The position numbers were made by a program, and so were the translations under genes. From positions 1 through 64,000 of the forward strand of contig CAIXBR010000071.1 in the NCBI GenBank assembly GCA_903917735.1: a stretch of DNA of 64,000 nucleotides, written 5' to 3'. Each line of letters starts with the position of its first letter. Within the stretch, counting starts at the first letter, position 1. The DNA is from an uncultured Elusimicrobia bacterium. Its GTDB lineage: Bacteria > Elusimicrobiota > Elusimicrobia > Elusimicrobiales > UBA9959. The notes beneath the pieces are model-generated. The model did no database searches and had not been told where the DNA came from. It saw nothing but the letters and a program-made list of their open reading frames with translations. Below, piece after piece: positions 1-64,000 of this stretch.

Positions 1-1704
1 ATTATCGACAGTGTTGATGTTAAATACCCCCCTATGACTGACCGTCAGGTAGTTTGACGGGGACGATTTGTGCCCGATATTAAACTGTGGTTCGGTGTCT
101 GAACGAATTTCCAAAGCAGAACCCGGCGCCGTCGTCCCGATGCCGACGTTGCCGGCGAAATAAGCGGATGAGCCAAGCACTTGCAGAGGGTTGGCGCTGT
201 TTAAAATAATACTTCCCTGTCCTCCGCCAAGCAACATTGAACCGTCCGAAGCTTGTCTCGCAATAATATTCCCGTAACCTCCGACTTGATACGATCCGCG
301 CGAGAAGTCGCTGGGGATATTAAAACTTCCGCCCGGTGAATCGTCAATGGTGACACTGCCGACAACGGTGAGCTTGGAGCCCGGGTTCGCCGTCCCGATG
401 CCGACGTTGCCGTTGTTTAATACCGTAACCTTGTTGCCTGAGATGTTGTTTATATCCAATAGCCTTCCGGCGCCGTTATTTTGAATGCGCGTTCCCAAGG
501 TGGCTCCTGTAACGGCATCGCTAAAAAGACTGATCCCGATGCTGTTTACGCCGCTAGCCGGCCTGCCGAGCACTGCGAAGCTACCGTCGGAATTACCGCC
601 TATCAGCGATACGCCGGTAGGGGCGAGAATATCGAATTCCCCGTTATTCAAAGAGCGTAAAGTGTACGTCTTCCCTGTTGCCGCCGTATTGTTTACCAGG
701 GCTACCTGGGGGTCTGAGCTGGTAAGCGTGATATTTCCCGTAACGCCTATTGTTCCAGCGACATCTAATTTAGCCGCTGGCGACGTGGTCCCGATACCGA
801 CATTGGTTCCATCGTTGTATATCACGCTGGTTGCCTGCCAGTTGGTTCCGTCGCTGCGTAATGTCTGGCCAGCTGTGCCTGTAGGGAGCGCCCCGGCCAA
901 GCTGCTTAACTTTGTCCCGGCCCAGTAGAGAGTGCTGCCGCTGTTATAGAGTGTGGCGGCTGTAGCGGAAGGTGCCGCGTCATTAAGATAGATACCGGCC
1001 GCCCCGCTGGGCGTGCCTTGAATATGCAGCTTGTTGAGGGGGCCCGTGGTTCCGATACCGACATTGCCGTTGGCCAGTATATTCAGTGTTGAACCGCCCA
1101 CGGTGAAAATGGGACTGGTCCCGGTTAGGCCGGCGCCGGTTATGGTCATGGAAGAGGCGTTAAAGACGGATTTGCCTCCCATATTAAGGTCCATGGTCGC
1201 CGTGTGGTTGCCCAGGTTGTCGCCTAATAACGTGGACGTATCGGCCCATTTCAGCGGCCCGGTCGCCCCATTCTTGGCCAGCACCTGGTTGTCCGCGCCA
1301 CCGGTTATGTAAATATTCCCCACGTCTGTGAAGGTGGTCGCGGCCATTACGTACATGCCTGTGTTGAACGTGGAAACGCCGGTAAAATACGCTCCGGAAG
1401 AAACGGCCAAGGCCCCGTTAACCACCACGTTCCCGTTCCCTATCACCGCGCCCGGGTACAAGGCCTGGGTTGAACCGAACACGGTGAAACCTTTCAATTC
1501 CACGTTAGGGTCGAGGGCGGTGCCGCCGGTGCCGAAAACCGAAAGGTCGTCTTTTACGCCAAGCTCGGTCTGGCCCTGGGCGCAAAGCGGTAGCGAAAGG
1601 GCGAACAGGGAAAACAGGAGGGCGGGTAAAATAAATATGCACGAAGGGGCGCGTGCGGGAACGCCGATAACACGAAAAACCGAGTTGTTTTTTATCGGAC
1701 TCAT
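1..1704 (-). CDS. Secreted NVGIGTT-repeat (tail-fibre-like) protein, partial
   Basis: The frame stays open from the ATG at 1704 to the window edge (568 codons, no stop), so the C-terminus is missing. Residues 1-45 look like a signal peptide: a basic start, then a hydrophobic stretch ending near LCAQGQ. The rest is Gly/Ala/Thr/Asn-rich, and a motif close to NGNVGIGTTxPxxKLxV recurs near residues 215, 305, 435 and 518. This motif is typical of long secreted beta-helical or phage-tail-fibre-like proteins that often end in a peptidase S74 chaperone domain. That domain would lie outside the window. The likely role is an extracellular or surface fibre; the function is otherwise unknown. There is no conventional Shine-Dalgarno; TATATAGGT abuts the ATG. 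Confidence 0.8.
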   Translation of the reverse strand, partial: MSPIKNNSVFRVIGVPARAPSCIFILPALLFSLFALSLPLCAQGQTELGVKDDLSVFGTGGTALDPNVELKGFTVFGSTQALYPGAVIGNGNVVVNGALAVSSGAYFTGVSTFNTGMYVMAATTFTDVGNIYITGGADNQVLAKNGATGPLKWADTSTLLGDNLGNHTATMDLNMGGKSVFNASSMTITGAGLTGTSPIFTVGGSTLNILANGNVGIGTTGPLNKLHIQGTPSGAAGIYLNDAAPSATAATLYNSGSTLYWAGTKLSSLAGALPTGTAGQTLRSDGTNWQATSVIYNDGTNVGIGTTSPAAKLDVAGTIGVTGNITLTSSDPQVALVNNTAATGKTYTLRSLNNGEFDILAPTGVSLIGGNSDGSFAVLGRPASGVNSIGISLFSDAVTGATLGTRIQNNGAGRLLDINNISGNKVTVLNNGNVGIGTANPGSKLTVVGSVTIDDSPGGSFNIPSDFSRGSYQVGGYGNIIARQASDGSMLLGGGQGSIILNSANPLQVLGSSAYFAGNVGIGTTAPGSALEIRSDTEPQFNIGHKSSPSNYLTVSHRGVFNINTVDN

Positions 1705-1730
1705 ACCTATATAAAAATATTATACCCGAA
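1705..1730 (-). promoter_or_regulatory. Putative promoter of the repeat protein
   Basis: On the minus strand a TATAAT hexamer (1719-1724) lies 14 nt before the ATG and is followed by TATATAGGT directly against the start. If it is a true -10 box, the leader is under 10 nt. No good -35 was found. Confidence 0.3.
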
Positions 1731-1968
1731 AACAAAGCCAATAACCCGCAAAGTAGCCTATTTATTCCGAATAGTCAGGCGGCCAGGAGTTAGCCTTCTT
1801 TTTCGGCGGCCGCCCCCCTGCCCGGGCGTGTTGACCGTGGCGTGCTCGGCTAAGCTCTGCAAATGCGGGTTCGAGGCGGCAAGCTCTGGCAGCAGCCGCC
1901 AGCGGCGGTAGCAAAAAGGCTGCGGAAATCGGCGAACAACGCCAGCGGGTGGGGCTTAGCCTCGGATA

Positions 1969-3732
1969 TTATTTCGCGCATTTAGCCCCTTTTTGCGCGC
2001 AAAGTGCCTCCAGCCCGTGCACGACATCGATGACCCGGCCGCTCTCGGCATCGTAACCGGTGGAATGCCCCCGCAGGTACAGTTGCAGTTCCCGGCGCAG
2101 TTCCGAGAGCGGGACCTCGCCGGTCAGCAGCGGTTGCTCCAGGCTGGCCGTGTCGCCGGGACGGAGGTAGCGGAACTCGCGCGCGGCCAGCCAACCGGCG
2201 GGAACGGAGTTGCGCCGCACCAGCGCCGCAGAGGTATGGTCCCAATAGATCACGGCCCAGTCCGTCAACGGCAGGTAAAAAAGATAGGTCGGCCGCCAGA
2301 AGACGGACTCGCTGCCGTTCCTCAGGCGCAGCTTGACCGGGACATTCGGCTCGTCTAGCTTTATCAGCGCCAGGTCCAACTTATATTTCGCTATAAGCCT
2401 TGTCCAGTTCGGAACGTTGCCGCTGAGCTCTGTAACCTCTGTAATGCGATCGTGAAAAATATATCTCCCATCTATGAACGGCTTATAGTCAGGCCCCAGT
2501 TCCCAGCCGATCCAGCCGCCCCAGCTCCAGGTATTGTAGAGCTTAAGCCCCGCAAGTTCCTTTCTATTCTCACTCAGGAAAGCCGCCATGCCCTCGGAGC
2601 CCCATTTGAACAGCCGCGCTTTACCGGTGTACTGCGTCCAGACCATCCCGCTGTAAAACCACCATATAGCCGCCAGGCAAAGTGCTCCCGCGCTGAGGGA
2701 CGGCTCCAGTTTCTTCCAGGGCAGGGCCAGGGTGAACGCCAGGCCCGTCATTATGAAAAAGGGAATATGGCGGGCGTGGTTGGCCGAAGCCCATGCAAAA
2801 AAAAGCAGCGCGGCGAAGTGCGGATAAACGGCGTGCCTGCGGCGCAGCACAAAATATACGAAGCTGCCCATAACTACGGCCAGGGCCAGCGCATAAGGCC
2901 ACTGGTAAGCGTTAGAGAGGTTGAAAGCGGCCCATTCCTGTATATTATCCTGCAGCGTGCTCATGTACCGCTGGTGGTTCAGCATGACCGCATAGATCTT
3001 CCAGCCGTAGGGGTTCGCCAGGCTTGAGACGAGCCCGAGAAAAAAAATTTTAAGGTATTCCACGCTTTTGCCGGGCCGTACGAAAGGCCCTTTGCCGTAG
3101 ATATAAGGGAGCTGCTCGGAAAAACACTCTCCGCCGGCGTACAGCCCTATCAGGGCGAGGCCGTAAAGGTAGCCGGCGTGCATATTGGCCCATAAGGCGA
3201 AGAAGACGGCCACGGCGGCCCTGAACTTTGATCCGGGCGGAACGCCGTCCGAACTACCGGCGGCCAAGGAAGCCAGGCGGCTTTTTTCGAGGAAATAAAG
3301 AGTGATGGAAAAGAAGAGTAACGAAAAATTCTCCGGACGCAGGTCGCAGTTGGACATTATGGCCGCGGCAAAGAAGGGCAGCAAGAAAGGCAGCGCGGCG
3401 CGCCTGCCGTAAAGCAGAACCGTGGCGCGAAAAACCAGCAGCGTCAGTACCAGTATCAGCGCCTTGAAGAGCAGCAGCGCCCTGAAGCCGGCGGCCTTGT
3501 ACAGGAGGTAATAAAAAACCTGCGGCAACCATTCAAAATCCACCCACTCCGCCCCGGCTTTCGTCCAGGAAAGGAAATCCGTATGGGGCGGGCCGAAATG
3601 CGCCAGCGTATATTTTCCGGCGGAAAGGTGCCAGTAGATGTCTGGGTTGATGACCGGCAGGAAAAACACAGAACAGGAGAAGGCGAAAGCCCCCCAGCCG
3701 AGTATATTCAAAACCCTGTCGCGGTCATACAT
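1969..3732 (-). CDS. Polytopic membrane protein, GT-C-like
   Basis: A 587-residue protein with about ten to twelve hydrophobic segments across residues 10-400 and a soluble C-terminal part (about 400-587). The first extracytoplasmic loop carries NPDIYWHLSAGKY, an acidic Asp-containing motif in the place where GT-C glycosyltransferases of the GT39/PMT/ArnT type have their catalytic Asp. A second motif, GRYIFHDR, begins the C-terminal domain. It is probably an inner-membrane glycosyltransferase or related lipid-linked sugar enzyme, but substrate and family are not certain. No clear Shine-Dalgarno precedes the ATG. It stands alone, with a decayed spacer upstream. Confidence 0.6.
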   Translation of the reverse strand: MYDRDRVLNILGWGAFAFSCSVFFLPVINPDIYWHLSAGKYTLAHFGPPHTDFLSWTKAGAEWVDFEWLPQVFYYLLYKAAGFRALLLFKALILVLTLLVFRATVLLYGRRAALPFLLPFFAAAIMSNCDLRPENFSLLFFSITLYFLEKSRLASLAAGSSDGVPPGSKFRAAVAVFFALWANMHAGYLYGLALIGLYAGGECFSEQLPYIYGKGPFVRPGKSVEYLKIFFLGLVSSLANPYGWKIYAVMLNHQRYMSTLQDNIQEWAAFNLSNAYQWPYALALAVVMGSFVYFVLRRRHAVYPHFAALLFFAWASANHARHIPFFIMTGLAFTLALPWKKLEPSLSAGALCLAAIWWFYSGMVWTQYTGKARLFKWGSEGMAAFLSENRKELAGLKLYNTWSWGGWIGWELGPDYKPFIDGRYIFHDRITEVTELSGNVPNWTRLIAKYKLDLALIKLDEPNVPVKLRLRNGSESVFWRPTYLFYLPLTDWAVIYWDHTSAALVRRNSVPAGWLAAREFRYLRPGDTASLEQPLLTGEVPLSELRRELQLYLRGHSTGYDAESGRVIDVVHGLEALCAQKGAKCAK

Positions 3733-4104
3733 TGTCTAATTCTATAAAATAGCCGCGCCCTATTACCGGGGAAGCCCAGAAAATAGAAACTCCGGTTTCC
3801 CGAGGTTTTCCGTTCCGACGCGCGGCTCTAGCGTATCAGCGGCTTGAACGAGTCCAGGACGGCCACGAACAACTTGACGTTGGCCTTGGCAATATCCATG
3901 GGCGCATAAAAGTTAAGCACAAAAAAACGTTCTTTACCGAGACTACGGCAAAACGTTCACAGGCCGGCATTTTATTCGGGTTCAATCCGGTCGAGCAGAG
4001 CGCTGAACATACAAGCGGAAGGGTAGCCTATCCGTTTCCGTCCCTTTCGGTTGACGGTGCTTAAATAACCACACCATTGCACTGCATGTTCTCGCCCCCT
4101 CGCA

Positions 4105-4137
4105 GAACCGTACCTGCGGATTTCCCCTATACGGCTC
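4105..4137 (-). ncRNA. Group II intron domain V remnant
   Basis: The minus strand reads GAGCCGTA, an upper stem capped by GGAAA, a two-base bulge, then TACGGTTC. The 8-bp lower stem pairs fully, counting one G-U pair, and the layout matches group II intron domain V. One base appears lost in the upper stem (33 nt instead of the usual 34). No intact reverse transcriptase/maturase lies nearby, so this is the degraded 3' end of an intron rather than a working element. Retained RNA structure is seen directly; loss of the rest is inferred. Confidence 0.6.
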
Positions 4138-4340
4138 CTCAACAATACTCATACGGCAACAGCAATCACTCACACCGTATTATAAGTTTCGGTTTTGTAA
4201 TCGGCACCATTCCGCCTCAGTGTGCGGCCACCGTGACCCTTCAGCTTTTCGCATTGTTGCCGGCCCCTTCGCTCCACGGACCATAAATGGCCGGATTGGC
4301 TACGGGCCACCCAGGGCCCCGCAACTTCGCTTTTGTTGCC

Positions 4341-4440
4341 ATGCCGTAACAAGAGCTACAATCAGACGGCCAAAAAGCGGGACTTTTCTTTGAACTTTTG
4401 CCGTGCCCCCCCCCCCCCGCGCTCGGCGATAGCCGGACGT
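4341..4440. repeat. Dispersed ~95-bp repeat, copy 1
   Basis: This begins with ATGCCGTAACAAG and shares CAGACGGCCAAAAAGCGG, CTTTTCTTTGAA and TTTTGCCG blocks in the same order and spacing with copy 2 at 7775-7870. Identity is high at first and decays after the C-rich stretch. Copy 2 abuts the stop codon of an IS91-like transposase fragment, so the repeat may be a terminal segment of that element. Confidence 0.6.
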
Positions 4441-4487
4441 GTTGGGCGGTTGCTGGTAGGGTCAGCCGGGGCGGGTTCTATAGCGGC

Positions 4488-4850
4488 TCAGACCAGGTAC
4501 GGTTTTACATGGTCGCCGCTTAAATTCAAGATCTGGGCGTAAAGCCCTATGCACAGAGCGGGCATGAAGAACCAGAGCATTTCCAGCGGGATGGCGACGG
4601 AAGGCTTTTCTTCCAGGCGGATAGAGGCCTCGACGGCGCCGGAGAAAAAAGCAGGAAGGCTCCCGTCTTGGCTACAACGCCTACCTTATCCCATTTGCTG
4701 GCGGCGACCATCCGGTGCGTGGCCTTGAAAACGGCGAAGGTCCTGCCGACGTAGGAGCACTTCCACACCGTGTCAGCCTGCTCCGCGGTAATTACGTCCG
4801 CGCAAGCCGCGTCCGCCAGGCCTGTCTTTAGTCTTTTGTACTAGGACACT
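4488..4850 (-). pseudogene. Frameshifted membrane-protein remnant
   Basis: Two consecutive coding-like pieces lie in different frames. The upstream piece reads ...VWKCSYVGRTFAVFKATH... and AASKWDKVGVVAKTGAF. After a shift near a T-run around 4645-4655, the downstream piece reads a hydrophobic stretch with PLEMLWFFMPALCIGLYAQI and ends at a TGA (4488-4490). Joined, they make the C-terminal ~115 residues of a membrane protein. I do not recognise the family. No start was found. Confidence 0.4.
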
Positions 4851-4946
4851 CTTATATTAGGAACAATCCAATTACATGATAACGGAATTACCTTAACAAT
4901 TGCGGCGAGGGCGGCTCGCGGGCGCCCGTTTTTTTGAGGCCAGGTT

Positions 4947-6587
4947 TTACCGCATCGCACCGTCAGCTGACGGCGGCAGGGCGAACATGTAAAGCGTTCC
5001 TCCGGAGAACGGCGCCAGCGGCGTGGGATAGACCGCGCGAGCCATAATGGCCTTTTTCCTGCTCGGCGGCACGGAAAAACCGACCATGGCTTTTTTCGAG
5101 CCCAGGTCCAACCATTCCCATTCCCCAACGGAGCCGCCGCCGCGCGAAGCCCTCAGCCTGGCGGTATTCGTTTCGTAGTTATACCAAGCGTCGTAATCGG
5201 CGCCGCCGGCAACCTTCTCCGGGGGCACACCGTAGTGCGCAGCCGCAAGCGACAGCTCCCACTTGGCCGCGTTCCAGGCCAGATAATCCCCAGTTCCCGC
5301 CCACGAGAAAACCGCCAGGAAGGATGCCGCCAGCAGGGCAGGCGCGCGCCGGGAGACCGGCTGTGCCGCCAGGGCCGCCGCCGCTGCGCCCAGGGGCAGG
5401 AGGTAGACAAAGTACCTGTCGAAAAAACGCGGCGCCACCAGGAGAAAAAGGAACTGAAGCCCAAAAGCGGCCGCGCAGTCCCGGGCAGGCCCGTTAAGTC
5501 CCCGTAGCCTATAAAAACCAGCGGCCAGGACTCCAGCCGACAGCGCGGACAGGAAGGTGGCCGCGGGCCAGAAGTAGTGCAGGCCCAGCGGGCCGCAGGC
5601 CTTCGCGGTATAGCCGTAAATCGTCACGTAGCCGAGGCCGGTCTTGTAGAGATAGTTGCCGAAACCCGGCACAGGGAAAGGCCCGGAGATTGCCTGGTTA
5701 AGCAGGCAGAGCGCCGCCCCGGCGCCGGCCGCAGCAGCCGCCCGCCTATCGGCAAGCAGCTCCCGGAAAAAGCCCGGCCGCGACACCAGCGCGGCTGAAA
5801 AAGGAAGCAGGAAGAGCCCGTAAAGGAAAGCCCCCGCGCTGGCTCTGACAAAAACCTGCGCCAATAGGTTCGCCGGTCGGCTCCACATCGCGGCGGTTTC
5901 TGCCCCTATGCCGGCCGAAGCGCCGGCCATGAGAGGGCTGTCGCCTGCCCACATCCACAGCAACCAGCCGGCCAGCGCAGAGATGGCTGGCAGCCACAGT
6001 TCAGCCAACCGGCGCCAGCCAGGTTTCCCCTCGGAAAATAGCCGCAGGGAGAAAGCGGCCGGCAGCAGTAGGCCGGTGGGGCGTATAAGAGTGGCTCCCA
6101 TGGCGCACAGGGAGGCCGGCCACAAGGACCTATCGCGCCCTGCCCCGCGGCCGGAGAACAGGTAAACCGCCAGCAGCGCCGCCAGTAGGTAAGGCACCTC
6201 CGTCATGAAAGTCAGGGAAAGGGTGAAGAACAGCGGGTTGAAAGCCAGACAGACGGCTCCCAGAAAAGCGGCTTCCGGCTCCGCCCCGGCTCTTAGCAGC
6301 AGGCGCCCGAAAAGCCAGACCGCCGCGGTGCCGGCGGCCAAAGTGGAAAGCCTGAGCGCACCGAAGGAGAAGCCTAGGGGCCAGGCCCACGCTGCGCCCC
6401 AAGCCGTCTGCAGGAGTTGCGTCTTCAGCGTGTCGAACAACTGGAGGCCGCCGCCGGCCAGCAGGTTCTTCACCGGAAGCGCGTATATCCAGTCGTCGTT
6501 AAGCGGGAAGTTCCCGCTCCACGGACTGAGCAGCAGTGCGGCGGCCAGGAAAAGGCAAGCCGCATAGACGGGCCTTATTTTTTTCAT
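4947..6587 (-). CDS. GT-C/GT39-like glycosyltransferase
   Basis: A 546-residue protein with roughly eleven transmembrane segments in residues 1-430 and a small soluble tail. The first loop has FPLNDDWIYALPV; an Asp-rich loop after the first membrane helix is the hallmark of GT39/ArnT-type GT-C enzymes, which move sugars from polyprenyl carriers outside the inner membrane. A later aromatic loop (WPAATFL, DRYFVYLLPLG) also fits this fold. The ATG overlaps the last stop of an NCS2 permease remnant, so it now sits directly behind decayed DNA. The acceptor is unknown. Very high Ala/Leu content suggests a single inner-membrane enzyme. Confidence 0.65.
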   Translation of the reverse strand: MKKIRPVYAACLFLAAALLLSPWSGNFPLNDDWIYALPVKNLLAGGGLQLFDTLKTQLLQTAWGAAWAWPLGFSFGALRLSTLAAGTAAVWLFGRLLLRAGAEPEAAFLGAVCLAFNPLFFTLSLTFMTEVPYLLAALLAVYLFSGRGAGRDRSLWPASLCAMGATLIRPTGLLLPAAFSLRLFSEGKPGWRRLAELWLPAISALAGWLLWMWAGDSPLMAGASAGIGAETAAMWSRPANLLAQVFVRASAGAFLYGLFLLPFSAALVSRPGFFRELLADRRAAAAAGAGAALCLLNQAISGPFPVPGFGNYLYKTGLGYVTIYGYTAKACGPLGLHYFWPAATFLSALSAGVLAAGFYRLRGLNGPARDCAAAFGLQFLFLLVAPRFFDRYFVYLLPLGAAAAALAAQPVSRRAPALLAASFLAVFSWAGTGDYLAWNAAKWELSLAAAHYGVPPEKVAGGADYDAWYNYETNTARLRASRGGGSVGEWEWLDLGSKKAMVGFSVPPSRKKAIMARAVYPTPLAPFSGGTLYMFALPPSADGAMR

Positions 6588-6757
6588 AATCTAAAGCACA
6601 GCTTTTCTCTACTTGGCCATTGCGAAGAAAGGAAAGCCAGGCTGACTACGGACATCAGCGGGTGCATCTGGCTGAATTTACTTTTTGCCAGTTTTATAGC
6701 GACGCAGCTGATGAAGCCGAAACCGATGCCGTAGTTAATGTTATATGTCAGCCGGAT
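6584..6757 (-). pseudogene. NCS2/AzgA-family permease C-terminal fragment
   Basis: In frame on the minus strand this reads LTYNINYGIGFGFISCVAIK, followed by a segment with HPLMSVVSLAF. It matches the last transmembrane region of AzgA-type xanthine/guanine/uracil permeases, whose conserved ending is a FGFISY..IK then HPLM..V pattern. It then drifts into an unrelated tail and stops at TGA 6584-6586, overlapping the next gene's ATG. Upstream it meets a stop where the IS30 remnant ends. Only about 50 residues of a ~430-residue protein survive, so it is non-functional. Confidence 0.6.
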
Positions 6758-6928
6758 TCAACCGCGAAGTGCAACACCCTGTTTAAAAACTTCGGCCGGT
6801 GTTCTGTAGTCCAGGCATTTGCACGGCCGTGTGTTTAGAAGATATTCTACACGTTTTACTTGTTCTTTGGTGACAGTGGCGAAGTCGGTGCCTTTCGGAA
6901 AATAGATCCGGGAAACGAGGTAAGGTCT
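6758..6928 (-). mobile_element. IS30-family transposase C-terminal fragment
   Basis: The 56 readable residues include RIYFPKGTDFATVTKEQV, then LLNTRPCKCLDYRTPAEVF and an ending VALRG. This is the classic end of IS30-family transposases (YFPKGTDF, LNNRPRK.L..RTP.EVF). The catalytic DDE part is missing upstream, where the frame meets a stop, and no inverted repeats were found. It is a dead remnant, joined end to end with the permease fragment, which suggests the insertion or a later deletion destroyed that permease gene. Confidence 0.75.
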
Positions 6929-7021
6929 TTACTTTTGACCTTTTTGACGGGAGAGGTTAAGAATTAAGACCACGCTCCACTACGCGCACGCGTGTTAGCG
7001 AAGCCGGAAGTATATGAATAA

Positions 7022-7240
7022 TTATTCTTTTTTTGCGCCGTCAGATAACGGCTGCCACTTGCCGTATTGAGGAGCAGGTGCCCTCTCATCCAAACTCCAG
7101 GGTTTAGGTGGTTCCTGGCATGTGTTAAGCAGGCGCAGGGCGGGCAGCGCTTCACTATTATAATGCCAGAAAGAGCTCACCGCCGCTGTAGACACAGCCG
7201 TAAAAGCGTCGCCTTTTTCATACAGACTGATACCATGCAA
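7022..7240 (-). pseudogene. Hypothetical protein remnant
   Basis: About 72 codons with protein-like composition (LYEKGDAF, SSFWHYNSEALPALRLL, ending in QPLSDGAKKE). There is no ATG with a ribosome site; the only possible start is TTG, and the frame is closed a few codons upstream. It is probably the C-terminal end of a decayed gene. Family not recognised. Confidence 0.3.
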
Positions 7241-7291
7241 AGGCTTTAATACAAAGTATTATTTTCTCTCCCTTGCCGCGCTGTAGCAGGG

Positions 7292-7725
7292 CTAAATGAC
7301 ACCGATCGTCCGGACATAATAGCCGGTTGCGTCAGAGAGCAGTTCCAAGGCCATGCTTGAGTCATGGTCATGCCCGGCAACTATCATATCTTCGGTACCG
7401 TCGCCGTTAAAATCATGCTTGACCGCGTAAGGCAGGGATTCAGCGGAATAATGATAAACCGAAGTGCATCTTCCGGGTAGTCCGCATTAGTCCACATTGC
7501 AAAATCCTTGTTATAGTTTTTAACAGCCTCGGCCATAGCGGCGGTCATAACTATTTTTTCTGATACTTCTCCTTGAAAGCCGCGGGCTTATTCGATTTCA
7601 GCCCCATTATCCCTTCTGTCTGGAGCGGGAGTAGCCCCTCGTAATAGTAATCCACGGATCTGTAGGCAACATAAAGCCGGTTATCGCCTGTTTTTTTCTG
7701 GAGAGCCGTCCCTTTTCCTTCGCCT
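7292..7725 (-). pseudogene. Frameshifted EF-hand/FG-GAP-like protein remnant
   Basis: Three coding-like pieces in changing frames: one with NRLYVAYRSVDYYYEGLL, one with AVKNYNKDFAMWTNADYPED, and a last one with YAVKHDFNGDGTEDMIVAG ending at TAG (7292-7294). DFNGDGTED is a calcium-binding EF-hand or FG-GAP type loop, common in exported proteins. At least two frameshifts separate the pieces, so the gene is broken. The original was probably a secreted or lipoprotein-like protein; the family is otherwise unknown. Confidence 0.4.
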
Positions 7726-7774
7726 TAAATTTGCCCAAAACTTCCCTTACCGCTATAATAACTAGCCTATGGCT

Positions 7775-7870
7775 ATGCCGTAACAAGCGCTGTGCGCCTC
7801 AGACGGCCAAAAAGCGGTTCTTTTCTTTGAAATTTTGCCGAGGCCCCCCGCACCCGGCGGTTACCGGACG
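7775..7870. repeat. Dispersed ~95-bp repeat, copy 2
   Basis: It starts ATGCCGTAACAAGCGCT and shares ordered blocks (CAGACGGCCAAAAAGCGG, CTTTTCTTTGAA, TTTTGCCG, CCGGACG) with copy 1 at 4341-4440, about 3.4 kb away in the same orientation. It directly follows, and slightly overlaps, the 3' end of the IS91-like transposase fragment. Confidence 0.6.
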
Positions 7871-8034
7871 CGCGGGTCCAGCTGGCATTGTTCTTCGGGC
7901 GGGCCGCAAGTTTGCGGCGCTTTTACGGCAGGCTTGAACTCCGGAAAATCAGCGGGCAGCCCTAAATGGGTTAAGTACCTCACTAGTTCCTTGTCATTGA
8001 GGATAACAGCCACCGCCTTCATTTCCAGTTTGCA
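7861..8034 (-). mobile_element. IS91/IS801-like transposase C-terminal fragment
   Basis: Minus-strand codons read CKLEMKAVAVILNDKELVRY, then LTHLGLPADFPEF, a Pro-rich tail and a TAA stop. The pattern (Cys, then a short beta strand with VI..D.E.V...L.HLGLP and a proline-rich end) is the usual C-terminus of IS91/IS801-type transposases carrying a zinc-binding N-terminus. The frame closes with TAG just upstream, so more than 80 percent of the gene is lost. The adjoining repeat may be the element's end. Confidence 0.5.
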
Positions 8035-8070
8035 TTTGCTCTACTCCGGCAGGGAAACCATGGCTAATAA

Positions 8071-8178
8071 ATGCCGGAAGCTTATAAGGATGTGGAAGCG
8101 GTGGTCGGGCTGGTGACCGGGGCCGGCATAGCGCGCAAGGTCGCCAGGTTCAAGCCGCTGCTGGTAATAAAAGACTGA
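8071..8178 (+). pseudogene. RtcB RNA ligase C-terminal fragment
   Basis: Thirty-five codons after two in-frame TAA stops read [19 protein letters not shown], then [16 protein letters not shown] and TGA. This is the well-conserved last helix and strand of the tRNA-splicing ligase RtcB (EAYKD.D.VV...H.AG..RKVARL.PLGV.KG). The rest of the gene and all metal ligands are gone. It is a debris fragment and not a functional ligase. Confidence 0.6.
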
Positions 8179-8291
8179 TCGATAGATTTTAGGACTGATA
8201 AAATTATATTTTAACGTCCGCTGGTGGAAAACAGCCGGAAGAAAGCGGGAATGTTCTATTTTTATTCACACAAATAAAATAATTTTTAAGC

Positions 8292-10070
8292 ATGGCCATG
8301 AAATCCCCCTCTCCAATCAATACTAATATCCTCCGGCTGTCCCGTTTGATACCGCTATTTATTGCCCTATTGACCTTCGCCGTTTTTCTTCCCGCCCTAC
8401 GTAACGGGTTCGTAAACTGGGACGATGATAAAAATTTCTTAACCAATTATCTCTACCGGGGGCTGGGTTGGGAACAGCTTAAATGGATGTTTACCACTTT
8501 TCATACGGGTCCTTATCAGCCGTTAAGCTGGATAACCTTTGGGCTGGATTATATTATCTGGGGAATGAACCCGTTCGGCTACCACCTGACCAACGTCCTG
8601 CTGCATAGCGCTAATGCCGCAGTTTTCTATCTCCTGTGTCTTAAACTTTTGTCGAAGGGCGGGTCTTCCGGAGATTTGAAGGATAAAGCCAGCCTGTATC
8701 TTTCGGCTGGTTTCGCGGCGCTGTTCTTTTCAATCCATCCGCTCAGGGTGGAGTCAGTGGCATGGGCGACTGAGCGGCGGGATGTGCTGTCCGGATTGTT
8801 CTATATTTTAACGATCCTATTATATCTGACCCCACGTACGTCAGGCGGAGAGAGAGCTTCGTTCTCCAGGCGGTACGCGCTGCCGCTGACCGTTTTCCTC
8901 CTGGCGCTGCTTTCAAAGGCAATAGTCGTCACGCTGCCAGCAGCTTTGGTCATTCTGGACATTTTTTATCTTAAGCGTCTGCCGCCCGATCCGCGGCGCT
9001 GGTTAGCGCGGGAATATCAACAGATATGGCTGGAAAAAGCTCCTTACTTCGCGCTTTCTCTTTTTTTCGGCATAATCGGCTATTTTGGCCAGGCTGACGC
9101 CGGAGCTTTGATATCCATGCGAAAGGCAGGGCCGGATAAGCGCGCCGCCCAGGCGCTATTCTCGCTGGGATTGTATCTTTGGAAGACTCTGATCCCGTTA
9201 AAACTTGTCCCATTTTATAAATTTTCCGGAGCGCTTTCCGATTGGCAGCCGCTGCTGGGGGGAGCGGCGGCGCTGACAATAACGGCGGCGGTGGTTAAGG
9301 CGCTATGGCGTCTGCCGGCGCTCCTGGCTGTCTGGGCTTTTTATCTGATCACGCTTAGTCCGGTTTTGGGCATCGTGAAGTTCGGTGAGCAGGCCGCCGC
9401 CGACCGTTACACATATCTGCCATGCCTGGGTTTTGCCGTGTTGGCGGGATGGGCTTTATTGTTCGGGCTGCGGCAGCCCGGTCAGGTAATAAAAAAGGGC
9501 GTCGCTTTGTCGGCCTGCGTAATCGTATTTCTTTTCGGCCGGCTTAGCTGGACGCAGGCGAAAATCTGGCGGGACTCGGAAACTTTGTGGAAATACGCCA
9601 TTTCGCTTAATCCTGAAATTGAATTTATCCACACCAATCTCGCGGCGCTCTTCATCACGCAGAGTAGATTGGACGAAGCCGTTTTTCAATGCCGTGAGGT
9701 GTTGCGGATCAATCCTAAATATGAAAGCGCGTTTAATAATCTTGGAATGGCTCTTGCCAAACAAGGAAAAAACGAAGAGGCGATCAAGAGTTATCAGGAG
9801 GCTCTGCGGCTTAAGCCGGGCTATACCGAGGCTTTTAATAATCTTGGAAACGCCTTCGCCGCGCGGGGTGAACTGGCAGAGGCGGAGCGTAACTACCGTT
9901 CGGCGCTGCGGCTTAATCCAGGTTATGTCAACGCCCACAACGGCTTAGGAGCGGTTCTTGCCAGGCAGGGGAACCGTGATGAAGCCGTGAAGCATTTTCA
10001 GGAAGCTGTGCGTCTGAACCCAGAATTCACTCTGGCGCGTAAAAATCTGGCTCTGATTCAGAGCCGCTGA
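8292..10070 (+). CDS. TMTC-like membrane protein with TPR tail
   Basis: A 592-residue protein. Residues 15-420 form about ten membrane helices with the DUF1736/TMTC signatures FVNWDDDKNFL (acidic DDD in loop 1), HLTNVLLH and HPLRVESVAWATERRDVL. The last ~150 residues are four tetratricopeptide repeats (each with NLG.AL...G..EEA...Y..AL.L.P). Eukaryotic TMTC proteins are O-mannosyltransferases of the GT-C fold; bacterial relatives are common in deep-branching Gram-negatives, with unknown acceptors. The inferred role is extracytoplasmic glycosylation. A second ATG at 8298 is equally possible; neither has a clear Shine-Dalgarno. It converges with the gene at 10190. Confidence 0.75.
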   Translation: MAMKSPSPINTNILRLSRLIPLFIALLTFAVFLPALRNGFVNWDDDKNFLTNYLYRGLGWEQLKWMFTTFHTGPYQPLSWITFGLDYIIWGMNPFGYHLTNVLLHSANAAVFYLLCLKLLSKGGSSGDLKDKASLYLSAGFAALFFSIHPLRVESVAWATERRDVLSGLFYILTILLYLTPRTSGGERASFSRRYALPLTVFLLALLSKAIVVTLPAALVILDIFYLKRLPPDPRRWLAREYQQIWLEKAPYFALSLFFGIIGYFGQADAGALISMRKAGPDKRAAQALFSLGLYLWKTLIPLKLVPFYKFSGALSDWQPLLGGAAALTITAAVVKALWRLPALLAVWAFYLITLSPVLGIVKFGEQAAADRYTYLPCLGFAVLAGWALLFGLRQPGQVIKKGVALSACVIVFLFGRLSWTQAKIWRDSETLWKYAISLNPEIEFIHTNLAALFITQSRLDEAVFQCREVLRINPKYESAFNNLGMALAKQGKNEEAIKSYQEALRLKPGYTEAFNNLGNAFAARGELAEAERNYRSALRLNPGYVNAHNGLGAVLARQGNRDEAVKHFQEAVRLNPEFTLARKNLALIQSR

Positions 10071-10189
10071 AAAAGTCAGCGGATAATAAGCGGTTTTTCC
10101 GCCCACGGCTTGCCGGCGGTCAGGCAGATACGGCATTCGACAGTTCCGGATGGTGCCGAAACCGTTGGCCGCCGCGCCCCGGCCCCGGG

Positions 10190-12868
10190 CTATTGCGTCA
10201 GTTTTTTTATTTTATTCCACGCTAAACTTATTGCGCCCGCGTCCAGCGGCGAGTTGGAGATCTTAAGCTCTTTTATGTCCCCGAAGAAAAACCCGCGCTG
10301 GGTTTTAATACTTCCGAGGTAAAGCGGCTCTTCGCTGTTGACGTAGTTTGTCTGCGCGTCGGCTTCGCCTACGTACCGGCCGTTGGCGTATGCCTGTATC
10401 CTGCTGCCGTTGACGCTAATAGAAAGGTAATTCCACTTGCCGGGCACTACGGGGAGTAGTATCCCGCGCTTATTGAAGCTGAAAACATACCTGGAACTTA
10501 AAGCGCCGCTTTGCTGCAGCACGAACCCGCCCTGGTTGCTGGAATTGCACAGCAGGGTCTGCCAGTTGGTGACCTGCGGCAACGCGATCTCCGCGGGCCG
10601 GAAGACCAGCTCTATGGAGAATTGCCTCCCGAACACGGCCTTCCCTTTTCTCCCCAGCGCGTAGTCCAGCTTGTTGGCGAAATTCCTGTCGAACAGTTCG
10701 TGGACCAGGTCTTTGGCGTCAGTCTTCAAAATAAAAGCGCTGTCCTTGTTATCATGTTTCTTCAGGAAGAACATTATCTTGCCGCCGGCTTTCCCGGAAT
10801 CCTGCGGGTCATACAGCAGGGACAAGGCAGCGGGGATCTTGTTGTCGTAAAAGCCGAACTTATCCGATTCGAAAAATATCTTTGTTGTCCCGTTTTCAAT
10901 CATGAACGACAGGAGCCTGGAATAATCTGTTTTTAAAACCAGGTCCATAAGCCCCGGGTTGACGGCCGCGGCGGTCTTTGAAAGGCTGTAATACAGGGCC
11001 TGGTAGGAGATGCTAGTGAAGATCAGCACTTTCTCCTTCTCGGCGGTCAGATTTTTTATAAAAGCCGCGTTCGCAAGGATCTGCGCCCTCTCGGCTTTGT
11101 CGGCTTCCTTGTTGTTGGTTTCAAATACCAGTTCAGCCGTCCGTTTGTAATCGTAGACGGTCTGGAAAAAAGAAAATGATAAAAAGAAAACCGCGAGAGC
11201 GAACGGCAGAACCAGCGTCTTCCCGGTTTTAACGGACTTGCGCAGGTCGTCCGCGAAAATAGCGAGCAGCATGAAAGCCGGAAAATTAGAGGGGAACAGG
11301 TTCCAATTGTGGCTGCGGCCCTGGTAGTACGCGAACAAGCCGGTGCCGAGAACGGTAAGCAGGAAGACGGAAGCTGATCGCGGAGAGATCTTCCTGTCCA
11401 ATATATGCCGCAGCGAGTACAGCAGGCCGATAGCGTAGAGCAGGGCTATAAACATCCACGGGTGGTAAGTGCCGGGCATAGGCAGCATCCCGGAACCAAG
11501 GACGGAAGCGGCTTTCATGGTCGAAAACATCCCCGGCAGGTCAGGGAAACTGCCGTAGGCGGCACCTATCGCCAGAGAATAAACGGCGAAGACCGCGGCC
11601 AGGACCAGCAAAGCGTTAACTGTGTGGAAAAACACTTTCCGGGCGATGCTCCTTGGGTCCTGCCCGTCGAGCTCCAGGTAACAGTGAAAAGCCAGGAGGG
11701 ACAGGTAGGTCACCATGCCGAAATCAGGGTTCCACAGAACGCCGAGGGCGAACAGCGCGTAGAAAAGAAAATAAGCCTTCCGCGTCCTGTTCTGCAAATA
11801 ATAATCCGAGAGGAACAGCAGCAATGAGGGGAACAGCCAGCGTATCGGGCACATAGCGAAGTAGGGGTCAAAAGCTGTGCTGATATGCGGGTAAATAAAC
11901 GTGTTGAAAAGCAGCGTGGTGAAGCCGAATAAAAGAAGCGCTTTGCTCTCCAGCTTCTTTTTTAGGAACATGAAAAGAAGGACAAAACACAAAGAGCTGA
12001 GAAAAGCCATCAGCGCCGAAAAGCTCAGCACGCTCAAGCCGGATATTTTTAGGAACGGAACGACAAAATGGGGATAAAGCCCGTAAGTGTTGGTGAATCC
12101 GTCCACCAGCATCGGCAGGCCGTTATAGACCTGGACCACGGAATAATACACAGCATTGAAGTCGTATCTGTTCTCCTGGGTGTTAGGGAAGCTGAAGGCC
12201 GAGATAAAAAATACGGCGGCGGCCAGGGCGCCGCAGAAAAGATGAACGAAGACGTTTTTCGCTTTCTCCAGCGCGGCGCGCGTTTTGCCGGAGAACTCCG
12301 GGTCATAAAGAAAGCCGGACAGCACGGCCGGGAAGAGCAGGAAGAGAAAAAGATAAAAATGGCCGTAGATGAACGACGTAATGAAATAAAAATCCCCGTT
12401 CGTCTTTGCCGCCAGGTCGTGCGCGTTCTGGGCGTTCGCCGCAAAAGGATTAGCCGCGCCGAGCGCCCTGAAAACCATAAAAACGACAAGCCCGAGGCTT
12501 CCCGCAAGTACGGGAGGGTACAGCTTTTTTATCGCAGCTTCTTTGGCGCGGTCCGCGTATTTAACAGCCAGGTAGTAGGCCGCCGGCAGGGAAACAGTAA
12601 ATGTCAGCACGGCCGCTAAATATAATAATTTTTCTTTCGGCTCCGGTAAAAAGCCGGACTGCGGGACAGCCACGGTCTTCGCATAAGCCACTATCCCGCT
12701 GATATCCGGATTATAATAAGCGTTGATGAACCGGAAGATTATGTAATAAACAAGAAAAGAGAGAGATAAAGCAGCAACCCACCTGATATACTCAGTTTTG
12801 CAGGCAAAAGATGAAGGAGAAATTTCTTCTTTTATGCTTTTTTTCAGCCACGCGCCGAGTTTTGTCAT
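10190..12868 (-). CDS. Polytopic membrane protein with C-terminal LamG-like domain
   Basis: About 892 residues. The first ~550 contain twelve or more membrane helices with a GT-C-like layout. A soluble middle (550-700) follows. The last ~170 residues look like a LamG/concanavalin-type jelly roll (FSIELVFRP, GGFVLQQSG, YVFSFNK, WNYLSISVNGSRIQAYANG, YVGEAD, LYLGS, FFGDIKELKI). Such domains bind glycans. The fusion suggests a glycan-handling membrane enzyme. I chose the ATG at 12868, followed by MTKLGAWLKK; an in-frame GTG at 12901 would add 11 residues and lacks a ribosome site. A TATAAT-like stretch near 12945-12958 may be its promoter. Confidence 0.65.
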   Translation of the reverse strand: MTKLGAWLKKSIKEEISPSSFACKTEYIRWVAALSLSFLVYYIIFRFINAYYNPDISGIVAYAKTVAVPQSGFLPEPKEKLLYLAAVLTFTVSLPAAYYLAVKYADRAKEAAIKKLYPPVLAGSLGLVVFMVFRALGAANPFAANAQNAHDLAAKTNGDFYFITSFIYGHFYLFLFLLFPAVLSGFLYDPEFSGKTRAALEKAKNVFVHLFCGALAAAVFFISAFSFPNTQENRYDFNAVYYSVVQVYNGLPMLVDGFTNTYGLYPHFVVPFLKISGLSVLSFSALMAFLSSLCFVLLFMFLKKKLESKALLLFGFTTLLFNTFIYPHISTAFDPYFAMCPIRWLFPSLLLFLSDYYLQNRTRKAYFLFYALFALGVLWNPDFGMVTYLSLLAFHCYLELDGQDPRSIARKVFFHTVNALLVLAAVFAVYSLAIGAAYGSFPDLPGMFSTMKAASVLGSGMLPMPGTYHPWMFIALLYAIGLLYSLRHILDRKISPRSASVFLLTVLGTGLFAYYQGRSHNWNLFPSNFPAFMLLAIFADDLRKSVKTGKTLVLPFALAVFFLSFSFFQTVYDYKRTAELVFETNNKEADKAERAQILANAAFIKNLTAEKEKVLIFTSISYQALYYSLSKTAAAVNPGLMDLVLKTDYSRLLSFMIENGTTKIFFESDKFGFYDNKIPAALSLLYDPQDSGKAGGKIMFFLKKHDNKDSAFILKTDAKDLVHELFDRNFANKLDYALGRKGKAVFGRQFSIELVFRPAEIALPQVTNWQTLLCNSSNQGGFVLQQSGALSSRYVFSFNKRGILLPVVPGKWNYLSISVNGSRIQAYANGRYVGEADAQTNYVNSEEPLYLGSIKTQRGFFFGDIKELKISNSPLDAGAISLAWNKIKKLTQ

Positions 12869-13248
12869 TGAGCTTATGAGAATTTTACAGGAACGCCTCA
12901 CTTTCGGCCGTTTGAAGCGCTGGCGCCTTTTTCGCCGCTTTTCAGTATTATATTATATCGATAGCGGCTCCTTGTTCTGCAAATCTCCGGGTTTCCGGAA
13001 GTTCTAAAGAAGAAAAGCGCCGTAAACGACCATATGCTCCCTGCCGAAGCGGAAAACAAGATAAAGGCGATGTCGACCGCGGTATAAGCTGCGCGCTCCG
13101 GACGCCTGGCCTGTTTTAACAGACAGCCTTTCATCAACGCGCATGCGCCCCCCCCCTGCAATGGCGTTTCAAAGACTATTGATAGCCTAACAGACGAACC
13201 AGACACCGTAGTGTCGGTTCGTTTTTACGCTGCCCTGGTTTTTAAGTT
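12869..13248. other. Intergenic region with A/T promoter-like and hairpin repeat
   Basis: No supported gene. On the minus strand, ATATAATATAAT around 12946-12958 lies 80-90 nt ahead of the downstream ATG and could be a -10 element. A run of C and two G/C-rich segments fill the middle. The stretch ends with a dyad that is repeated at 36.8 kb (see 13181-13226). Confidence 0.4.
13181..13226. repeat. Hairpin repeat A, copy 1
   Basis: ACGAACC-(A)-GACAC / CGTA / GTGTC-GGTTCGT forms a 12-bp stem with one bulged base. It is followed on the plus strand by TTTTT, so it could act as a terminator in that direction. On the minus strand it continues TTCGTCTGTTAGGCTAT. The same hairpin plus TTCGTCTG-YTA-KGCTAT flank occurs at 36799-36840. 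Confidence 0.6.
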
Positions 13249-14847
13249 TTACAGCCAGCCGTGAAGGGCGGCGTCTATATGTTCCTCAAGGTTAGGGGTA
13301 TACTCGGTTATGCGCTTGCTGCTGAGGATGTCGGGATCAAAAAGATTTTTTTCAACGTACTGCGCCAGGCCGGAGTCGGTCACCATCAGGTTAAGCTCGT
13401 CGTTGATCACCAGGCTGCGGCTGTCCAGGTTGGAGGAACCGCAGGTAAGCCAGTAGCTGTCTATCACGGCCACCTTCTCGTGCGCCATGCGGCCCTGATA
13501 CTCGTAGATCTCCACGCCGGCCTTCAGCATATCCGGGTAATCTTCGCGCGAACCGCGCTGCACTATCTTCATATCGTTGTCTTCGGGCGTAATTATCTGA
13601 ACCTTCACGCCGCGCCGGGCGACAGCCGACAGCACCTTCACTATCTCCGGGTCCACGAAATAAGGATTGGCTATGCGTATGGACTTTTGGGCCGTGGAGA
13701 TAGCCCTCAGGTACATGGCCTTTATGTTCTGGTCCTGGCCGCCGCGGTGTGTCACCACGCGGGTTTCCACGCCGTTGGGAGCCTCTGAGAGCGCGGGGAA
13801 AAGGTCCTCGCCGTCGGCGAACTGGCCGCCGCTGGCGTACCATTTTTCCATGAAAGCCGTCTGCAGGGCGGCCACGGCCGGCCCCATCACCAGCGTCTGC
13901 TGGTCGTGCCAGTCATGCTGGTACAGTTTACCTACGTTCATGCCGCCAGTAAAGCCGGTATCGCCGTCTATAACCACAACCTTGCGGTGGTCGCGGTGGC
14001 CGCTGAGGAAATTGGATTTGTGCTGGCGGGCCTCCATGCCGTTGGCGTTAATGAAGGCCAGGATCTTCTGTACTTCCTGGTCTTTATCCACCTCGGAGCC
14101 GTACTGGTCCACCACAACGCGGACTTTGACGCCTTCTTTAGCCTTGGCCGCGAGTATTTTTGCCAGGCCCCAGCCGTACTCGTCTCCCTGAAGCTGGTAA
14201 ATTTCTATGTGAATGGATTTTTTAGCGCTCCTGATGGCCGCGCCTGCCGGCGCCATTACGCCTTTTCCGTCTATCATGAACTCCACAAGATTCTTGCCGG
14301 AACTGCGGGTGGCGTCCACCGTGTCCACGTAGCGGGCAAGCCCCGCCCAGTCGCCGGGGACCGTTGCGGCAAGATGCCGGGCCGCCATCTTCTTTATATC
14401 CGGGGAATAAGACACCGAGTTGAAAAGCCGGGTCTGGTCCGTGTTATAGAACATCCTGTCGAAAACGCCGTCGTCCTGGGCCGAACCCAGCAGACGAAAT
14501 ATGGCTTTTTCTGTCTGTTCCTGCTGGTAATCCTGGCTGTCCTGGCTGTTCTGATTAGGGTGGGAATACTTGACAAGCGTGTTGAGCATCTCCAGTTTCT
14601 GGTCGTTGGAGGAAGCGTACATCTGGGAGTCGTTCAGGGCAAGGACAGCGCTCAGGTCCCGGGTATTCACCTTCGGGGCTTCTACCGGAGCCGCGGCCGG
14701 CACGGGGGCGGGAACGGCGGTCTTGCCGGTATTCAGCAGCAACTGGTAGGCGTCCTGGCCGGCGGAGGACATACCCGGGACAGTTAACGGAACCAAAATT
14801 TGTAAAAGTACTGCGGTAACGGTTTTAAATCCGGAGGTATTTGCCAT
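13249..14847 (-). CDS. Exported phospholipase D family protein (cardiolipin synthase-like)
   Basis: 532 residues. Residues 1-30 form a signal peptide (MANTSGFKTVTAVLLQILV...). Two PLD/HKD catalytic motifs are visible: HRDHRKVVVIDGDTGFTGG near residue 284 and HEKVAVIDSYWLTCGSSN near 457, each with the His, Lys and following Asp/Asn. The region between carries Lys-rich helices typical of cardiolipin synthases and secreted PLDs. It probably acts in the periplasm or outside on phospholipids, or as a nuclease-like PLD; substrate not determined. The ATG at 14847 fits the signal peptide better than longer upstream extensions. It is directly preceded by TATATAGGT and has no standard ribosome site. 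Confidence 0.8.
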   Translation of the reverse strand: MANTSGFKTVTAVLLQILVPLTVPGMSSAGQDAYQLLLNTGKTAVPAPVPAAAPVEAPKVNTRDLSAVLALNDSQMYASSNDQKLEMLNTLVKYSHPNQNSQDSQDYQQEQTEKAIFRLLGSAQDDGVFDRMFYNTDQTRLFNSVSYSPDIKKMAARHLAATVPGDWAGLARYVDTVDATRSSGKNLVEFMIDGKGVMAPAGAAIRSAKKSIHIEIYQLQGDEYGWGLAKILAAKAKEGVKVRVVVDQYGSEVDKDQEVQKILAFINANGMEARQHKSNFLSGHRDHRKVVVIDGDTGFTGGMNVGKLYQHDWHDQQTLVMGPAVAALQTAFMEKWYASGGQFADGEDLFPALSEAPNGVETRVVTHRGGQDQNIKAMYLRAISTAQKSIRIANPYFVDPEIVKVLSAVARRGVKVQIITPEDNDMKIVQRGSREDYPDMLKAGVEIYEYQGRMAHEKVAVIDSYWLTCGSSNLDSRSLVINDELNLMVTDSGLAQYVEKNLFDPDILSSKRITEYTPNLEEHIDAALHGWL

Positions 14848-14892
14848 ACCTATATAATATCTTTGAACGCAGGAATGCCGATAGCGGCTAAA

Positions 14893-14935
14893 GGCCCAGG
14901 CCGGGTCAGGCATTTGAACCAGTCCGGCCTGGGCC
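14893..14935. repeat. 12-bp perfect inverted repeat
   Basis: GGCCCAGGCCGG (14893-14904) pairs perfectly with CCGGCCTGGGCC (14924-14935) across a 19-nt loop. It lies between the deiminase terminator and the PLD start, about 45 nt upstream of that ATG. It has no U-tract, so it could be an operator, a leader structure or a second part of the terminator region. Confidence 0.5.
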
Positions 14936-14944
14936 CTAAAGCCC

Positions 14945-14983
14945 AAAAAAATGAAAACCGCCGGGGCTGCGGGCGGTTTTCAT
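14945..14983 (-). terminator. Terminator of the deiminase gene
   Basis: A 12-bp perfect stem (ATGAAAACCGCC / GGCGGTTTTCAT) followed on the minus strand by six U residues, starting 20 nt after the stop of the deiminase gene. Confidence 0.85.
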
Positions 14984-15002
14984 TAGTAAACCTTAAGTTC
15001 GC

Positions 15003-16229
15003 TTACAGGCTGTTCAGCAGCTGCTGCAGAGGCGTGGAACTGCCGCTGTCGCGCAGCGGGGTGACGGAATCCGTAACGTTCACGTCCCTGAACTCGGGGG
15101 TGGGCGTGAAAGCCTCTTCGGCCTTGAAGTCTTTGCCGGGCAGGGCCGGGATGTTCTGGGTGGTGCAGTGTATGGAGCCGCCGGCGGTTATGCTGTCGTC
15201 GGAGATCACCGGCACCACGGTCACTCCGGGCATACCGGCCTCATAGGCTGCCTTTGCGGCGGCCCCTTCGGTATCATGGCCCGAGTAAGAGGGAATTATG
15301 GCGACATTGTTGACCAGCAGCGAGTTGGTATAGGTATACCAGGTGCCGCTGTCCTGCCAGCCTTTAACCTGTATCACCTTGTAAGGAGAGCCGTCGGGCG
15401 CCTGGCGGCCCTGGAAGAAGGCTATGGCCTTTTCGGCGTTGCTCTTGAAGGGTTCCTGGTCGCACACCGAGATGAGCACGGTGTGGTCGTTCAGCAGCTT
15501 CATGAACATGTCGATGTGGCCGGTGCCGTCGGTGGGCTCGTTGGGATAGCCGGCGTACTCGAAGGTGTAGATGTTCTTCACGCTGAAGTAGGTCTTCAGC
15601 AGGGCGTCCACCTGGGCCGGGGTTTTGTCGGAGTTCCAGATGTAAAGGCGCTTGGTGGTGAACAGGTCGCCCTTGGAGTCCACCATCAGGTTGCCGCCGT
15701 CCATGATTATCGGCATGGCGAACACGTCTATCTTCTTGGCCTTGCCCAGGTTGGCGGGCAGGGCGTCGTCGTTGCGGCGCTGCTGGTAATGGCGGTAAGT
15801 GGTGTCCACTATGCCGGGCTTCTGGCCGGCCGTCAGGCCGAAGGGACCGTAATCACGCATCCAGACAGAGTCGATCTGAATATTCAGGCGGCTGTAGCTT
15901 GAAGCGGGCACACCGGGGATGGAGGCGGGGGCGGCAACGCCCCAGAGCTGCGCGTGGCCGGGGCCGGTGGCGGCTTTGCCTATGGCGGTAAGCATGTCCG
16001 TGTAGCCGGCCCAGCCTATCACCACAGCGGCGACAGGTTCGTATTCCGCCGTCAGGCGGAACCCCGAGGGAGGCGCGGCTCTGGTCGCCATTACCGGCGG
16101 CTTGCCGTCGGCCTTTTCGCGGGTAGAGTCTATCCAGTTGGGAAGAGGTTTGCTTAGGTCGAGGGCGTAAGCCCCGGAGAACATCAGGCTGAACAGCGGC
16201 AACAGGAGCAGTCCAATAATTTTTTTCAT
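15003..16229 (-). CDS. Exported agmatine/peptidylarginine deiminase family protein
   Basis: 408 residues with a signal peptide (MKKIIGLLLLPLFSLMFSGAYA). It has the PAD_porph/agmatine deiminase fold: SVWMRDYGPFG near residue 125, GTGHIDMFMK near 238, and the nucleophile motif GGSIHCTTQNIP with Cys near 354. The catalytic Asp, His and Cys are all present. Family members hydrolyse the guanidinium of agmatine or of peptide arginine, giving ammonia plus carbamoylputrescine or citrulline. The signal peptide favours an extracytoplasmic peptidyl-arginine or scavenging role over the cytoplasmic agmatine pathway. AAGGCAGGATTC precedes the ATG. It has its own terminator. Confidence 0.85.
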   Translation of the reverse strand: MKKIIGLLLLPLFSLMFSGAYALDLSKPLPNWIDSTREKADGKPPVMATRAAPPSGFRLTAEYEPVAAVVIGWAGYTDMLTAIGKAATGPGHAQLWGVAAPASIPGVPASSYSRLNIQIDSVWMRDYGPFGLTAGQKPGIVDTTYRHYQQRRNDDALPANLGKAKKIDVFAMPIIMDGGNLMVDSKGDLFTTKRLYIWNSDKTPAQVDALLKTYFSVKNIYTFEYAGYPNEPTDGTGHIDMFMKLLNDHTVLISVCDQEPFKSNAEKAIAFFQGRQAPDGSPYKVIQVKGWQDSGTWYTYTNSLLVNNVAIIPSYSGHDTEGAAAKAAYEAGMPGVTVVPVISDDSITAGGSIHCTTQNIPALPGKDFKAEEAFTPTPEFRDVNVTDSVTPLRDSGSSTPLQQLLNSL

Positions 16230-16353
16230 GAATCCTGCCTTATATTAATGTATTTAAGACAAAACCAAGCTTACCTATATAGATTACCCATTAGTTAGGT
16301 TTCCCGCATGAGCCTTTAGGGGAAACCGCATGTAGGTCTTTGGACCTATATAA
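16230..16353 (-). promoter_or_regulatory. Structured leader/promoter region of the deiminase gene
   Basis: On the minus strand, TATATAGGT occurs twice, flanking two small hairpins: AGGTC/GACCT, and GGTTTCCC/GGGAAACC with a 14-nt loop. The block ends about 35-45 nt before the ATG. A structured 5' leader or operator is possible. It does not match any riboswitch consensus I can recall. Confidence 0.3.
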
Positions 16354-16384
16354 ATAAGAGGACCGCCTTAAGCAGTCCTCTTAT
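16350..16384 (-). terminator. Terminator after the bactofilin-like gene
   Basis: A 10-bp perfect stem (ATAAGAGGAC / GTCCTCTTAT), 24 nt after the stop codon, followed on the minus strand by an A/T-rich tract. Confidence 0.65.
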
Positions 16385-16407
16385 CTTGCTTCCAGTTAGT
16401 ATAGCTC

Positions 16408-17559
16408 TTACTGCGCCGGGGGCGGGATAACCGGAGCCAGGGGGGCGGGGACGGGAGCGGGAGTGAACGGGCGGGTGCCCATTTTCGTCATCCAGATCGC
16501 ACCCAGCCCGGTCATCGTACCGAAAGCCAGCAGCATTACCCCTATCAGAGAAAGCAGGCCGCCTATCAGCGGAATAAGCTTTCCGAAGAAGAGCAGACCG
16601 GCCATTACGGCATAGCCAGCCGCCACTTTACCGGGCAGCCCCACGGGGCCGGCTTTCTTTATGCCCTCGAAGAATCTGGCCTGCAGCACTACGCTGAAGG
16701 CGCTTAGCCCCAGCACACCGGCCACCGCAAACAGCATAAGGGCGAAAGGCACCAGTGGTATGCCCAGTATAGAGACCACCATCATAAGGAGGGCCGGGAA
16801 AAAGCCCACCAGCGCTATGGCGCCTATGCCGCAGGCGCGCCACATATCGCCGGAGATGGCCGCGGCGGAGTTTTCCACGTTCTTGGGGAAGAAGACGGCC
16901 GGCAGCAGCAGCAGCACTATGCCGGTAGCCAGCATGGAGAACAGTATCAGCAGGCCTATACCTACCAGCCCGCCTATAAGCCACGGGCTATGGCCGCCAT
17001 CCTCGCTTACATCTCCTGAACGCCAGTTGTAGCGCCCGGTATACCGCACCGTCCTCAGCGCCTGCGCCAGCGTGCTTTTAAGCGCGTCGCCGCTGAAGCT
17101 GTTTACGGAACCCTTGTGTTTGGAATTAGCGCCTTTTTCCACGCTGCCACCCAGGGCGGAAATATTCCCGTCCACCTGGCCGGTGCCTGAAAGGGTGACC
17201 TTGCCGCCTACCGCCGAGAGATTCCCGGTTACCTTGCCGCTTACGTCCACGGGGCCGCCTATGCTGGAAACATCTCCGTCCACAAGGCCGGGGATGTAAA
17301 CAGGGCCGCCCATAGAAACAAGGTCTCCCGTAAGCTCGCCGTTAACGGTAACCGAGCCGCCGCCTACCGCGGTGGCGTTCCCCTCCAGCTTGCCGTCCAC
17401 GGTGAGTGACTTATCGGTGGCTACGTCGCCGCTTAAAGTCTCCCCTTTGGCCACAACCACGTCCTCATGCCGCACCTCGGGCCGGCGGGCGTAGGCCCCC
17501 TGGCTTAAGGCCAGCACGGCCACCATGGCCGTCAGCGCGTATTTGGTTATATTCTTCAT
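16408..17559 (-). CDS. Bactofilin-like repeat protein with transmembrane domain
   Basis: 383 residues. A signal peptide (MKNITKYALTAMVAVLALSQGAYA) leads to about 120 residues of right-handed beta-helix repeats with GG.V.V.G...G.....G periodicity, as in the polymer-forming bactofilin family. A spacer follows, then five to six membrane helices (about 205-365) and a Pro-rich tail. Unlike cytoskeletal bactofilins, the repeat domain is exported. I chose the ATG at 17559 because GGAGGAGATT lies just ahead of it. It is the third gene of the operon sigma factor - membrane protein - this gene, and is a likely envelope-stress target. Precise role unknown. Confidence 0.75.
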   Translation of the reverse strand: MKNITKYALTAMVAVLALSQGAYARRPEVRHEDVVVAKGETLSGDVATDKSLTVDGKLEGNATAVGGGSVTVNGELTGDLVSMGGPVYIPGLVDGDVSSIGGPVDVSGKVTGNLSAVGGKVTLSGTGQVDGNISALGGSVEKGANSKHKGSVNSFSGDALKSTLAQALRTVRYTGRYNWRSGDVSEDGGHSPWLIGGLVGIGLLILFSMLATGIVLLLLPAVFFPKNVENSAAAISGDMWRACGIGAIALVGFFPALLMMVVSILGIPLVPFALMLFAVAGVLGLSAFSVVLQARFFEGIKKAGPVGLPGKVAAGYAVMAGLLFFGKLIPLIGGLLSLIGVMLLAFGTMTGLGAIWMTKMGTRPFTPAPVPAPLAPVIPPPAQ

Positions 17560-17581
17560 ATTAATCTCCTCCATCATACTC

Positions 17582-18043
17582 TCAGATCCTCTGGGCGGCC
17601 ATACGGCCGCCGGACACTGCTTTTATAATACCGGCGCAGATAAGCGCCGCGGCCGCTATTTCATAAACAGGCGGCATCATATTAAGGACCGTGGCTCCCA
17701 GGTCCGAACCCAGCGAAACCGCTGCGGCCAGTTTGCCCGACAGCAGCGCGCCGCGCGCCGCCGTTAGCTTTAAGGCCTGCCCTAAACCTCCGGGCTGAGC
17801 AAGCAGCTCCGCATTCTCAGAAAAGACTCGGTAGAGGAACCCGGCTGAAAGCAGGACCAGCGCCCCACCCCAGGCCGCCATGATAAGCTCGGAAGCCTTC
17901 ACTATCCAGCCGAAACCCGCTTCTGCCGGGACTTGCGCCGCTATTTCGGACATCACGCGGGCCCTGAAGCCCGCTGAAGGCCGCCTGTAAGGCAGCCCCG
18001 CTATGGCCTTGGCTATAAGTTTGTCGGTGTTATCAGCTTTCAT
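17582..18043 (-). CDS. Small membrane protein, putative anti-sigma factor
   Basis: 153 residues: a soluble N-terminus (IAKAIAGLPYRRPSAGFRARVMSEI), a membrane helix near 55-80, a middle helix, and a C-terminal membrane helix near 125-145. Gene order (directly after an ECF sigma gene and before the envelope protein) is that of anti-sigma factors. The start is the ATG at 18043, preceded by GAGAGGACGAT. No HxxxCxxC zinc motif of ZAS-type anti-sigma factors is visible, so the anti-sigma assignment rests on context and the short arginine-rich N-terminus. Confidence 0.55.
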   Translation of the reverse strand: MKADNTDKLIAKAIAGLPYRRPSAGFRARVMSEIAAQVPAEAGFGWIVKASELIMAAWGGALVLLSAGFLYRVFSENAELLAQPGGLGQALKLTAARGALLSGKLAAAVSLGSDLGATVLNMMPPVYEIAAAALICAGIIKAVSGGRMAAQRI

Positions 18044-18074
18044 ATCGTCCTCTCTGGTATTACGCCCCGGGGCG

Positions 18075-18626
18075 CTAAACGGTTGCATCCGCGGCGCGAA
18101 GCTTGGCTTTTATCATTTCCCTGCCCCTAAAAAGCCTGGCCTTCACCGTCCCCTCGGGCACACCCATCACCCTGGCTATCTCGGCCGGGCCCATATCCTC
18201 GCGGTACTGCAGCTGCAGCGCCTCGCTATATAAAGGAGGAAGGGAGGCCAGCAGTGCCTCTATTCTTTCAGAATCTATGGAATCGGACACGCTTTCCGCC
18301 ACCCCGGGCCCGCGGTCCGGCAGGTCGGGGAAGTTCTCATCATCCATCGAAACATTGCGGCTGCCGGCGCGCAGGGCGTCCATGCAGGCGTTGTGGGCTA
18401 TGCGGAAAAGCCAGGGTGAGAATGGCTGGGCGGTATTATATGAGGAAAGGGCCCGGAAGGCCTTCACGAAGGCTTCCTGCGCGGCGTCCTCGGCTGCCAC
18501 CGGGTCCCTCAGCAGGCGCAGGGCGAAGCTGTAGATCCTGTCCTGGTAGGCTTCCACAATACCCGCGAAAGCGGAGTTGTCCCCGCCCAGGCAGCGCCCG
18601 ACCAGCTCTATTTCAGTTTCGCTCAT
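18075..18626 (-). CDS. ECF-type RNA polymerase sigma factor
   Basis: 183 residues. Sigma region 2 is clear (FAGIVEAYQDRIYSFALRLL, EDAAQEAFVKAFRAL, FSPWLFRIAHNACMDALR), followed by an acidic linker and sigma region 4 (LPPLYSEALQLQYREDMGPA, EIARVMGVPEGTVKARLFRG). This is a sigma-E/RpoE-like group IV factor that should direct RNA polymerase to its own operon and envelope genes. The ATG at 18626 starts MSETEIELV; an upstream in-frame TTG at 18644 is less likely. The next gene begins 31 nt downstream. Confidence 0.92.
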   Translation of the reverse strand: MSETEIELVGRCLGGDNSAFAGIVEAYQDRIYSFALRLLRDPVAAEDAAQEAFVKAFRALSSYNTAQPFSPWLFRIAHNACMDALRAGSRNVSMDDENFPDLPDRGPGVAESVSDSIDSERIEALLASLPPLYSEALQLQYREDMGPAEIARVMGVPEGTVKARLFRGREMIKAKLRAADATV

Positions 18627-18674
18627 CAGAGTTAATACGCGCAAGGGGCGCTATCGGTTGCATGCCGGATATTC

Positions 18675-19751
18675 TCATCTTGCACCAGAAGTCTTTTTCA
18701 GCTTCCTGGCGGCCGGGCAGGGAGCCAGCTGGCCGCCGGCGGCCGGGGCGTAAAACGGGGCAAGCTGCCCGGTTCCGTCCAAAGTGTACGGGGTGGCGGA
18801 ATAGCCGTCCTTTAGTTCAGGTTTTATTTCAAATATATAGAACGTCTGGCTGATCTTCTGCAGATGGGTCCGGGGATCCGTGGCAAAATGCTTCTTATTG
18901 TAAGGCATCATGCACTCTCCGTCGCAGGAGCGGCAGTATTCGGTGTATAGGGCCCTCCGTATGGGATAGTTGTATGGGGCGTCCATAGCGGATCCCACTA
19001 TAATCTGGCGTACCGGCCAACCGTCGAACCGCTTTGACTGGTCCCAGTTCAGATGTTCATGCCCGCTGACAAAAGCCGCCACATGTCCCGCGGCCAGGAT
19101 AGCGCTCATCTGTTTCCGGAAGCGCGCGCTGGGTTTGCCCAGCAGGGCGGAGTCCATGGGGACATGCCCGAAAACAAAACGCAGCCCCGCTCCATCGGCC
19201 TCCTTCAGGTCCTTCTTCAGCCACGCCTCCTCCTCAGGAGAAATATACTGGTCCACCACCGTGAGCGGGACAATATGCACGTTCTTATGGGTAAAGGAAT
19301 AATAGAGCGGCGGCGAGCCCTGTATGGAGAAGGAAGACAGCGCAGTTTCGAAATATTTCCAGGCCTCCCCATAGGCCTGCCGGTGCGCCGGGGTGTAATA
19401 ATCGTGGTTGCCGGGGAGCGGGACCACGGGAATACCGGCATCCTGAAAGGGCTTTAAGGCACTTTGAATATTAAGCCACCACGTGCGGGCCTTCTCGACG
19501 GGGATATTCTCATCCGGGTTCCCGCGGGTGAAGTCGCCGGTTATGACCACAAAATCCGGGCGCTCCGCGATAAGGCGGCGGACCGCGCTGTTCAGAAAAG
19601 AGCCTACGCTTTGGGCGGGATCGGCCTGCGTTCCGATATGCAGATCAGAAATGACCGCGAACTTCCAACCGGCCTCGGGAGCGGGAGTTGCGGACCAGGC
19701 AGCGGCGCAGGACAGAAAACCGGCCACGATCGCAAGAACCGATTTTTTCAT
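18675..19751 (-). CDS. Exported calcineurin-like metallophosphoesterase
   Basis: 358 residues. A signal peptide (MKKSVLAIVAGFLSCAAAWSA) precedes the metallophosphoesterase motifs FAVISDLHIG, FVVITGDFTRGN, PLPGNHDYY, FGHVP and VSGHEHLNW, which supply all the Asp/His/Asn ligands of the binuclear metal site. The C-terminal part has several Cys residues (YCRSCDGEC). It is probably a periplasmic or surface phosphodiesterase or phosphatase; substrate not predictable. The chosen ATG has GGGAGAGAATAAC in front; longer upstream extensions lack a ribosome site. It stands alone between the sigma operon and the divergent exopolysaccharide operon. Confidence 0.85.
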   Translation of the reverse strand: MKKSVLAIVAGFLSCAAAWSATPAPEAGWKFAVISDLHIGTQADPAQSVGSFLNSAVRRLIAERPDFVVITGDFTRGNPDENIPVEKARTWWLNIQSALKPFQDAGIPVVPLPGNHDYYTPAHRQAYGEAWKYFETALSSFSIQGSPPLYYSFTHKNVHIVPLTVVDQYISPEEEAWLKKDLKEADGAGLRFVFGHVPMDSALLGKPSARFRKQMSAILAAGHVAAFVSGHEHLNWDQSKRFDGWPVRQIIVGSAMDAPYNYPIRRALYTEYCRSCDGECMMPYNKKHFATDPRTHLQKISQTFYIFEIKPELKDGYSATPYTLDGTGQLAPFYAPAAGGQLAPCPAARKLKKTSGAR

Positions 19752-19925
19752 GTTATTCTCTCCCCATCCATATCGTATTTTTACATATTCATTCCCGTGC
19801 TTCAAGGCTCGCGAGAGACTGAGCTTAAAACGCGTATTCACGGCAAGTTGACCGCTGCCGCCACAAAGTATACAATTCATTGTCGTCGGGCGGCTCTGTA
19901 GCCGGTTCCCAGGCCCCGGTTATTT

Positions 19926-20930
19926 ATGACCTTATTTACGCGTTTCAGCGCCAGCCAGATCAAATTCTCGGCAGCCGCCATATTGATAGTTTCGGCGGCC
20001 GCGGCAGTCTTTATCCTTTACAGGGAACACCCCTGGCTCTTCCGCGCCAAAACGGAAATGGAAAAGCAGCACCCCGTATGTGTTTTAGGAGTTTCCGAAC
20101 CTACCAGCGTAATCTCCGGCAGTACCGCCGGCATACGCAATATTTTCATAAACTGGAAGACGTCCTTCCCTGCCGCGGCGGTGAAGACAATAAGGGCTAC
20201 CGGCGCGGTCCCGCTGATAACTTGGGAGATCTATCTTGAGGACATAAGGCACGACAACATACTGCCTGCCATTGTCGAAGGGAAATACGACGGATACATC
20301 GCGCGCTTCGCCAGGCAGTCAGGCGCCGCGCCGCTTTTTATCCGGCTGGGACATGAGCCCAACAGTGACTGGTACGGTTGGTCGGGAACAAACGCCAACC
20401 CCGAACTGTATGTAAAAGCGTTCCGCCGGGTGCGGAAGATATTTTCAGGCCAGGGGAGCAAAAACATTAAATTCATTTTTTCGGTGAACGCGGAAGACGT
20501 GCCGGACAAGGCCTGGAACCGTTTTGAAAATTACTACCCGGGCGACGAATACGCCGACATAATAGGCCTGGACGCCTACAACTGGGGCAATGGGGGAAAG
20601 CCATGGGAGAAGTGGAGAAACCCGTACAAAATGCTCGGTTCTGCCTATGAAAGGGCGGTAAAGGCTTTCCCCTCAAAACCTATCTTTTTAACTGAAACAG
20701 CTTCGTGTTCTGACGGGGGAGATAAGGCGCGCTGGATAGGGCAGCTGCTGGGCGCCATGGACGGCCGCTTTCCCGCGGTAAAAGCTATTGTCTGGTTCAA
20801 CTTCAAAAAAGGGTGCGACTGGACGCTTTCAACGGACGAAATGCGGTACCGGTTCTACGGTTCCTGCGGGACAGGGCGGATAGAATGTTCCGGGAAAGGC
20901 CTGGAGTGGATCTTCACGGAGAAGCAATGA
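19926..20930 (+). CDS. GH26-like glycoside hydrolase (membrane-anchored)
   Basis: 334 residues. An N-terminal helix (about 10-35) anchors the protein; the rest is a TIM-barrel like GH26 beta-mannanases/lichenases. The acid/base motif reads FIRLGHEPNSDWYGW (HEPN, Glu near residue 143). The nucleophile strand is KPIFLTETAS (Glu near 257). FSVNAEDVPDKAWN and YADIIGLDAYNWG also match its paralogue at 23771. It probably cleaves the polysaccharide made by this locus, a job done by GH8 BcsZ in cellulose systems. Its stop overlaps the bcsG-like ATG by 4 bp, so the two are translationally coupled. Confidence 0.75.
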   Translation: MTLFTRFSASQIKFSAAAILIVSAAAAVFILYREHPWLFRAKTEMEKQHPVCVLGVSEPTSVISGSTAGIRNIFINWKTSFPAAAVKTIRATGAVPLITWEIYLEDIRHDNILPAIVEGKYDGYIARFARQSGAAPLFIRLGHEPNSDWYGWSGTNANPELYVKAFRRVRKIFSGQGSKNIKFIFSVNAEDVPDKAWNRFENYYPGDEYADIIGLDAYNWGNGGKPWEKWRNPYKMLGSAYERAVKAFPSKPIFLTETASCSDGGDKARWIGQLLGAMDGRFPAVKAIVWFNFKKGCDWTLSTDEMRYRFYGSCGTGRIECSGKGLEWIFTEKQ

Positions 20931-22504
20931 CCTTCTGGTATTGGTACGTGCTCGCGGCGGCGGCCCTTTCTTTTTCAGGCTATATCACGCTGAATATACT
21001 TCTGGCATTGCTGCTGGCGGCCTTGGTGCATGTCCAGTTCCATTTCCTTGCCTCCAAGAAACGCGTTCTGACCGGGCTGAAAGCGGCCGTAACAGCGGCG
21101 GCCGCCCTGGCGCTGCTATGGCGGGAATCCTTCCTCCCCCCCGCCTCCACGCTCGTCTCCTTCCTGGCGAACCCCGCTACCCGCCCTTCGACCGAGTATA
21201 TAGTGCAATTCATCCGGCAATCCATAAATTTCCAGATGCTCGCCGCCGCGATAGTTCTTTTTGCCGCAGTGTATCTGGTTTACCGCAAAAAACCGTTTCA
21301 ACTTGCCTTGTCGGTTTATTTTATCCTCGGTCTGGCATGGATAATGCAGCCAAAACAAAGCATTGCGGACCTCGGCGCCGCCACCCCCGAAGCGTTCTAC
21401 AAGAAGGAAAGTTCCAGGGTCTTGGAATTCCCTCAGCCGTCAAACAACGCCCCTCCTTTCGACGTGATCATCCTGCATATCTGTTCGCTCTCCTGGATGG
21501 ACATTAAAGATTCCGGCTCCGATATTATTCCGTTCTTCTCGAAATTCGACTATGTCTTCACTAATTTCAACTCGGCCACCGGCTACAGCAAGATCGCGGC
21601 GATGCACGTCCTGAGATCTCCCTGCGGGCAGGTGCCGGCCCCGCAATTCTTTACCGGCGCCGGAGCCGGCTGTTATCTTATGGACGACCTGCGCAAGGAT
21701 GGCTACAAGACCTATACGATTTTCAGCCACGACGGGAAATATGACGATTTCATCGGGGAAGTGCAGAAATACGGCCACGCTGACGCGCCGCTGGGCATAG
21801 CCGGCCTGCCGGTGAAATACCATATGTTCGACGGCACGGCCCTGTACGCCGACAACGCGGCGCTGGATAAGTTCTGGAAGGCGCGGCAGGCTTCCGGCGC
21901 GCCGAGAGCGGCGCTGTATTACAATACCGTCAACCTGCACATCGGAACTCACAAGGCCAACGGCTCCAGGGGACGGGACGAAGCTGCCGATTACAAGGAA
22001 CGGCTTGCAGAGATGACGAAGGAAATGGAAGAGTTCTTCTCGGAAGTGGAAAGCTCGGGGCGCAACGCCGTGGTGATCTTCGTCCCGGAGCACGGCGCGG
22101 CTTTGACAGGCACGAAAATGCAGGCGAAAGACGTCAGGGAGATCCCGCTCCCCCCCATAGTTGTCGTGCCGGCGGCCGTCAGGCTGATAGGCAAAGGATT
22201 TTACGCGGACAGGAAACCGCAGGTGATAACCAAGCCCGCCAGCCTGCAAGCGCTGGCGTGGCTGATAGCGGAATTCCTAAAAAATGATCCGTACACAAAG
22301 GAAGCGCGGAAACCGGAAACTGTCGCCTCCGAAATTCCAGCGACTGATTTCCTGGCCGAGAATTACAATTCCGCGGTGATGAAGGCGGGCTTTGGCTACA
22401 TTTACAAGATCAAAGGCGGGAATTGGACCCCGCTGCCTGCTTACGCGGGAATATTTCCAGACACGATACCGTCACCGGAGGATTTCGCCCGGGCCGCCAG
22501 GTAG
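20927..22504 (+). CDS. bcsG: BcsG-like phosphoethanolamine transferase
   Basis: 525 residues. Four to five membrane helices fill residues 1-145. The rest is an alkaline-phosphatase-superfamily domain with BcsG signatures: FDVIILHICSLSW, VFTNFNSATGYSKIAAMHVL (nucleophile Ser region, near 220), RSPCGQ with Cys near 233, and VIFVPEHGAALTGTKMQ (metal-binding Glu-His near 387) followed by REIPLPPIVVVP. In E. coli BcsG transfers phosphoethanolamine from phosphatidylethanolamine to nascent cellulose in the periplasm. Presence of the metal and nucleophile residues argues for activity here. The polymer may be something other than cellulose, since the neighbours are GH26-like. Confidence 0.85.
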   Translation: MTFWYWYVLAAAALSFSGYITLNILLALLLAALVHVQFHFLASKKRVLTGLKAAVTAAAALALLWRESFLPPASTLVSFLANPATRPSTEYIVQFIRQSINFQMLAAAIVLFAAVYLVYRKKPFQLALSVYFILGLAWIMQPKQSIADLGAATPEAFYKKESSRVLEFPQPSNNAPPFDVIILHICSLSWMDIKDSGSDIIPFFSKFDYVFTNFNSATGYSKIAAMHVLRSPCGQVPAPQFFTGAGAGCYLMDDLRKDGYKTYTIFSHDGKYDDFIGEVQKYGHADAPLGIAGLPVKYHMFDGTALYADNAALDKFWKARQASGAPRAALYYNTVNLHIGTHKANGSRGRDEAADYKERLAEMTKEMEEFFSEVESSGRNAVVIFVPEHGAALTGTKMQAKDVREIPLPPIVVVPAAVRLIGKGFYADRKPQVITKPASLQALAWLIAEFLKNDPYTKEARKPETVASEIPATDFLAENYNSAVMKAGFGYIYKIKGGNWTPLPAYAGIFPDTIPSPEDFARAAR

Positions 22505-22507
22505 GCG

Positions 22508-23317
22508 TTACTTGTCCTTAGCGGGCCCGGCGCTCTTAAGGTCCCAGGCTTTATAGATAGTAATATAATAATACATGCCGCGGTCCTGCTGGTTCAGTTT
22601 AGGGTAATGGCTCCAGGAGTATTTAGCCCCGAGCTGCACTACGTCGTTACCGATCTCTAAACCGGACGAGATCTCGCTCAGATTAAAATAATCCGCGTTC
22701 CGTGTGCGCAGGCGCCAGTCGTAAGAGACTAAAGGGCCGGCCATAATATTATGCGGCAGCCAGAAAACATCGGCCTGGAGCTTGACCCAGCCCATGGTAG
22801 AAGAGCCGTTCTTGTTACTCAGGTCATAGGCCGCGCTGCCCCAGGTGGACAGCGGCAGCGCCTTGATAAAGTCGGATTTCCTCCAATCCTTAAGGCTCCA
22901 GTAGCGGGACCAGTTGGCGAACACGGAGTAGTCCTGGCTGCCGTTGGAGAGCCCGGTGTAATGAGGCCAGCCGAACTCCGCCCCCACGTCCACAAACTTG
23001 AACGACAGCATTGCCCCCAGATACGGGGCGTATGAATTGTAATAATCCTTGTTTATATTCCTGAAGCGCCAAGTATATTTGCCGTAAACCTGCAGGGGTT
23101 GCCCGCCATCGAGGCACAGAAGCTCCACGCCCTGCCTCACGGAACCCTGCGTATTAGTGCCGTATATGCCGTTGGTGTCCCTGCCCGACATCATCCAGAC
23201 GGCCCCGGGATAGGCAGCCGGAGAAAAGGCGAAGCCAGGGGCGCATGGGAAAGCCAGGCAGGAGAACAGGATAAGATTCCCGGCCATACCGCGATAGGAA
23301 CGAAGTGATGTTTTCAT
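22508..23317 (-). CDS. Putative outer-membrane beta-barrel protein
   Basis: 269 residues: a signal peptide (LILFSCLAFPCAPGFA) and then alternating aromatic/polar strands (VYGKYTWRFRN, YLGAMLSFKFVDVGAEF, SVFANWSRYWSLKDW, WVKLQADVFWLPHN, LVSYDWRLRTR, VQLGAKYSWSHY), ending in a Tyr-rich strand. This looks like a 10-12-stranded barrel. It is the last gene of the six-gene minus-strand operon, 22 nt after the second ferritin-like gene, and converges with bcsG. No family recognised; an accessory role in polymer export, anchoring or modification is plausible. Confidence 0.55.
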   Translation of the reverse strand: MKTSLRSYRGMAGNLILFSCLAFPCAPGFAFSPAAYPGAVWMMSGRDTNGIYGTNTQGSVRQGVELLCLDGGQPLQVYGKYTWRFRNINKDYYNSYAPYLGAMLSFKFVDVGAEFGWPHYTGLSNGSQDYSVFANWSRYWSLKDWRKSDFIKALPLSTWGSAAYDLSNKNGSSTMGWVKLQADVFWLPHNIMAGPLVSYDWRLRTRNADYFNLSEISSGLEIGNDVVQLGAKYSWSHYPKLNQQDRGMYYYITIYKAWDLKSAGPAKDK

Positions 23318-23339
23318 GTTTAAATCCGGCTATCGCCGC

Positions 23340-23537
23340 TTATTTCCCCTTGAACATCTCCAGCATGGCGTCGGCCACTTTGCCGTGGGCCATTTCCTCC
23401 CTGTGCATCTGAAGGAAGAACTTCTTCATTTCGGGGTCTTCCAGTCTTTCGGAATACTGCTGGAACCTGGAGCCCATGCTTTCCTCTATTTTTTTTATCT
23501 GGAGGAAATATTTGATGTAATCTTTCTTAGTAAACAT
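23340..23537 (-). CDS. Two-helix ferritin-like small protein
   Basis: 65 residues, almost wholly alpha-helical: helix 1 (DYIKYFLQIKKIEESMGSRF), then a turn, then helix 2 with KKFFLQMHREEMAHGKVADA. The EExxH motif in helix 2 and the Glu in helix 1 resemble half of a rubrerythrin/ferritin di-iron site, or the two-helix encapsulated ferritins that dimerise to build the four-helix site. It overlaps the preceding ferritin-like gene by 11 bp, and AGGGGGAAAAG precedes its ATG. A homodimer or heterodimer with its neighbour is likely. Metal binding is inferred, not proven. Confidence 0.6.
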   Translation of the reverse strand: MFTKKDYIKYFLQIKKIEESMGSRFQQYSERLEDPEMKKFFLQMHREEMAHGKVADAMLEMFKGK

Positions 23538-23769
23538 CTTTTCCCCCTTGTTCTATTTTCTTTTTCAAGCTGTTAAGCTTCACTGAATGTTTGCCGGATT
23601 CCTTCGCCAGCATGTTCAGGTAGATCCCCAACTGTTTGCGCTCCCATTCGGGGAGGCCGCTCCAGAAAAGCGCCGTATTAATGTGTTTCATGTAGACGGG
23701 GATGGACTTCTCCTCCAGGTCTATGGCATCGTCTATCATCTTGAGAAGTTCTTTTTTCGTCACGCTCAT
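23527..23769 (-). CDS. Two-helix ferritin-like small protein
   Basis: 80 residues: helix 1 (LKMIDDAIDLEEKSIPVYMK) and helix 2 (LGIYLNMLAKESGKHSVKLN) joined by a Trp-rich loop. Glu in DLEEKSIPVY and ESGKH in helix 2 are positioned like the ExxH ligands of rubrerythrin-type half domains. The ATG at 23769 is preceded by GGAGAATGAT and lies 1 nt after the GH26-like gene's stop; the 3' end overlaps the next ferritin-like gene. Two adjacent half-ferritin genes suggest an obligate pair. Why they sit in an exopolysaccharide operon is unknown. Confidence 0.55.
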   Translation of the reverse strand: MSVTKKELLKMIDDAIDLEEKSIPVYMKHINTALFWSGLPEWERKQLGIYLNMLAKESGKHSVKLNSLKKKIEQGGKDVY

Positions 23770-23770
23770 A

Positions 23771-24760
23771 TCATTCTCCAAAGAACCAGTTCAATCGCCC
23801 GCCGTCGGCCTTGAAGTAGCCCTCGGCGGCGGCATCGGAGTAAACGGCGGCTGCGGCGGGATCGGAAGAGATGCGCCAGTCGCATTCCTTCTCATAATCG
23901 AACCAGATAAAGCCCTTCACAGCCCTATAACGCGCCTCCAGCCTGTTCAGGAAGCGCGCGGTCCACACGGCCTTGTTTACGCCGTCAGGAGAGGTGGCCA
24001 CCTCGGTTATAAAGACCGGCTTGTCCGGGGCCAGCTCCTGCGCCCGGCGGTAAGAGGTCCTTAATATCCTGTGGGGAGGCCGCCATTTTGACAATTCCGT
24101 GGCATTGCCGCGGTTGTAAATATCCAGGCCCACCGCGTCGGCGTACTCCGCACCCGGGTAATAGTTCTCCAGGCGGTTCCAGACCGCGGGCGGCTTGTCC
24201 TCTCCGTTCACGCTGAAGATCAGTTTGGCCCTGGGCCCGGCCCCCGACCGCAGTATACCGGCCATGCGCCGCCAGGCTTTTTTATACGTCTCGGGGCTGT
24301 TCCCGTTCTTCGCGCCGATCCAGGCGTACTGATCGCCGTTGGGGTCCTGCCCCCACCTGACCATTACAGGGCCGCCGTATTTTTTTAGTGAGGCGGCCAC
24401 TGCCGCCATATAACCGTCGTATTTGCCGCCGGCTATATCGACTAGCAGGACGCCTTCCTGTTCCGTTTTAAGGTACGGCTCCCAGGAAAGCACAAGAATA
24501 TCCCCGCGTTTAAGGTCCGCCTTATTCATTTGCCGCGGCTGAAAACTCTCCCCCCAGGCCAGGTAGAAATGCCTGAAGCCGGTAGGTAGTTTCATCGGAG
24601 CGTAATCCCCGGAACTGATCCCGGCCACGCAGCCGGGGGCTTCCTTCTCGAAACGGGTCAGCTTCTGCCAGGGCGGGCGTATATCCTGGTAGATCAGCCA
24701 GTAATAGGCCAGGACTAAAATAATAATTACCGCCGCCGCCGATATCAAATTCCGTTTCAT
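23771..24760 (-). CDS. GH26-like protein with altered acid/base motif
   Basis: 329 residues with an N-terminal membrane anchor (LISAAAVIIILVLAYYWLIY) and a GH26-type barrel paralogous to 19926-20930. Where that paralogue has HEPN, this one reads VMVRWGQDPNGDQYAW (Gln-Asp, near residue 139). The nucleophile strand is kept (KPVFITEVAT, Glu near 252), and FSVNGEDKPPAVWNRLENYY is conserved. Loss of His-Glu predicts weak, altered or absent hydrolysis, perhaps a glycan-binding or transglycosylating role. Its ATG overlaps the GT2 synthase stop by 4 bp. Confidence 0.7.
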   Translation of the reverse strand: MKRNLISAAAVIIILVLAYYWLIYQDIRPPWQKLTRFEKEAPGCVAGISSGDYAPMKLPTGFRHFYLAWGESFQPRQMNKADLKRGDILVLSWEPYLKTEQEGVLLVDIAGGKYDGYMAAVAASLKKYGGPVMVRWGQDPNGDQYAWIGAKNGNSPETYKKAWRRMAGILRSGAGPRAKLIFSVNGEDKPPAVWNRLENYYPGAEYADAVGLDIYNRGNATELSKWRPPHRILRTSYRRAQELAPDKPVFITEVATSPDGVNKAVWTARFLNRLEARYRAVKGFIWFDYEKECDWRISSDPAAAAVYSDAAAEGYFKADGGRLNWFFGE

Positions 24761-26304
24761 GCCGCCGCCTCCGTCTCCGCCGCTGCCGGCGGCGCGCCGT
24801 TGAACCTGAAGATATTGGAAAGGATGAAAATGTGGTAAGCCGCCCAGAACATGTTGACCGCTATGGCGTAAGGGCTGTTATTGAACCGCAGGGCGCCTGC
24901 CACAATAGCCGCTATATTGAGGCCAATCATAACGCCGTAAGGCCAGAGGGCCTTCCAGTCCAGCCGCTCGCGGCCGCCCTTGGCGGTGACCACGAAAGCC
25001 ATTTTTTTGCCGAACATGGCGAGCAGCGTGGACTTCATCAGCACCGGGAAGCAAAGCGAGCCAAGTATAAGCCCGGTATAGATCTGCTTAAGGGTATAAT
25101 GCCTTTCGCTCATTGTGGTGTAAAAGACCAGAAGAGAAAGGGAGAAATACGGGACAAAGGTGGCCAGGTAAATCTCCGGGGACAGGAAGAAGGACGGCAC
25201 GTTAAAGAGCAGGAAGGCAATGGGGCAGATCATCAGGAAGAAAAAGGCCCAGCCCACGAAATAATAACTGCCGGCCAGGAAATACTCGACCCACTGCATG
25301 AAGGTGAGCGAGCGCGGCGCCCTGAACAGCTGCCAGATAACCCGCCTGAAAACGCTGACCGTCCCGCCGGACCAGCGGGCCTGCTGTTTGAAGTAAGCCG
25401 GCAGGGTGTCGGGGCCCATGCCGAACACTTTAACGTGCGGGTGGTAGAGCGACTTATAGCCCTTGGTATGCAGCTTCACCGAGGTGGCGAAATCCTCCGT
25501 GATGGAGGTTTCGTCGAAGCCGCCCACGCTCATGAGCGCGCTCAGGCGGAAGACCACGTTCGTTCCGCAGCAGAACATGGCGGAGTTCAGGTTCTTGCCC
25601 TCGCAGATGCTCTCGTAGAAGATTGCCTGCTGCATGGCCGCGCCCATGGCCACCGGGCTGGCCTCTACGTTGGAATAGAACTGCGGGGTCTGCACGAAGG
25701 CCAGGTTATCGTCGGCCTCCAGATATGGTACCAGTTCATCAAGGAAGTCCGGCATGGGGTTCTGGTCGGCGTCGAAGACGGCCAGGTATTTCTCGGTCAT
25801 CCCGGCCATGAAGGCGTTTATGATGCCGGCCTTGGCGCCGTGCCTTTCCTCGCGCCTGAAGACCTTTATCCCTTGGCGCGCGGCTAGGGCATCGGCCTCG
25901 TCCTTGTAGCGCTGGTCGCTGGAATCGTCCAGGAAGTAAATATTCTTATTGGGGTAATCCAGGTTGCGGAAGGTCACTATGGTCTCTTCCAGTATTTCCT
26001 TCGGCTCGTGCCGCGCCGCCACCACCACGGCCACCCAGGGCTCTTCCCCTTTTTTTATTTCTGCGCGCGGAGCTTCCAGGTCCGCGCCGCGGATGTTGAA
26101 AGCGTTGACCATGTAGCCCAGAGCGTGCACCAGCATGTAGGTTTCGCCGGTGAGCAGAAGTATGCCGAAAAGTTTCTCCACCGGGGTATAGTCCGCGTAG
26201 GAGAAGATTATGACTCGAGCCACGAAATAAACACAGACCGCCACGGAAGCGACCAGCGTGAACACCCTTAAACGTAGAAGAAAAAAATGCAGGAATTTCT
26301 TCAT
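24757..26304 (-). CDS. BcsA-like processive GT2 polysaccharide synthase
   Basis: 515 residues. Two N-terminal membrane helices precede a GT2 domain with FLDDSSDQ (near 126), VFDADQNPMPDF (176), ITEDFATSVKLHTKG (269) and the processive-synthase motif QQARW (308). At least four membrane helices follow. This matches cellulose-synthase-like enzymes that polymerise UDP- or GDP-sugars while pushing the chain through the inner membrane. The C-terminal PilZ domain that makes BcsA respond to cyclic di-GMP is missing. Both ends overlap neighbours by 4 bp. The GH26-like partners fit mannan or a mixed-linkage glucan as well as cellulose. Confidence 0.85.
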   Translation of the reverse strand: MKKFLHFFLLRLRVFTLVASVAVCVYFVARVIIFSYADYTPVEKLFGILLLTGETYMLVHALGYMVNAFNIRGADLEAPRAEIKKGEEPWVAVVVAARHEPKEILEETIVTFRNLDYPNKNIYFLDDSSDQRYKDEADALAARQGIKVFRREERHGAKAGIINAFMAGMTEKYLAVFDADQNPMPDFLDELVPYLEADDNLAFVQTPQFYSNVEASPVAMGAAMQQAIFYESICEGKNLNSAMFCCGTNVVFRLSALMSVGGFDETSITEDFATSVKLHTKGYKSLYHPHVKVFGMGPDTLPAYFKQQARWSGGTVSVFRRVIWQLFRAPRSLTFMQWVEYFLAGSYYFVGWAFFFLMICPIAFLLFNVPSFFLSPEIYLATFVPYFSLSLLVFYTTMSERHYTLKQIYTGLILGSLCFPVLMKSTLLAMFGKKMAFVVTAKGGRERLDWKALWPYGVMIGLNIAAIVAGALRFNNSPYAIAVNMFWAAYHIFILSNIFRFNGAPPAAAETEAAA

Positions 26305-27893
26305 AAAACCTTCACCAGCCCAAGTTCCCAGTAATTGGCGCGATAATAGTGCGCCGAATTAACCGAGAACTCCAGTTTCAGCGTCCAGTATTTTTCCCTT
26401 TCTGCGTAAAATCCGGCGCGCGGGTTAAAGCTCCAGTATCTGCTGTTATCGAAAACCTCGCGCGCCTTCAGCTCGCAGTAGAAATGCGGCGCGCCGTAAT
26501 GGAGGGCGCCTTTTGAGAAATAACGCCGCCACGAGGCCCCCAGCGAGTATGTATTGTAGGCCTGAGGCGCGAAGTACAGCACGGAACCGCGGGCGTAAGC
26601 GCTGCGCTCCCAGCGGGCTTCCGACCAGAACAGCGACGGCGTCCCGGAAAGCGCGTACTTTGCATCCGCCCCTTCTATTGTGTAATAGTTCCCGCCATCC
26701 ACACGGCCGCGGACCAAGTCGGCCCCGGCGGAAAAATTTTCGGGCAAGTTCAGGGCGCCCCGTGCTTTCAGGACCGAAGCGGCCAGGCCCGAAACGAGGT
26801 TTCCCCTGTTGTTAAGCAGGCGCTCCCGGTTCCAGGCAAGCGAGATCACAACGGGGTCCGACAAGCGATCCCAGGCATAAGCGGAAGAAAGGCCGCCATA
26901 AGAACGTGAGTTTAATGTACGGGAGTTAACTGCTACGCCGGCTCCCCGGTAAAGGGAAGGGACGTACGCCAGTGCTGCCTCGCCGCCGCGTTCGCTTATT
27001 CCGGCCCCGGAATTAAAGCCATAATCGGCGTACGTGCCGTATGCCGAGACATCCAGGCCGTCAGCGATGCGGGCGGCGGGGCCGGCATAGAGCCCCGTCC
27101 TGCGCACGTCCGTCATGCGGTCGGCTCCGCGCGCGTCCCAGTACGCAAAACCGCCCGTCAGGCGCAGGCCGGCCCGGTAGGCGGAATTTTTAGCGCGGGC
27201 GCGGGCGGCCGCTGCGTTATAAGGAGATATCTCGGCAAGCCGCGCGTAATATTTTTCGGCCTCGCCGTAAACCCCGGAATTAGAATAAAGCTGGGCCAGG
27301 TAGAAAAGCGCCTCGGCGTCCGACGGGTTCAGTCCCGCGGCCTGCTTGAATTCCTTTTCCGCGGAATAGAGCCTGCCGCTGCGCAGATGGTCTTTGCCGG
27401 CCGCCTCGCTATGCACCCAGCCCCCCCCGCAGGCCGAGTCCGCTACCGAGTAGGCCGCCTCGGATTCCTTAACCCTCCCGGCCCGGGCCAGCACCCGGGC
27501 CTTCCCCACCGTCAGACCGCAATCCCCGGCCTTCAGCGCCAGCGCCGAGCCATAATAGCGGAGCGAAGCGGCGTAATCCCCCTCCCAGCTGTACAGCCTG
27601 GCCAGGCGCGCCGCGGCTGAAAGGCTGGAGGGGTCCCGTTTAAACAGTTCCTCCAGCGCGGAGGCGGCCTTCTTAAGATCGCCAAGGGCTATGGAAGCGT
27701 CGGCCAAGGCTTCGATGCAGGGGAAGGAAAGTTCTCCCGGCAGTGTAAAAAGCAGTTTCTGCGCCTCAAGAGACTGGCCCTTCTCCAGCAGTGCGCGCGC
27801 CGCCTCGCAGCCCGGCTCAGCCGCTGATATCGGAGAAAAAAATACCAGCCCCGAAAGAGCTGGCAAAAGCATAAAGCGCGATATTTTCCCCAT
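26301..27893 (-). CDS. TPR-containing outer-membrane exporter (BcsC/PgaA-like)
   Basis: 530 residues. A signal peptide (FMLLPALSGLVFFSPISA) is followed by about 260 residues of TPR-like helices (for example ALFYLAQLYSNSGVYGEAEK). The last ~260 residues are a beta-barrel with repeated aromatic strands, ending in YWELGLVKVL. This is the architecture of BcsC and PgaA, which carry nascent polysaccharide across the periplasm and outer membrane, though shorter in the TPR part. It is the first gene of the operon, and its stop overlaps the GT2 ATG by 4 bp. The ATG at 27893 is favoured over upstream extensions because it starts the signal peptide. Confidence 0.75.
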   Translation of the reverse strand: MGKISRFMLLPALSGLVFFSPISAAEPGCEAARALLEKGQSLEAQKLLFTLPGELSFPCIEALADASIALGDLKKAASALEELFKRDPSSLSAAARLARLYSWEGDYAASLRYYGSALALKAGDCGLTVGKARVLARAGRVKESEAAYSVADSACGGGWVHSEAAGKDHLRSGRLYSAEKEFKQAAGLNPSDAEALFYLAQLYSNSGVYGEAEKYYARLAEISPYNAAAARARAKNSAYRAGLRLTGGFAYWDARGADRMTDVRRTGLYAGPAARIADGLDVSAYGTYADYGFNSGAGISERGGEAALAYVPSLYRGAGVAVNSRTLNSRSYGGLSSAYAWDRLSDPVVISLAWNRERLLNNRGNLVSGLAASVLKARGALNLPENFSAGADLVRGRVDGGNYYTIEGADAKYALSGTPSLFWSEARWERSAYARGSVLYFAPQAYNTYSLGASWRRYFSKGALHYGAPHFYCELKAREVFDNSRYWSFNPRAGFYAEREKYWTLKLEFSVNSAHYYRANYWELGLVKVL

Positions 27894-28095
27894 GCCCCCA
27901 ATTATACATAACTTGCCGTCGTGAGGGATCTGGCGCGGCATCAGGCAAAAACCCCGGATTGTAGGTACTGGAATTAATTTTATAGGATACTTGAACGGGG
28001 ACATATTTAAGCAAGGGGGATTTTAAAGCGGGGAAAAGCCTGGGCCTACAATTATGAAGAACAGCACCGTACATTTGACCAAAGGACCATACGAA

Positions 28096-29637
28096 ATGAA
28101 CCTTTTTGCCGACGCTTTGCTTGAGACCTGCGCTAGAAAAAAACTCGGGCTGAAAGCTACGCTCGATATTTTCCTTCCGAAAATAGCCAAAGAATTCGGC
28201 GCTGACGCCGCAGCCCTCGAGACCCGCAACGAAGACCTGGAGAAAGAAACTTTCAGCTGGAAGGCCGCCCCGGCTTTCGAGCTGGGCAAGACCCCGTACA
28301 AGGTGACCGTTACAGCCTCACGCGGCCTTAACTGGGTTTCCCAGCCCTTGGACCTGGATGGCCGGCGGGTCGGCACCTTGGCCTTCGGCTACCGCGGCAC
28401 GGTTGTCCCTGACGAGGCCTATAACGACTGTTTGAACGCGGTTTGCGAAGAACTGGACGGCACACTGTGGAACATACAGAGCGCGGCCCTGAAGCAGAAG
28501 CTCATGGAGCGCGTGACGCGCTGCCTTACGCGCGGCGTACTGCGCGAAGCGCTGGACGAGGCCGTTAGCGCCCTGCACGCGGAGATCCCGTTTCGCCATC
28601 TCGGCCTGGTTTACCTGAACGACGATGCTGCCGAAGGCGAGCGCATACAGTACCGCATCTACCGCGGCAAGCGCTGTGTGCACGATTCCGAGCAGCGGCC
28701 CCACAAGGCGCTAAGCCTGGCCATAAAGACCCACGGCATACATCTGCTGGACCCGGAGCGCCACATGGTGCGCCAGCTGCTGGGACTGAACGAGGGCATG
28801 GGCTTCGCGCTGAGCGGCAGGGCCGCCGGCGCCTCCCAGCTTGGCAAGCTGGTGGCCGAAGTGGAGGGCGGGCTGTCTACCTTCGGGCGGGACCTGATGA
28901 GCATCTTCGCCAATTCCATCAGCCAGCGCCTGATAGACTACAACCGCGAGCGGCGCCACATGGCCAAGTTCTTCCCCCCCGCCACGGTCTCGGAACTGCT
29001 GAGCGACCCGGACTACATGCGCAAGCACCTGTCGCCCAGGGTAAAGAACATCGTCATACTCTACGTGGACATCAACTCGTTCACCAAGCTGTGTGAGAAG
29101 GGCCTTAAGAGCCCGGACCGGATAGGCGATTTTGTGGACTACTGGAGCGAGGGCGCCGTGCAGATAGCCTGGGAACACGGCGGCACCTTCGACAAGATGG
29201 TCGGCGACTGCGTGATAATACATTTCGGCCCGCCCTTCTTCCGGGACTCCGCCGCCCACTGCGCGCGGGAGGCCGCCAGGGCCGCGCTGGAGATACAGAA
29301 ATTTACGGCCAGCATCGGGAACCTGCCGCGCTACCGGGGACTCGCGGGCAAGATAAAGGCTAAAGGCCTGGGCGTGGCCGCTGGGGTAAACCTCTGCCCC
29401 GCCGCGGTAGGCCTGTTCGGCCCGAACCACGACTTCACCGCTTTCTCCAGCGGCATGAACCAGACGGCCCGCCTGCAGTCCAAGGCCGGCTTCCGCGAGA
29501 CTCTGGTAATGGCCTCCGCCAAAGACGCCATGATGAAGGCCGGCCTGGGCGCCGGCCTGCGCTTCGAGGGCCCGTACGAGACCGAGGCCAAGAACGTGGC
29601 CAAGCCCCTTAAATATTTCAGGCTGACCGCGAAATAA
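28096..29637 (+). CDS. Class III adenylate/guanylate cyclase with N-terminal sensor
   Basis: 513 residues. The N-terminal ~290 residues look like one or two GAF-type sensor domains. The C-terminal catalytic domain has ILYVDINSFTKLCE (metal Asp near 323), HGGTFDKMVGDCVIIHFG (second Asp near 370) and a GVNLCPAAVGLFGPNHDFTA strand followed by MNQTARLQ (Asn/Arg transition-state region). It should make cAMP or cGMP. The usual substrate-specifying Lys/Asp pair was not assigned. The start at 28096 has AAAGGACC upstream; an in-frame ATG at 28054 would add 14 residues. A terminator follows. Confidence 0.85.
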   Translation: MNLFADALLETCARKKLGLKATLDIFLPKIAKEFGADAAALETRNEDLEKETFSWKAAPAFELGKTPYKVTVTASRGLNWVSQPLDLDGRRVGTLAFGYRGTVVPDEAYNDCLNAVCEELDGTLWNIQSAALKQKLMERVTRCLTRGVLREALDEAVSALHAEIPFRHLGLVYLNDDAAEGERIQYRIYRGKRCVHDSEQRPHKALSLAIKTHGIHLLDPERHMVRQLLGLNEGMGFALSGRAAGASQLGKLVAEVEGGLSTFGRDLMSIFANSISQRLIDYNRERRHMAKFFPPATVSELLSDPDYMRKHLSPRVKNIVILYVDINSFTKLCEKGLKSPDRIGDFVDYWSEGAVQIAWEHGGTFDKMVGDCVIIHFGPPFFRDSAAHCAREAARAALEIQKFTASIGNLPRYRGLAGKIKAKGLGVAAGVNLCPAAVGLFGPNHDFTAFSSGMNQTARLQSKAGFRETLVMASAKDAMMKAGLGAGLRFEGPYETEAKNVAKPLKYFRLTAK

Positions 29638-29660
29638 CACTGCCGCCTGCCGGCTAAAAG

Positions 29661-29691
29661 GAAAGCCCCCAATGAACAGGGGCTCTCTTTT
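29661..29691 (+). terminator. Terminator of the cyclase gene
   Basis: GCCCC/GGGGC stem with partial upper extension (GAAAGCCCC against GGGGCTCTC) followed by TTTT, 24 nt after the stop. Confidence 0.7.
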
Positions 29692-29751
29692 GCACTGAGG
29701 CAATTCGTACTGCGAGCGGGGAAAACGGCTATCTATCCTGGGATCCGTATA

Positions 29752-30417
29752 TTACTTAGCTGCTTGAATAGTCGGTTTTTTATTCGTTTTTTTGGCCGGT
29801 TTGGATTTAACTTTTTGGTTTTTCTCCGCCTCGGTCTTGTTGGTTGCTTCAAGCGCCTGGATGGCGGCATTTTGTTCGGCTTTCCTGGCCGCCACCGCTT
29901 TATTTATCTCGGCATTAGGCCTGTCTTTCAGGCTCACCCTGAGCGCCTTTAGCTCTGCCGCCTGTTTGATCTTGAGAGCGGCTACCGTGTTCTGAACTGC
30001 GGCCGGTTTTTTTATCTGGCCCTGGGTAGTTATCTGCGCGGTGGCCGGGTTATGGAAGGGCCGGAAGAAGGGCGACTCCGGAGTAGTGAGCACGTCCGGA
30101 GTAGTCTGCGCGGGCTTGGGCAGGGTCATGGGCTGGGCCGAGGTATCCCCTGAAGGCTGGGCGGGCGTGACTACCGAAGGCTGGGCCGGTGTGGCTCCCG
30201 AAGGCTGGGCTGGTGTGGCTCCCGAAGGCTGGGCCGGCGTGGCTCCCGATGGCTGGTCCGGTGTGGCTCCCGATGGTTGGGCCGGCGTAGCACCTGAAGG
30301 CTGAGCAGGGCCGGTTCCGGCCGGGATAAGTTTAGCCGGGGCCGGAGCGGGGTTGTTCTGTGCTCCGGCCAGCGGGGCGAACCAAGCCGCTAATATTATC
30401 ATTAATATCGTTTTCAT
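29752..30417 (-). CDS. Secreted Pro-rich tandem-repeat protein
   Basis: 221 residues. Signal peptide MKTILMIILAAWFAPLAGA, then about seven copies of an 8-residue unit (ATPAQPSG with small changes such as TPDQPSG, VVTPAQPS, GDTSAQP). A linker follows (PESPFFRPFHNP), then a Lys/Ala-rich helical tail (about 140-221) ending in lysines. AGGAGAAAAAA precedes the ATG. The repeat is probably an extended spacer and the tail may bind acidic polymers or the cell wall. No enzymatic domain seen; function unknown. Confidence 0.7.
   Translation of the reverse strand: MKTILMIILAAWFAPLAGAQNNPAPAPAKLIPAGTGPAQPSGATPAQPSGATPDQPSGATPAQPSGATPAQPSGATPAQPSVVTPAQPSGDTSAQPMTLPKPAQTTPDVLTTPESPFFRPFHNPATAQITTQGQIKKPAAVQNTVAALKIKQAAELKALRVSLKDRPNAEINKAVAARKAEQNAAIQALEATNKTEAEKNQKVKSKPAKKTNKKPTIQAAK
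30140..30305. repeat. 24-bp tandem repeat, ~7 units
   Basis: Imperfect 24-bp units (GGCTGGGCCGGTGTGGCTCC and variants) in frame inside the Pro-rich protein gene, encoding its eight-residue repeat. Whole-unit copy-number change would keep the frame. Confidence 0.85.
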
Positions 30418-30719
30418 TTTTTTCTCCTATAGGTCATGACTTTATCCCTTAATGGATCAAACCGCATCCATGTGTCCGGCATTCAGGTAATATTTAATCC
30501 GGGCCAGCCCCGGGCTCCGGGTGCGGGCCATGTTTGAATCCAAAACTAGTGCTGTGGCGCCGTATAGTGGTAATACCGAATAAGTTGTGTTGCATTCCCC
30601 CCCTTATATACCTTTCGTTCTGAAAATACTCAAGCGACGCCTGTCATTTATTGCGAAACTTCGCAGCGTTAACCTGGCCTGCAGCAGAGTCGTTGCTCTT
30701 GGCAATGTTTCCGGCAGGA
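30418..30719. other. Intergenic region, promoter-like
   Basis: No gene seen. It probably contains the promoter of the Pro-rich protein gene on the minus strand. TATATAAGG near 30602-30612 resembles the TATATAGGT motif seen ahead of other genes here. A short G/C-rich dyad (GCCCCGGGC) lies near 30509-30520. Confidence 0.35.
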
Positions 30720-31040
30720 CTACGACCGCGTAGCCTCGCTGCCTATATGTTTCCACGCGTCTTTGAGATCTTTCGTCAGGTGCTTCAGTTCGTCCGCGCC
30801 GACTTTGCCCAGCTTGGCGTAGCGCGAGGAAACCTCATCCACGATCTTGTTGTATTCTTCCTGGTTCAGTTCCTTTATCTCTTCAACTTTTTCCAGCACC
30901 TCACCCTTCATTTTGAGGATCCAGCCCGAGATCAGCTTGCGGTTTTTTTCGCCCTGCTTGCCGTAGAGAAAATAAGTCCCCAGCGCGGCGATAGCCGCCA
31001 CCCCGATGCCCGCCCCTATCATCTTTTCTGTTTTTGTCAT
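30720..31040 (-). CDS. YtxH-like small membrane protein
   Basis: 106 residues: one N-terminal membrane helix (IGAGIGVAAIAALGTYFLYG) followed by a highly charged coiled-coil-like helix rich in Lys/Glu. This is the YtxH/general-stress layout, where the protein sits in the inner membrane with the helix in the cytoplasm. AAGGAGACATT precedes the ATG. No partner operon. Function unknown; a stress-linked envelope role is typical of the family. Confidence 0.6.
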   Translation of the reverse strand: MTKTEKMIGAGIGVAAIAALGTYFLYGKQGEKNRKLISGWILKMKGEVLEKVEEIKELNQEEYNKIVDEVSSRYAKLGKVGADELKHLTKDLKDAWKHIGSEATRS

Positions 31041-31216
31041 AATGTCTCCTTGTGAAAATGCCGTATAAATCAGCGGTCATAAATTAGTTAAAGGTTTTTG
31101 CCGCAGATCCATATATAGCCCTTGCTGCTTGCTATACACTACTCTTTGCGCGCCTTCAGCCTCTATGCGGAGTTCTACGCAAGCGCACAAGTAGATTCCC
31201 TCACCCGCCCCGCGGT

Positions 31217-33958
31217 CTACAGGTATTTGTATGTTTTTTCCAGCAGCTTCTCTTTTTTTACCGGTTTGACCAGGTAATCCGTAAAGCCGGCGTCCAGGCA
31301 TTCTTTTATTTTTACGGCGTCGTCATGCGCGCTGAAGGCCACTACGGGCACCGCCCCGCAGCCGGGCATGGCCCGCAGTCCGCGCACCGCGGCAAGACCG
31401 TCCATCACCGGCATCTCAAGGTCCATGAGGACAAGTGAAAAAATGTTCTTCCTAAGCATTTCCAACGCCTCTTTCCCGTCAGCGGCCCGGTAAAGGCGCA
31501 GCCCCGCTTCCTCCTTGAGGTGCAGTTCCATCAGCGCCATGTTGTCCGGGTCATCGTCTACTACCAGGACTTTGCGCCGGACATCCAGCCACTTATCCAG
31601 CGTTTCATAAAGCACTTTTTTCTTAAGCGGCTTGACCATATGGGCGTTCATGCCGAAGGAAAAAGATTTAGCGATATCACTGTCCAGGCCGTGCGCGGTA
31701 AGCGCAATGATAGGGGTCTTTTTATAGGCCTCGGCTTTCCGGAGCTGGAACGCCGCCTCGTCCCCGTCCATTTCCGGCATCTGTATGTCCATCAGGACCA
31801 GGTCGTAGTTGAAGGCGGCGCATTTTTCCAGCGCCTCCCTGCCGTTGCCGGCAATATCCGGTTTATAACCGGCCTTTTCCAGCATCATGCAGGCCAGGTC
31901 CTGGTTATCCTTATTATCATCGACCACCAGTATGCGCAGGTGCGAATAGTCGTGCTTAGGCGCCGTAATCCCGGGCGAAACCGTCTGGGCGCGGGCCGGG
32001 GTGAAAACCTTGAGGATGGAGTTAAAAAGGGTGGAGCGGGTTATGGGTTTTGACAGGAAGGCGGAAACGGCCGGTTTCACGTTTTCGGGGATGGTCTCCA
32101 CCCTGGAGGAGAGCATCATTATTTTAGCAGCCCCGGCCGCGCCGCCCGCAGCCGCGGAGATGAACTGCTCCCCGTTGCCGCCCGGCATCTGGTGGTCCAC
32201 CACCAGCAGGTCGAATTTCCCGTCGGTCTTAAGGATTTGAAGGGCTTCATCCGCGCTCCTGGCGGAAACAGTGGTGAAGCCCCAAGCCTCCATGTTCTGG
32301 ACCAGTATTTCCAGGCTGTCCAGATTGTCGTCCACCAGCAGCGCGCGCATGCCGGAGAAGGAAACCTGTTCTTCCCGCCCGGGCAGGCACGCTGCATATT
32401 TCTCAAAGGGCAGCCGGAAACTAAAAATTGAGCCCTTTCCCTCGGCGCTTTCAAGGGAAATGGAACCGCCCATCATCTCTACCAGCGCCTTCGAAATGCT
32501 CAGCCCAAGCCCCGTGCCTCCATACTTGCGGGTGCTGGAATCGTCCACCTGGGAGAACTTGCGGAAAAGTTTTTTCTGATTCTCCGGCGAGATGCCTATA
32601 CCTGTGTCCGCCACCGAGAACACCAGCCAGCTGTTGGCCCTGCCCTTAAGGAACTCCGCGCTTATCTTGATCTGGCCTTTCAGCGTGAATTTGAAGGCGT
32701 TGCCCACCAGGTTTATGAAGATCTGGCGCAGCCGGTTCCCGTCGCCGAGTACCGCGGCCGGCATGTCGGTGGAAACCTTCAGGATAAGCTCCACCCCCTT
32801 GGCGGAGGCGCGCTGGGCGAACATCTCCGCCACGCTTTCGGCCACCTCGCGCGGGTCGTATGGGGCCTTCTCAATTTTAAGAAGACCGGCTTCTATTTTA
32901 GAGAGGTCCAGGATATCGCTTATTATGTAGAGAAGGGCGTCGGCCGAATGCTGTATGGTAGACAGGTGCCGCTTCTGGTCCACGTCCAGGCGGCTATCCA
33001 GCAGGATCTCCGCCATGCCTATGATAGAATTCATCGGCGTGCGGATCTCGTGGCTCATATTGGCCAGAAAATCGCTCTTGGCGCGGTTGGCGGCCTCGCG
33101 GGCCTTGAGATGCGCGGCCTCTATCCCTTTTCGGGCCGTTATGTTTATCAGCACGGCCAGCACCGCCGGCGAGCCTTCGTAAACGATGGGGGCGCTCTTC
33201 ACCAGTATATTCAGGATCTTGCCGTGCTTTGTCGCGAAGTCTATTTCATAATCACCGACGGAGGGACCTCCCGTCCTTTTGTACATGGAGGAAAGGATGA
33301 CTGTTTTTGACGCCTCCGTGATAAAGCTGAAAATAGTGCGGTCCAGCAGTTCCTCGCGCGTGTACCCGGAGATCTTTATGCCGATCTCGTTCACATAGAG
33401 TATCCGGCCGTCCCTGTGTATCAGCACGGTTTCGGGAGCGCTGTTGGCTATGGCCGCGTAGCGGCTTTCGCTTTCCCTGAGCGCGTCCGCCGCTTTTTTG
33501 CTTTCCGTGATATCGCGCAGAATTCCTACGGCGTGCCACTCGCCTTTTATCTTAACCCCGCCAAGGGAGAGTTCCGCTTCAATCTCAGTTGAATCTTTTC
33601 TCAGCGCCGTCAACTCCCACGTTTTCCCCACTACGGCGCCTTCACCGGTACTCCGGAAGACCTCGAAATATTTTTCATAGGCCTCATGGTAACGCGCCGG
33701 CGCTATCAGGTCGCGCAGGTTCTTTCCCAGGACTTCTTCCGACGTCCAGCCCAGCATACGCTGCGCGGCGGGATTCCAGAAGGAAATATTGCCGGAACTG
33801 TCCATCATAAGTATGGCGTTATAGGCGGCCGAGGTCAGGGCGCGGAAGGTGGCGTCCTTTTCCGCGAGGCGCTCCTCGGCCAGCCTTAATTCTCCGACAT
33901 CCCTTACCGTGGACTGCAGGAACGGCTTCCCGTCCAGTTCGCTGCGGGTCATCAGCAC
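31217..33958 (-). CDS. Hybrid histidine kinase, 3' part of a frameshifted gene
   Basis: 913 residues: two or three PAS domains, HisKA with SDFLANMSHEIRTPMNSIIG (His near 301), HATPase (GNRLRQIFINLVGNAFKFT, DTGIGISP, YGGTGLGLSISKALVEMMGG), then three receiver domains (RALLVDDNLDSL, LRILVVDDNKDNQ, KVLVVDDDPDNM, with phosphoryl Asp in LLVVDHQMPG, LVLMDIQMPEMDG and LVLMDLEMPVMDG). The true N-terminus continues in the other frame at 33981-34679; one extra T in an 8-T run (34004-34011) breaks it. If translated separately, the internal ATG at 33958 could start a soluble kinase without the first sensors. Confidence 0.8.
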   Translation of the reverse strand: MLMTRSELDGKPFLQSTVRDVGELRLAEERLAEKDATFRALTSAAYNAILMMDSSGNISFWNPAAQRMLGWTSEEVLGKNLRDLIAPARYHEAYEKYFEVFRSTGEGAVVGKTWELTALRKDSTEIEAELSLGGVKIKGEWHAVGILRDITESKKAADALRESESRYAAIANSAPETVLIHRDGRILYVNEIGIKISGYTREELLDRTIFSFITEASKTVILSSMYKRTGGPSVGDYEIDFATKHGKILNILVKSAPIVYEGSPAVLAVLINITARKGIEAAHLKAREAANRAKSDFLANMSHEIRTPMNSIIGMAEILLDSRLDVDQKRHLSTIQHSADALLYIISDILDLSKIEAGLLKIEKAPYDPREVAESVAEMFAQRASAKGVELILKVSTDMPAAVLGDGNRLRQIFINLVGNAFKFTLKGQIKISAEFLKGRANSWLVFSVADTGIGISPENQKKLFRKFSQVDDSSTRKYGGTGLGLSISKALVEMMGGSISLESAEGKGSIFSFRLPFEKYAACLPGREEQVSFSGMRALLVDDNLDSLEILVQNMEAWGFTTVSARSADEALQILKTDGKFDLLVVDHQMPGGNGEQFISAAAGGAAGAAKIMMLSSRVETIPENVKPAVSAFLSKPITRSTLFNSILKVFTPARAQTVSPGITAPKHDYSHLRILVVDDNKDNQDLACMMLEKAGYKPDIAGNGREALEKCAAFNYDLVLMDIQMPEMDGDEAAFQLRKAEAYKKTPIIALTAHGLDSDIAKSFSFGMNAHMVKPLKKKVLYETLDKWLDVRRKVLVVDDDPDNMALMELHLKEEAGLRLYRAADGKEALEMLRKNIFSLVLMDLEMPVMDGLAAVRGLRAMPGCGAVPVVAFSAHDDAVKIKECLDAGFTDYLVKPVKKEKLLEKTYKYL

Positions 33959-33980
33959 AGTGGAAGGGAATTCCTCTCCG

Positions 33981-34679
33981 TTAAGACGCCTGCTCGTCCA
34001 CGCAAAAAAAATGGGAGCCTTCGCGCAGTGCCGTGGCCATCATATCCCTGGCTTCCTCCTCCGAGGCGCGACCGTCCGGCTGGCGTGCGGGGGACAGATC
34101 CCATGGTGTGCAGGCCGCGAATTCTGCACCGTCCTTCGCCCGAAAAAGGGCCAGCGCAGCGGGATTCCCCGAATTGAACCGCCAGGAAGGCGGGGCCATG
34201 GTCATTAGGGCGTCGCGGGAACTTTCAAACAGGTTGCGGTACTTACCCTCGCTGTCCTTTAGCGTGTTTTCGGCTTTCCGGCGCTCGGTGATGTCGCGTT
34301 CCACCGAGATCGCCAGGCGCCTGCCGCCTACGAGCATGTCGTGCCCGGAAGCCTCCACGGTAAAAACCGAACCGTCCTTGCGTTTATGGCGGACCTCGAA
34401 GTTAATGCCGCCTCCGGCCGGAACCCCGCAAACCTTCTTCATCAGCGCGTCCGCGGAATCGGCGCTCTCGTTCAATATCGATACCGGCCTGCCTACAAGT
34501 TCCGCGCGCGAATAGCCGTAAATCCGCAGTGCCGCGGGGTTTACGTCCAGTATTACAGGTTCGCCCTCGGTCGACACCTCGAGCAGCAGGATAGAATCGA
34601 GGGCCTGCTGGAAGAACAACTCCCTGCATTCTCCGGCGAGCAGCGCCGCACTGTCTTTTTTCGCGCTTCCATCAGACAT
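33981..34679 (-). CDS. Hybrid histidine kinase, N-terminal PAS part (frameshifted)
   Basis: 232 residues with two PAS domains (SILLLEVSTEGEPVILDVNP, ERRKAENTLKDSEGKYRNLF). After GSHFF the frame passes an 8-T run and ends at DEQAS-stop. Removing one T restores the reading GSHFFAWTSRRLNGEEFPS into the 33958 frame, a normal PAS sequence. The two pieces are thus one gene of about 1,155 codons. The ATG at 34679 follows AGGGGTAAAT. Either a pseudogene, a programmed slippage site, or a sequencing indel. Confidence 0.75.
   Translation of the reverse strand: MSDGSAKKDSAALLAGECRELFFQQALDSILLLEVSTEGEPVILDVNPAALRIYGYSRAELVGRPVSILNESADSADALMKKVCGVPAGGGINFEVRHKRKDGSVFTVEASGHDMLVGGRRLAISVERDITERRKAENTLKDSEGKYRNLFESSRDALMTMAPPSWRFNSGNPAALALFRAKDGAEFAACTPWDLSPARQPDGRASEEEARDMMATALREGSHFFCVDEQAS
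34004..34011 (-). other. Homopolymer frameshift site
   Basis: Eight T residues (minus strand) where seven would keep the histidine kinase open. Homopolymers of this length slip during replication or transcription and are common assembly errors. Confidence 0.7.
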
Positions 34680-34725
34680 ATTTACCCCTGGCAACGGATA
34701 AAATCCAGTCCAAAGCAGGCTATTC

Positions 34726-35025
34726 TCACGGAACGAACTGTATCTCCACCGAATCCAGGAAGACCTTCATTTCGGCGGCCTGCGCCGTCAGCGCGGCCTT
34801 GTCTCCGGCCTGCGCGGAACTTTCCATGCGCGCTCCAAGGTCGGTTAAAAGATCCAATCCGTAACCGCCGCCGGAACCATGCATTTTATGGCCAATCACC
34901 TGCAGAGCGCCCATATCGCCGGCTTCAAGCAGCGCCTGGATCCGCACCAGTTCTTCCCGCCTGTTGCGAAGGTATACGGGCATAAGGGCGGCCAGGTCGG
35001 CATCGACTTTTATTATATTCTTCAT
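34726..35025 (-). CDS. HPt phosphotransfer protein
   Basis: 99 residues with the HPt motif VIGHKMHGSGGGYGLDLL; His near 47 is the phosphoryl acceptor. All-helical, single domain. It lies 46 nt upstream of the hybrid kinase gene in the same direction. GGAGAAAGCTG precedes the ATG. It is expected to take phosphate from the kinase's receivers and pass it to an unlinked response regulator, since no output regulator is adjacent. This completes a His-Asp-His relay for the broken kinase. Confidence 0.85.
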   Translation of the reverse strand: MKNIIKVDADLAALMPVYLRNRREELVRIQALLEAGDMGALQVIGHKMHGSGGGYGLDLLTDLGARMESSAQAGDKAALTAQAAEMKVFLDSVEIQFVP

Positions 35026-35246
35026 CAGCTTTCTCCACTGCCGCCAAACACCCGCTGTCAGCGGATACTATACGCTTTCCCTGCTTTTAGGCGCTATCCG
35101 GATTTATACGCGATAATATAGGTAAATACACCTGCCTGCGGCCCGGGCGCCTTCCGCGGCAGGGATATTACCGCACTTTAGCCACCCGGGTGGGTTAAGT
35201 AATATTACCTAACTGACCGGGCCTAATTCCTAACCCGCCTATTATC

Positions 35247-35390
35247 ATGCTCACCAGGGAAGCCTCGGAGAAAAGCCAGGAACTGGCCTTCAAGCTTGGC
35301 GTGGACGACTAGATAATTAAGCCTTTCAAAAGGCCGCTGGTCATCGCCAGGATCAACGCCGCCATGCGCAGGGCCGGCAAGATCCGCTGA
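35247..35390 (+). pseudogene. Receiver-domain remnant with in-frame TAG
   Basis: 48 codons from ATG to TGA read LTREASEKSQELAFKLGVDD, then TAG (35310-35312), then IIKPFKRPLVIARINAAMRR. The continuous alignment to the end of a CheY-like receiver (DDYI.KPF) shows that TAG sits where Tyr is normally found. The 5' half, with the phosphoryl Asp, is missing. A truncated gene with a nonsense change, therefore inactive. Confidence 0.7.
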
Positions 35391-35452
35391 GGAGCGCGCG
35401 CATAAGAGCGCTCAGGCACTGCCCGGCAGGCTGATTACACGCAGTGCCGGTA
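35391..35452. other. Short spacer with G/C dyad
   Basis: CACTGCCCGGC and GCAGTGCCGG arms around 35417-35450 may form a weak hairpin beyond the ncRNA terminator. No gene. Confidence 0.25.
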
Positions 35453-35834
35453 TAAAAATGAGAGCCCCCGATGGACGGGGGCTCTTCATTTGGCACACGG
35501 GCCAGGACCTCATATACCGCAGACTGAGTAAGGACGACCGGATTACCACGAGCGCACAAAAGCGCCGGGACCGAAACGCCACCCGGGAGCAGTTAGCCGC
35601 CTGAATAGGCGGGACAGCCGAACCGGGACCCCGGCGAACCGCGCCCCACTAAGGTGGGGGAGACGGGCCGGGAAACGCCCAGGGAACGCGCGCACGGGAC
35701 AACCACTGCTCCGGGACCGCAAGACCACGGACACCCGCCGCCGAAAACCTGGGGGAAACCGCGCCGGGGCCGGGGCAGAGCCCCGTACCGCACACCGAAC
35801 CGCACCGCCGACGCATTAGAAAGATCAGAACTAC
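35453..35834 (-). ncRNA. Candidate GC-rich structured orphan RNA (~380 nt)
   Basis: Bounded by a near-consensus promoter (35841-35869) and an intrinsic terminator, with no supported ORF inside. Predicted start near 35834, end near 35453. It holds several strong local hairpins: CGGGGC-AGA-GCCCCG near 35771-35785, CCCCAC-TAAG-GTGGGG near 35644-35659, and CCGCC-TGAATA-GGCGG near 35598-35613. Expected signatures of RNase P RNA (GAGGAAAGTCC), tmRNA and SRP RNA were looked for by eye and not found. Two short GC-driven ORFs overlap, but they lack ribosome sites and are Arg/Pro/Gly-rich. Identity unknown. Confidence 0.5.
35461..35485 (-). terminator. Intrinsic terminator of the orphan RNA
   Basis: AGAGCCCCC/GGGGGCTCT, 9-bp perfect stem with a 7-nt loop, followed on the minus strand by CATTTTTATA. 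Confidence 0.85.
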
Positions 35835-35840
35835 AAATCG

Positions 35841-35869
35841 AGTATAACAGACGTTCCTTGACTTGTCAA
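35841..35869 (-). promoter_or_regulatory. Near-consensus sigma-70 promoter
   Basis: Minus strand TTGACA (35864-35869), 17-nt spacer, TATACT (35841-35846). The -35 overlaps a 16-bp palindrome (CCTTGACTTGTCAAGG), a possible operator. It faces away from the deacetylase gene and into the orphan RNA. Confidence 0.8.
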
Positions 35870-35915
35870 GGGGTGGCGAAAATATATTTTTTTACGGGGT
35901 CGCGGGACGGCGGAA

Positions 35916-36758
35916 CTACCGCATCGAAAAATCTTCCAGCTTGATAAAATTATAACCGCGCCGGCGCAGCTCCGGCACGGCCGCCTCGAGCGCTTCTTTT
36001 TCCTGCAGCTCGGGGTGGTTGAAATGCATTATCACCACGGCGCCGTGCCGAGCGCCGTTAAGAATATTTTTAGCCATAGTCTTTCCAGAGGCCTTCAGCG
36101 CGTCTCCGGCCAGGATGTCGTAGCTGACCACTTCCATACCCAGGCGCTGCGCCACCTTGCTGGCCAGCTCGTCACTATAGGCCGTGGCGGAGCGGAAAAA
36201 TATCGGGCGGCGGCCGGTGATCTGGGCTATCTTCCTGGCGCACAGCTCCATCTCGTCTATCACGTCGCCCAGGTTGCGCGTGGCGTGCACGCCGTACATC
36301 GTCTTGCCCTCGGTAGAGCAAAGGCGGTGCATAAGGCCGTGGTTCTCGATCTCGAACAACGGGTCCTTGGCCAGTTCGGCGAAGGTTTCCTTGTTCTTCT
36401 CAATCCAGATGCCTGTCACAAAAAGAGTGGCCGGGATCTGTTCTTTACGGAGATACTCGATGAGCTTTTTATTATAGCCGCTGTGGCGGCCGCCGCAGGC
36501 GTCGAAGGTGAAAGCAAGAACCTTCTGGTCCACGCTCTTGTCTTTGTCTTTGCGGCCGTATTTGACGAACTCGCTGAATTTACCGGCGCTGGCCTTGGAG
36601 AACTCCTCCATGACGCTTTTCTTGAAGAGCAAGTAATCCGGGGTATAGTAGGATTGGAAAACGTTGCGCTCGTCCCCCCGGACATTTTTTGCCGAAGCGG
36701 CCGGCGGGAGCAGGCACAGGGCCGCGGAAAAAATGATCAGGGCTTTAACTGCGGGCAT
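35916..36758 (-). CDS. Exported NodB-type polysaccharide deacetylase
   Basis: 280 residues with a signal peptide (MPAVKALIIFSAALCLLPPAASA). NodB motifs: LAFTFDACGGRHSGY (first Asp kept, usual second Asp is Ala), EIENHGLMHRLC (metal His pair), FFRSATAYSDE and VVIMHFNHPE. Family members remove acetyl groups from N-acetylhexosamines of peptidoglycan or exopolysaccharide. The replaced Asp is normally a metal ligand, but TFDAC-type members exist and may bind metal differently. It probably acts in the periplasm. Stands alone; the orphan RNA promoter lies just past its stop. Confidence 0.8.
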   Translation of the reverse strand: MPAVKALIIFSAALCLLPPAASAKNVRGDERNVFQSYYTPDYLLFKKSVMEEFSKASAGKFSEFVKYGRKDKDKSVDQKVLAFTFDACGGRHSGYNKKLIEYLRKEQIPATLFVTGIWIEKNKETFAELAKDPLFEIENHGLMHRLCSTEGKTMYGVHATRNLGDVIDEMELCARKIAQITGRRPIFFRSATAYSDELASKVAQRLGMEVVSYDILAGDALKASGKTMAKNILNGARHGAVVIMHFNHPELQEKEALEAAVPELRRRGYNFIKLEDFSMR

Positions 36759-36798
36759 ACGGATATTCTAGGAAATTCAGCGCGGAAAATGTTATTTC

Positions 36799-36840
36799 AA
36801 CCCGACACTACGGTGTCGGGTTCGTCTGCTATGCTATTTA
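36799..36840. repeat. Hairpin repeat A, copy 2
   Basis: AACCCGACAC / TACG / GTGTCGGGTT is a perfect 10-bp hairpin, followed by TTCGTCTGCTATGCTAT. It matches copy 1 at 13181-13226 in inverted orientation. Here it lies about 30-70 nt upstream of the small gene at 36870, so it may be part of its promoter or leader. Confidence 0.6.
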
Positions 36841-36869
36841 TGCAGCACAACGGGGTTGAAGGAGGGGTT

Positions 36870-37163
36870 ATGAAATGGACAGTTAACCAGTGGCTGACGG
36901 AAGGTTTCCAGGCGCGCAGGACCGGCGCGCTCACCGCTTATATATACCGGTCGCTGCGCTGGCCTGACTTTTACAGGAACGCCGCGCCGGCCTACGAAGT
37001 TAAATACTCGGGCACGCCTATAGCCCTTATACGCTTCGAGGGCAAGGGCGCCACCGTAAAATCACTGGAGGCGGCCTCCCGCTTTCCGGAGATAACCGAC
37101 CTGGACCTGGTGGAAATTGCGCTCTGGGTTAACAAACTACGAACAGCCGCCTCGCTTAATTGA
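36870..37163 (+). CDS. Small hypothetical protein
   Basis: 97 residues, soluble, mixed alpha/beta (VNQWLTEGFQARRTGALTAY, PAYEVKYSGTPIALIRFEG, EITDLDLVEIALWVNKL). No family recognised. GGAGGGG just ahead of the ATG gives a strong ribosome site, and a hairpin repeat sits upstream. The last 8 bp overlap, tail to tail, the SDR gene at 37156. A much longer open frame reads through from 36015 but is the antisense of the deacetylase gene. Confidence 0.6.
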   Translation: MKWTVNQWLTEGFQARRTGALTAYIYRSLRWPDFYRNAAPAYEVKYSGTPIALIRFEGKGATVKSLEAASRFPEITDLDLVEIALWVNKLRTAASLN

Positions 37164-38610
37164 GGGGCGCTTCGGCCCTGCGCCTTATTTCCAGCGCGAG
37201 GCCGCGGAAGATAAAAACGTGCGCCGGATAAAGGGAATACCAGTACAGGTTGCCGAAAAGCCCGTGAGGCTCGAAATAGGCGGCAAGGCGGAGCGTAGAG
37301 GCCCCGTCCGTATCCGGTACGGCCTCGAACTGCAGCCAGCCTTTGCCCGGCAGCCGCATCTCGGCGCGCAGGAGCATCATGCGCCCCTCTATTACCCGCT
37401 CCACCCGCCAGGAATCCAGCGCTTCGCCCTGGTGTATAACATCGGGATGCCGGCGCCCGCGGCGCATCCCTATGCCGCCGACCAGCCGGTCCTGCAGCGC
37501 CTTAAGCCACCAGAGCAACTGCCCGTAGAACCAGCCGCGCTCCCCCCCCAGCCCCGAGAACACCCTGAAAACCGTTCCCGCGGGAGCGCCAATGCGCAGC
37601 ACGTGGGCGTGGCGTATGAGCCCCTCCCGGTCCTCAAAAGTATAGGGCTTTGCGTAGGACGGCGTATAAGCCGCGGTCCAGGAGGTTTCCACGGAATTTT
37701 CGTTTAAGCGCACCAGTGCGTATTTTACGGCGGTGGCGTAGTCCAGCGGCTTTATCTCGGGGAAAAGCACGAAGGCCTCGCCGCCGCAGCAGGTGACCTC
37801 GCAGTTCAGGCTTTCCAGGAGCGGGCGCGCGAATATCTTCGGCACCGGAGTTATCAGACCGACCATGGCGCTGCAAAAGCCCATGTTCCAGCTGCGCAGT
37901 TCTATGAACCGGCGCTTTAGTCCGCGTATGTCCGCGTAAATGCTCAACAGGTCCTGGTAGCGGTGGCAGGTCGCGCCGCCTATCTCAATAACGCGGCCCG
38001 CGGTCTCAGGCTTCTCAAGGCAGTAGATAAGGTAGGAAAGAGCGTCCCGGACAGCCAGCGGCTGGCAATGCGTCTGCAGGCAGTGGAAACCGGGGATCAC
38101 GGGCAGACGCTCCACCAGGTAGCGTATCATCTCGAAAGAGATGCTGCCGGAGCCTACTATCATGGCGGCCCTGAATTCCGTCACCGGCGTGCCGAGCGAG
38201 TGAAGTATTTCCCCTACGCGGTGGCGCGAGGCAAGGTGCCTGGAAAGACCTGGTCCTTCCTTGCCAAGTCCGCCGAGATAGACCACCCTGCCGCAACCCG
38301 CCGCGGCGGCGGCTTTGGCGAAATTCAAAGCGGAAACCTCTTCCATTTTTTCAAAGCCGGGGAGATCGGCCATGGAATGGATCAGGTAATAGGCTGCGTC
38401 CGCCCCGGCAAAGGCCTTCTCCAGCCCTTCGTTCTTGCAGATATCGCCTTTTACTATCTCCACGCTGCCGGCCCAGGGCCTGCCGGCCAGACACTCGGGG
38501 TGGCGTGCAAGGCAGCGGACCGCGTAGCCTTTGGCCAGCAGCCTTGGGATCAGCCGTCCGCCGATATAGCCGGTGGGACCGGTGACAAGGATGGTTTTCA
38601 GGGAAGACAT
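37156..38610 (-). CDS. SDR/NmrA-like NAD(P)-binding protein with DUF2867
   Basis: 484 residues. The N-terminal ~310 residues are a Rossmann fold with ILVTGPTGYIGGRLIP (GxxGxxG), KGDIC, ADAAYYLIHSM and RVVYLGGLG; this is the atypical NmrA/epimerase branch without a classical Tyr-Lys pair. Residues ~330-480 form a DUF2867 domain (HVLRIGAPAGTVFRVFSGL, WLQFEAVP). Such fusions are found across bacteria, often near redox or lipid genes, and the substrate is unknown. It starts 14 nt after the AAA+ gene, likely in one operon. Confidence 0.8.
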   Translation of the reverse strand: MSSLKTILVTGPTGYIGGRLIPRLLAKGYAVRCLARHPECLAGRPWAGSVEIVKGDICKNEGLEKAFAGADAAYYLIHSMADLPGFEKMEEVSALNFAKAAAAAGCGRVVYLGGLGKEGPGLSRHLASRHRVGEILHSLGTPVTEFRAAMIVGSGSISFEMIRYLVERLPVIPGFHCLQTHCQPLAVRDALSYLIYCLEKPETAGRVIEIGGATCHRYQDLLSIYADIRGLKRRFIELRSWNMGFCSAMVGLITPVPKIFARPLLESLNCEVTCCGGEAFVLFPEIKPLDYATAVKYALVRLNENSVETSWTAAYTPSYAKPYTFEDREGLIRHAHVLRIGAPAGTVFRVFSGLGGERGWFYGQLLWWLKALQDRLVGGIGMRRGRRHPDVIHQGEALDSWRVERVIEGRMMLLRAEMRLPGKGWLQFEAVPDTDGASTLRLAAYFEPHGLFGNLYWYSLYPAHVFIFRGLALEIRRRAEAPLN

Positions 38611-38624
38611 GGCGGGTAAACCGG

Positions 38625-40103
38625 CTACACCGAAAGCATGTCCCGCTCTTTGGCCCAGTCGCGGAGGGAATTCACCTCGTCAGCTTTTATCACGGAGAGC
38701 GGGCGGGTGAGCCGGAGCTGGTCCAGCACGTGCTTAGTGGAGATCTTTTCGTTGGAGCCGGAAGCGCTGTAAAGCGCGGAAATTATGGCCTGCTCTATTT
38801 CAGCCCCGCTGAAGCCATCGCAGCTCCGGGCCAGGGCGGCGGTGTCGAACTCGGCGGGGTTAAGTCCGCGTTTTGCGAGGTGTATTTCTATGATCCCTTC
38901 GCGCGCGGCGGCGTCCGGCAGGTCCGAGAAGAAGATCTCGTCAAAGCGCCCTTTGCGCAGCAACTCCGGCGGCAGGCTGTTTATATCATTGGAGGTGGCG
39001 GCTATGAAAGAGCGGTCCTTGCGCTCCTGCATCCAGGTCAGCATGGTGCCAAGCACCCGCTTCGAAACGCCGCCGTCTATCTCGCCCGAAGAGGCCGCGA
39101 AGATCTTCTCTATCTCGTCTATCCAGAGGCAGACCGGCGCCAGGCGCTCCACAGTGGCCAGCGCCTTGCGCAGATTTTCCTCGGTCTCGCCTATGTACTT
39201 GGAATAAAGCCGGTTCAGGTCCAGCCGGTAAAGCGGTATCCCCAGTTCCCCCGCTATGACTTTGGCGGCCAGGCTTTTGCCGCAGCCCTGCACGCCCAGC
39301 AGCAGCAAACCCTTGGGAGGCGGGAGCGGGCCGTCGGTGAAGAAAGAGTTTTTGCGGTCCGCTATCCAGTGCTTCAGGTTGTCGAAGCCGGCTATGGAAG
39401 CTTTCTGCTCCGAGCCGAAATATTCCAGTATACCGTCCTGGTCGAAGGCCTCTTTCTTGAATTTTTCTATCTCGGCTATGTCGTTAATGTCGAAACGGCC
39501 GTCTTTCATCATGCAAAGATTAAGCGCGTTCCTGATCTGCTGGAGGGAAAGGCCTTTCATCGTTTTGATCACGCGTTTCAGAGCGTCTGGAGGCATATCC
39601 ACCACCAGGCGCGCGGAGGTCAGCTTGAACTCGGCCACGGCCCGGTTAACTTCGGCCAGTATCTGGATCTCATCCGGGTAGCCGCCGGAGATGCGGGCGG
39701 CCAGCGGCGCGATGTCGTCGGGGAGCTTGCCCGCGGCGCCCAGCAGCACGATGGTGGTAGGAGAGCCCTTTATGCGGTCCAGCATGTCCTTAAAAAAGCG
39801 CGCGGCCGCGGCGTCGCCCAGGTAGCGGTCGAAATCGGAGAAGGCGAAAACCGAGTTGTGCGGCTCGTTAAGCAGGTCGTTGGCGATGCGTAGCATGGCC
39901 ACGGGCTCTTCGGTCTTATAGAAGGAATTTTCGTTCCTGGCCAGGCGCAGGCCCTTGGTGAGCGACCAGGAATAAAAAGTGAAGCCCTGGCGCTGGGCCA
40001 CTGCATAAAGCTGGTCCAACACATAACTTTCGTCGATGGTATCAACCAGCACCAGCGGGTAGCGGGATTTAATAAGGAGGGATATTTCTTCTTCGAAATT
40101 CAT
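38625..40103 (-). CDS. Ycf46-like AAA+ ATPase
   Basis: 492 residues. An N-terminal region (1-190) with LLIKSRYPLVLVDTIDESYV is typical of Ycf46. The AAA+ core has GLLLLGVQGCGKSLAAKVIA (Walker A near 272), VCLWIDEIEKIF (Walker B near 329), FIAATSNDINSLPPELLRKG (sensor 1) and the RFDEIFF arginine finger region. A C-terminal lid ends in ERDMLSV. Ycf46 proteins are linked to carbon-uptake regulation in cyanobacteria; elsewhere the function is unclear. First gene of the two-gene unit with the SDR protein. Confidence 0.85.
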   Translation of the reverse strand: MNFEEEISLLIKSRYPLVLVDTIDESYVLDQLYAVAQRQGFTFYSWSLTKGLRLARNENSFYKTEEPVAMLRIANDLLNEPHNSVFAFSDFDRYLGDAAAARFFKDMLDRIKGSPTTIVLLGAAGKLPDDIAPLAARISGGYPDEIQILAEVNRAVAEFKLTSARLVVDMPPDALKRVIKTMKGLSLQQIRNALNLCMMKDGRFDINDIAEIEKFKKEAFDQDGILEYFGSEQKASIAGFDNLKHWIADRKNSFFTDGPLPPPKGLLLLGVQGCGKSLAAKVIAGELGIPLYRLDLNRLYSKYIGETEENLRKALATVERLAPVCLWIDEIEKIFAASSGEIDGGVSKRVLGTMLTWMQERKDRSFIAATSNDINSLPPELLRKGRFDEIFFSDLPDAAAREGIIEIHLAKRGLNPAEFDTAALARSCDGFSGAEIEQAIISALYSASGSNEKISTKHVLDQLRLTRPLSVIKADEVNSLRDWAKERDMLSV

Positions 40104-40246
40104 GGTGGGGACCGAGAGCTGACAGCCGCTTATACTTTCCGGCAGTCGGTCACAGCTCTCTCCCTCGCCGTCGCTCGGTAGAGGCTGCGACCCCGGCTCC
40201 CCGCTACGGCCTGCTGGCCTCGCGGGTCCGCCTTTCGATTCCTGAC

Positions 40247-40268
40247 ACGAGCCATAATTATGGCTCGT
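40247..40268. repeat. 22-bp perfect palindrome
   Basis: ACGAGCCATAA/TTATGGCTCGT, 24 nt downstream of the tRNA-Arg. Could act as a terminator-like fold, an operator or an attachment-site trace; no U-tract follows it. Confidence 0.5.
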
Positions 40269-40291
40269 TCCGTGCGAATGCTAAGAAAATT

Positions 40292-40363
40292 TGCGCCCGG
40301 CAGGAATCGAACCTGCACTAGAAGCTTCGGAGGCTCCTGTGATATCCATTTCACCACGGGCGC
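40292..40363 (-). tRNA. tRNA-Arg (anticodon CCG)
   Basis: 72 nt fold: acceptor GCGCCCG/CGGGCGC, D-arm GTGA/TCAC, anticodon stem GGAGC/GCTTC with loop CTCCGAA (anticodon CCG, reads CGG), variable TAGT, T-arm GCAGG/CCTGC with TTCGATT, discriminator A. The CCA end is not encoded. It lies 70 nt downstream of alaS in the same direction and may share its transcript. Confidence 0.93.
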
Positions 40364-40433
40364 GCATAAAACGACTCTAAACCTTAACTGCCTTGGAACC
40401 GCATATACATTATATCCAACTAGCGGCCGCCGG

Positions 40434-43079
40434 CTATATATGTTTTTTCGCCAGCTCCACCAGCTGTTTTTCAAAAGACGGCATATCGGCCGGCACTTCC
40501 CCGCCGCCCTGGGCGAAATCCTTGCGGCCGCCGCCCGAGCCGTTCAGGGCCGCGGCCACGCTTTTGGCTATGGCGGAAGCGTCGGCTTTAACGTCGCCGG
40601 TATGGGTAATTATGAAAGAGAGTTTGTCTTCCGTCCTTGAGAAAATAAAGAGCAGGGTGGACTTCAGGTCCTTCTTTACGATGTCGGAAAGCCCGCGCAG
40701 CTCTTTCATCTCCATGGAGCCGGCGTCGTACACCAGAAAGCTGGAGCCGGAGCCGTCGATGCCTTCGGTAAGCAGCCTGCGCCCCTCGGTAGACGCGGCG
40801 GCCGGCAAGGCTTTGGTCTTGGAGGATTTCAGTTCCTTGATATTCTCAAGCATCTGGTCCACGCGCGCGGGCAGGTCCTCTACCGGGACTGAAAGCTTCT
40901 TCGCCACGGCTTCGGCGATCTCGGCATTGGCGCGAAGGTAGTCCACCGCGGCCAACCCCGCCACACCCTCTATGCGGCGCACGCCGCGCGACACGGAGGA
41001 ATCCTTGAGTACCTTCACCAGCATCAGCTCGCCCAGAGAATCTATATGGGTGCCGCCGCATAGTTCCAGGCTGTAGCGGTTCCTCGCGTTGTCCCAGCCG
41101 CCTTTATTTATCAGCACGAAGCGGGCCGGGTCCGCGTATTTCTCTCCCAGAAGGGTGGTGGCTCCGAACATCTCCGCGTCCTTCAGCGGGCGCTCCATCT
41201 TGAAGACGCTGTAATTCTCGCGTATGGCGGAGTTGGCGATGGCTTCTATCCGGACCATGTCCTCGCGGGAGGGAGCCTTGGTGGAGGTATAGTCGAAGCG
41301 GAATTTCTCAGGCGTGACAATGGAACCGGCCTGGCGCGTGGCCGGACCGAAGACTTCCTTCAGCGCCGCGTTTATCACGTGCACAGCGGTGTGGTTGCAG
41401 GCCGTGCGGTAATGCAGTCCGGAGACCACTGCCTTAACGGCGTCGCCGGTCTTTATTTTTTCTACAACTTTCACATGGTGGAAGAAAACCTTCCCCACCG
41501 GCTTCTGCGTATCCAGCACTTCGGCCACGGTGTTAGGACCGGAGGTAAAAAGTCCCAGGTCGCCCACCTGGCCGCCGGACTCCGCGTAGAAAGGGGTACG
41601 GTCGAGCGCGGCCCAGCCTTCAACTCCGGGGTTCAGCCCTTCGACCAGATTACCGGCGGTGTCCATCAGGCCTACGATCCTTGAATTTGATTCGTTAGCG
41701 TCGTAGCCCAGAAAAACGGTGGCGGGGAACTTCTCTTCGCCTTTTTGGAACATGAAGCCGTTCATCTCTCCGGAATCCTTCCAGTTGGCCTTGGCGGTGT
41801 CCTGAGCGGACTTGCGGGCGCGGTGGAAACCTTCCTCGTCCAGCGGGATGTTCCGCTTCAGCGCCAGCTCGCGCGTCAGTTCCAGCGGGAAGCCGTAGGT
41901 CTCGTAAAGCCGGAAAGCCCCTTCGCCCGGCACACCGCGGGGGTTCTTTTCCAGCAGCTCTTCCAGGTACTTCTCGCCGTTCTCCAGCGTCTCTATGAAG
42001 CCCTGCTCTTCGAACTTAAGAGCTTCCTTTATGGTCTTCTCGGCGGAAATTATCTCCGGATACACGTCCTTGAATATTTCGTAGACGGACGGCACCAGTT
42101 GGTGCAGGAACGGGTCCTTCGCACCCATCACGCGGCCGTAGCGGGCGGCGCGGCGTATCAGGCGGCGCAGCACGTAGCCGCGGCCCTCGTTGGACGGAAT
42201 TATTCCCTCGGAAAGCAGGAAGGTGGAGGCGCGCAGGTGCTCGCTGATTATGCGGAACGCCGAGACCGCTTCCGGCGAGGAATTGTATTCCACCTTCAGC
42301 ATTTTAGAGGCCGCTTCCACTATCGGGAAGAAAAGGGTGGTGTCGAAGGGCGTTTCCTTGCCTTCCACTATGAAGGTGAGGCGCTCCAGGCCCATGCCGG
42401 TGTCGATGTTCTTCTTGGGCAGCGGATTGTAAATACCGCCGGGCTGCTTGTCGAACTGGGTGAAGACGTGGTTCCAGATCTCTATGTAGCGGTCGCAGGA
42501 ACAGCCGGCGCCCTGGCAGCCGGTGTGCGCGTACTTCTCGCCGCGGTCCCAATATATCTCGGAGCAGGGGCCCGAAGGGCCGGTATCGCCCATCGCCCAG
42601 AAATTATCCGCGTCGCCCAGTTCCACTATGTGGGAGTGCAGGTTCTTGGGCAGCACGCTTTCCCAGATCTTGCGGGCCTCTTCGTCCCTGGGGGCTACGC
42701 CGCCGCGGTAGACGGAAGGGTACAGGCGCTCGGGGGTCAGGCCCATCTCCTTGGTCAGGAATTCCCAGCCCCAGTTGATGGACTCGGCCTTGAAATAGTC
42801 CCCGAAAGAGAAATTTCCGAGCATTTCGAAGAACGTCAGGTGGCGGATGGTGCGGCCCACATTTTCTATGTCGGTGGTGCGGAAGCTCTTCTGGCAGGAG
42901 GCCGCGCGCTTCATGTCCGTCTTGAGGCCCAAATAATAGGGTTTGAATTGCACCATGCCTGCGGAAGTGAAGAGGAGCGAAGGGTCACCTTCGGGGATCA
43001 GCGGGCTGGACTTAACTACCGGGTGCCCCTGTTTGGCGAAAAAATCCAGGAAACCTTTACGTATTTCGTAGCTTTGCAT
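40434..43079 (-). CDS. alaS: Alanyl-tRNA synthetase
   Basis: 881 residues, the normal length. Class II core starts MQSYEIRKGFLDFFAKQGH; motif 2 region KSFRTTDIENVGRT and HLTFFEMLGNFSFGDYFK; EGRGYVLRRLIRRAARYG follows. The editing domain carries HTAVHVINAAL and CGGTHIDSLGE (the zinc-binding His and Cys/His groups). The C-Ala oligomerisation tail ends in GGGRKDFAQGGG. It charges tRNA-Ala and clears mis-charged Ser or Gly. Tandem with tRNA-Arg; nothing odd. Confidence 0.97.
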   Translation of the reverse strand: MQSYEIRKGFLDFFAKQGHPVVKSSPLIPEGDPSLLFTSAGMVQFKPYYLGLKTDMKRAASCQKSFRTTDIENVGRTIRHLTFFEMLGNFSFGDYFKAESINWGWEFLTKEMGLTPERLYPSVYRGGVAPRDEEARKIWESVLPKNLHSHIVELGDADNFWAMGDTGPSGPCSEIYWDRGEKYAHTGCQGAGCSCDRYIEIWNHVFTQFDKQPGGIYNPLPKKNIDTGMGLERLTFIVEGKETPFDTTLFFPIVEAASKMLKVEYNSSPEAVSAFRIISEHLRASTFLLSEGIIPSNEGRGYVLRRLIRRAARYGRVMGAKDPFLHQLVPSVYEIFKDVYPEIISAEKTIKEALKFEEQGFIETLENGEKYLEELLEKNPRGVPGEGAFRLYETYGFPLELTRELALKRNIPLDEEGFHRARKSAQDTAKANWKDSGEMNGFMFQKGEEKFPATVFLGYDANESNSRIVGLMDTAGNLVEGLNPGVEGWAALDRTPFYAESGGQVGDLGLFTSGPNTVAEVLDTQKPVGKVFFHHVKVVEKIKTGDAVKAVVSGLHYRTACNHTAVHVINAALKEVFGPATRQAGSIVTPEKFRFDYTSTKAPSREDMVRIEAIANSAIRENYSVFKMERPLKDAEMFGATTLLGEKYADPARFVLINKGGWDNARNRYSLELCGGTHIDSLGELMLVKVLKDSSVSRGVRRIEGVAGLAAVDYLRANAEIAEAVAKKLSVPVEDLPARVDQMLENIKELKSSKTKALPAAASTEGRRLLTEGIDGSGSSFLVYDAGSMEMKELRGLSDIVKKDLKSTLLFIFSRTEDKLSFIITHTGDVKADASAIAKSVAAALNGSGGGRKDFAQGGGEVPADMPSFEKQLVELAKKHI

Positions 43080-43193
43080 AGGGGTAACGCTTCCTTTGCC
43101 CTCACTAAAACCGATGGTAAATTATACAAAACCTGAGTTGGCGCTGTACCAAGGCCTTTGCCCTTTGGACGTCCAGCCAAAACCCTGTCCCGG

Positions 43194-44585
43194 CTACTGC
43201 CAGTGAAAGAGCACCGGAGGGATCAGCAGCAGCAGCGCCAGGATGAAGAAGAAGATCTGCGCCGGCAGCATCCATTTAACCCACGTGTTCCAGGGAATGC
43301 CCGCCAGCCCCAGCACGCCCATAGTCACGCCGGAGGTAGGCAGGATGGGGTTTATCCACCCCTCGCCGAACTGGAAAGCCAGCACCGCCGTTTGCCGGGT
43401 CAGCCCCAGCACGTCGGTCAGCGGCGCCATAACGGGCATGGTCAGCGCCGCCTGCCCGGACCCGGAATGCACGAAGAAGTTGATGGTTCCCTGCGCCACG
43501 AACATCGCCTGGGCCGCCACGATCGGGTGCAGCCTGGAGATCACTGAAGCCATCCCGTGCAGCATGGAGTCCAGTATCTTGCCGTCCGAGGCTATTACCA
43601 GCGTGGCTTTGGCGCAGGCTATGATAAGCGCCACGCCCATCATGCCCCTGGCGCCTTCCTTGAAAGCGTCGGTCAGCTCGTCCATGCTCAGGCGCCCCAG
43701 GAGCCCTGCTGCTATCGCAAGCGCGAAGAACAGCGCCGCTATCTCCTGAATGAACCACTCGTATTTCATTACGCCGAACACCAGTGCCACGATGGACAGG
43801 CCGAAAACCATAAGCACCAGCTTGTGCTTCCAGAGGAACGGGTCCATCTTGTCGGCGTCCAGGTGCAGGTCATGCTTGCGCAGTTTGTCCAGCTCGTAGA
43901 CCGGGCTTTTGGTCGGGTCTTTCCTGATGCGGGCCGCGTAGATCATGATGAAGGCGGTCATGCACGTGGTGCTGATAACCCAGACCAGCAGGCGGTATTC
44001 AAGACCGGAGCGCGGCGGCAGCTCCGCTATGCGCTGCGCTATGCCGACTATGAACGGGTTAAGGGTGGAACCGGCGAAGCCCGCCGCCGCCCCCAGGAAC
44101 GGGATGGCCGTGCCCACAAGGGAATCATAGCCGAGCGACAGCGCCAGCGGGATGAAGATCAGCACGAAGGGCATAGTCTCCTCACACATGCCGAACACCG
44201 AGCCCGCTATAGAGAAGATCACCACCGTTACCGGGATGAAGAAAATACGCAACTCCGGTCTTTTGGCGAAGAACGCGGCCAGGCGCTTAAGCCCCGAGGC
44301 GAGCGCGCCGGTCTTTTCTATTACCATGAACGTGCCGCCTATCACGAACAGGAAAACCAGGATATCCACGGATTTGATAAAACCTTTTATCGGGGCCAGC
44401 AGCACCGCCGCCGGGCCCTGCGGGACCGTAAGCCCAGGCTGGAAGGAGTTCGCGACTACCAGCGTCCGACCGTCCTTTTCCACACGCTGGTATTCTCCTC
44501 CCGGCAGCAGCCAGGTGCCCACGGCAACGGCTACCACCACCGCGTAGATCATAACCAGCGTGTTGAAAGTGAATTTAGGCTTCAT
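43194..44585 (-). CDS. YfcC-family membrane transporter
   Basis: 463 residues and about twelve membrane helices, with the YfcC/AbgT-like signatures PGGEYQRVEKDGR, FGMCEETMPFVLIF, GSTLNPFIVGIAQ and NFFVHSGSGQAALTMPVM. YfcC-type carriers include arginine/ornithine and dipeptide or C4-acid transporters. It overlaps the cyanophycinase gene by 4 bp and follows an M20 peptidase, so Asp-Arg dipeptide, arginine or ornithine uptake is the best guess. Substrate not determined from sequence. Confidence 0.8.
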   Translation of the reverse strand: MKPKFTFNTLVMIYAVVVAVAVGTWLLPGGEYQRVEKDGRTLVVANSFQPGLTVPQGPAAVLLAPIKGFIKSVDILVFLFVIGGTFMVIEKTGALASGLKRLAAFFAKRPELRIFFIPVTVVIFSIAGSVFGMCEETMPFVLIFIPLALSLGYDSLVGTAIPFLGAAAGFAGSTLNPFIVGIAQRIAELPPRSGLEYRLLVWVISTTCMTAFIMIYAARIRKDPTKSPVYELDKLRKHDLHLDADKMDPFLWKHKLVLMVFGLSIVALVFGVMKYEWFIQEIAALFFALAIAAGLLGRLSMDELTDAFKEGARGMMGVALIIACAKATLVIASDGKILDSMLHGMASVISRLHPIVAAQAMFVAQGTINFFVHSGSGQAALTMPVMAPLTDVLGLTRQTAVLAFQFGEGWINPILPTSGVTMGVLGLAGIPWNTWVKWMLPAQIFFFILALLLLIPPVLFHWQ

Positions 44586-45463
44586 TTAACCGCCCCTGAT
44601 ACCGGCAGGGTGTACTTGTCTCCCGATTTCAGCAGGTGCATCGTTATCCCCTTCGCCGCAAGGTGGCCGAGCGCGTCACTTGTAACCGGGCCCGCGGCGG
44701 CGGTCTCGAAGACGGTCACAAGGCTGGCGCCGAGCACTTCCGCCTCCCCGCCCGGGCCGACTATGAAGGCGGTCGCCTCGTCTATGCCGATGCCGGTCAT
44801 GCCGGGATGCTCCAGCACTACGCTGATAAGCCGGTTCTGGCGTTTGCGCGCCAGGAAATGCTGGTCGATCACGATATTAGCCGGGACGAAACCGAAACCT
44901 TCCGCGGTGACTACCGCGCTGGAACGTATGGCGCGGAAAGACTCCTCGTCCTTGCCCGCCAGGCGGTCGTCGCCGGTCAGCATGACCCGGCTCATTATCG
45001 CCGCCCCGGCGCTGGTGCCGCCCACCACCCCGCCCTCATCATAGATGCGGCGTATCTCCTCCAGCATTTTAGTCCCCGCCAGGAAAGATACCAGCGTCAC
45101 CTGGTCCCCGCCCGTGAAGAAAACAGCTTTAGCCCGCCTGACCTTGGCCAGGTTCTCTTCCCGGTCGGCCTCGCCCTTTTTGAAGATCACTCCTTCCACG
45201 TCGCCGGCGCCCAGTCTTTTAAGCTGGTCGACCTGGGTTTTAGCGGCATCGACCGGGTCTCCGCTGGCCAGGGGAATTACCACCATGGGCGCGCTTTTGC
45301 CGCCGGCCAGCTCCGCGAAGCGGGCTATTACCTGGTCGTCCCTGTTCCCCCCTCCTATGATGAAGAGGTGGCCTTTCGGGTTGGTCTGGGCCGGGGCCGC
45401 CGTGGCCGCGCCCAGCAGGCTGCCTGCGAGGAGAATTAGGTTTATTTTTTTATAAGCTGCCAT
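44582..45463 (-). CDS. Exported cyanophycinase (peptidase S51)
   Basis: 293 residues with an N-terminal signal (MAAYKKINLILLAGSLLGAA). S51 motifs: GHLFIIGGGNRDD, GVIFKKGEADREE, AVFFTGGDQVTLV and the nucleophile elbow VVGGTSAGAAIMS (Ser near 150), plus DQHFLARKRQNRL. Cyanophycinases cut multi-L-arginyl-poly-L-aspartate to beta-Asp-Arg dipeptides. Export implies use of external polymer released by other cells rather than own storage. Overlaps the M20 gene by 22 bp and the transporter by 4 bp. Confidence 0.88.
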   Translation of the reverse strand: MAAYKKINLILLAGSLLGAATAAPAQTNPKGHLFIIGGGNRDDQVIARFAELAGGKSAPMVVIPLASGDPVDAAKTQVDQLKRLGAGDVEGVIFKKGEADREENLAKVRRAKAVFFTGGDQVTLVSFLAGTKMLEEIRRIYDEGGVVGGTSAGAAIMSRVMLTGDDRLAGKDEESFRAIRSSAVVTAEGFGFVPANIVIDQHFLARKRQNRLISVVLEHPGMTGIGIDEATAFIVGPGGEAEVLGASLVTVFETAAAGPVTSDALGHLAAKGITMHLLKSGDKYTLPVSGAVK

Positions 45464-46533
45464 ATTATCTCCGATGTCTTATCAAGATGTTCCAACAGTA
45501 TATACTCGTCGTCGGCGTGCGGGTTTCTGGCCCCGATGCCGAAATTTACGGTGGCCACGCCCTTGGCGTTCAGGGAATTCGCGTCGCTGCCGCCGTGGGA
45601 AGGCACCGCCGCCGGAACCAGCCCCGCCGCCTTCACGGCCGCCTCCGCAAGGAGGCAGACTTCCGACCCCTTGTCGTGGCGGTACGGCTTAAAATCCCAG
45701 GCCCAGTCGAACTGTGCGCTCCCGCCGGCGGAAGCTGAGGCATCCTTGAAGCCGGCCTTTATACGGTCCAGTATCGGCGTCACCTTGGCGGGATTCAAAG
45801 AACGGACCTCGCCCCGGACCAGGGCAGAAGCCGGCACAACGTTGGTGGCTTCCCCGCCGGAGATAGTCCCTAGGTTGGAGGTCGTTTCCTCGTCGTGGCG
45901 TCCGAACTCCAGCGCCGCTATGGCCTTGGCGGCTATGCTGATGGCGCAGATGCCCTTTTCGGGGGCTATGCCGGCGTGCGAGGGCTTGCCAGCTATCCGC
46001 ACAGAGAAAACGGCCGCGCCCGGTGAGGCTATGGCGTAGTCGCCGGGGTCAAGCGAGGAATCAAAAACGAAACCGTGCCTGATCCCGGCCGGCAGGACCA
46101 GATTCAGGCCGCCGGCCATGCTGGTTTCCTCCTGCGTGGTAAAAGCGATAGTAAAAGGTTTCAGCGGTTGACCGGATTTCACCGCGCGTTCCACAGCGCA
46201 TAATATAGCGGCCATCCCGGCGCGGTTGTCCGCCCCCAGTTGGCTCTTGCCGTCGGAAGTTACGCGGTCGCCAGTTACAACTTGTTTAGTGGAGGCGGTA
46301 GGCCGGGCCGTGTCCATATGGGCGAGCAGGACAAAATCCCCTCCGCCGCCCACAGGGCAAACCATGTTGCTGGTATTAGAGCCGGAAATCTCGGAGGAGC
46401 CGTCCAGCAGGGCCGGCAGGCCCAGATTCTTCAGAAAGGAGACGGCAAAATCAGCCACCGGAGCCTCTTTCCCGGAAAGCCCGTCCAACCGGGCCAGCTC
46501 AAGGAAAAGATCAACAAGACGCGTATTTGCCAT
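45442..46533 (-). CDS. M20-family metallopeptidase (PepT-like)
   Basis: 363 residues. Zinc-binding motifs: FVLLAHMDTARP (His-x-Asp near 70), LGADNRAGMAAIL (bridging Asp), FTTQEETSMAGG (catalytic Glu-Glu near 134) and the distal NPHADDEYI His. The dimerisation domain sits at 180-290. PepT/ArgE-like enzymes split di- and tripeptides or N-acyl amino acids. In this operon it may cut Asp-Arg dipeptides after import. GGGAGATACTAA precedes the ATG. First gene of the three-gene operon. Confidence 0.85.
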   Translation of the reverse strand: MANTRLVDLFLELARLDGLSGKEAPVADFAVSFLKNLGLPALLDGSSEISGSNTSNMVCPVGGGGDFVLLAHMDTARPTASTKQVVTGDRVTSDGKSQLGADNRAGMAAILCAVERAVKSGQPLKPFTIAFTTQEETSMAGGLNLVLPAGIRHGFVFDSSLDPGDYAIASPGAAVFSVRIAGKPSHAGIAPEKGICAISIAAKAIAALEFGRHDEETTSNLGTISGGEATNVVPASALVRGEVRSLNPAKVTPILDRIKAGFKDASASAGGSAQFDWAWDFKPYRHDKGSEVCLLAEAAVKAAGLVPAAVPSHGGSDANSLNAKGVATVNFGIGARNPHADDEYILLEHLDKTSEIIWQLIKK

Positions 46534-46636
46534 TTAGTATCTCCCTGCTAAGGCGCCGCGCTGCAAGAAAGTTGTCCTAAAATCCAATAAATCATTCTAC
46601 AAAATTCCATTACACCCTTTTGGCGGCTTTAGAACT

Positions 46637-46670
46637 AAAAAAAGCCAAAAGGAGGCTGGCTCCTTTTGGC
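46637..46670 (-). terminator. Terminator of the pit operon
   Basis: GCCAAAAGGAG/CTCCTTTTGGC, 11-bp perfect stem, 5-nt loop; seven U residues follow on the minus strand. Confidence 0.85.
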
Positions 46671-46712
46671 CCTTTTATGTCACTAAAACATCAAAAAGGT
46701 GCCTGCCTCCTT

Positions 46713-47711
46713 TTAAAAAGTTAGTATGGCTAGTTTGTAGCAGGCGGCGGAGATAAGGGCGGCGGCGGGGATAGTTAAGACCCAGGCCCACACTATCTGG
46801 CCGGCTATGCCCCATTTGACCGCCCGTATGCCCTTGAGGGCGCCCACTCCGACTATGGAGCCGGTTATGGTATGCGTGGTGCTTACCGGCACGCCCAGGG
46901 CGGAGGCGCCGAACAGCATCACCGAAGCGCCCAGTTCGGCGCAGAAGCCGTCTATAGGGCGCAGCTTTGAAAGTTTATTACCCATGGTCTTGACTATGCG
47001 CCAGCCGCCGGACATGGTGCCCAGGGCTATGGCGCCGTTGCAGGAAATGACCACCCACAGCGGGATATGGAACTGCGGGCCCAGGTAGCCGGCGCTGAAA
47101 AGCAGGCCCGCTATTATGCCCATGGTCTTCTGCGCGTCGTTGCCACCGTGGCCCAGGCTGTAGGCCGCGGCCGACAGCAGTTGCCCTTTGCGGAACAGAT
47201 GGTCCACCTTGGTCGGGGTGGAGTGCTGGAACAGGCGGTAAACTATCACGCCCAAGATAAGGCCGAAAACCATGCCCAGCACCGGCGAGATGATTATAAA
47301 AGCCACCGTCTTCATTATTCCGGACATCACCAGGGCTTTCGGCCCGGCCTTCACCAGCGCCGAACCTATCAGCCCGCCTATCAGCGCGTGCGAGGAGCTG
47401 GACGGGATGCCGAAATACCAGGTTATGATGTTCCACGCGCAGGCGCCAGTCAGCGCGCCGAAGATGATGTAGGTGTCTATCTGGCCTATTTCAACTATCC
47501 CCTTGCCTATGGTGCCGGCCACGTGCAGGCCGAAGAAGGCGAAGGCGATGAAGTTGAAGAAAGCCGCCCAGAGCACCGCGTACTTCGGGGAAAGCACGCG
47601 GGTGGCCACTATGGTGGCTATGGAGTTGGCGGCGTCGTGGAAGCCGTTCAGGAAGTCGAAGAACAGCGCCAGCGCAACCAGCAGGATTATAGAAAGCAAC
47701 ATGTTATCCAT
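46713..47711 (-). CDS. pit: PiT-family low-affinity phosphate permease
   Basis: 332 residues with about ten membrane helices and the two PiT signature repeats: FDFLNGFHDAANSIATIVAT near the N-terminus and GANDAQKT-like SLGHGGNDAQKTMGIIAG in the second half. Takes up metal-phosphate with protons. It overlaps the DUF47 gene by 8 bp, as usual for this pair. A Pho-box-like array lies before the DUF47 gene, which is unusual since Pit is often constitutive. Terminator 43 nt downstream. Confidence 0.92.
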   Translation of the reverse strand: MDNMLLSIILLVALALFFDFLNGFHDAANSIATIVATRVLSPKYAVLWAAFFNFIAFAFFGLHVAGTIGKGIVEIGQIDTYIIFGALTGACAWNIITWYFGIPSSSSHALIGGLIGSALVKAGPKALVMSGIMKTVAFIIISPVLGMVFGLILGVIVYRLFQHSTPTKVDHLFRKGQLLSAAAYSLGHGGNDAQKTMGIIAGLLFSAGYLGPQFHIPLWVVISCNGAIALGTMSGGWRIVKTMGNKLSKLRPIDGFCAELGASVMLFGASALGVPVSTTHTITGSIVGVGALKGIRAVKWGIAGQIVWAWVLTIPAAALISAACYKLAILTF

Positions 47712-48330
47712 GTTTCACCAGTATGGACTCTATGACCTTGGCCACGTGCTCGCAGGTGTCCAGCGTGCCTTCGGCCACCTCGTACATCTCCTTCCACTTT
47801 ATCACCATGATGGGGTCTTTTTCCGTCTCGAAAAGGTGGCTGATGGCCTTCTCCCGCACCTGGTCGCCCATGTTCTCCAGCCGGTTCACTTCTATGCAGT
47901 GGTCCAGCACCCGGCGGGAGCGCTTAGTGTCGTGCATGTGCTTTATAGCGTTGGAAAGAGCGGCCGAAGACTGGTCGATGAGGTCTATGAACTGGGAGAA
48001 GTATTCGTCGCCCGGGTCCAGTTTGTACAGCCGCATACGGCCGGCCATAGCGTTAAGCAGATCCAGCACGTCGTCTATCTGGTTGGCCAGCGCGAAGATG
48101 TCCTCCCGGTCTATGGGCGTGATGAAGGTGCGGTTAAGCATGTCCGAGATCTCGTGCATCAGCGTGTCGCCTTCGTTCTCCAGGTCGTGCACCTTCCTGG
48201 CCGAAGTTTCGTCCATCACGCCGTTATTTAATATGGATTTAAAATAGCCCGTGGCCTTGACCAGATTCTCGGCCTGCAGTGTGAGGTAGTCGAAGAACTC
48301 CACTTCTTTTGGCAGAAAATTAATGGGCAT
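47704..48330 (-). CDS. DUF47 (PhoU-like) Pit accessory protein
   Basis: 208 residues, all helical, with PhoU-type repeats (ARKVHDLENEGDTLMHEISD, EVNRLENMGDQVREKAISHL). DUF47 proteins are cytoplasmic partners that tune Pit transport activity. The ATG at 48330 is preceded by GGAGGAAAAC; an earlier in-frame start at 48360 is weaker. First gene of the pit operon, with an 8-bp overlap to pit. Confidence 0.9.
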   Translation of the reverse strand: MPINFLPKEVEFFDYLTLQAENLVKATGYFKSILNNGVMDETSARKVHDLENEGDTLMHEISDMLNRTFITPIDREDIFALANQIDDVLDLLNAMAGRMRLYKLDPGDEYFSQFIDLIDQSSAALSNAIKHMHDTKRSRRVLDHCIEVNRLENMGDQVREKAISHLFETEKDPIMVIKWKEMYEVAEGTLDTCEHVAKVIESILVKHG

Positions 48331-48379
48331 GTTTTCCTCCTGAGTATCCGAACGCCGCATAGATAGTTTAGCAGACGAG

Positions 48380-48421
48380 TATCAAGGCTATTTAAAGCCC
48401 ATGTAAAATCCATGTAATAAA
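48380..48421 (-). promoter_or_regulatory. Pho-box-like repeats upstream of DUF47-pit
   Basis: Three 11-bp-spaced elements on the minus strand (TATTACATG, TTTTACATG, CTTTAAATA; 48391-48421) followed 5 nt later by GATACT (48380-48385) as a -10 box. Same plan as three other arrays in this cluster. Confidence 0.6.
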
Positions 48422-48484
48422 GTCGCGCGGACTAAAAAACAGTTGGGGCAAGAGGAGAAGGATATCCAGTGCCCTTAGCGGACT

Positions 48485-49153
48485 TCACTTTAATTCTTCA
48501 GGGTGGTGGCGCACCACTTTGGCGTCCACCATATAAATGATATCTTCGGCCATGGTCACCGCGTGGTCGCAGATGCGTTCCAGGTGTCTGGCCGCCAGCA
48601 GCAGCGGCACGGCCCTGTCCGCGGTCGAGCCGTCTTTCATCATGTAATCGTTGATAAGCTCTTTTTCCACGCCGCGCTTCAGGTTGTCGGCCTCGCTATC
48701 CGAAAGCACGACTTTTTTTGCCAGTTCGGTGTCGCTTTTTATAAAAGCCTCTATTGCGGCCCCGGTCATGAGCTTGGCCGTCTCCCCGAGTTTGGGGATA
48801 TCCACCAGGGGCTTCAGCAGCGGCTTGTCGGAGATGCTCAGCGCGCGCTGCGCCACGTCCACGGCCAGGTCGCCGATGCGTTCAAGCTCGGCGTTTAGTT
48901 TTATGGCGGTGGTAATAAAGCGGAGATCTCCGGCCATCGGCTGGTGCAGGACGATCAGGTCCAGGCACTTCTCGTCTATGGCCAGCTCTAGCCGGTCCAG
49001 CTCAGCGTCGGAATCTATTACCTTCTGCGCCGCGGCCTTATCCCGGTCCCTGAGGGCGTCCACGGAGTTTATGATAGCCTCCTGGGCCAGCGCGCCCATC
49101 CTGAGGATGTCGTTCTTGAGCTGCTGAAGTTCTTCGTCGAAATGTCTGTGCAT
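48485..49153 (-). CDS. phoU: Phosphate-signalling protein PhoU
   Basis: 222 residues in two PhoU helical repeats with metal-site motifs ELERIGDLAVDVAQRAL and ARHLERICDHAVTMAEDIIY. It links the Pst transporter to PhoR so that PhoR phosphatase activity dominates when phosphate is plentiful. GAGGGACC precedes the ATG, 10 nt after the pstB stop. Last gene of the pstCAB-phoU operon. Confidence 0.95.
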   Translation of the reverse strand: MHRHFDEELQQLKNDILRMGALAQEAIINSVDALRDRDKAAAQKVIDSDAELDRLELAIDEKCLDLIVLHQPMAGDLRFITTAIKLNAELERIGDLAVDVAQRALSISDKPLLKPLVDIPKLGETAKLMTGAAIEAFIKSDTELAKKVVLSDSEADNLKRGVEKELINDYMMKDGSTADRAVPLLLAARHLERICDHAVTMAEDIIYMVDAKVVRHHPEELK

Positions 49154-49163
49154 GGTCCCTCGC

Positions 49164-50033
49164 TTAACCGAACCGTCCGGTTATATAATCTTCCGTGCGT
49201 TTGTCGCGCGGGGCTTTGAATATCCGGTCCGTCCTGCCCGTTTCGATAAGGTCGCCCATCAGGAAGAACGCGGTCTGGTCCGACACGCGCGCGGCCTGCT
49301 GCATATTGTGCGTGACTATCACTATGGTGTAATCCTTTTTCAGCTCCAGTATCAGCTCCTCTATCTTGGCGGTGGAGATGGGGTCCAGGCTGGCGCAGGG
49401 CTCGTCGAAAAGTATCACCTCGGGGGAGACGGCCAGGCACCTGGCGATGCACAGGCGCTGCTGCTGGCCCCCGGAGAGGCCCAGCGCACTGTCCTTGAGG
49501 CGGTCCTTGATCTCGCCCCATAGGGCCGCTTTTTTGAGGGAATCCACGACCTTCTCCTCTATCAGGTTCCTGCCCGTGAAGCCGTTAACCTCCAGACCGT
49601 AGGCGATGTTCTCGAAAATGCTCTTCGGGAAAGGGTTCGGTTTCTGGAAGACCATCCCCACACGTTTGCGCAATTCCGCCGCGTCGCAGGCGGGAGAAAG
49701 AATATCCATCCCGTCCAGGAGTATCTCCCCCTCCAGGCGGCTGCCGGGCACCAGTTCGTGCATGCGGTTGAGCAGGCGGATAAAGGTGGACTTACCACAG
49801 CCGGACGGTCCGATGATGGACGTAACGCGGCGGGGACTGAAGTCTATGCTGATATTGTTCAGCGCGCGCTTAGAGCCGTAATAGAAATTCACGCAGCGGG
49901 CGCTGATCTTGGGCTCGGCGCCGAACACGTCGGCCTCCCCCAGGGAGTTCATATTCAGCGCCACCGGGCCTCTTACCAGCGGCGGGCGGGGCCCTTCCGT
50001 TTTAATGCGGACATCGTAGTCTACGTTAGGCAT
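49164..50033 (-). CDS. pstB: Phosphate ABC transporter ATP-binding protein
   Basis: 289 residues. Walker [11 protein letters not shown], signature [14 protein letters not shown], Walker [15 protein letters not shown] and the H-loop [13 protein letters not shown] are all present, with the PstB-typical [16 protein letters not shown]. It powers high-affinity phosphate import through PstA/PstC. It overlaps pstA by 8 bp; AAAGGAAAAC precedes the ATG. Confidence 0.96.
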
Positions 50034-50880
50034 TGTATGTTTTCCTTTGCCGGGCCCTTATAAAGATGGCCAGCATGGACACCGACAGCACCAGGGCAAG
50101 CAGCAGGAGGCTTGAGCCATAGGCTATGCGCGTCTGAATTTCCGGGTGCGTGCCCTCCGTCATAAGCGCGTAGATGTGATAAGGCAGAGCCATAACCTCG
50201 GAGAAAATGGAATGCGGATAACCTTTCAGATAAAACGCCGCCGCCGTGAAAAGGATGGGCGCGGTTTCGCCCGCCACCCGGCCCACGCTCAAGATGACGC
50301 CTGTAAGTATGCCCGGCAGAGACGCCGGCAGCACCACTTTGCGGATGGTCTCCCACTGTGTGGCGCCAAGGGCCAGTGATGCTTCCCTTATGGATTGCGG
50401 CACCGCCGCCAGGGCCTCCTGCGAGGCTGAGATTATTACCGGCAGCGCCAGTATCCCCAGCGTCAGGGAACCGGACAATATTGAAACCCCGAAGCCGGCA
50501 TATTTTACGAACACCGTGAGACCGAAAAGGCCGAAAACTACGGAGGGAACCCCCGCCAGGTTATTTATGCTGATGCGGAGAACGTTGACTATCCAGCCCT
50601 TCGGGGAATATTCGGTGAGATATACCGCGCACGCCACGCCCAGCGGCAGCGCGAAGATGATCGCGCCGAGGGTAAGATAAAAAGTGCCGACTATGGCCGG
50701 GGCCACGCCGCCGGCAGTCATGGAATCGCGCGGAGCCTGGGTCAGGAACTCCCAGCTTATCGCGCCCAGCCCCCGCGCCGCTATGAAAAATATTATGCCA
50801 CCCAGGAACAGGATATTCGCCGCCATGCAGGCGAACAGCGCCGAGAAACCGATCTTCTGTATGATGTCCCGTCTTTTCAT
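50026..50880 (-). CDS. pstA: Phosphate ABC transporter permease PstA
   Basis: 284 residues, six membrane helices, with the permease coupling loop [20 protein letters not shown] and the [11 protein letters not shown] motif of PstA. Starts at the ATG at 50880, which overlaps the pstC stop by 4 bp. A longer open frame runs upstream to 51336 but is only the alternative frame of pstC. Forms the inner-membrane channel with PstC. Confidence 0.94.
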
Positions 50881-51761
50881 CTGGACAGCCCCAGCTTCAG
50901 CCTGAACCTGCGGCTGATGAGCTCCGCGGCTATGTTGAAGACGAAGGTTATCAGGAAAAGTATCAGCGCTATGGCGAACAGGGCGTGGTAATGGTCGCTG
51001 CCCACGGACGCCTCGCCCATCTCGGCGGCTATCGCGGCGGTCATTGGCCGCACCGGGTCGAAAACTGAATGTGGTATCACCGCAGATCCTCCGGCCACCA
51101 TAAGCACGGTCATGGTTTCGCCTATCGCCCGGCTCATGCCGAGTATTATAGCCGTAGAGATCCCGGAACCCGCTGCGGGGATTATCACCTTGGTAAGCGT
51201 CTGCCAGCGGTCCGCGCCCACGGCGAACGACGCCTCGCGGAAGGACCTGGGCACGTAGCTCAGCGCGTCTTCGGCTATGCTCGCCACCGTCGGCGTGGCC
51301 ATAACTCCCAGTATTATGCTGGTGGTGAGCGCGCAAAGGCCTATAGGAAGGTCGAAAGCGTTCTGCAGGAAAGGCGCCAGTATCACCATCCCGAAGAAGC
51401 CGTAAACTATGGACGGCACTGAAGCGAGGATCTCTATCACGGGCTTAAGCAGCGCCCGCTGGCGGGGCCCAGCCAGTTCGTGCAGGTAAAGGGCGCTGCC
51501 CACACCCAGCGGCACGCAGATCACCAGCGCTCCCAACGTAACCCAGAGCGAGGCCAGGATCAACGGCAGGATGCCGAATTCCGGCGGCTCGGCGGTAGGG
51601 TACCAGCTTTCCCCCAGGAGGAAATCATGAAGGCTTACCCTGGAGAATATGGGAAGGGCCTCCTTGAACAGCACCAGCACTATGCCAATGAGGAACACCA
51701 GCGAGGAAAAAGCCAGCGCCGTGAACAGATATTTTATCAGCCGCTCTTTCTTTCTATTCAT
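50877..51761 (-). CDS. pstC: Phosphate ABC transporter permease PstC
   Basis: 294 residues, six membrane helices, coupling loop REASFAVGADRWQTLTKVII and the SRAIGETMTVLMVAGGS motif of PstC. GGAGAGGAC lies in its short leader. It heads the pstCAB-phoU unit; a Pho-box array and a -10 TATACT sit in the upstream 70 bp, and the pstS terminator precedes it, so it has its own promoter. Confidence 0.95.
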   Translation of the reverse strand: MNRKKERLIKYLFTALAFSSLVFLIGIVLVLFKEALPIFSRVSLHDFLLGESWYPTAEPPEFGILPLILASLWVTLGALVICVPLGVGSALYLHELAGPRQRALLKPVIEILASVPSIVYGFFGMVILAPFLQNAFDLPIGLCALTTSIILGVMATPTVASIAEDALSYVPRSFREASFAVGADRWQTLTKVIIPAAGSGISTAIILGMSRAIGETMTVLMVAGGSAVIPHSVFDPVRPMTAAIAAEMGEASVGSDHYHALFAIALILFLITFVFNIAAELISRRFRLKLGLSR

Positions 51762-51786
51762 CGGCGCTTGTCCTCTCCATGTTCAA

Positions 51787-51830
51787 AGTATAGGAAGAGC
51801 GCGTGAAGGCCGGATAAAAGGCGTGTAAAT
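51787..51830 (-). promoter_or_regulatory. Pho-box-like repeats upstream of pstC
   Basis: Three elements 11 bp apart (ATTTACACG, TTTTATCCG, CTTCACGCG; 51800-51830), then 7 nt, then TATACT (51787-51792). Leader of about 20 nt to the pstC ATG. Confidence 0.65.
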
Positions 51831-51852
51831 TATAGGTAAAACCGCCCGGCGC

Positions 51853-51887
51853 AAAAAAAAGGGCCGGCTTCCTGAGAGAAGCCGGCC
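51853..51887 (-). terminator. Terminator between pstS and pstC
   Basis: GGCCGGCTTC/GAAGCCGGCC, 10-bp perfect stem, 6-nt loop, followed on the minus strand by eight U. Probably attenuates read-through so that PstS is made in excess over the permease. Confidence 0.9.
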
Positions 51888-51901
51888 TCGGGAAAGCGCG
51901 G

Positions 51902-52702
51902 CTATTTAAGGCCGACGAAACCTTCCTCGTTCACGATCTTCTGGCCCTCGGGGCTCTTCACGAAGTCGATGAACTGCTTTATCGTCCCCGCGGGGGCGCC
52001 GTTGGTGTACATAAACAGCGGCCTGGTGATGGGGTACTTGTTCTTCAGCACGGTCTCCCTGGACGGCATCACGCTGTCCACGGAGATGGCCTTCACGGAC
52101 GAACTGACATAGCCGAGGCCCACGTAGCCGATGGCGCCCGGCGTGCGCGCCACGGTAGAGGCCACGCCCTGGTTGGCGGCCTGCATGATGGCGTCGGGGC
52201 GCACCTTTTTCTTATCCAACACCATTTCGCTGAAAGCCTCGAAGGTGCCGCTGGAGCTGTCGCGCGAGATCACCACTATCTTCAGGTCCGGCCCGCCGAA
52301 CTTCTTCCAGTTGGCGGCGCGGCTGGTGTAGATCTCCTTTATCTGCGCGCGGGTCAGGTTCGTTATGGTGTTGGCCGGATTGACGATATGTGTTATGCCG
52401 TCCATGGCTATCACGTGCGCTTTCAGGTCGCGCCCGCGCTTGGCGGCTTTCGCCAGTTCGTCCGGCTTTATCGCCCGGGAAGAATCGGCTATGTCGCAGG
52501 TGCCGTCTATGATGGACGCTATGCCCACTCCGGAACCGCCGCCGCGCACCGAGAGGTCCGCGCCGGGATTGTTCTTCATGAACACTTCGGCCGCTTTCTG
52601 GGCTATCGGCAGCACCGTGGTGGAGCCTTCCAGCACTACTTTTTCGGCGGAGGCCGCGCCGGCCATGCCGAGCGCCATAAGGGTTATTATCAGTTTTTTC
52701 AT
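51902..52702 (-). CDS. pstS: Phosphate-binding protein PstS
   Basis: 266 residues with a signal peptide (LIITLMALGMAGAASA). Binding-protein motifs: VLEGSTTVLPIAQKAAEVF, VRGGGSGVGIASIIDGTCDI, ISRDSSSGTFEAF and TPGAIGYVGLGY, which supply the Ser/Thr/Arg/Asp phosphate ligands. Periplasmic. CAGGAGAATAAAA precedes the ATG, 20 nt after the porin stop, so porin and pstS form one unit. Confidence 0.95.
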   Translation of the reverse strand: MKKLIITLMALGMAGAASAEKVVLEGSTTVLPIAQKAAEVFMKNNPGADLSVRGGGSGVGIASIIDGTCDIADSSRAIKPDELAKAAKRGRDLKAHVIAMDGITHIVNPANTITNLTRAQIKEIYTSRAANWKKFGGPDLKIVVISRDSSSGTFEAFSEMVLDKKKVRPDAIMQAANQGVASTVARTPGAIGYVGLGYVSSSVKAISVDSVMPSRETVLKNKYPITRPLFMYTNGAPAGTIKQFIDFVKSPEGQKIVNEEGFVGLK

Positions 52703-52722
52703 TTTTATTCTCCTGTCTTAAC

Positions 52723-54000
52723 TTAGAATTTAAGGTTGATATCGGCCTGGAACAGGCGCTCGCGCGTGTGCATGGAGCTTATCGGCTTCGTGTTGAACCA
52801 GGCCGTGCTCAGGGCGAAATCCCGCAGCAGGCCCAGCGAGAGCTGCAGTTTCTGGCCTTCGATACCCGTAGAACCACCGTAGAAGTCGGAATCCGGATAG
52901 GTATCGAGCCAGGCGTCGCTCTCCAGCCTGCGGTAGCTCCAGCCGAACTGCCACTGGCCGGCGTCCTCGACCTTGCGCTGCCCTATCTTCAGGCCGCCTA
53001 TCCAGCCCGTATTGTTGCTGCCATGGTCGAAGGCACGCACACAGTTGCCGTAAACACCGACGTAGGTTATGTTGTAGCCGAGCGCGCTGAACAGCGGCAC
53101 AGGCACCGGGTTAAGGATATTCGCGTTCACTTCCAGCTCGGGGCTTATCGAGTTGTAGCTGTATCTGTATTTTCCGCCGGTTACGGTGTTAGCCTGCTGG
53201 TAGCCGTCGCCGGTGGAAGGCCTGTAGCTGAGCGCGGCATGCCCCTTTACGTGGTCGAAGCCGTACAGCGCGGCGCCGGCCTTGAAGTCATATACGCCGT
53301 CGGAGTCCTGCCAGCTAACGCCAGGCTGAGCGAACAGCAGGCCCGGGTCCTGCGGGTCGGCGGCGATCTCGTTAAGCACGAAGTAGCCGGCGTTGCCGAA
53401 GATCTGCCAGTTGCGGTTCAGCGGGAGGGTAAGCTTGGCGCTCAGACCCTCGGGATTTGTGTCCGCGTCCCAGAGCAGCTCACTGGTGGTCCACAGCGGG
53501 TTCTTGTTGCGCCCGGCGGTGAAGGACAGGTTCTCGTTCGGGTCGTACTCCATGTAGACGTAGTCTATATACAGGTTCTTCTTGCCGAAGTTGTCGGTGA
53601 AGGTCTGGTTGGTGGAACGCGGGTCCGAGCTGGAACCGCTGGCGAAGCCGAAGCCGGTGTAGACCTGGTCGTTAACCTTGGCGTCCACGTAGAAGCGCAG
53701 GCGGTAGCGGGCGCGGTTCTGCGTGTAGGCCTTGTTCTCGTTGTCGTTGAACTGGTAGCGGATGCGCACGTCGCCGCGGAACTTCAGCGTCTGTATCCAC
53801 ATCGGCAGCTCCAGGTTGCGCTGCTGCGATATTTCTTTTTTCACCTCCTCCTGCGTGCCTACCCTTATCACCTGGGCTTCGCCCGGGTCCAGCACGTTCT
53901 TATCCACAAGCCGGTCGAGCAGCATGTCCAGCTCTCCGGCGCGGGCGGGCATGGCCGCCGCGAGCAAAAACAGGGCTAAAAAGGTTTTCTTAAGTTTCAT
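52723..54000 (-). CDS. OprP-type outer-membrane porin
   Basis: 425 residues. Signal peptide MKLKKTFLALFLLAAAMPARA, a short helical segment, then a long barrel (WIQTLKFRGDVRIRYQFND, NRARYRLRFYVDAKV, YTGFGFASG, DYVYMEYDP, LSFTAGRNKNP) ending in the C-terminal Phe strand ERLFQADINLKF. Matches the putative porin family near OprO/OprP. Location in the Pho operon suggests phosphate or polyphosphate passage. A Pho-box array ends 6 nt before the ATG, so the mRNA may be leaderless, and the start lies in the loop of an 11-bp hairpin. Confidence 0.85.
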   Translation of the reverse strand: MKLKKTFLALFLLAAAMPARAGELDMLLDRLVDKNVLDPGEAQVIRVGTQEEVKKEISQQRNLELPMWIQTLKFRGDVRIRYQFNDNENKAYTQNRARYRLRFYVDAKVNDQVYTGFGFASGSSSDPRSTNQTFTDNFGKKNLYIDYVYMEYDPNENLSFTAGRNKNPLWTTSELLWDADTNPEGLSAKLTLPLNRNWQIFGNAGYFVLNEIAADPQDPGLLFAQPGVSWQDSDGVYDFKAGAALYGFDHVKGHAALSYRPSTGDGYQQANTVTGGKYRYSYNSISPELEVNANILNPVPVPLFSALGYNITYVGVYGNCVRAFDHGSNNTGWIGGLKIGQRKVEDAGQWQFGWSYRRLESDAWLDTYPDSDFYGGSTGIEGQKLQLSLGLLRDFALSTAWFNTKPISSMHTRERLFQADINLKF

Positions 54001-54020
54001 AACTAAAGTTTAAGAAAACC
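53983..54020 (-). promoter_or_regulatory. Hairpin enclosing the porin start codon
   Basis: GGTTTTCTTAA and TTAAGAAAACC form an 11-bp perfect inverted repeat; the 16-nt loop contains the ATG. The upstream arm lies among the Pho boxes. If transcription starts at the ATG the hairpin cannot form in the mRNA, but a longer transcript would have a sequestered start. Confidence 0.5.
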
Positions 54021-54050
54021 GCTTAAAGGCGGCTTAAAGGAGGTGTAAAA
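54007..54050 (-). promoter_or_regulatory. Pho-box-like repeats upstream of the porin
   Basis: Three 11-bp-spaced elements (TTTTACACC, CTTTAAGCC, CTTTAAGCG; 54020-54050), then 7 nt, then TAAACT (54007-54012), 6 nt before the ATG. Confidence 0.65.
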
Positions 54051-54060
54051 TGCGGGTAAA

Positions 54061-55821
54061 CTATTTAGGAAGGTTGAACCAGAACGTTGAACCGAGCCCC
54101 TCGGCGCTTTCAACCCCGACGGAGCCTCCGTGCAGTTCCACTACGTGCTTCACTATGGAAAGCCCGAGGCCAGTGCCGCCCATTTCGCGGGAACGGGCCT
54201 TGTCCGCGCGGTAGAAACGCTCGAACACCCGCGCCAGGTGTTCCTGGGGGATGCCTATGCCGTTATCCTTCACCGATATTTTGACCGCGCCGGGCAGTTC
54301 CTGCGCCGAGATCTCTACTTTCGGGACTTCTGTGGAGAATTTTACCGCGTTATCCAGCAGGTTTATGAATACCTGCCCCAGCTTTTCCGGGTCGGCGTTC
54401 ACGCGCAGAGAAACCGGCAGCAGGTTCGAGACCGAGGCCTTTTTAGCGTTAAAGACTGAGGAAAGGCCCGCTATGAGGGAATCCGCCAGGTATTTCAGCC
54501 CGACGTCCTCTTTCTTTACCCTGTCCGCGTAAGATTCCAGCGAGGAAAGTTTCAGGAGGTCGCTAACTATATTGTCCAGGCGCTTCGCCTGCGCGTGTAT
54601 CACACCCAGGAATTCCATCGCATTCTCTTTATCGTTGATCGCCCCCTCCATAAGCGTCTCAACGTAGCCGCGGATAGCGGTAAGAGGTGTTTTCAGTTCG
54701 TGCGAGACGTTGGCAACAAAGTCCCTGCGCTTGTCCTCGAGGCGGCGCACTTCGGTTACGTCATGGAGCACCATCAGACAGCCGGATACGTCCCCGCCCC
54801 TGAACATCGGCGAGGCGTTAACGCTGAAGATCCCCTTGATCGGGGAGGAAAATTCTGTTTCCTCGGAAACCGCCTTTCGACCCGAAATAGCGCGCGAGCA
54901 GATCCCGCTGAGGCTGGCGTTCGGGATGATCTCAAGCAGGGGCTTTGAAATGGAGCTTTCAGCTTTTACTCCGAACATTCTTTCTATTGCCGGGTTAAGC
55001 GCGGTCAGTCGGGCGTCAGGCCCCGTCATAAGGACACCTTCGGCCATATTCTCGAAAGCCGCGGCCAGCTGCTGGGACTGGAGCTCGACGCGCTTAAGGT
55101 TCTCCTCTATGGCCGCGGACATGGAATTCAGGGTCTCCGCCAGCTTGCCCATTTCCCCGTGGAAGTCTTTCTGTATCTTATACGAAAAATCCCCCACTGC
55201 GAATTTCTTGGAAGCGTAGACTATCTTATCGAAAGGTCTTGAAAATCCCGCAGAGACGGCGATACTGAGAAAGAAAGAGAGCAGCAGGGACAGCGCCAGC
55301 GCGGCCAGCAGGGCTTTCTTCAGTATGGCTCGCGCGGCCTCCAGCTGCTCGGCGGGAACGGCCAGGCGCGCCACGGCGCCGATATGCCCGCCGGAACTCA
55401 CCGGGTAGGCCGCATAAAGCATCACCTTGCCGAGTGTGACAGAACGGCGCAGGTCGTAAGAAGCCGAACCTTCCAGCGCCCCCGAGACTTCCGGCCTGTC
55501 CAGGTGGTTCTCCATGGTCTTCACCGCTGCGTCATCCAGCTCAGAATCCGCCAGCACGCGGCCGTCCGCGTTTATGAGGGTCAAACGCGAGCGCAATTTC
55601 GAGCCCAGCGAATGCGCCAGACCGTTTATCCCGGGGGAAGCCAGGTCGGAAGAGCGCAGCTGGGCTGAGACCAGCGAGGCCTCTTCTGAAAGTTTGGATC
55701 TCAGGGAGGAAAGTTCGGCGCTTTCGATACGCTGGTAAACCAAAAAAAAGGCGGTGGCCAGCACGGCCGCCGACAGGGCAAGATAAGAGATAAAAAGACG
55801 GAGCCTGAAGGTTTTGAACAT
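54061..55821 (-). CDS. phoR: Phosphate-regulon sensor kinase PhoR
   Basis: 586 residues: one N-terminal and one second membrane helix (about 170-190) around a periplasmic sensor, a HAMP-like linker (FSYKIQKDFHGEMGKLAETL), a PAS domain, HisKA (FVANVSHELKTPLTAIRGYV, His near 375) and HATPase (DNGIGIPQEHLARVFERFYR, GGTGLGLSIVKHVVELHGG). Longer sensor than E. coli PhoR, as in many other phyla. 8 nt after phoB; its partner is PhoB and its input passes through Pst/PhoU. Confidence 0.92.
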   Translation of the reverse strand: MFKTFRLRLFISYLALSAAVLATAFFLVYQRIESAELSSLRSKLSEEASLVSAQLRSSDLASPGINGLAHSLGSKLRSRLTLINADGRVLADSELDDAAVKTMENHLDRPEVSGALEGSASYDLRRSVTLGKVMLYAAYPVSSGGHIGAVARLAVPAEQLEAARAILKKALLAALALSLLLSFFLSIAVSAGFSRPFDKIVYASKKFAVGDFSYKIQKDFHGEMGKLAETLNSMSAAIEENLKRVELQSQQLAAAFENMAEGVLMTGPDARLTALNPAIERMFGVKAESSISKPLLEIIPNASLSGICSRAISGRKAVSEETEFSSPIKGIFSVNASPMFRGGDVSGCLMVLHDVTEVRRLEDKRRDFVANVSHELKTPLTAIRGYVETLMEGAINDKENAMEFLGVIHAQAKRLDNIVSDLLKLSSLESYADRVKKEDVGLKYLADSLIAGLSSVFNAKKASVSNLLPVSLRVNADPEKLGQVFINLLDNAVKFSTEVPKVEISAQELPGAVKISVKDNGIGIPQEHLARVFERFYRADKARSREMGGTGLGLSIVKHVVELHGGSVGVESAEGLGSTFWFNLPK

Positions 55822-55829
55822 AGCCGGCG

Positions 55830-56519
55830 TTATTGACCCTCGAACCTGTAGCCGTAATTCTTGACGGTTATTATCCGTTTACCCTCTGACTTCAGTTTTT
55901 TTCGCAGCGTGCCCACATGCACGTCCACGGTGCGCGTCTCAACTTCCAGGGCAGCGTCCATCCCCCAGACTTTTCCCAGCAGGTCTTCGCGCGAAAGCAC
56001 CCTGCCGTCCGAGAACGCCAGCGCCTTCAGCAGTTCGAACTCTTTGGAGGTCAATTCCACCGCCGTTCCCTTAACCCGGGCCTCCACTTTCGAAATATCC
56101 AATTCAAGCGTTCCGACTTTAAACTTATCCGCCGGGACAGTTGCGGGCCTGGCCCGGCGCAGAACTGCCTGCACCCGCGCCAGCAGCTCCTTCACGCTGA
56201 AAGGCTTCGTCACATAATCGTCCGCGCCCAGGCCCAGCCCGAGTATCTTATCCGATTCCTCGCTCTTGGCCGTGAGCATTATTATAGGTATGCGTGAGGT
56301 TTTGGCGTCGGCCTTAAGACGGCGGCAGACGTCAAGGCCGTCCAGGCCGGGCAGCATCAGGTCCAGCAATATCAGGTCCGGCCGCTCTTTTCCGGCCGTC
56401 ATAGCTGCGTATGATCCGTCGTGCAGCAGGATGGTCCTATAACCTTCTTTCTTCAGGTTATAATCTATCATTCTGGCTATGTCTTTTTCGTCCTCTACTA
56501 CAAGTATCTTGGCTTCCAT
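55830..56519 (-). CDS. phoB: Phosphate-regulon response regulator PhoB
   Basis: 229 residues. Receiver: ILVVEDEKDIARM, LILLDLMLPGLDGL (Asp near 52), IIMLTAKSEE, DDYVTKPFSVKEL. OmpR/PhoB winged helix: LTSKEFELLKALAFSDGRVL, DVHVGTLRKKL, TVKNYGYRF. It should bind the 11-bp direct repeats ahead of the four Pho operons. Same operon as phoR and as the 39-codon ORF upstream. Confidence 0.94.
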   Translation of the reverse strand: MEAKILVVEDEKDIARMIDYNLKKEGYRTILLHDGSYAAMTAGKERPDLILLDLMLPGLDGLDVCRRLKADAKTSRIPIIMLTAKSEESDKILGLGLGADDYVTKPFSVKELLARVQAVLRRARPATVPADKFKVGTLELDISKVEARVKGTAVELTSKEFELLKALAFSDGRVLSREDLLGKVWGMDAALEVETRTVDVHVGTLRKKLKSEGKRIITVKNYGYRFEGQ

Positions 56520-56600
56520 CGTGATATGATAGCAAAACTTCCGGATACGGCCCGACCGGCTACGTCATGTTTTCAGAAAGTGGCTTTAGGCGGCATGATC

Positions 56601-56720
56601 TCAGGTCTGCTCGGGAAAGAGAATTTCAAGATCAGAGAGGGGCATTACCCAGACCGCGAAACTCATAAAAAAAGCGAGCGCATCCGCAGAACCCTTGCTG
56701 GAATTATCTAATGGCTTCAT
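56601..56720 (-). CDS. 39-residue small protein at the head of phoBR
   Basis: ATG at 56720 has a very strong ribosome site (AAGGAGGATAT) and lies downstream of a Pho-box array with a -10 TAAAGT. The peptide starts MKPLDNSSKGSAD, has a hydrophobic middle (ALAFFMSFAVWVMPL) and ends LEILFPEQT. It could be a small membrane peptide, or a translated leader that affects phoB expression 81 nt downstream. No family recognised; conservation is untested. Confidence 0.5.
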   Translation of the reverse strand: MKPLDNSSKGSADALAFFMSFAVWVMPLSDLEILFPEQT

Positions 56721-56753
56721 ATATCCTCCTTCTGTTTTAGTTTTTCTGCTTAT

Positions 56754-56808
56754 ACTTTACAAATCCCTGGCAAAGCAGGCGTTAAGAGCTGGTAAAATCC
56801 TTGTAAGA
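56754..56808 (-). promoter_or_regulatory. Pho-box-like repeats upstream of phoBR
   Basis: Four 11-bp-spaced elements (TCTTACAAG, TTTTACCAG, CTTAACGCC, CTTTGCCAG; 56767-56808), 7 nt, then TAAAGT (56754-56759). Predicts autoregulation of phoBR. Confidence 0.65.
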
Positions 56809-56920
56809 TTCAGGATAACCGGAGGCGAACGCCAGTTCCGAACCCAAAGACAAGTAAACCCGACTTGTTGCGCCGCTATATATTGTGGTATAGATAGTAG
56901 TGTAGGCACAGGGAGATGAT

Positions 56921-57316
56921 ATGACGCTCAAAGCTAAAAAGATACTTATAGTCGATGACGAGAAGGTCCTGGCCGTCGCCCTGGGCCTGATGCTGAGCGA
57001 ACAGAAGGCGGAGATACTTACGGCCGGCTCCCTTAAGGAAGCCGGCGCCGTACTGGACAAAGGGCCGGTGGACCTGGTAATATTGGACCGCACGCTGCCG
57101 GACGGCGACGGGGTGGAGCTGCTGATACGGCTCAGGAAGGAGCCGGGCCTGAAGAAGGTTCCGGTGCTGATACTGAGCGGCAAGACCAGGAACGATGACC
57201 AGGTGGACGGCCTGGACCTGGGCGCCGACGATTACATGACCAAACCCTTCTCGGTGCCGGAGCTGCGCGCCAGGGTGGATACCCTGCTGCGGCGCGCGCG
57301 CAAGTTCAAGCACTGA
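56921..57316 (+). CDS. Single-domain response regulator
   Basis: 131 residues, a complete CheY-like receiver: ILIVDDEKVLAVALGLML, VDLVILDRTLPDGDGVELL (Asp near 55), VPVLILSGKTRNDD (Ser at the Thr/Ser switch position) and GADDYMTKPFSVPELRARV. No output domain, so it acts through protein contacts or as a phosphate sink. GGGAGATGAT precedes the ATG, and TATAGAT lies upstream. Divergent from the phoBR operon, next to tilS. Confidence 0.85.
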   Translation: MTLKAKKILIVDDEKVLAVALGLMLSEQKAEILTAGSLKEAGAVLDKGPVDLVILDRTLPDGDGVELLIRLRKEPGLKKVPVLILSGKTRNDDQVDGLDLGADDYMTKPFSVPELRARVDTLLRRARKFKH

Positions 57317-57375
57317 CCTCCCGGTGAAAAAACCGCTGTCGCGCGAAGCCCCGCCTGAAGTATAATTTAATCCCG

Positions 57376-58122
57376 ATGATACACAAAAGTTCCGTCACGC
57401 TCAACCTTTGGAACAAGGTGATGTCGCACGCCAGGGAGCGGCGTCTGTTCGCGGACGGGGACTCCATACTGCTGGCCGTCTCGGGCGGGCCAGACTCGGT
57501 GGTCATGCTGGATTTTTTCGCTGGGCAGGCCAGGACGCACCGCCTGAAACTTCACATCTGCCACATCAACCACAAGCTGCGCGGGAAACTGGCCGATGCC
57601 GACGCGGCCTTCGTGAAAAAGCTGGGCGCGGAATACGGGATAGAGGCCTCTATCCTTTCCGCCGACGTTAAAAAGCTGGCGAAGAAGTCCGGGACCAGCA
57701 TAGAACACGCAGCCCGCAGCGCCCGCTACCGGCTGCTGTCCGAAACCGCTTTTAAAAAAAAGTGCCGCCTGGTGGCCACGGCGCACCATTCGGACGACCA
57801 CGCCGAAACGATATTATTGAATTTGCTGCGCGGGACCGAACCGAAAGGCCTGCTGGGGATACCGGTCAAGAGGGAACTGCACAGCGGGAAGCGCGGAATC
57901 AGCCTTATCAGGCCGATGCTGGCCGTTTCAAGGCAGGATATAGAAGTTTATCTGAAGGCGAACGCCCTTCCGTCCAGGAAGGACCATACCAACGACGACG
58001 AGTACTACCGGCGCAACTGGGTACGCAAAACCCTGCTGCCGTTGATGCTGAAAAAGCAGCCCCGCCTGCGCGAGCACCTCGGGGAGCTGTCGGTAAAACT
58101 TTCCCGCGTCCTAAAGGCTTAA
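57376..58122 (+). CDS. tilS: tRNA(Ile)-lysidine synthase
   Basis: 248 residues. N-type ATP pyrophosphatase motif LLAVSGGPDSVVML (PP-loop near 35), KLHICHINHKLRG, EHAARSARYRLL, ATAHHSDDHAETILLNLLRG, RPMLAVSRQDIEVYL, RKDHTNDD and YRRNWVRKTLLP. It makes lysidine at C34 of tRNA-Ile(CAU), essential for reading AUA. The C-terminal TilS domains of longer enzymes are missing, giving a minimal type seen in several phyla. Confidence 0.92.
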   Translation: MIHKSSVTLNLWNKVMSHARERRLFADGDSILLAVSGGPDSVVMLDFFAGQARTHRLKLHICHINHKLRGKLADADAAFVKKLGAEYGIEASILSADVKKLAKKSGTSIEHAARSARYRLLSETAFKKKCRLVATAHHSDDHAETILLNLLRGTEPKGLLGIPVKRELHSGKRGISLIRPMLAVSRQDIEVYLKANALPSRKDHTNDDEYYRRNWVRKTLLPLMLKKQPRLREHLGELSVKLSRVLKA

Positions 58123-58129
58123 AGGCCCC

Positions 58130-59935
58130 TTAGCTCCAGCGGTGCTGGAGCTCCACCAGCCCTGTCTTCGGCAAGTGCCGGAAATGGGCGGGCCGGTTCT
58201 CATAACGGACCCCGTCGTCGTCGGTTTCAACTATGAATTTGTAGGCTATGGCCTTGCCGGCGCTTTCGTGCACCTGCAGGTGGCCCAGCCACATATTGTC
58301 GTTTATATATTCCAGCGGGAAGGCTTTTTCCAGGTCCCAGTTGCCTAGCTCCGGGCAGTTTCCTGTCACTTTCACCCGCTGGCCGTAGGCCGTGCGGAAG
58401 CCGTTGAGTATAAAGGAGATCTCAAGAGCGGCCTTTTCCCTGGCAGGGGCGCAGTAGGACAACACGAAGGAGGTGTCCCGGCCCAGCTGCAGGTTCTCTA
58501 TGCGCCCGTCCTTGACGGTCACGGCCCTGTCTGAAAGTACGTCCTTGTAAATCCCATCGGGCAGCTCTATCTTCTCAAGCGTAACGGCGGTGTCCGGGCC
58601 CCGGTTGAAAGCGGCCAGGCAGCAGTTCCCGCGGTAGACGCGGGTATAGGCGTAAACGTCGTCGGAAACAAGCTTCGGCCTGAGGCTGCCGCTCTGCACG
58701 GCGGTGTTCTCACGGCGCATCTTGGCCAGTTTCTTTACCAGCTTGAAAGCCGGGGTGGAAGTGTCCCAGTTCTCCATCATCGGCCTGTTGTAGGGGTCGG
58801 CGCCGCCGTTGGTGTCGTTATGCAGGTACTGCTCGGTGCCGTAGTAAATGCAGGGCGTGCCGCGCGCGGTGATTATCAGCGCCAGTCCCATGTCCACCCG
58901 CGCGGGAGTAGCCCCCGAAGACATGAAGCGCGGCATATCGTGGTTGTCCATGAAGGTGACCAGATGCCGGCAGTCGTCGAAAAGGGTATCCCTGAGAAAA
59001 ACGTTATTCACAAGGTTGAAGCCCTGCCCGGCCCCGCGCGCGAGGCAGTCCTCCAGCCCGCGCTGCAGGGCGAAGTCCAGCATGCCCATGCCGCTTTTAT
59101 TCGCGAACTGCACCGACAGGTCATCGTAGCAGCCGCCCATGAACCATTCTCCGAAGACGAAGAGCCCCGGCCGGTGAAAAACCATATCCGAAACGAACTC
59201 CTGCCAGAACCACAGCGGCATGTGTTTTACTGTATCCACGCGGAAAGCGTCCACGCCCTTATCCAGCCACAGCCGCATCGCGTCTTTTATGTAGTTACGG
59301 TAGCCTATGCGTGCCTCGTTGAAGTCGGCCAGGCCGCAGAGCTCGCCTTTCTCCACCTCGGACTTGTTGCCCCAGTCGTGCACGCCGCCGCTGCGGTGGT
59401 ACCAGCCCAGCTTATCGTCATCGTAGGAGGTAAGCAGCTTGCCGTCGTCGTAGATAGAGCCTTTGCCGGGGCAACCGCCCATGTCCGGGCGCTGGGCCGG
59501 GCTGGAGTGGTTGCAGACTATATCCAGCATCATGCGCATTTCCTTGCCGTGCATGGCCTTCACCAGCTTGTCGAACACGGTGTCATCAGAAGCGAAGACT
59601 CGGACATCCTCGGGCTTGCCGACCAGGTGCTCGTCGAGCCGCTTGAAATCTTTCGTCCAATAGCCGTGGTAGGCGGCCATGCCGCGCCCTTCCACGTCGA
59701 CCAGCCCGTCTATCTGGTCGAACAGCGGCGTCAGCCAGATAGCGGAACAGCCCAGTTCCTTTATATAGTCCAGTTTCTGCAGTACCCCGTCCAGGTCCCC
59801 GCCCCAGTATTTAAACCAGTCCGAATGGGAGGCGTCATGCGAGGCCGGGTTGTAACCATCGTCGTTGGCCGGATTCCCGTTATGGAACCGGTCCACGACC
59901 GCAAAATATATCACGCTGTCGTTGAAGGGGCGCAT
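58130..59935 (-). CDS. GH13 alpha-amylase with C-terminal CBM20
   Basis: 601 residues. TIM-barrel GH13 motifs: SVIYFAVVDRFHNGNPAND, ELGCSAIWLTPLFD, LDIVCNHSSPAQ, VDAFRVDTVKHMPL (nucleophile Asp near 231), FGEWFMGG (acid/base Glu near 263), VTFMDNHDMPRF (Asp near 330). A C-terminal starch-binding CBM20 (ISFILNGFRTAYGQRVKVTG, LGNWDLEKAFPLEY, IAYKFIVETDDD) follows. No signal peptide, so it acts on intracellular glycogen or starch. TAGGAGAACT precedes the ATG. Confidence 0.92.
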   Translation of the reverse strand: MRPFNDSVIYFAVVDRFHNGNPANDDGYNPASHDASHSDWFKYWGGDLDGVLQKLDYIKELGCSAIWLTPLFDQIDGLVDVEGRGMAAYHGYWTKDFKRLDEHLVGKPEDVRVFASDDTVFDKLVKAMHGKEMRMMLDIVCNHSSPAQRPDMGGCPGKGSIYDDGKLLTSYDDDKLGWYHRSGGVHDWGNKSEVEKGELCGLADFNEARIGYRNYIKDAMRLWLDKGVDAFRVDTVKHMPLWFWQEFVSDMVFHRPGLFVFGEWFMGGCYDDLSVQFANKSGMGMLDFALQRGLEDCLARGAGQGFNLVNNVFLRDTLFDDCRHLVTFMDNHDMPRFMSSGATPARVDMGLALIITARGTPCIYYGTEQYLHNDTNGGADPYNRPMMENWDTSTPAFKLVKKLAKMRRENTAVQSGSLRPKLVSDDVYAYTRVYRGNCCLAAFNRGPDTAVTLEKIELPDGIYKDVLSDRAVTVKDGRIENLQLGRDTSFVLSYCAPAREKAALEISFILNGFRTAYGQRVKVTGNCPELGNWDLEKAFPLEYINDNMWLGHLQVHESAGKAIAYKFIVETDDDGVRYENRPAHFRHLPKTGLVELQHRWS

Positions 59936-59942
59936 AGTTCTC

Positions 59943-60347
59943 CTATAGTTTCAAACCGCCTTTAACTCCGTAATCTCCGAAAAGAGGCAGGTCGGTAACC
60001 TCGTCGATAGCCTTGTGCAGGGCCGCCAGGCTGAATGGCTTTTTAAGGAACCGCAACCTCTGGTCCGCCCTGGCCAGGGCCAGGCCCTTTTCTATCTCCA
60101 GGCCGCTCCACAGTATAAAGGGCGCAGACGCGTATTCGTGCATGGCGCGGGCCTGGCCGTAAAGCGCTATCCCATCGAGGCCCGGCATATTTATATCGGA
60201 GATTATCAGGTCGGCCTTTGTCTCCCTGATCTTTTTCAGGAGCTCCGGCCCGTTCGCGGCCAGCAGCACCTTATGCCCTGCGTGCTCCAGGTACGGCACA
60301 AGCATCGCCAGCAGGTTCTGGTCGTCATCGGCTATAAAGATGTTCAT
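59943..60347 (-). CDS. Single-domain response regulator
   Basis: 134 residues, CheY-like: MNIFIADDDQNLLAMLVPYL, LIISDINMPGLDGIAL (Asp near 52), PFILWSGLEIEK and LRFLKKPFSLAALHKAI. No output domain. The ATG overlaps the stop of the epimerase gene by 4 bp and its own stop is 7 nt before the amylase start, so it is in one operon with both. Confidence 0.85.
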   Translation of the reverse strand: MNIFIADDDQNLLAMLVPYLEHAGHKVLLAANGPELLKKIRETKADLIISDINMPGLDGIALYGQARAMHEYASAPFILWSGLEIEKGLALARADQRLRFLKKPFSLAALHKAIDEVTDLPLFGDYGVKGGLKL

Positions 60348-61072
60348 CGGGAGGCCTCGTCTATCAGTCCCTGCGGGTAGCCTATGGGCAGGACCTTCAA
60401 CTCGCCCGTGTTGGGCTGGGCGTGGGCCGCCATCAGGCCGGCCTTGGCGAAGCCCAGCGTCAGGGTAAGGCGCGCTATTATGAACACGCCGCTGTGGTGG
60501 CCGGTGTCGGGGCTGAGGCCTGAAGGCAGGTCTATGGCCACTATCGGGCGCCTGCTCTTGTTCATGAGCTGTATGACGGGACGCACAGGCCCGGTCGGCT
60601 TGCCGATGGCGCTAACGCCCAGCAGCGCGTCCGCCAGCAGGTCGGCTTCGGCGAATTCCGCGGCCAGGGCGGCCAGGCCGTCCTTCTGCGTCATCGTCAC
60701 ATTAACGCCTGCGGCCTTAGCCGCCTCCAGGTTCTTGACCACCAGTTCGCCGTAGCCGGTTTCTTTGGGCGGCAGTATGAAAACCTTTACCCGGGCGCCC
60801 GCCTGCTTCAGGCAGCGCGCGGCCACCAGTCCGTCGCCGCCGTTGTTCCCCTTGCCGCAGCAGACCACGGCTTTGAGCGCGTCCGGCTTTTTGCCGAGTT
60901 CTTTCTCCGCGAATTTAAGGATTTCTTCCGCCACCGCCCGCCCCGCGTTCTCCATAAGCAGCAAAGACGGGAGGCCGTACTCGAGCGTGGCTTTCCTGTC
61001 GAGGTACTTCATCTTCTCGGCGGTTACCACCGGGAGGCCGCCGAATTCTTTGACCTGCGGAATTTTGGACAT
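60344..61072 (-). CDS. nnrE: NAD(P)H-hydrate epimerase (YjeF_N)
   Basis: 242 residues: VVTAEKMKYLDRKATLEYGL, LLMENAGRAVAEEIL, VCCGKGNNGGDGLVAARCL, DLLADALLGVSAIGKP and VAIDLPSGLSPDTG. It converts R-NAD(P)HX, damaged by hydration, to the S form. The ADP-dependent dehydratase domain that many bacteria fuse to it is absent and must be elsewhere. The start MSKIPQVKEF at 61072 is preferred; the upstream extension to 61306 has poor composition. Confidence 0.9.
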   Translation of the reverse strand: MSKIPQVKEFGGLPVVTAEKMKYLDRKATLEYGLPSLLLMENAGRAVAEEILKFAEKELGKKPDALKAVVCCGKGNNGGDGLVAARCLKQAGARVKVFILPPKETGYGELVVKNLEAAKAAGVNVTMTQKDGLAALAAEFAEADLLADALLGVSAIGKPTGPVRPVIQLMNKSRRPIVAIDLPSGLSPDTGHHSGVFIIARLTLTLGFAKAGLMAAHAQPNTGELKVLPIGYPQGLIDEASR

Positions 61073-61137
61073 AAACAATTTATACTGCCGCTGAATGCAG
61101 ACAGAAGCCGAGACGCAGCTTTTCTGCCTATGACCCC

Positions 61138-61683
61138 TTATACCACCAGCCAAACCAGCCACACCATGGAATAAGTGAAAGCCGTAAAGAAAAACGCGGA
61201 CAGGCCGGCGTAAGGCAGCCAGACAGCCAGCAGGGCTTTGGCGGTAGAAACAGGATACAGCCTTCGTACAAGCCGCACTCTGGCGTAGATCACCAGCAGG
61301 AAGCACAGGCAGAGCGCGAGGAAGGCGTTGACATAGCCCAGTTTGGCGAAAAAGGCCAGCGGCACCAGCAGCGACAGCAGCAGGTCGGAGCAGCCGAAGG
61401 CCAGGAACAGCCTGGCCGCGCTGCCGCCCGCGCCGGTCATATCCATGAACAGGTGCATCATCGAGGCGAAAACAAAATTCGCCCCCAGCACGAACAGCAG
61501 CACCACGCAGAACGAGAGCGCTCCGGGCGGCACCGCCGAGAACATGCGCAGGTAGACAAAAAAGCCCAGCGTGCCGGCAAAATACCCCAGCAGGCCCGTC
61601 TGTCCAAGTCCCTCCGCGGACCGGGTGACCATCAGGCCCGCTGGGTCGTCCAGCAGTTTTTCAAGCGTTTTAAAAGGATTCAT
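61138..61683 (-). CDS. Yip1-domain-like membrane protein
   Basis: 181 residues with five membrane helices (about 30-55, 60-85, 95-120, 125-145, 155-180). The layout and Leu/Phe-rich helices with a short cytoplasmic N-terminus resemble bacterial Yip1-type proteins. The ATG at 61683, preceded by GAGGTTAAAAAG, is 10 nt after the sppA stop. Function unknown. Confidence 0.6.
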   Translation of the reverse strand: MNPFKTLEKLLDDPAGLMVTRSAEGLGQTGLLGYFAGTLGFFVYLRMFSAVPPGALSFCVVLLFVLGANFVFASMMHLFMDMTGAGGSAARLFLAFGCSDLLLSLLVPLAFFAKLGYVNAFLALCLCFLLVIYARVRLVRRLYPVSTAKALLAVWLPYAGLSAFFFTAFTYSMVWLVWLVV

Positions 61684-61693
61684 CTTTTTAACC

Positions 61694-62740
61694 TCAGTGC
61701 CCGTACCAGCGGTATTCAAGGCTGGGAGTCATATCCATAGCGTCCGTCACGGCCTTGGTCCCGAAAAGGGACAGCTTGCTGTCCATCAGGGACATAATGT
61801 TCTCGAAGGGGTCCGTGTCTGTCAGTATGCGCGGGTTCGGACCCAGGTTGGCCATCACCCCGGCCTGGCTGATGGCGTCCTGAAGATCGCCCAGCTTGTC
61901 CACAAGGCCGTTCTCCTTGGCTTGGTGCCCGCTGTAGATACGGCCGTCCGCCAGTTTCTTTACGGCCTCTACGCTCATTTTGCGGCCGTCTGAAACCGCG
62001 GTCACGAACTGCTCGTAGGAATCGTCTATCAGGCCCTGCAGGAGTTTGCGCTCCTCGGGGGTCATGTCGCGCGTCGGCGAGCCGATATCCTTGAACTTCC
62101 CCGACTTTATGGTGTCGTTCTTCATGCCGACTTTTTTCATCAGCGAGTCGAAGTTGCTCACGCTGAAAATAACGCCTATCGAGCCGGTTATAGTGCCCGG
62201 CTGCGCCACTATCAGGTCGCAGGCCGAAGCCACATAGTAGCCGCCGCTGGCCGAAACTTCCCCGAAGCGGGCGATGAAAGGCTTCCTGGTCTCGGCCTTG
62301 GCGCGTTTTATCGCCGAATAGATCTCCTGCACCGAGCCGACCGAACCTCCGGGAGAGTTGATATCCAGTACTATGGCCTTGACCTCTTTCTTGTCGGCCA
62401 GCGTCTTGATGCGCTTCGCTATCTGCTGGCTGCCGCGCTCCCAGGAATGGGAGGAGCTGCCCTGCGAAATGACCCCATAAAGCGGGATGATGGCGACTGC
62501 GTCCTTTTTAGACTGATTTAGGCCGGTTAGATCCGAAAGATCCAGATTTTTCGGCCTGGCTTTGCGCGCGGCATCAGCCTTGTCTATGACAAAAAAAGCC
62601 GCTATCAGGGAAAGGGCGTAAAGCACGGCTATGATCTTAAGCCAAAGCCCCGTCCCGCCCGGCGCGGACGGCGCCGCCTGCGCGGCCGGTTTAGGCTGAA
62701 CTTCGGGATTGACCGCGCCGTCGTTGTTCTGTTGTTCCAT
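61694..62740 (-). CDS. sppA: Signal peptide peptidase SppA (short form)
   Basis: 348 residues. A Pro/Ala-rich N-terminus and one membrane helix (35-55) precede the S49 domain: AIIPLYGVI, AIVLDINSPGGSVGSVQEIY, FGEVSASGGYYVASACDLIV (nucleophile Ser) and IKSGKFKDIGSPTRDM (general-base Lys). Short single-repeat type, which assembles as an octameric ring on the periplasmic face and degrades cleaved signal peptides. TGGAGGAACAA precedes the ATG. Confidence 0.93.
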   Translation of the reverse strand: MEQQNNDGAVNPEVQPKPAAQAAPSAPGGTGLWLKIIAVLYALSLIAAFFVIDKADAARKARPKNLDLSDLTGLNQSKKDAVAIIPLYGVISQGSSSHSWERGSQQIAKRIKTLADKKEVKAIVLDINSPGGSVGSVQEIYSAIKRAKAETRKPFIARFGEVSASGGYYVASACDLIVAQPGTITGSIGVIFSVSNFDSLMKKVGMKNDTIKSGKFKDIGSPTRDMTPEERKLLQGLIDDSYEQFVTAVSDGRKMSVEAVKKLADGRIYSGHQAKENGLVDKLGDLQDAISQAGVMANLGPNPRILTDTDPFENIMSLMDSKLSLFGTKAVTDAMDMTPSLEYRWYGH

Positions 62741-62768
62741 TTGTTCCTCCAGCGAACTGTCTGAGAGT

Positions 62769-64000
62769 CTAAATATTTCCGGCGTCCACCACTTTATTCC
62801 TGCCGGTTTCCTTGGCCGCGTACAGCGCTTTGTCCGCGGCCGCTATCAGTTCCTCGGGGTTGCGCCCGTCCCGCGGGAAATGTCCTATGCCTATGGAGAT
62901 GGTCAGGCGCACCTTCTCGAGCCCCTGCGAAAAGACCTCGGCCTCTATACAGGCCCGCATCGTCTCGGCTTTGCGCAGCACGCCCTCGGAATCCGCGCGC
63001 GGCAGCACTATGCCGAACTCCTCGCCCCCATAGCGCCCCACAAAGTCGGTCTCGTAAACCCCGGACTTAAGCAGCTGCGCCACCCTTTTCAGCACGGCGT
63101 CCCCGAACTGGTGGCCGTAGGTGTCGTTGAGCCGTTTGAAATGGTCTATGTCCGCTATCATGAATCCTACCGTAGTTTTAAAAGCGGCGGCGCGGCGCAG
63201 TTCCTCGCGTATCTTCTCGTCCAGAGCGCTGCGGCGCCACAGCGTGGTAAGCCCGTCGGTAAGCGACAGCAATTCCACCTGGCGGAAGAGCAGCACGCGC
63301 TTTAGCGCGTAGGAGATCTCCGAAGCGAACCTGGCGGCGTTCTCCGCCGCCTCAAGACCGGTACCGCGCAGGACAATAAGGCCAAGCGTCTGGTCGCCGG
63401 CGGCGACAGGCGCAAGAACAAGACCTGAAATCTCGCCCGCGGCCGTCGGGAAACCGCCGGTCAGCTCCATAAGCCGCTCAAGCCCCGGCAGGGAGGAAGC
63501 CTTGGGGCCCTGCGCGAAGATCTCCATGCCGGAACTTCCCGCCATATACAGCGCCGCCTCCTCCGTCCCGAAATAATCGGACAGGTATTTCCCCAGCTGC
63601 TTCGCCGCGGCCTGCGGCTCCACGGTCTCGGAAAGCAGTTTGACAGCCGAGTAGACGGCCAGGGATTTTTTCTCCCCCGCCGCGTTCAGCGTGGTTTCCT
63701 TCTTTATCCCCGCCAACTCCGCCTCCAGTTCGGTGGCCCGCTTTAGCGCGGCTTCCAGGCCGGACCGGTCCGGCGCCGCGCCGGAGCGCCCGTTCAGCAC
63801 CACCGAATGCGCCAGCGCGGCGGCTGCCCACAGGGCCAGCGCCACGTATGGCGCGCCGGAGGCTATCTCGCCCGCCAGCATAAAGGAGGAGAAGATGAAA
63901 AGCGCCGCGCCGGCAGCCGCGCCGGCCCAGCGGTTGAGCCTGCCGAGGAAATAGGAGAGCAGCGGGGAAGCGGCCGCGGCGGTTATCCAGAATTCAGGCC
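62769..64000 (-). CDS. Diguanylate cyclase (GGDEF), N-terminus beyond the window
   Basis: The frame is open to the window edge (about 410 codons here); upstream of the first ATG at 63881 the reading TAAAASPLLSYFLGRLNRW continues a membrane-helix region, so the real start is outside. A GAF-like sensor (about residues 75-210 counted from that ATG) with AVYSAVKLLSETVEPQAAAK follows. GGDEF domain: LTDGLTTLWRRSALDEKI, ADIDHFKRLNDTYGHQFGDA, VGRYGGEEFGIVLPRA, and ISIGIGHFP. The active-site GGEEF is intact. Makes cyclic di-GMP. No obvious inhibitory RxxD in the expected place. Confidence 0.9.
   Translation of the reverse strand, partial: PEFWITAAAASPLLSYFLGRLNRWAGAAAGAALFIFSSFMLAGEIASGAPYVALALWAAAALAHSVVLNGRSGAAPDRSGLEAALKRATELEAELAGIKKETTLNAAGEKKSLAVYSAVKLLSETVEPQAAAKQLGKYLSDYFGTEEAALYMAGSSGMEIFAQGPKASSLPGLERLMELTGGFPTAAGEISGLVLAPVAAGDQTLGLIVLRGTGLEAAENAARFASEISYALKRVLLFRQVELLSLTDGLTTLWRRSALDEKIREELRRAAAFKTTVGFMIADIDHFKRLNDTYGHQFGDAVLKRVAQLLKSGVYETDFVGRYGGEEFGIVLPRADSEGVLRKAETMRACIEAEVFSQGLEKVRLTISIGIGHFPRDGRNPEELIAAADKALYAAKETGRNKVVDAGNI

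Follow-up and report, generated by a model that had tools for sequence, protein, structure and literature searches.

A putative beta-glucan export locus with GH26 hydrolases, BcsG and a pair of small helical proteins in an uncultured Elusimicrobia bacterium, and its recurrence in other phyla

Which polymer is made by a locus that joins a cellulose-type synthase and a BcsG phosphoethanolamine transferase to GH26 hydrolases, and which proteins serve such a synthase when BcsB, PilZ and the GH8 hydrolase BcsZ are missing? The locus lies in a 64,000 nucleotide stretch of a contig from an uncultured Elusimicrobia bacterium, here called the window. The genes observed, their motifs, their conserved order, their joint occurrence in relatives and the kinship of the hydrolases make it fairly probable that the locus is a synthase-dependent beta-glucan system, in which a synthase (GT2), a TPR-barrel protein, GH26, BcsG, a second barrel (OMB) and the pair fer1 and fer2 have the roles proposed below.

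All eight reading frames are open at the positions given by the initial annotation. The plus-strand operon consists of GHa (19926-20930), a GH26 protein of the lichenase type, and BcsG (20927-22504; PF11658, 402.8 bits), which overlap by 4 bp. The minus-strand operon runs in the order TPR-barrel (26301-27893), with TPR repeats and a C-terminal barrel-like region, GT2 (24757-26304), a processive synthase of the cellulose-synthase type (91 bits), GHb (23771-24760), a second GH26 protein with an N-terminal signal or anchor, fer1 (23527-23769), fer2 (23340-23537) and OMB (22508-23317). TPR-barrel overlaps GT2 by 4 bp and GT2 overlaps GHb by 4 bp. GHb and fer1 are separated by 1 bp, fer1 and fer2 overlap by 11 bp, and fer2 and OMB are 22 bp apart. 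The operons are convergent, with 3 bp from the BcsG stop to the OMB stop. Positions, overlaps and Pfam and NCBIfam matches confirm the tightly coupled convergent operons with these eight genes. BcsB, PilZ and GH8 BcsZ had been described as missing from the locus. The absence of BcsB and GH8 extends to the whole genome assembly (93% complete), in which neither BcsB (PF03170) nor GH8 was matched. PilZ was found in the assembly in short frames on other contigs only. A canonical cellulose locus elsewhere in the genome was rejected for lack of BcsB and GH8 matches.

GT2 contains the motifs DDS, DAD, TED and QQARW and the gating loop FVVTAKG, which is of the FxVTxKG type. These comprise the BcsA catalytic core (D, DxD, TED, QxxRW, FxVTxK). 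Among solved proteins, E. coli BcsA and Rhodobacter BcsA are the closest to GT2. No PilZ domain was found on GT2, which ends after its last membrane helices, and the protein aligns solely to residues 191-696 of E. coli BcsA, so that the E. coli-type N-terminal domain is missing. Maximum-likelihood analysis placed BcsA of E. coli and of the same phylum in a group of their own (support 100/99) that excludes the GT2 sequences, among which several branchings lack resolution. In genome G151 a canonical bcsA/bcsB/bcsG locus and the GT2-GH26 locus are on separate contigs, hence the latter is not a cellulose locus under another name. In locus L097 a GalU-like nucleotidyl transferase gene directly follows GT2-fer1-fer2; the GalU identity was read from sequence and Pfam confirms the nucleotidyl-transferase fold only. 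Since GT2 is closest to BcsA, keeps the FxVTxKG loop and has this GalU-like neighbor in L097, its donor is likely to be UDP-glucose and not GDP-mannose. The sequence of GT2 is compatible with cellulose and with mixed-linkage glucan alike.

The initial annotation had proposed a search for the same gene order in other genomes. The arrangement recurs within the phylum, and GT2 itself was recovered from 52 loci spread over about ten phyla. Among 341 Elusimicrobiota genomes, 8 have an orthologous GT2 (65-91% identity). Another 16 GT2 matches at ~30% identity, one of them the second match in G151, were treated as canonical BcsA type. GT2, fer1 and fer2 occur together in 8/8 GT2 genomes. Two other genomes keep GHa-BcsG-OMB-fer2-fer1-GT2 (54-85% identity), and GT2-GH26-fer1-fer2 was found in five more genomes of the phylum. 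GHb follows GT2 in 6/8 genomes (G000, G151, G156, G155, G125 and G107), and GHa accompanies BcsG in 3/8 (G000, G153 and G158). OMB lies beside the locus in 5/8 and TPR-barrel directly upstream in 4/8. GH26 is present in all 8 GT2 genomes and in 0/20 other genomes of the phylum that were tested. BcsB (PF03170) was matched in G151, G138, G180 and G189. The conservation of the gene set is far beyond chance.

The search outside the phylum used the GT2 alignment, a single scan of 84,980 species genomes and two peptide patterns, which makes the observed spread a lower bound. At least 52 credible GT2 loci were recovered from Elusimicrobiota, Fibrobacterota, Sumerlaeota, Omnitrophota, Planctomycetota, Chlorobiota, Spirochaetota, Bdellovibrionota, Pseudomonadota and Patescibacteria-type records. 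A Clostridia match (L137, 21% identity) was excluded. The commonest order is TPR-barrel/GT2/hydrolase/fer1/fer2. GH8 directly follows GT2 in 31 of the 52 loci and GH26 is nearby in 15; neither was found at 6/52, 4 of which are cut by a contig end. The core unit of TPR-barrel, GT2, hydrolase, fer1 and fer2 would be either of ancient origin or mobile between these phyla, the tree being compatible with descent and with transfer.

Both of the proteins annotated as GH26-like belong to the GH26 family (PF02156, 46.2 bits for GHa and 44 bits for GHb; cut-off 20.2 bits), but only GHa appears catalytically intact. In GHa the catalytic Glu pair is intact in the alignment (GHEPN ... FLTE), and a hydrophobic segment at residues 10-34 of the hydropathy plot is a membrane anchor. 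GHb carries the changes H138Q, E139D, W144Q, W217R and W223L in columns that are invariant in the other eight GH26 proteins, and E139D removes the catalytic acid/base Glu. GHb thus looks catalytically dead, although its specificity may have changed instead. The Glu pair is present wherever a genome has a single GH26, and GHa is intact, so there is one apparently intact enzyme per genome. We infer that GHa arrived with BcsG and that GHb decayed afterwards.

GH26 had also been taken as a pointer to mannan or mixed-linkage glucan. The comparisons speak against mannan. Against solved proteins the GH26 profile gave 193 bits for C. thermocellum endoglucanase H (Lic26A) and 35-47 bits for mannanases, and in other phyla, including Chlorobi and planctomycetes, a GH8 beta-1,4-glucanase takes the hydrolase slot. 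The GH8 of a Chlorobium example is closest to the endo-1,4-glucanase CelA, then to BcsZ. GH26 is the sole hydrolase type in the Elusimicrobiota, Fibrobacterota and Sumerlaeota loci. Because the GH26 proteins are closest to Lic26A and GH8 occupies their slot elsewhere, a beta-glucan is likely and mannan unlikely as far as the sequences indicate. Lic26A was the single reported GH26 lichenase at the time of one study, in which its closest tested relative, Lic26A of C. saccharoperbutylacetonicum, cut lichenan and also xyloglucan (PMC7157769). Kinship to a single lichenase does not fix the substrate of GHa or GHb. In E. coli, cellulose secretion requires BcsZ hydrolase activity and unrelated cellulases can substitute for BcsZ (PMC11379886), and in clostridia the hydrolase is a GH5 (PMC7710045). 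The exchange of GH26 and GH8 fits a BcsZ-like role. Plasmid GH26 matches in Pseudarthrobacter, Halococcus and Deinococcus were rejected, there being no polysaccharide synthase among their annotated neighbors; those in Acetoanaerobium and Nostoc are in records that lack annotation there.

The TPR-barrel protein, the BcsC/PgaA-like exporter of the initial annotation, has TPR families and a match to solved BcsC (55 bits), which runs through the TPR part only. The barrel region had no match among solved structures. The TPR-barrel gene is upstream of GT2 in most loci, and its product is presumed to be a BcsC/PgaA-like periplasmic scaffold and outer membrane exporter. OMB matched no Pfam family and nothing in a sequence search against solved structures. 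Its AlphaFold2 model (pLDDT 82) predicts a porin-like outer membrane barrel of 12 strands in two 6-strand repeats, in line with the second barrel of the initial annotation. Foldseek matches were porins, autotransporter barrels and the polysaccharide secretin 4y25, all with a low TM-score. OMB is common beside BcsG genes in Elusimicrobiota.

Residues C243, S278, H396, E442 and H443 of E. coli BcsG correspond to C186, S221, H338, E388 and H389 here, and all five are kept. The match to the E. coli BcsG structure 9b8v scored 249 bits; the NCBIfam BcsG equivalog cut-off was narrowly missed (389.9 vs 410.2). Since BcsG keeps every catalytic residue checked, phosphoethanolamine decoration of the polymer is a plausible predicted function. 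The N-terminal domain of E. coli BcsA docks BcsG (PMC11379886), and the lack of such a docking domain in GT2 counts against BcsG acting on the polymer. BcsG was found in 18/341 Elusimicrobiota genomes. Three of the 8 Elusimicrobiota genomes with GT2 carry it at the GT2 locus, and it is present at one further, unrelated locus (4 loci). In L097, BcsG (374 bits) is convergent after the GalU-like gene. BcsG is a lineage-specific addition and not a core component. The proposed exopolysaccharide system is thus upheld as synthase-dependent and non-standard relative to the cellulose locus, but without BcsG in its core. Of the proposed phosphoethanolamine-decorated non-cellulose glycan, the decoration is still plausible, but mannan is unlikely and the decorating enzyme is confined to some lineages. 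Separately, L034, L036, L037 and L042-L047 have BcsG with a BcsA-type synthase and no BcsB match in the genome. Many Elusimicrobiota thus show a further non-standard cellulose-type arrangement without BcsB.

fer1 and fer2 had been labeled half-ferritins, a label that suits fer2 weakly and does not suit fer1. The 80 residue fer1 is a helical hairpin in its AlphaFold2 model (pLDDT 92; helices 5-35 and 41-74). It matched no Pfam family and gave no significant profile or fold match, a two-helix hairpin being an insensitive query; one weak Rubrerythrin match was obtained among 34 relatives. The 65 residue helical protein fer2 scored 21.0 bits against Rubrerythrin, just below the 22.8 bit cut-off, and matched EncB with an E value of 0.0022. 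Rubrerythrin was matched by 8/34 fer2 relatives. Candidate ligands form a complete set in fer2 (E18, E48xxH51), while in fer1 (E19, E57xxxH61) the spacing differs from ExxH. The 13 aligned members that come from GH26 loci retain fer1 E19 and H61 as well as fer2 E18, E48 and H51. These residues are partly lost in the other 21 members, fer2 E18 for example being kept in 8/21. Across phyla fer1 Y26 is kept in 31/34 and H29 in 32/34. Hydropathy revealed no membrane segment or signal peptide in fer1 or fer2, so both are probably cytosolic.

The fer1 profile matched exactly the 8 GT2 genomes among the 341, with one copy in each, always beside GT2. fer1-fer2 was found in 38/45 GT2 loci with at least 1.6 kb of sequence downstream of GT2, and is upstream of the TPR gene in L107 and L109. 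Its absence from 7/45 loci with enough flank indicates that the pair is not strictly required. In nine Chlorobiaceae loci (L125, L115, L117, L126, L128, L129, L130, L133 and L134) fer2 starts a frame of 457-547 amino acids. In L125 (13304-14707, plus strand) fer2 is thereby fused to a restriction endonuclease domain of the NotI type (PF12183, 175 bits), an odd combination.

Three products can be considered for the synthase. A (1,3;1,4)-beta-glucan, with GH26 as the matched lichenase and phosphoethanolamine decoration in the lineages with BcsG, is quite possible, its chances being a little short of even. A Lic26A-type GH26 as the sole hydrolase in three phyla favors it, and a bacterial GT2 with an FxVTxK loop and no BcsB, RiGT2, can make that polymer (PMC10374906). 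Against it, RiGT2 needs its own PilZ domain, which is missing from GT2 here, and the GH8 found in the slot elsewhere suggests that the linkages may be beta-1,4 only or may depend on the phylum. GH8 in Chlorobi and planctomycetes, near CelA and BcsZ in the Chlorobium example, is instead what would be expected from plain or phosphoethanolamine cellulose, made by a divergent BcsA minus BcsB and PilZ with GH26 as a beta-1,4-glucanase. We give this a tentative standing, also at a little less than an even chance. BcsA is the nearest solved relative of GT2, and the clostridial ccs locus also does without BcsB and BcsC and has GH5 for GH8 (PMC7710045). Against cellulose are the separation of GT2 from the BcsA group in the tree, the canonical cellulose locus that G151 keeps as well, and a GH26 type closest to a mixed-linkage glucanase. 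Mannan or another non-glucan product is what the GH26 label would suggest, since most GH26 enzymes are mannanases (PMC7157769). The profile comparison led us to reject mannan; with a BcsA-type GT2, the GalU-like gene adjoining GT2 in L097 and the swap to GH8, a product of this kind is very improbable.

A different alternative concerns the small pair alone, which could store iron or act as a ferroxidase independently of the polymer. The weak resemblance of fer2 to rubrerythrin and EncB and the E and ExxH residues kept in the 13 members from GH26 loci agree with this. Against it, the pair is found only with GT2 in the 341 genomes (tested with fer1), many relatives stay linked to the synthase gene although their ligands are gone, a signal peptide is lacking, and the fer1 hairpin has just two helices. 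An iron unit is therefore improbable, and a plain ferritin was rejected on the erosion of ligand residues in many relatives. The best fit is a conserved function next to the synthase that does not involve iron, perhaps with a metal site in some lineages, and fer1 and fer2 may regulate the synthase in place of PilZ. A bolder and doubtful form of this idea makes fer1/fer2 the two parts of a four-helix control subunit, metal-binding in origin, through which a beta-glucan synthase would sense oxygen, iron or redox state instead of PilZ/c-di-GMP. It would define an unrecognized cross-phylum synthase class, with a mixed-linkage glucan that is phosphoethanolamine-decorated in some lineages.

In the beta-glucan system that we prefer, GT2 in the inner membrane would polymerize beta-glucan from UDP-glucose and extrude it, and TPR-barrel would carry it over the periplasm and outer membrane. 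Membrane-anchored GHa would, like BcsZ in cellulose systems, clip chains that are misrouted or jammed. BcsG would attach phosphoethanolamine in the periplasm and OMB would be an accessory porin. In the cytosol, fer1 probably joins fer2 in a hetero-bundle, which would bind or regulate a gating-loop synthase without PilZ. The polymer identity, phosphoethanolamine transfer onto the polymer and the role of the fer pair are what we infer in this scheme. The unit TPR-barrel/GT2/hydrolase/fer1/fer2 would be the older core, to which BcsG with GHa was added later in one lineage, followed by the decay of GHb.

The E. coli type II Bcs system, which makes phosphoethanolamine cellulose, shares with the window locus a BcsA-type GT2 with gating loop, a TPR-barrel exporter, a periplasmic hydrolase and an intact BcsG. 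It has BcsB, PilZ, the BcsA N-terminal domain and GH8 BcsZ, which the window locus lacks, whereas the window locus adds GH26, the helical pair and a porin-like barrel, and its GT2 is in a separate group. The clostridial cellulose synthase ccsZABHI is similar in its BcsA-like GT2 without BcsB, BcsC or BcsZ homologues and in its non-GH8 hydrolase; it differs in being Gram-positive, with GH5, a CBM11-like CcsB and, in the accessible portions of its description, no TPR-barrel exporter or helical pair reported. The mixed-linkage glucan synthases S. meliloti bgsBA and R. ilealis RiGT2 have, like the window locus, a BcsA-like GT2, no BcsB and, for RiGT2, the FxVTxK loop; their product is lichenase-sensitive. 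In RiGT2, PilZ is essential, and the accessible portions of these sources report no GH26 or helical pair. CtLic26A is the closest solved kin of GHa and GHb, and its Glu pair and surroundings match GHa, but it is an enzyme of plant-glycan degradation and is not in a synthesis locus. The arabinose-containing polysaccharide cluster of S. meliloti also has an apparent GH26-like frame near a synthase. In L080 (pSymB) this frame lies at about 7001-7768, is absent from the gene table and follows a synthase and a DUF995 gene. The region looks like the arabinose-containing polysaccharide operon, for which the gene order has been described (PMC7902896). The GH26 is ~25% identical, the cluster is AraC/c-di-GMP regulated, and the glycosyltransferase has a branch length of ~8 and is outside the GT2 group. 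It was rejected as a homologous system and is a parallel only.

A search of the open-access literature, with most subscription literature outside it, returned no description of the gene set, and a survey of biofilm operons (PMC7112194) makes no mention of Chlorobi, Planctomycetes, Elusimicrobia, ferritin or GH26. The loci are apparently an undescribed cross-phylum family of beta-glucan export loci. This would place beta-glucan loci in about ten phyla, many of them known from metagenomes alone. The exchangeable hydrolase, GH26 or GH8, is a direct handle on the polymer. The fer pair, tied so closely to the synthase, is a candidate regulator. BcsG alongside a synthase other than canonical BcsA bears on the targeting of phosphoethanolamine transfer.

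Several neighboring genes were observed. A calcineurin-like metallophosphoesterase (18675-19748, minus strand; 72 bits) is divergent from GHa, and is also divergent from GHa in G153 (L033 11573-12619, 74% identity). It might act on phosphoethanolamine groups, as a candidate role. At 16408-18644 on the minus strand there are genes that read as an ECF-type sigma factor, a possible anti-sigma factor downstream and a bactofilin-like protein. In G151 the same set lies less than 4 kb from the GT2 locus (L073 11028-13237), and it is a possible regulator. Divergent from the TPR-barrel gene and adjoining it is a gene with a guanylate/adenylate cyclase-like domain (28054-29637, plus strand; PF00211, 22.8 bits). 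It is followed by a gene for a secreted-looking protein with tandem PSGATPAQ repeats (29752-30417, minus strand).
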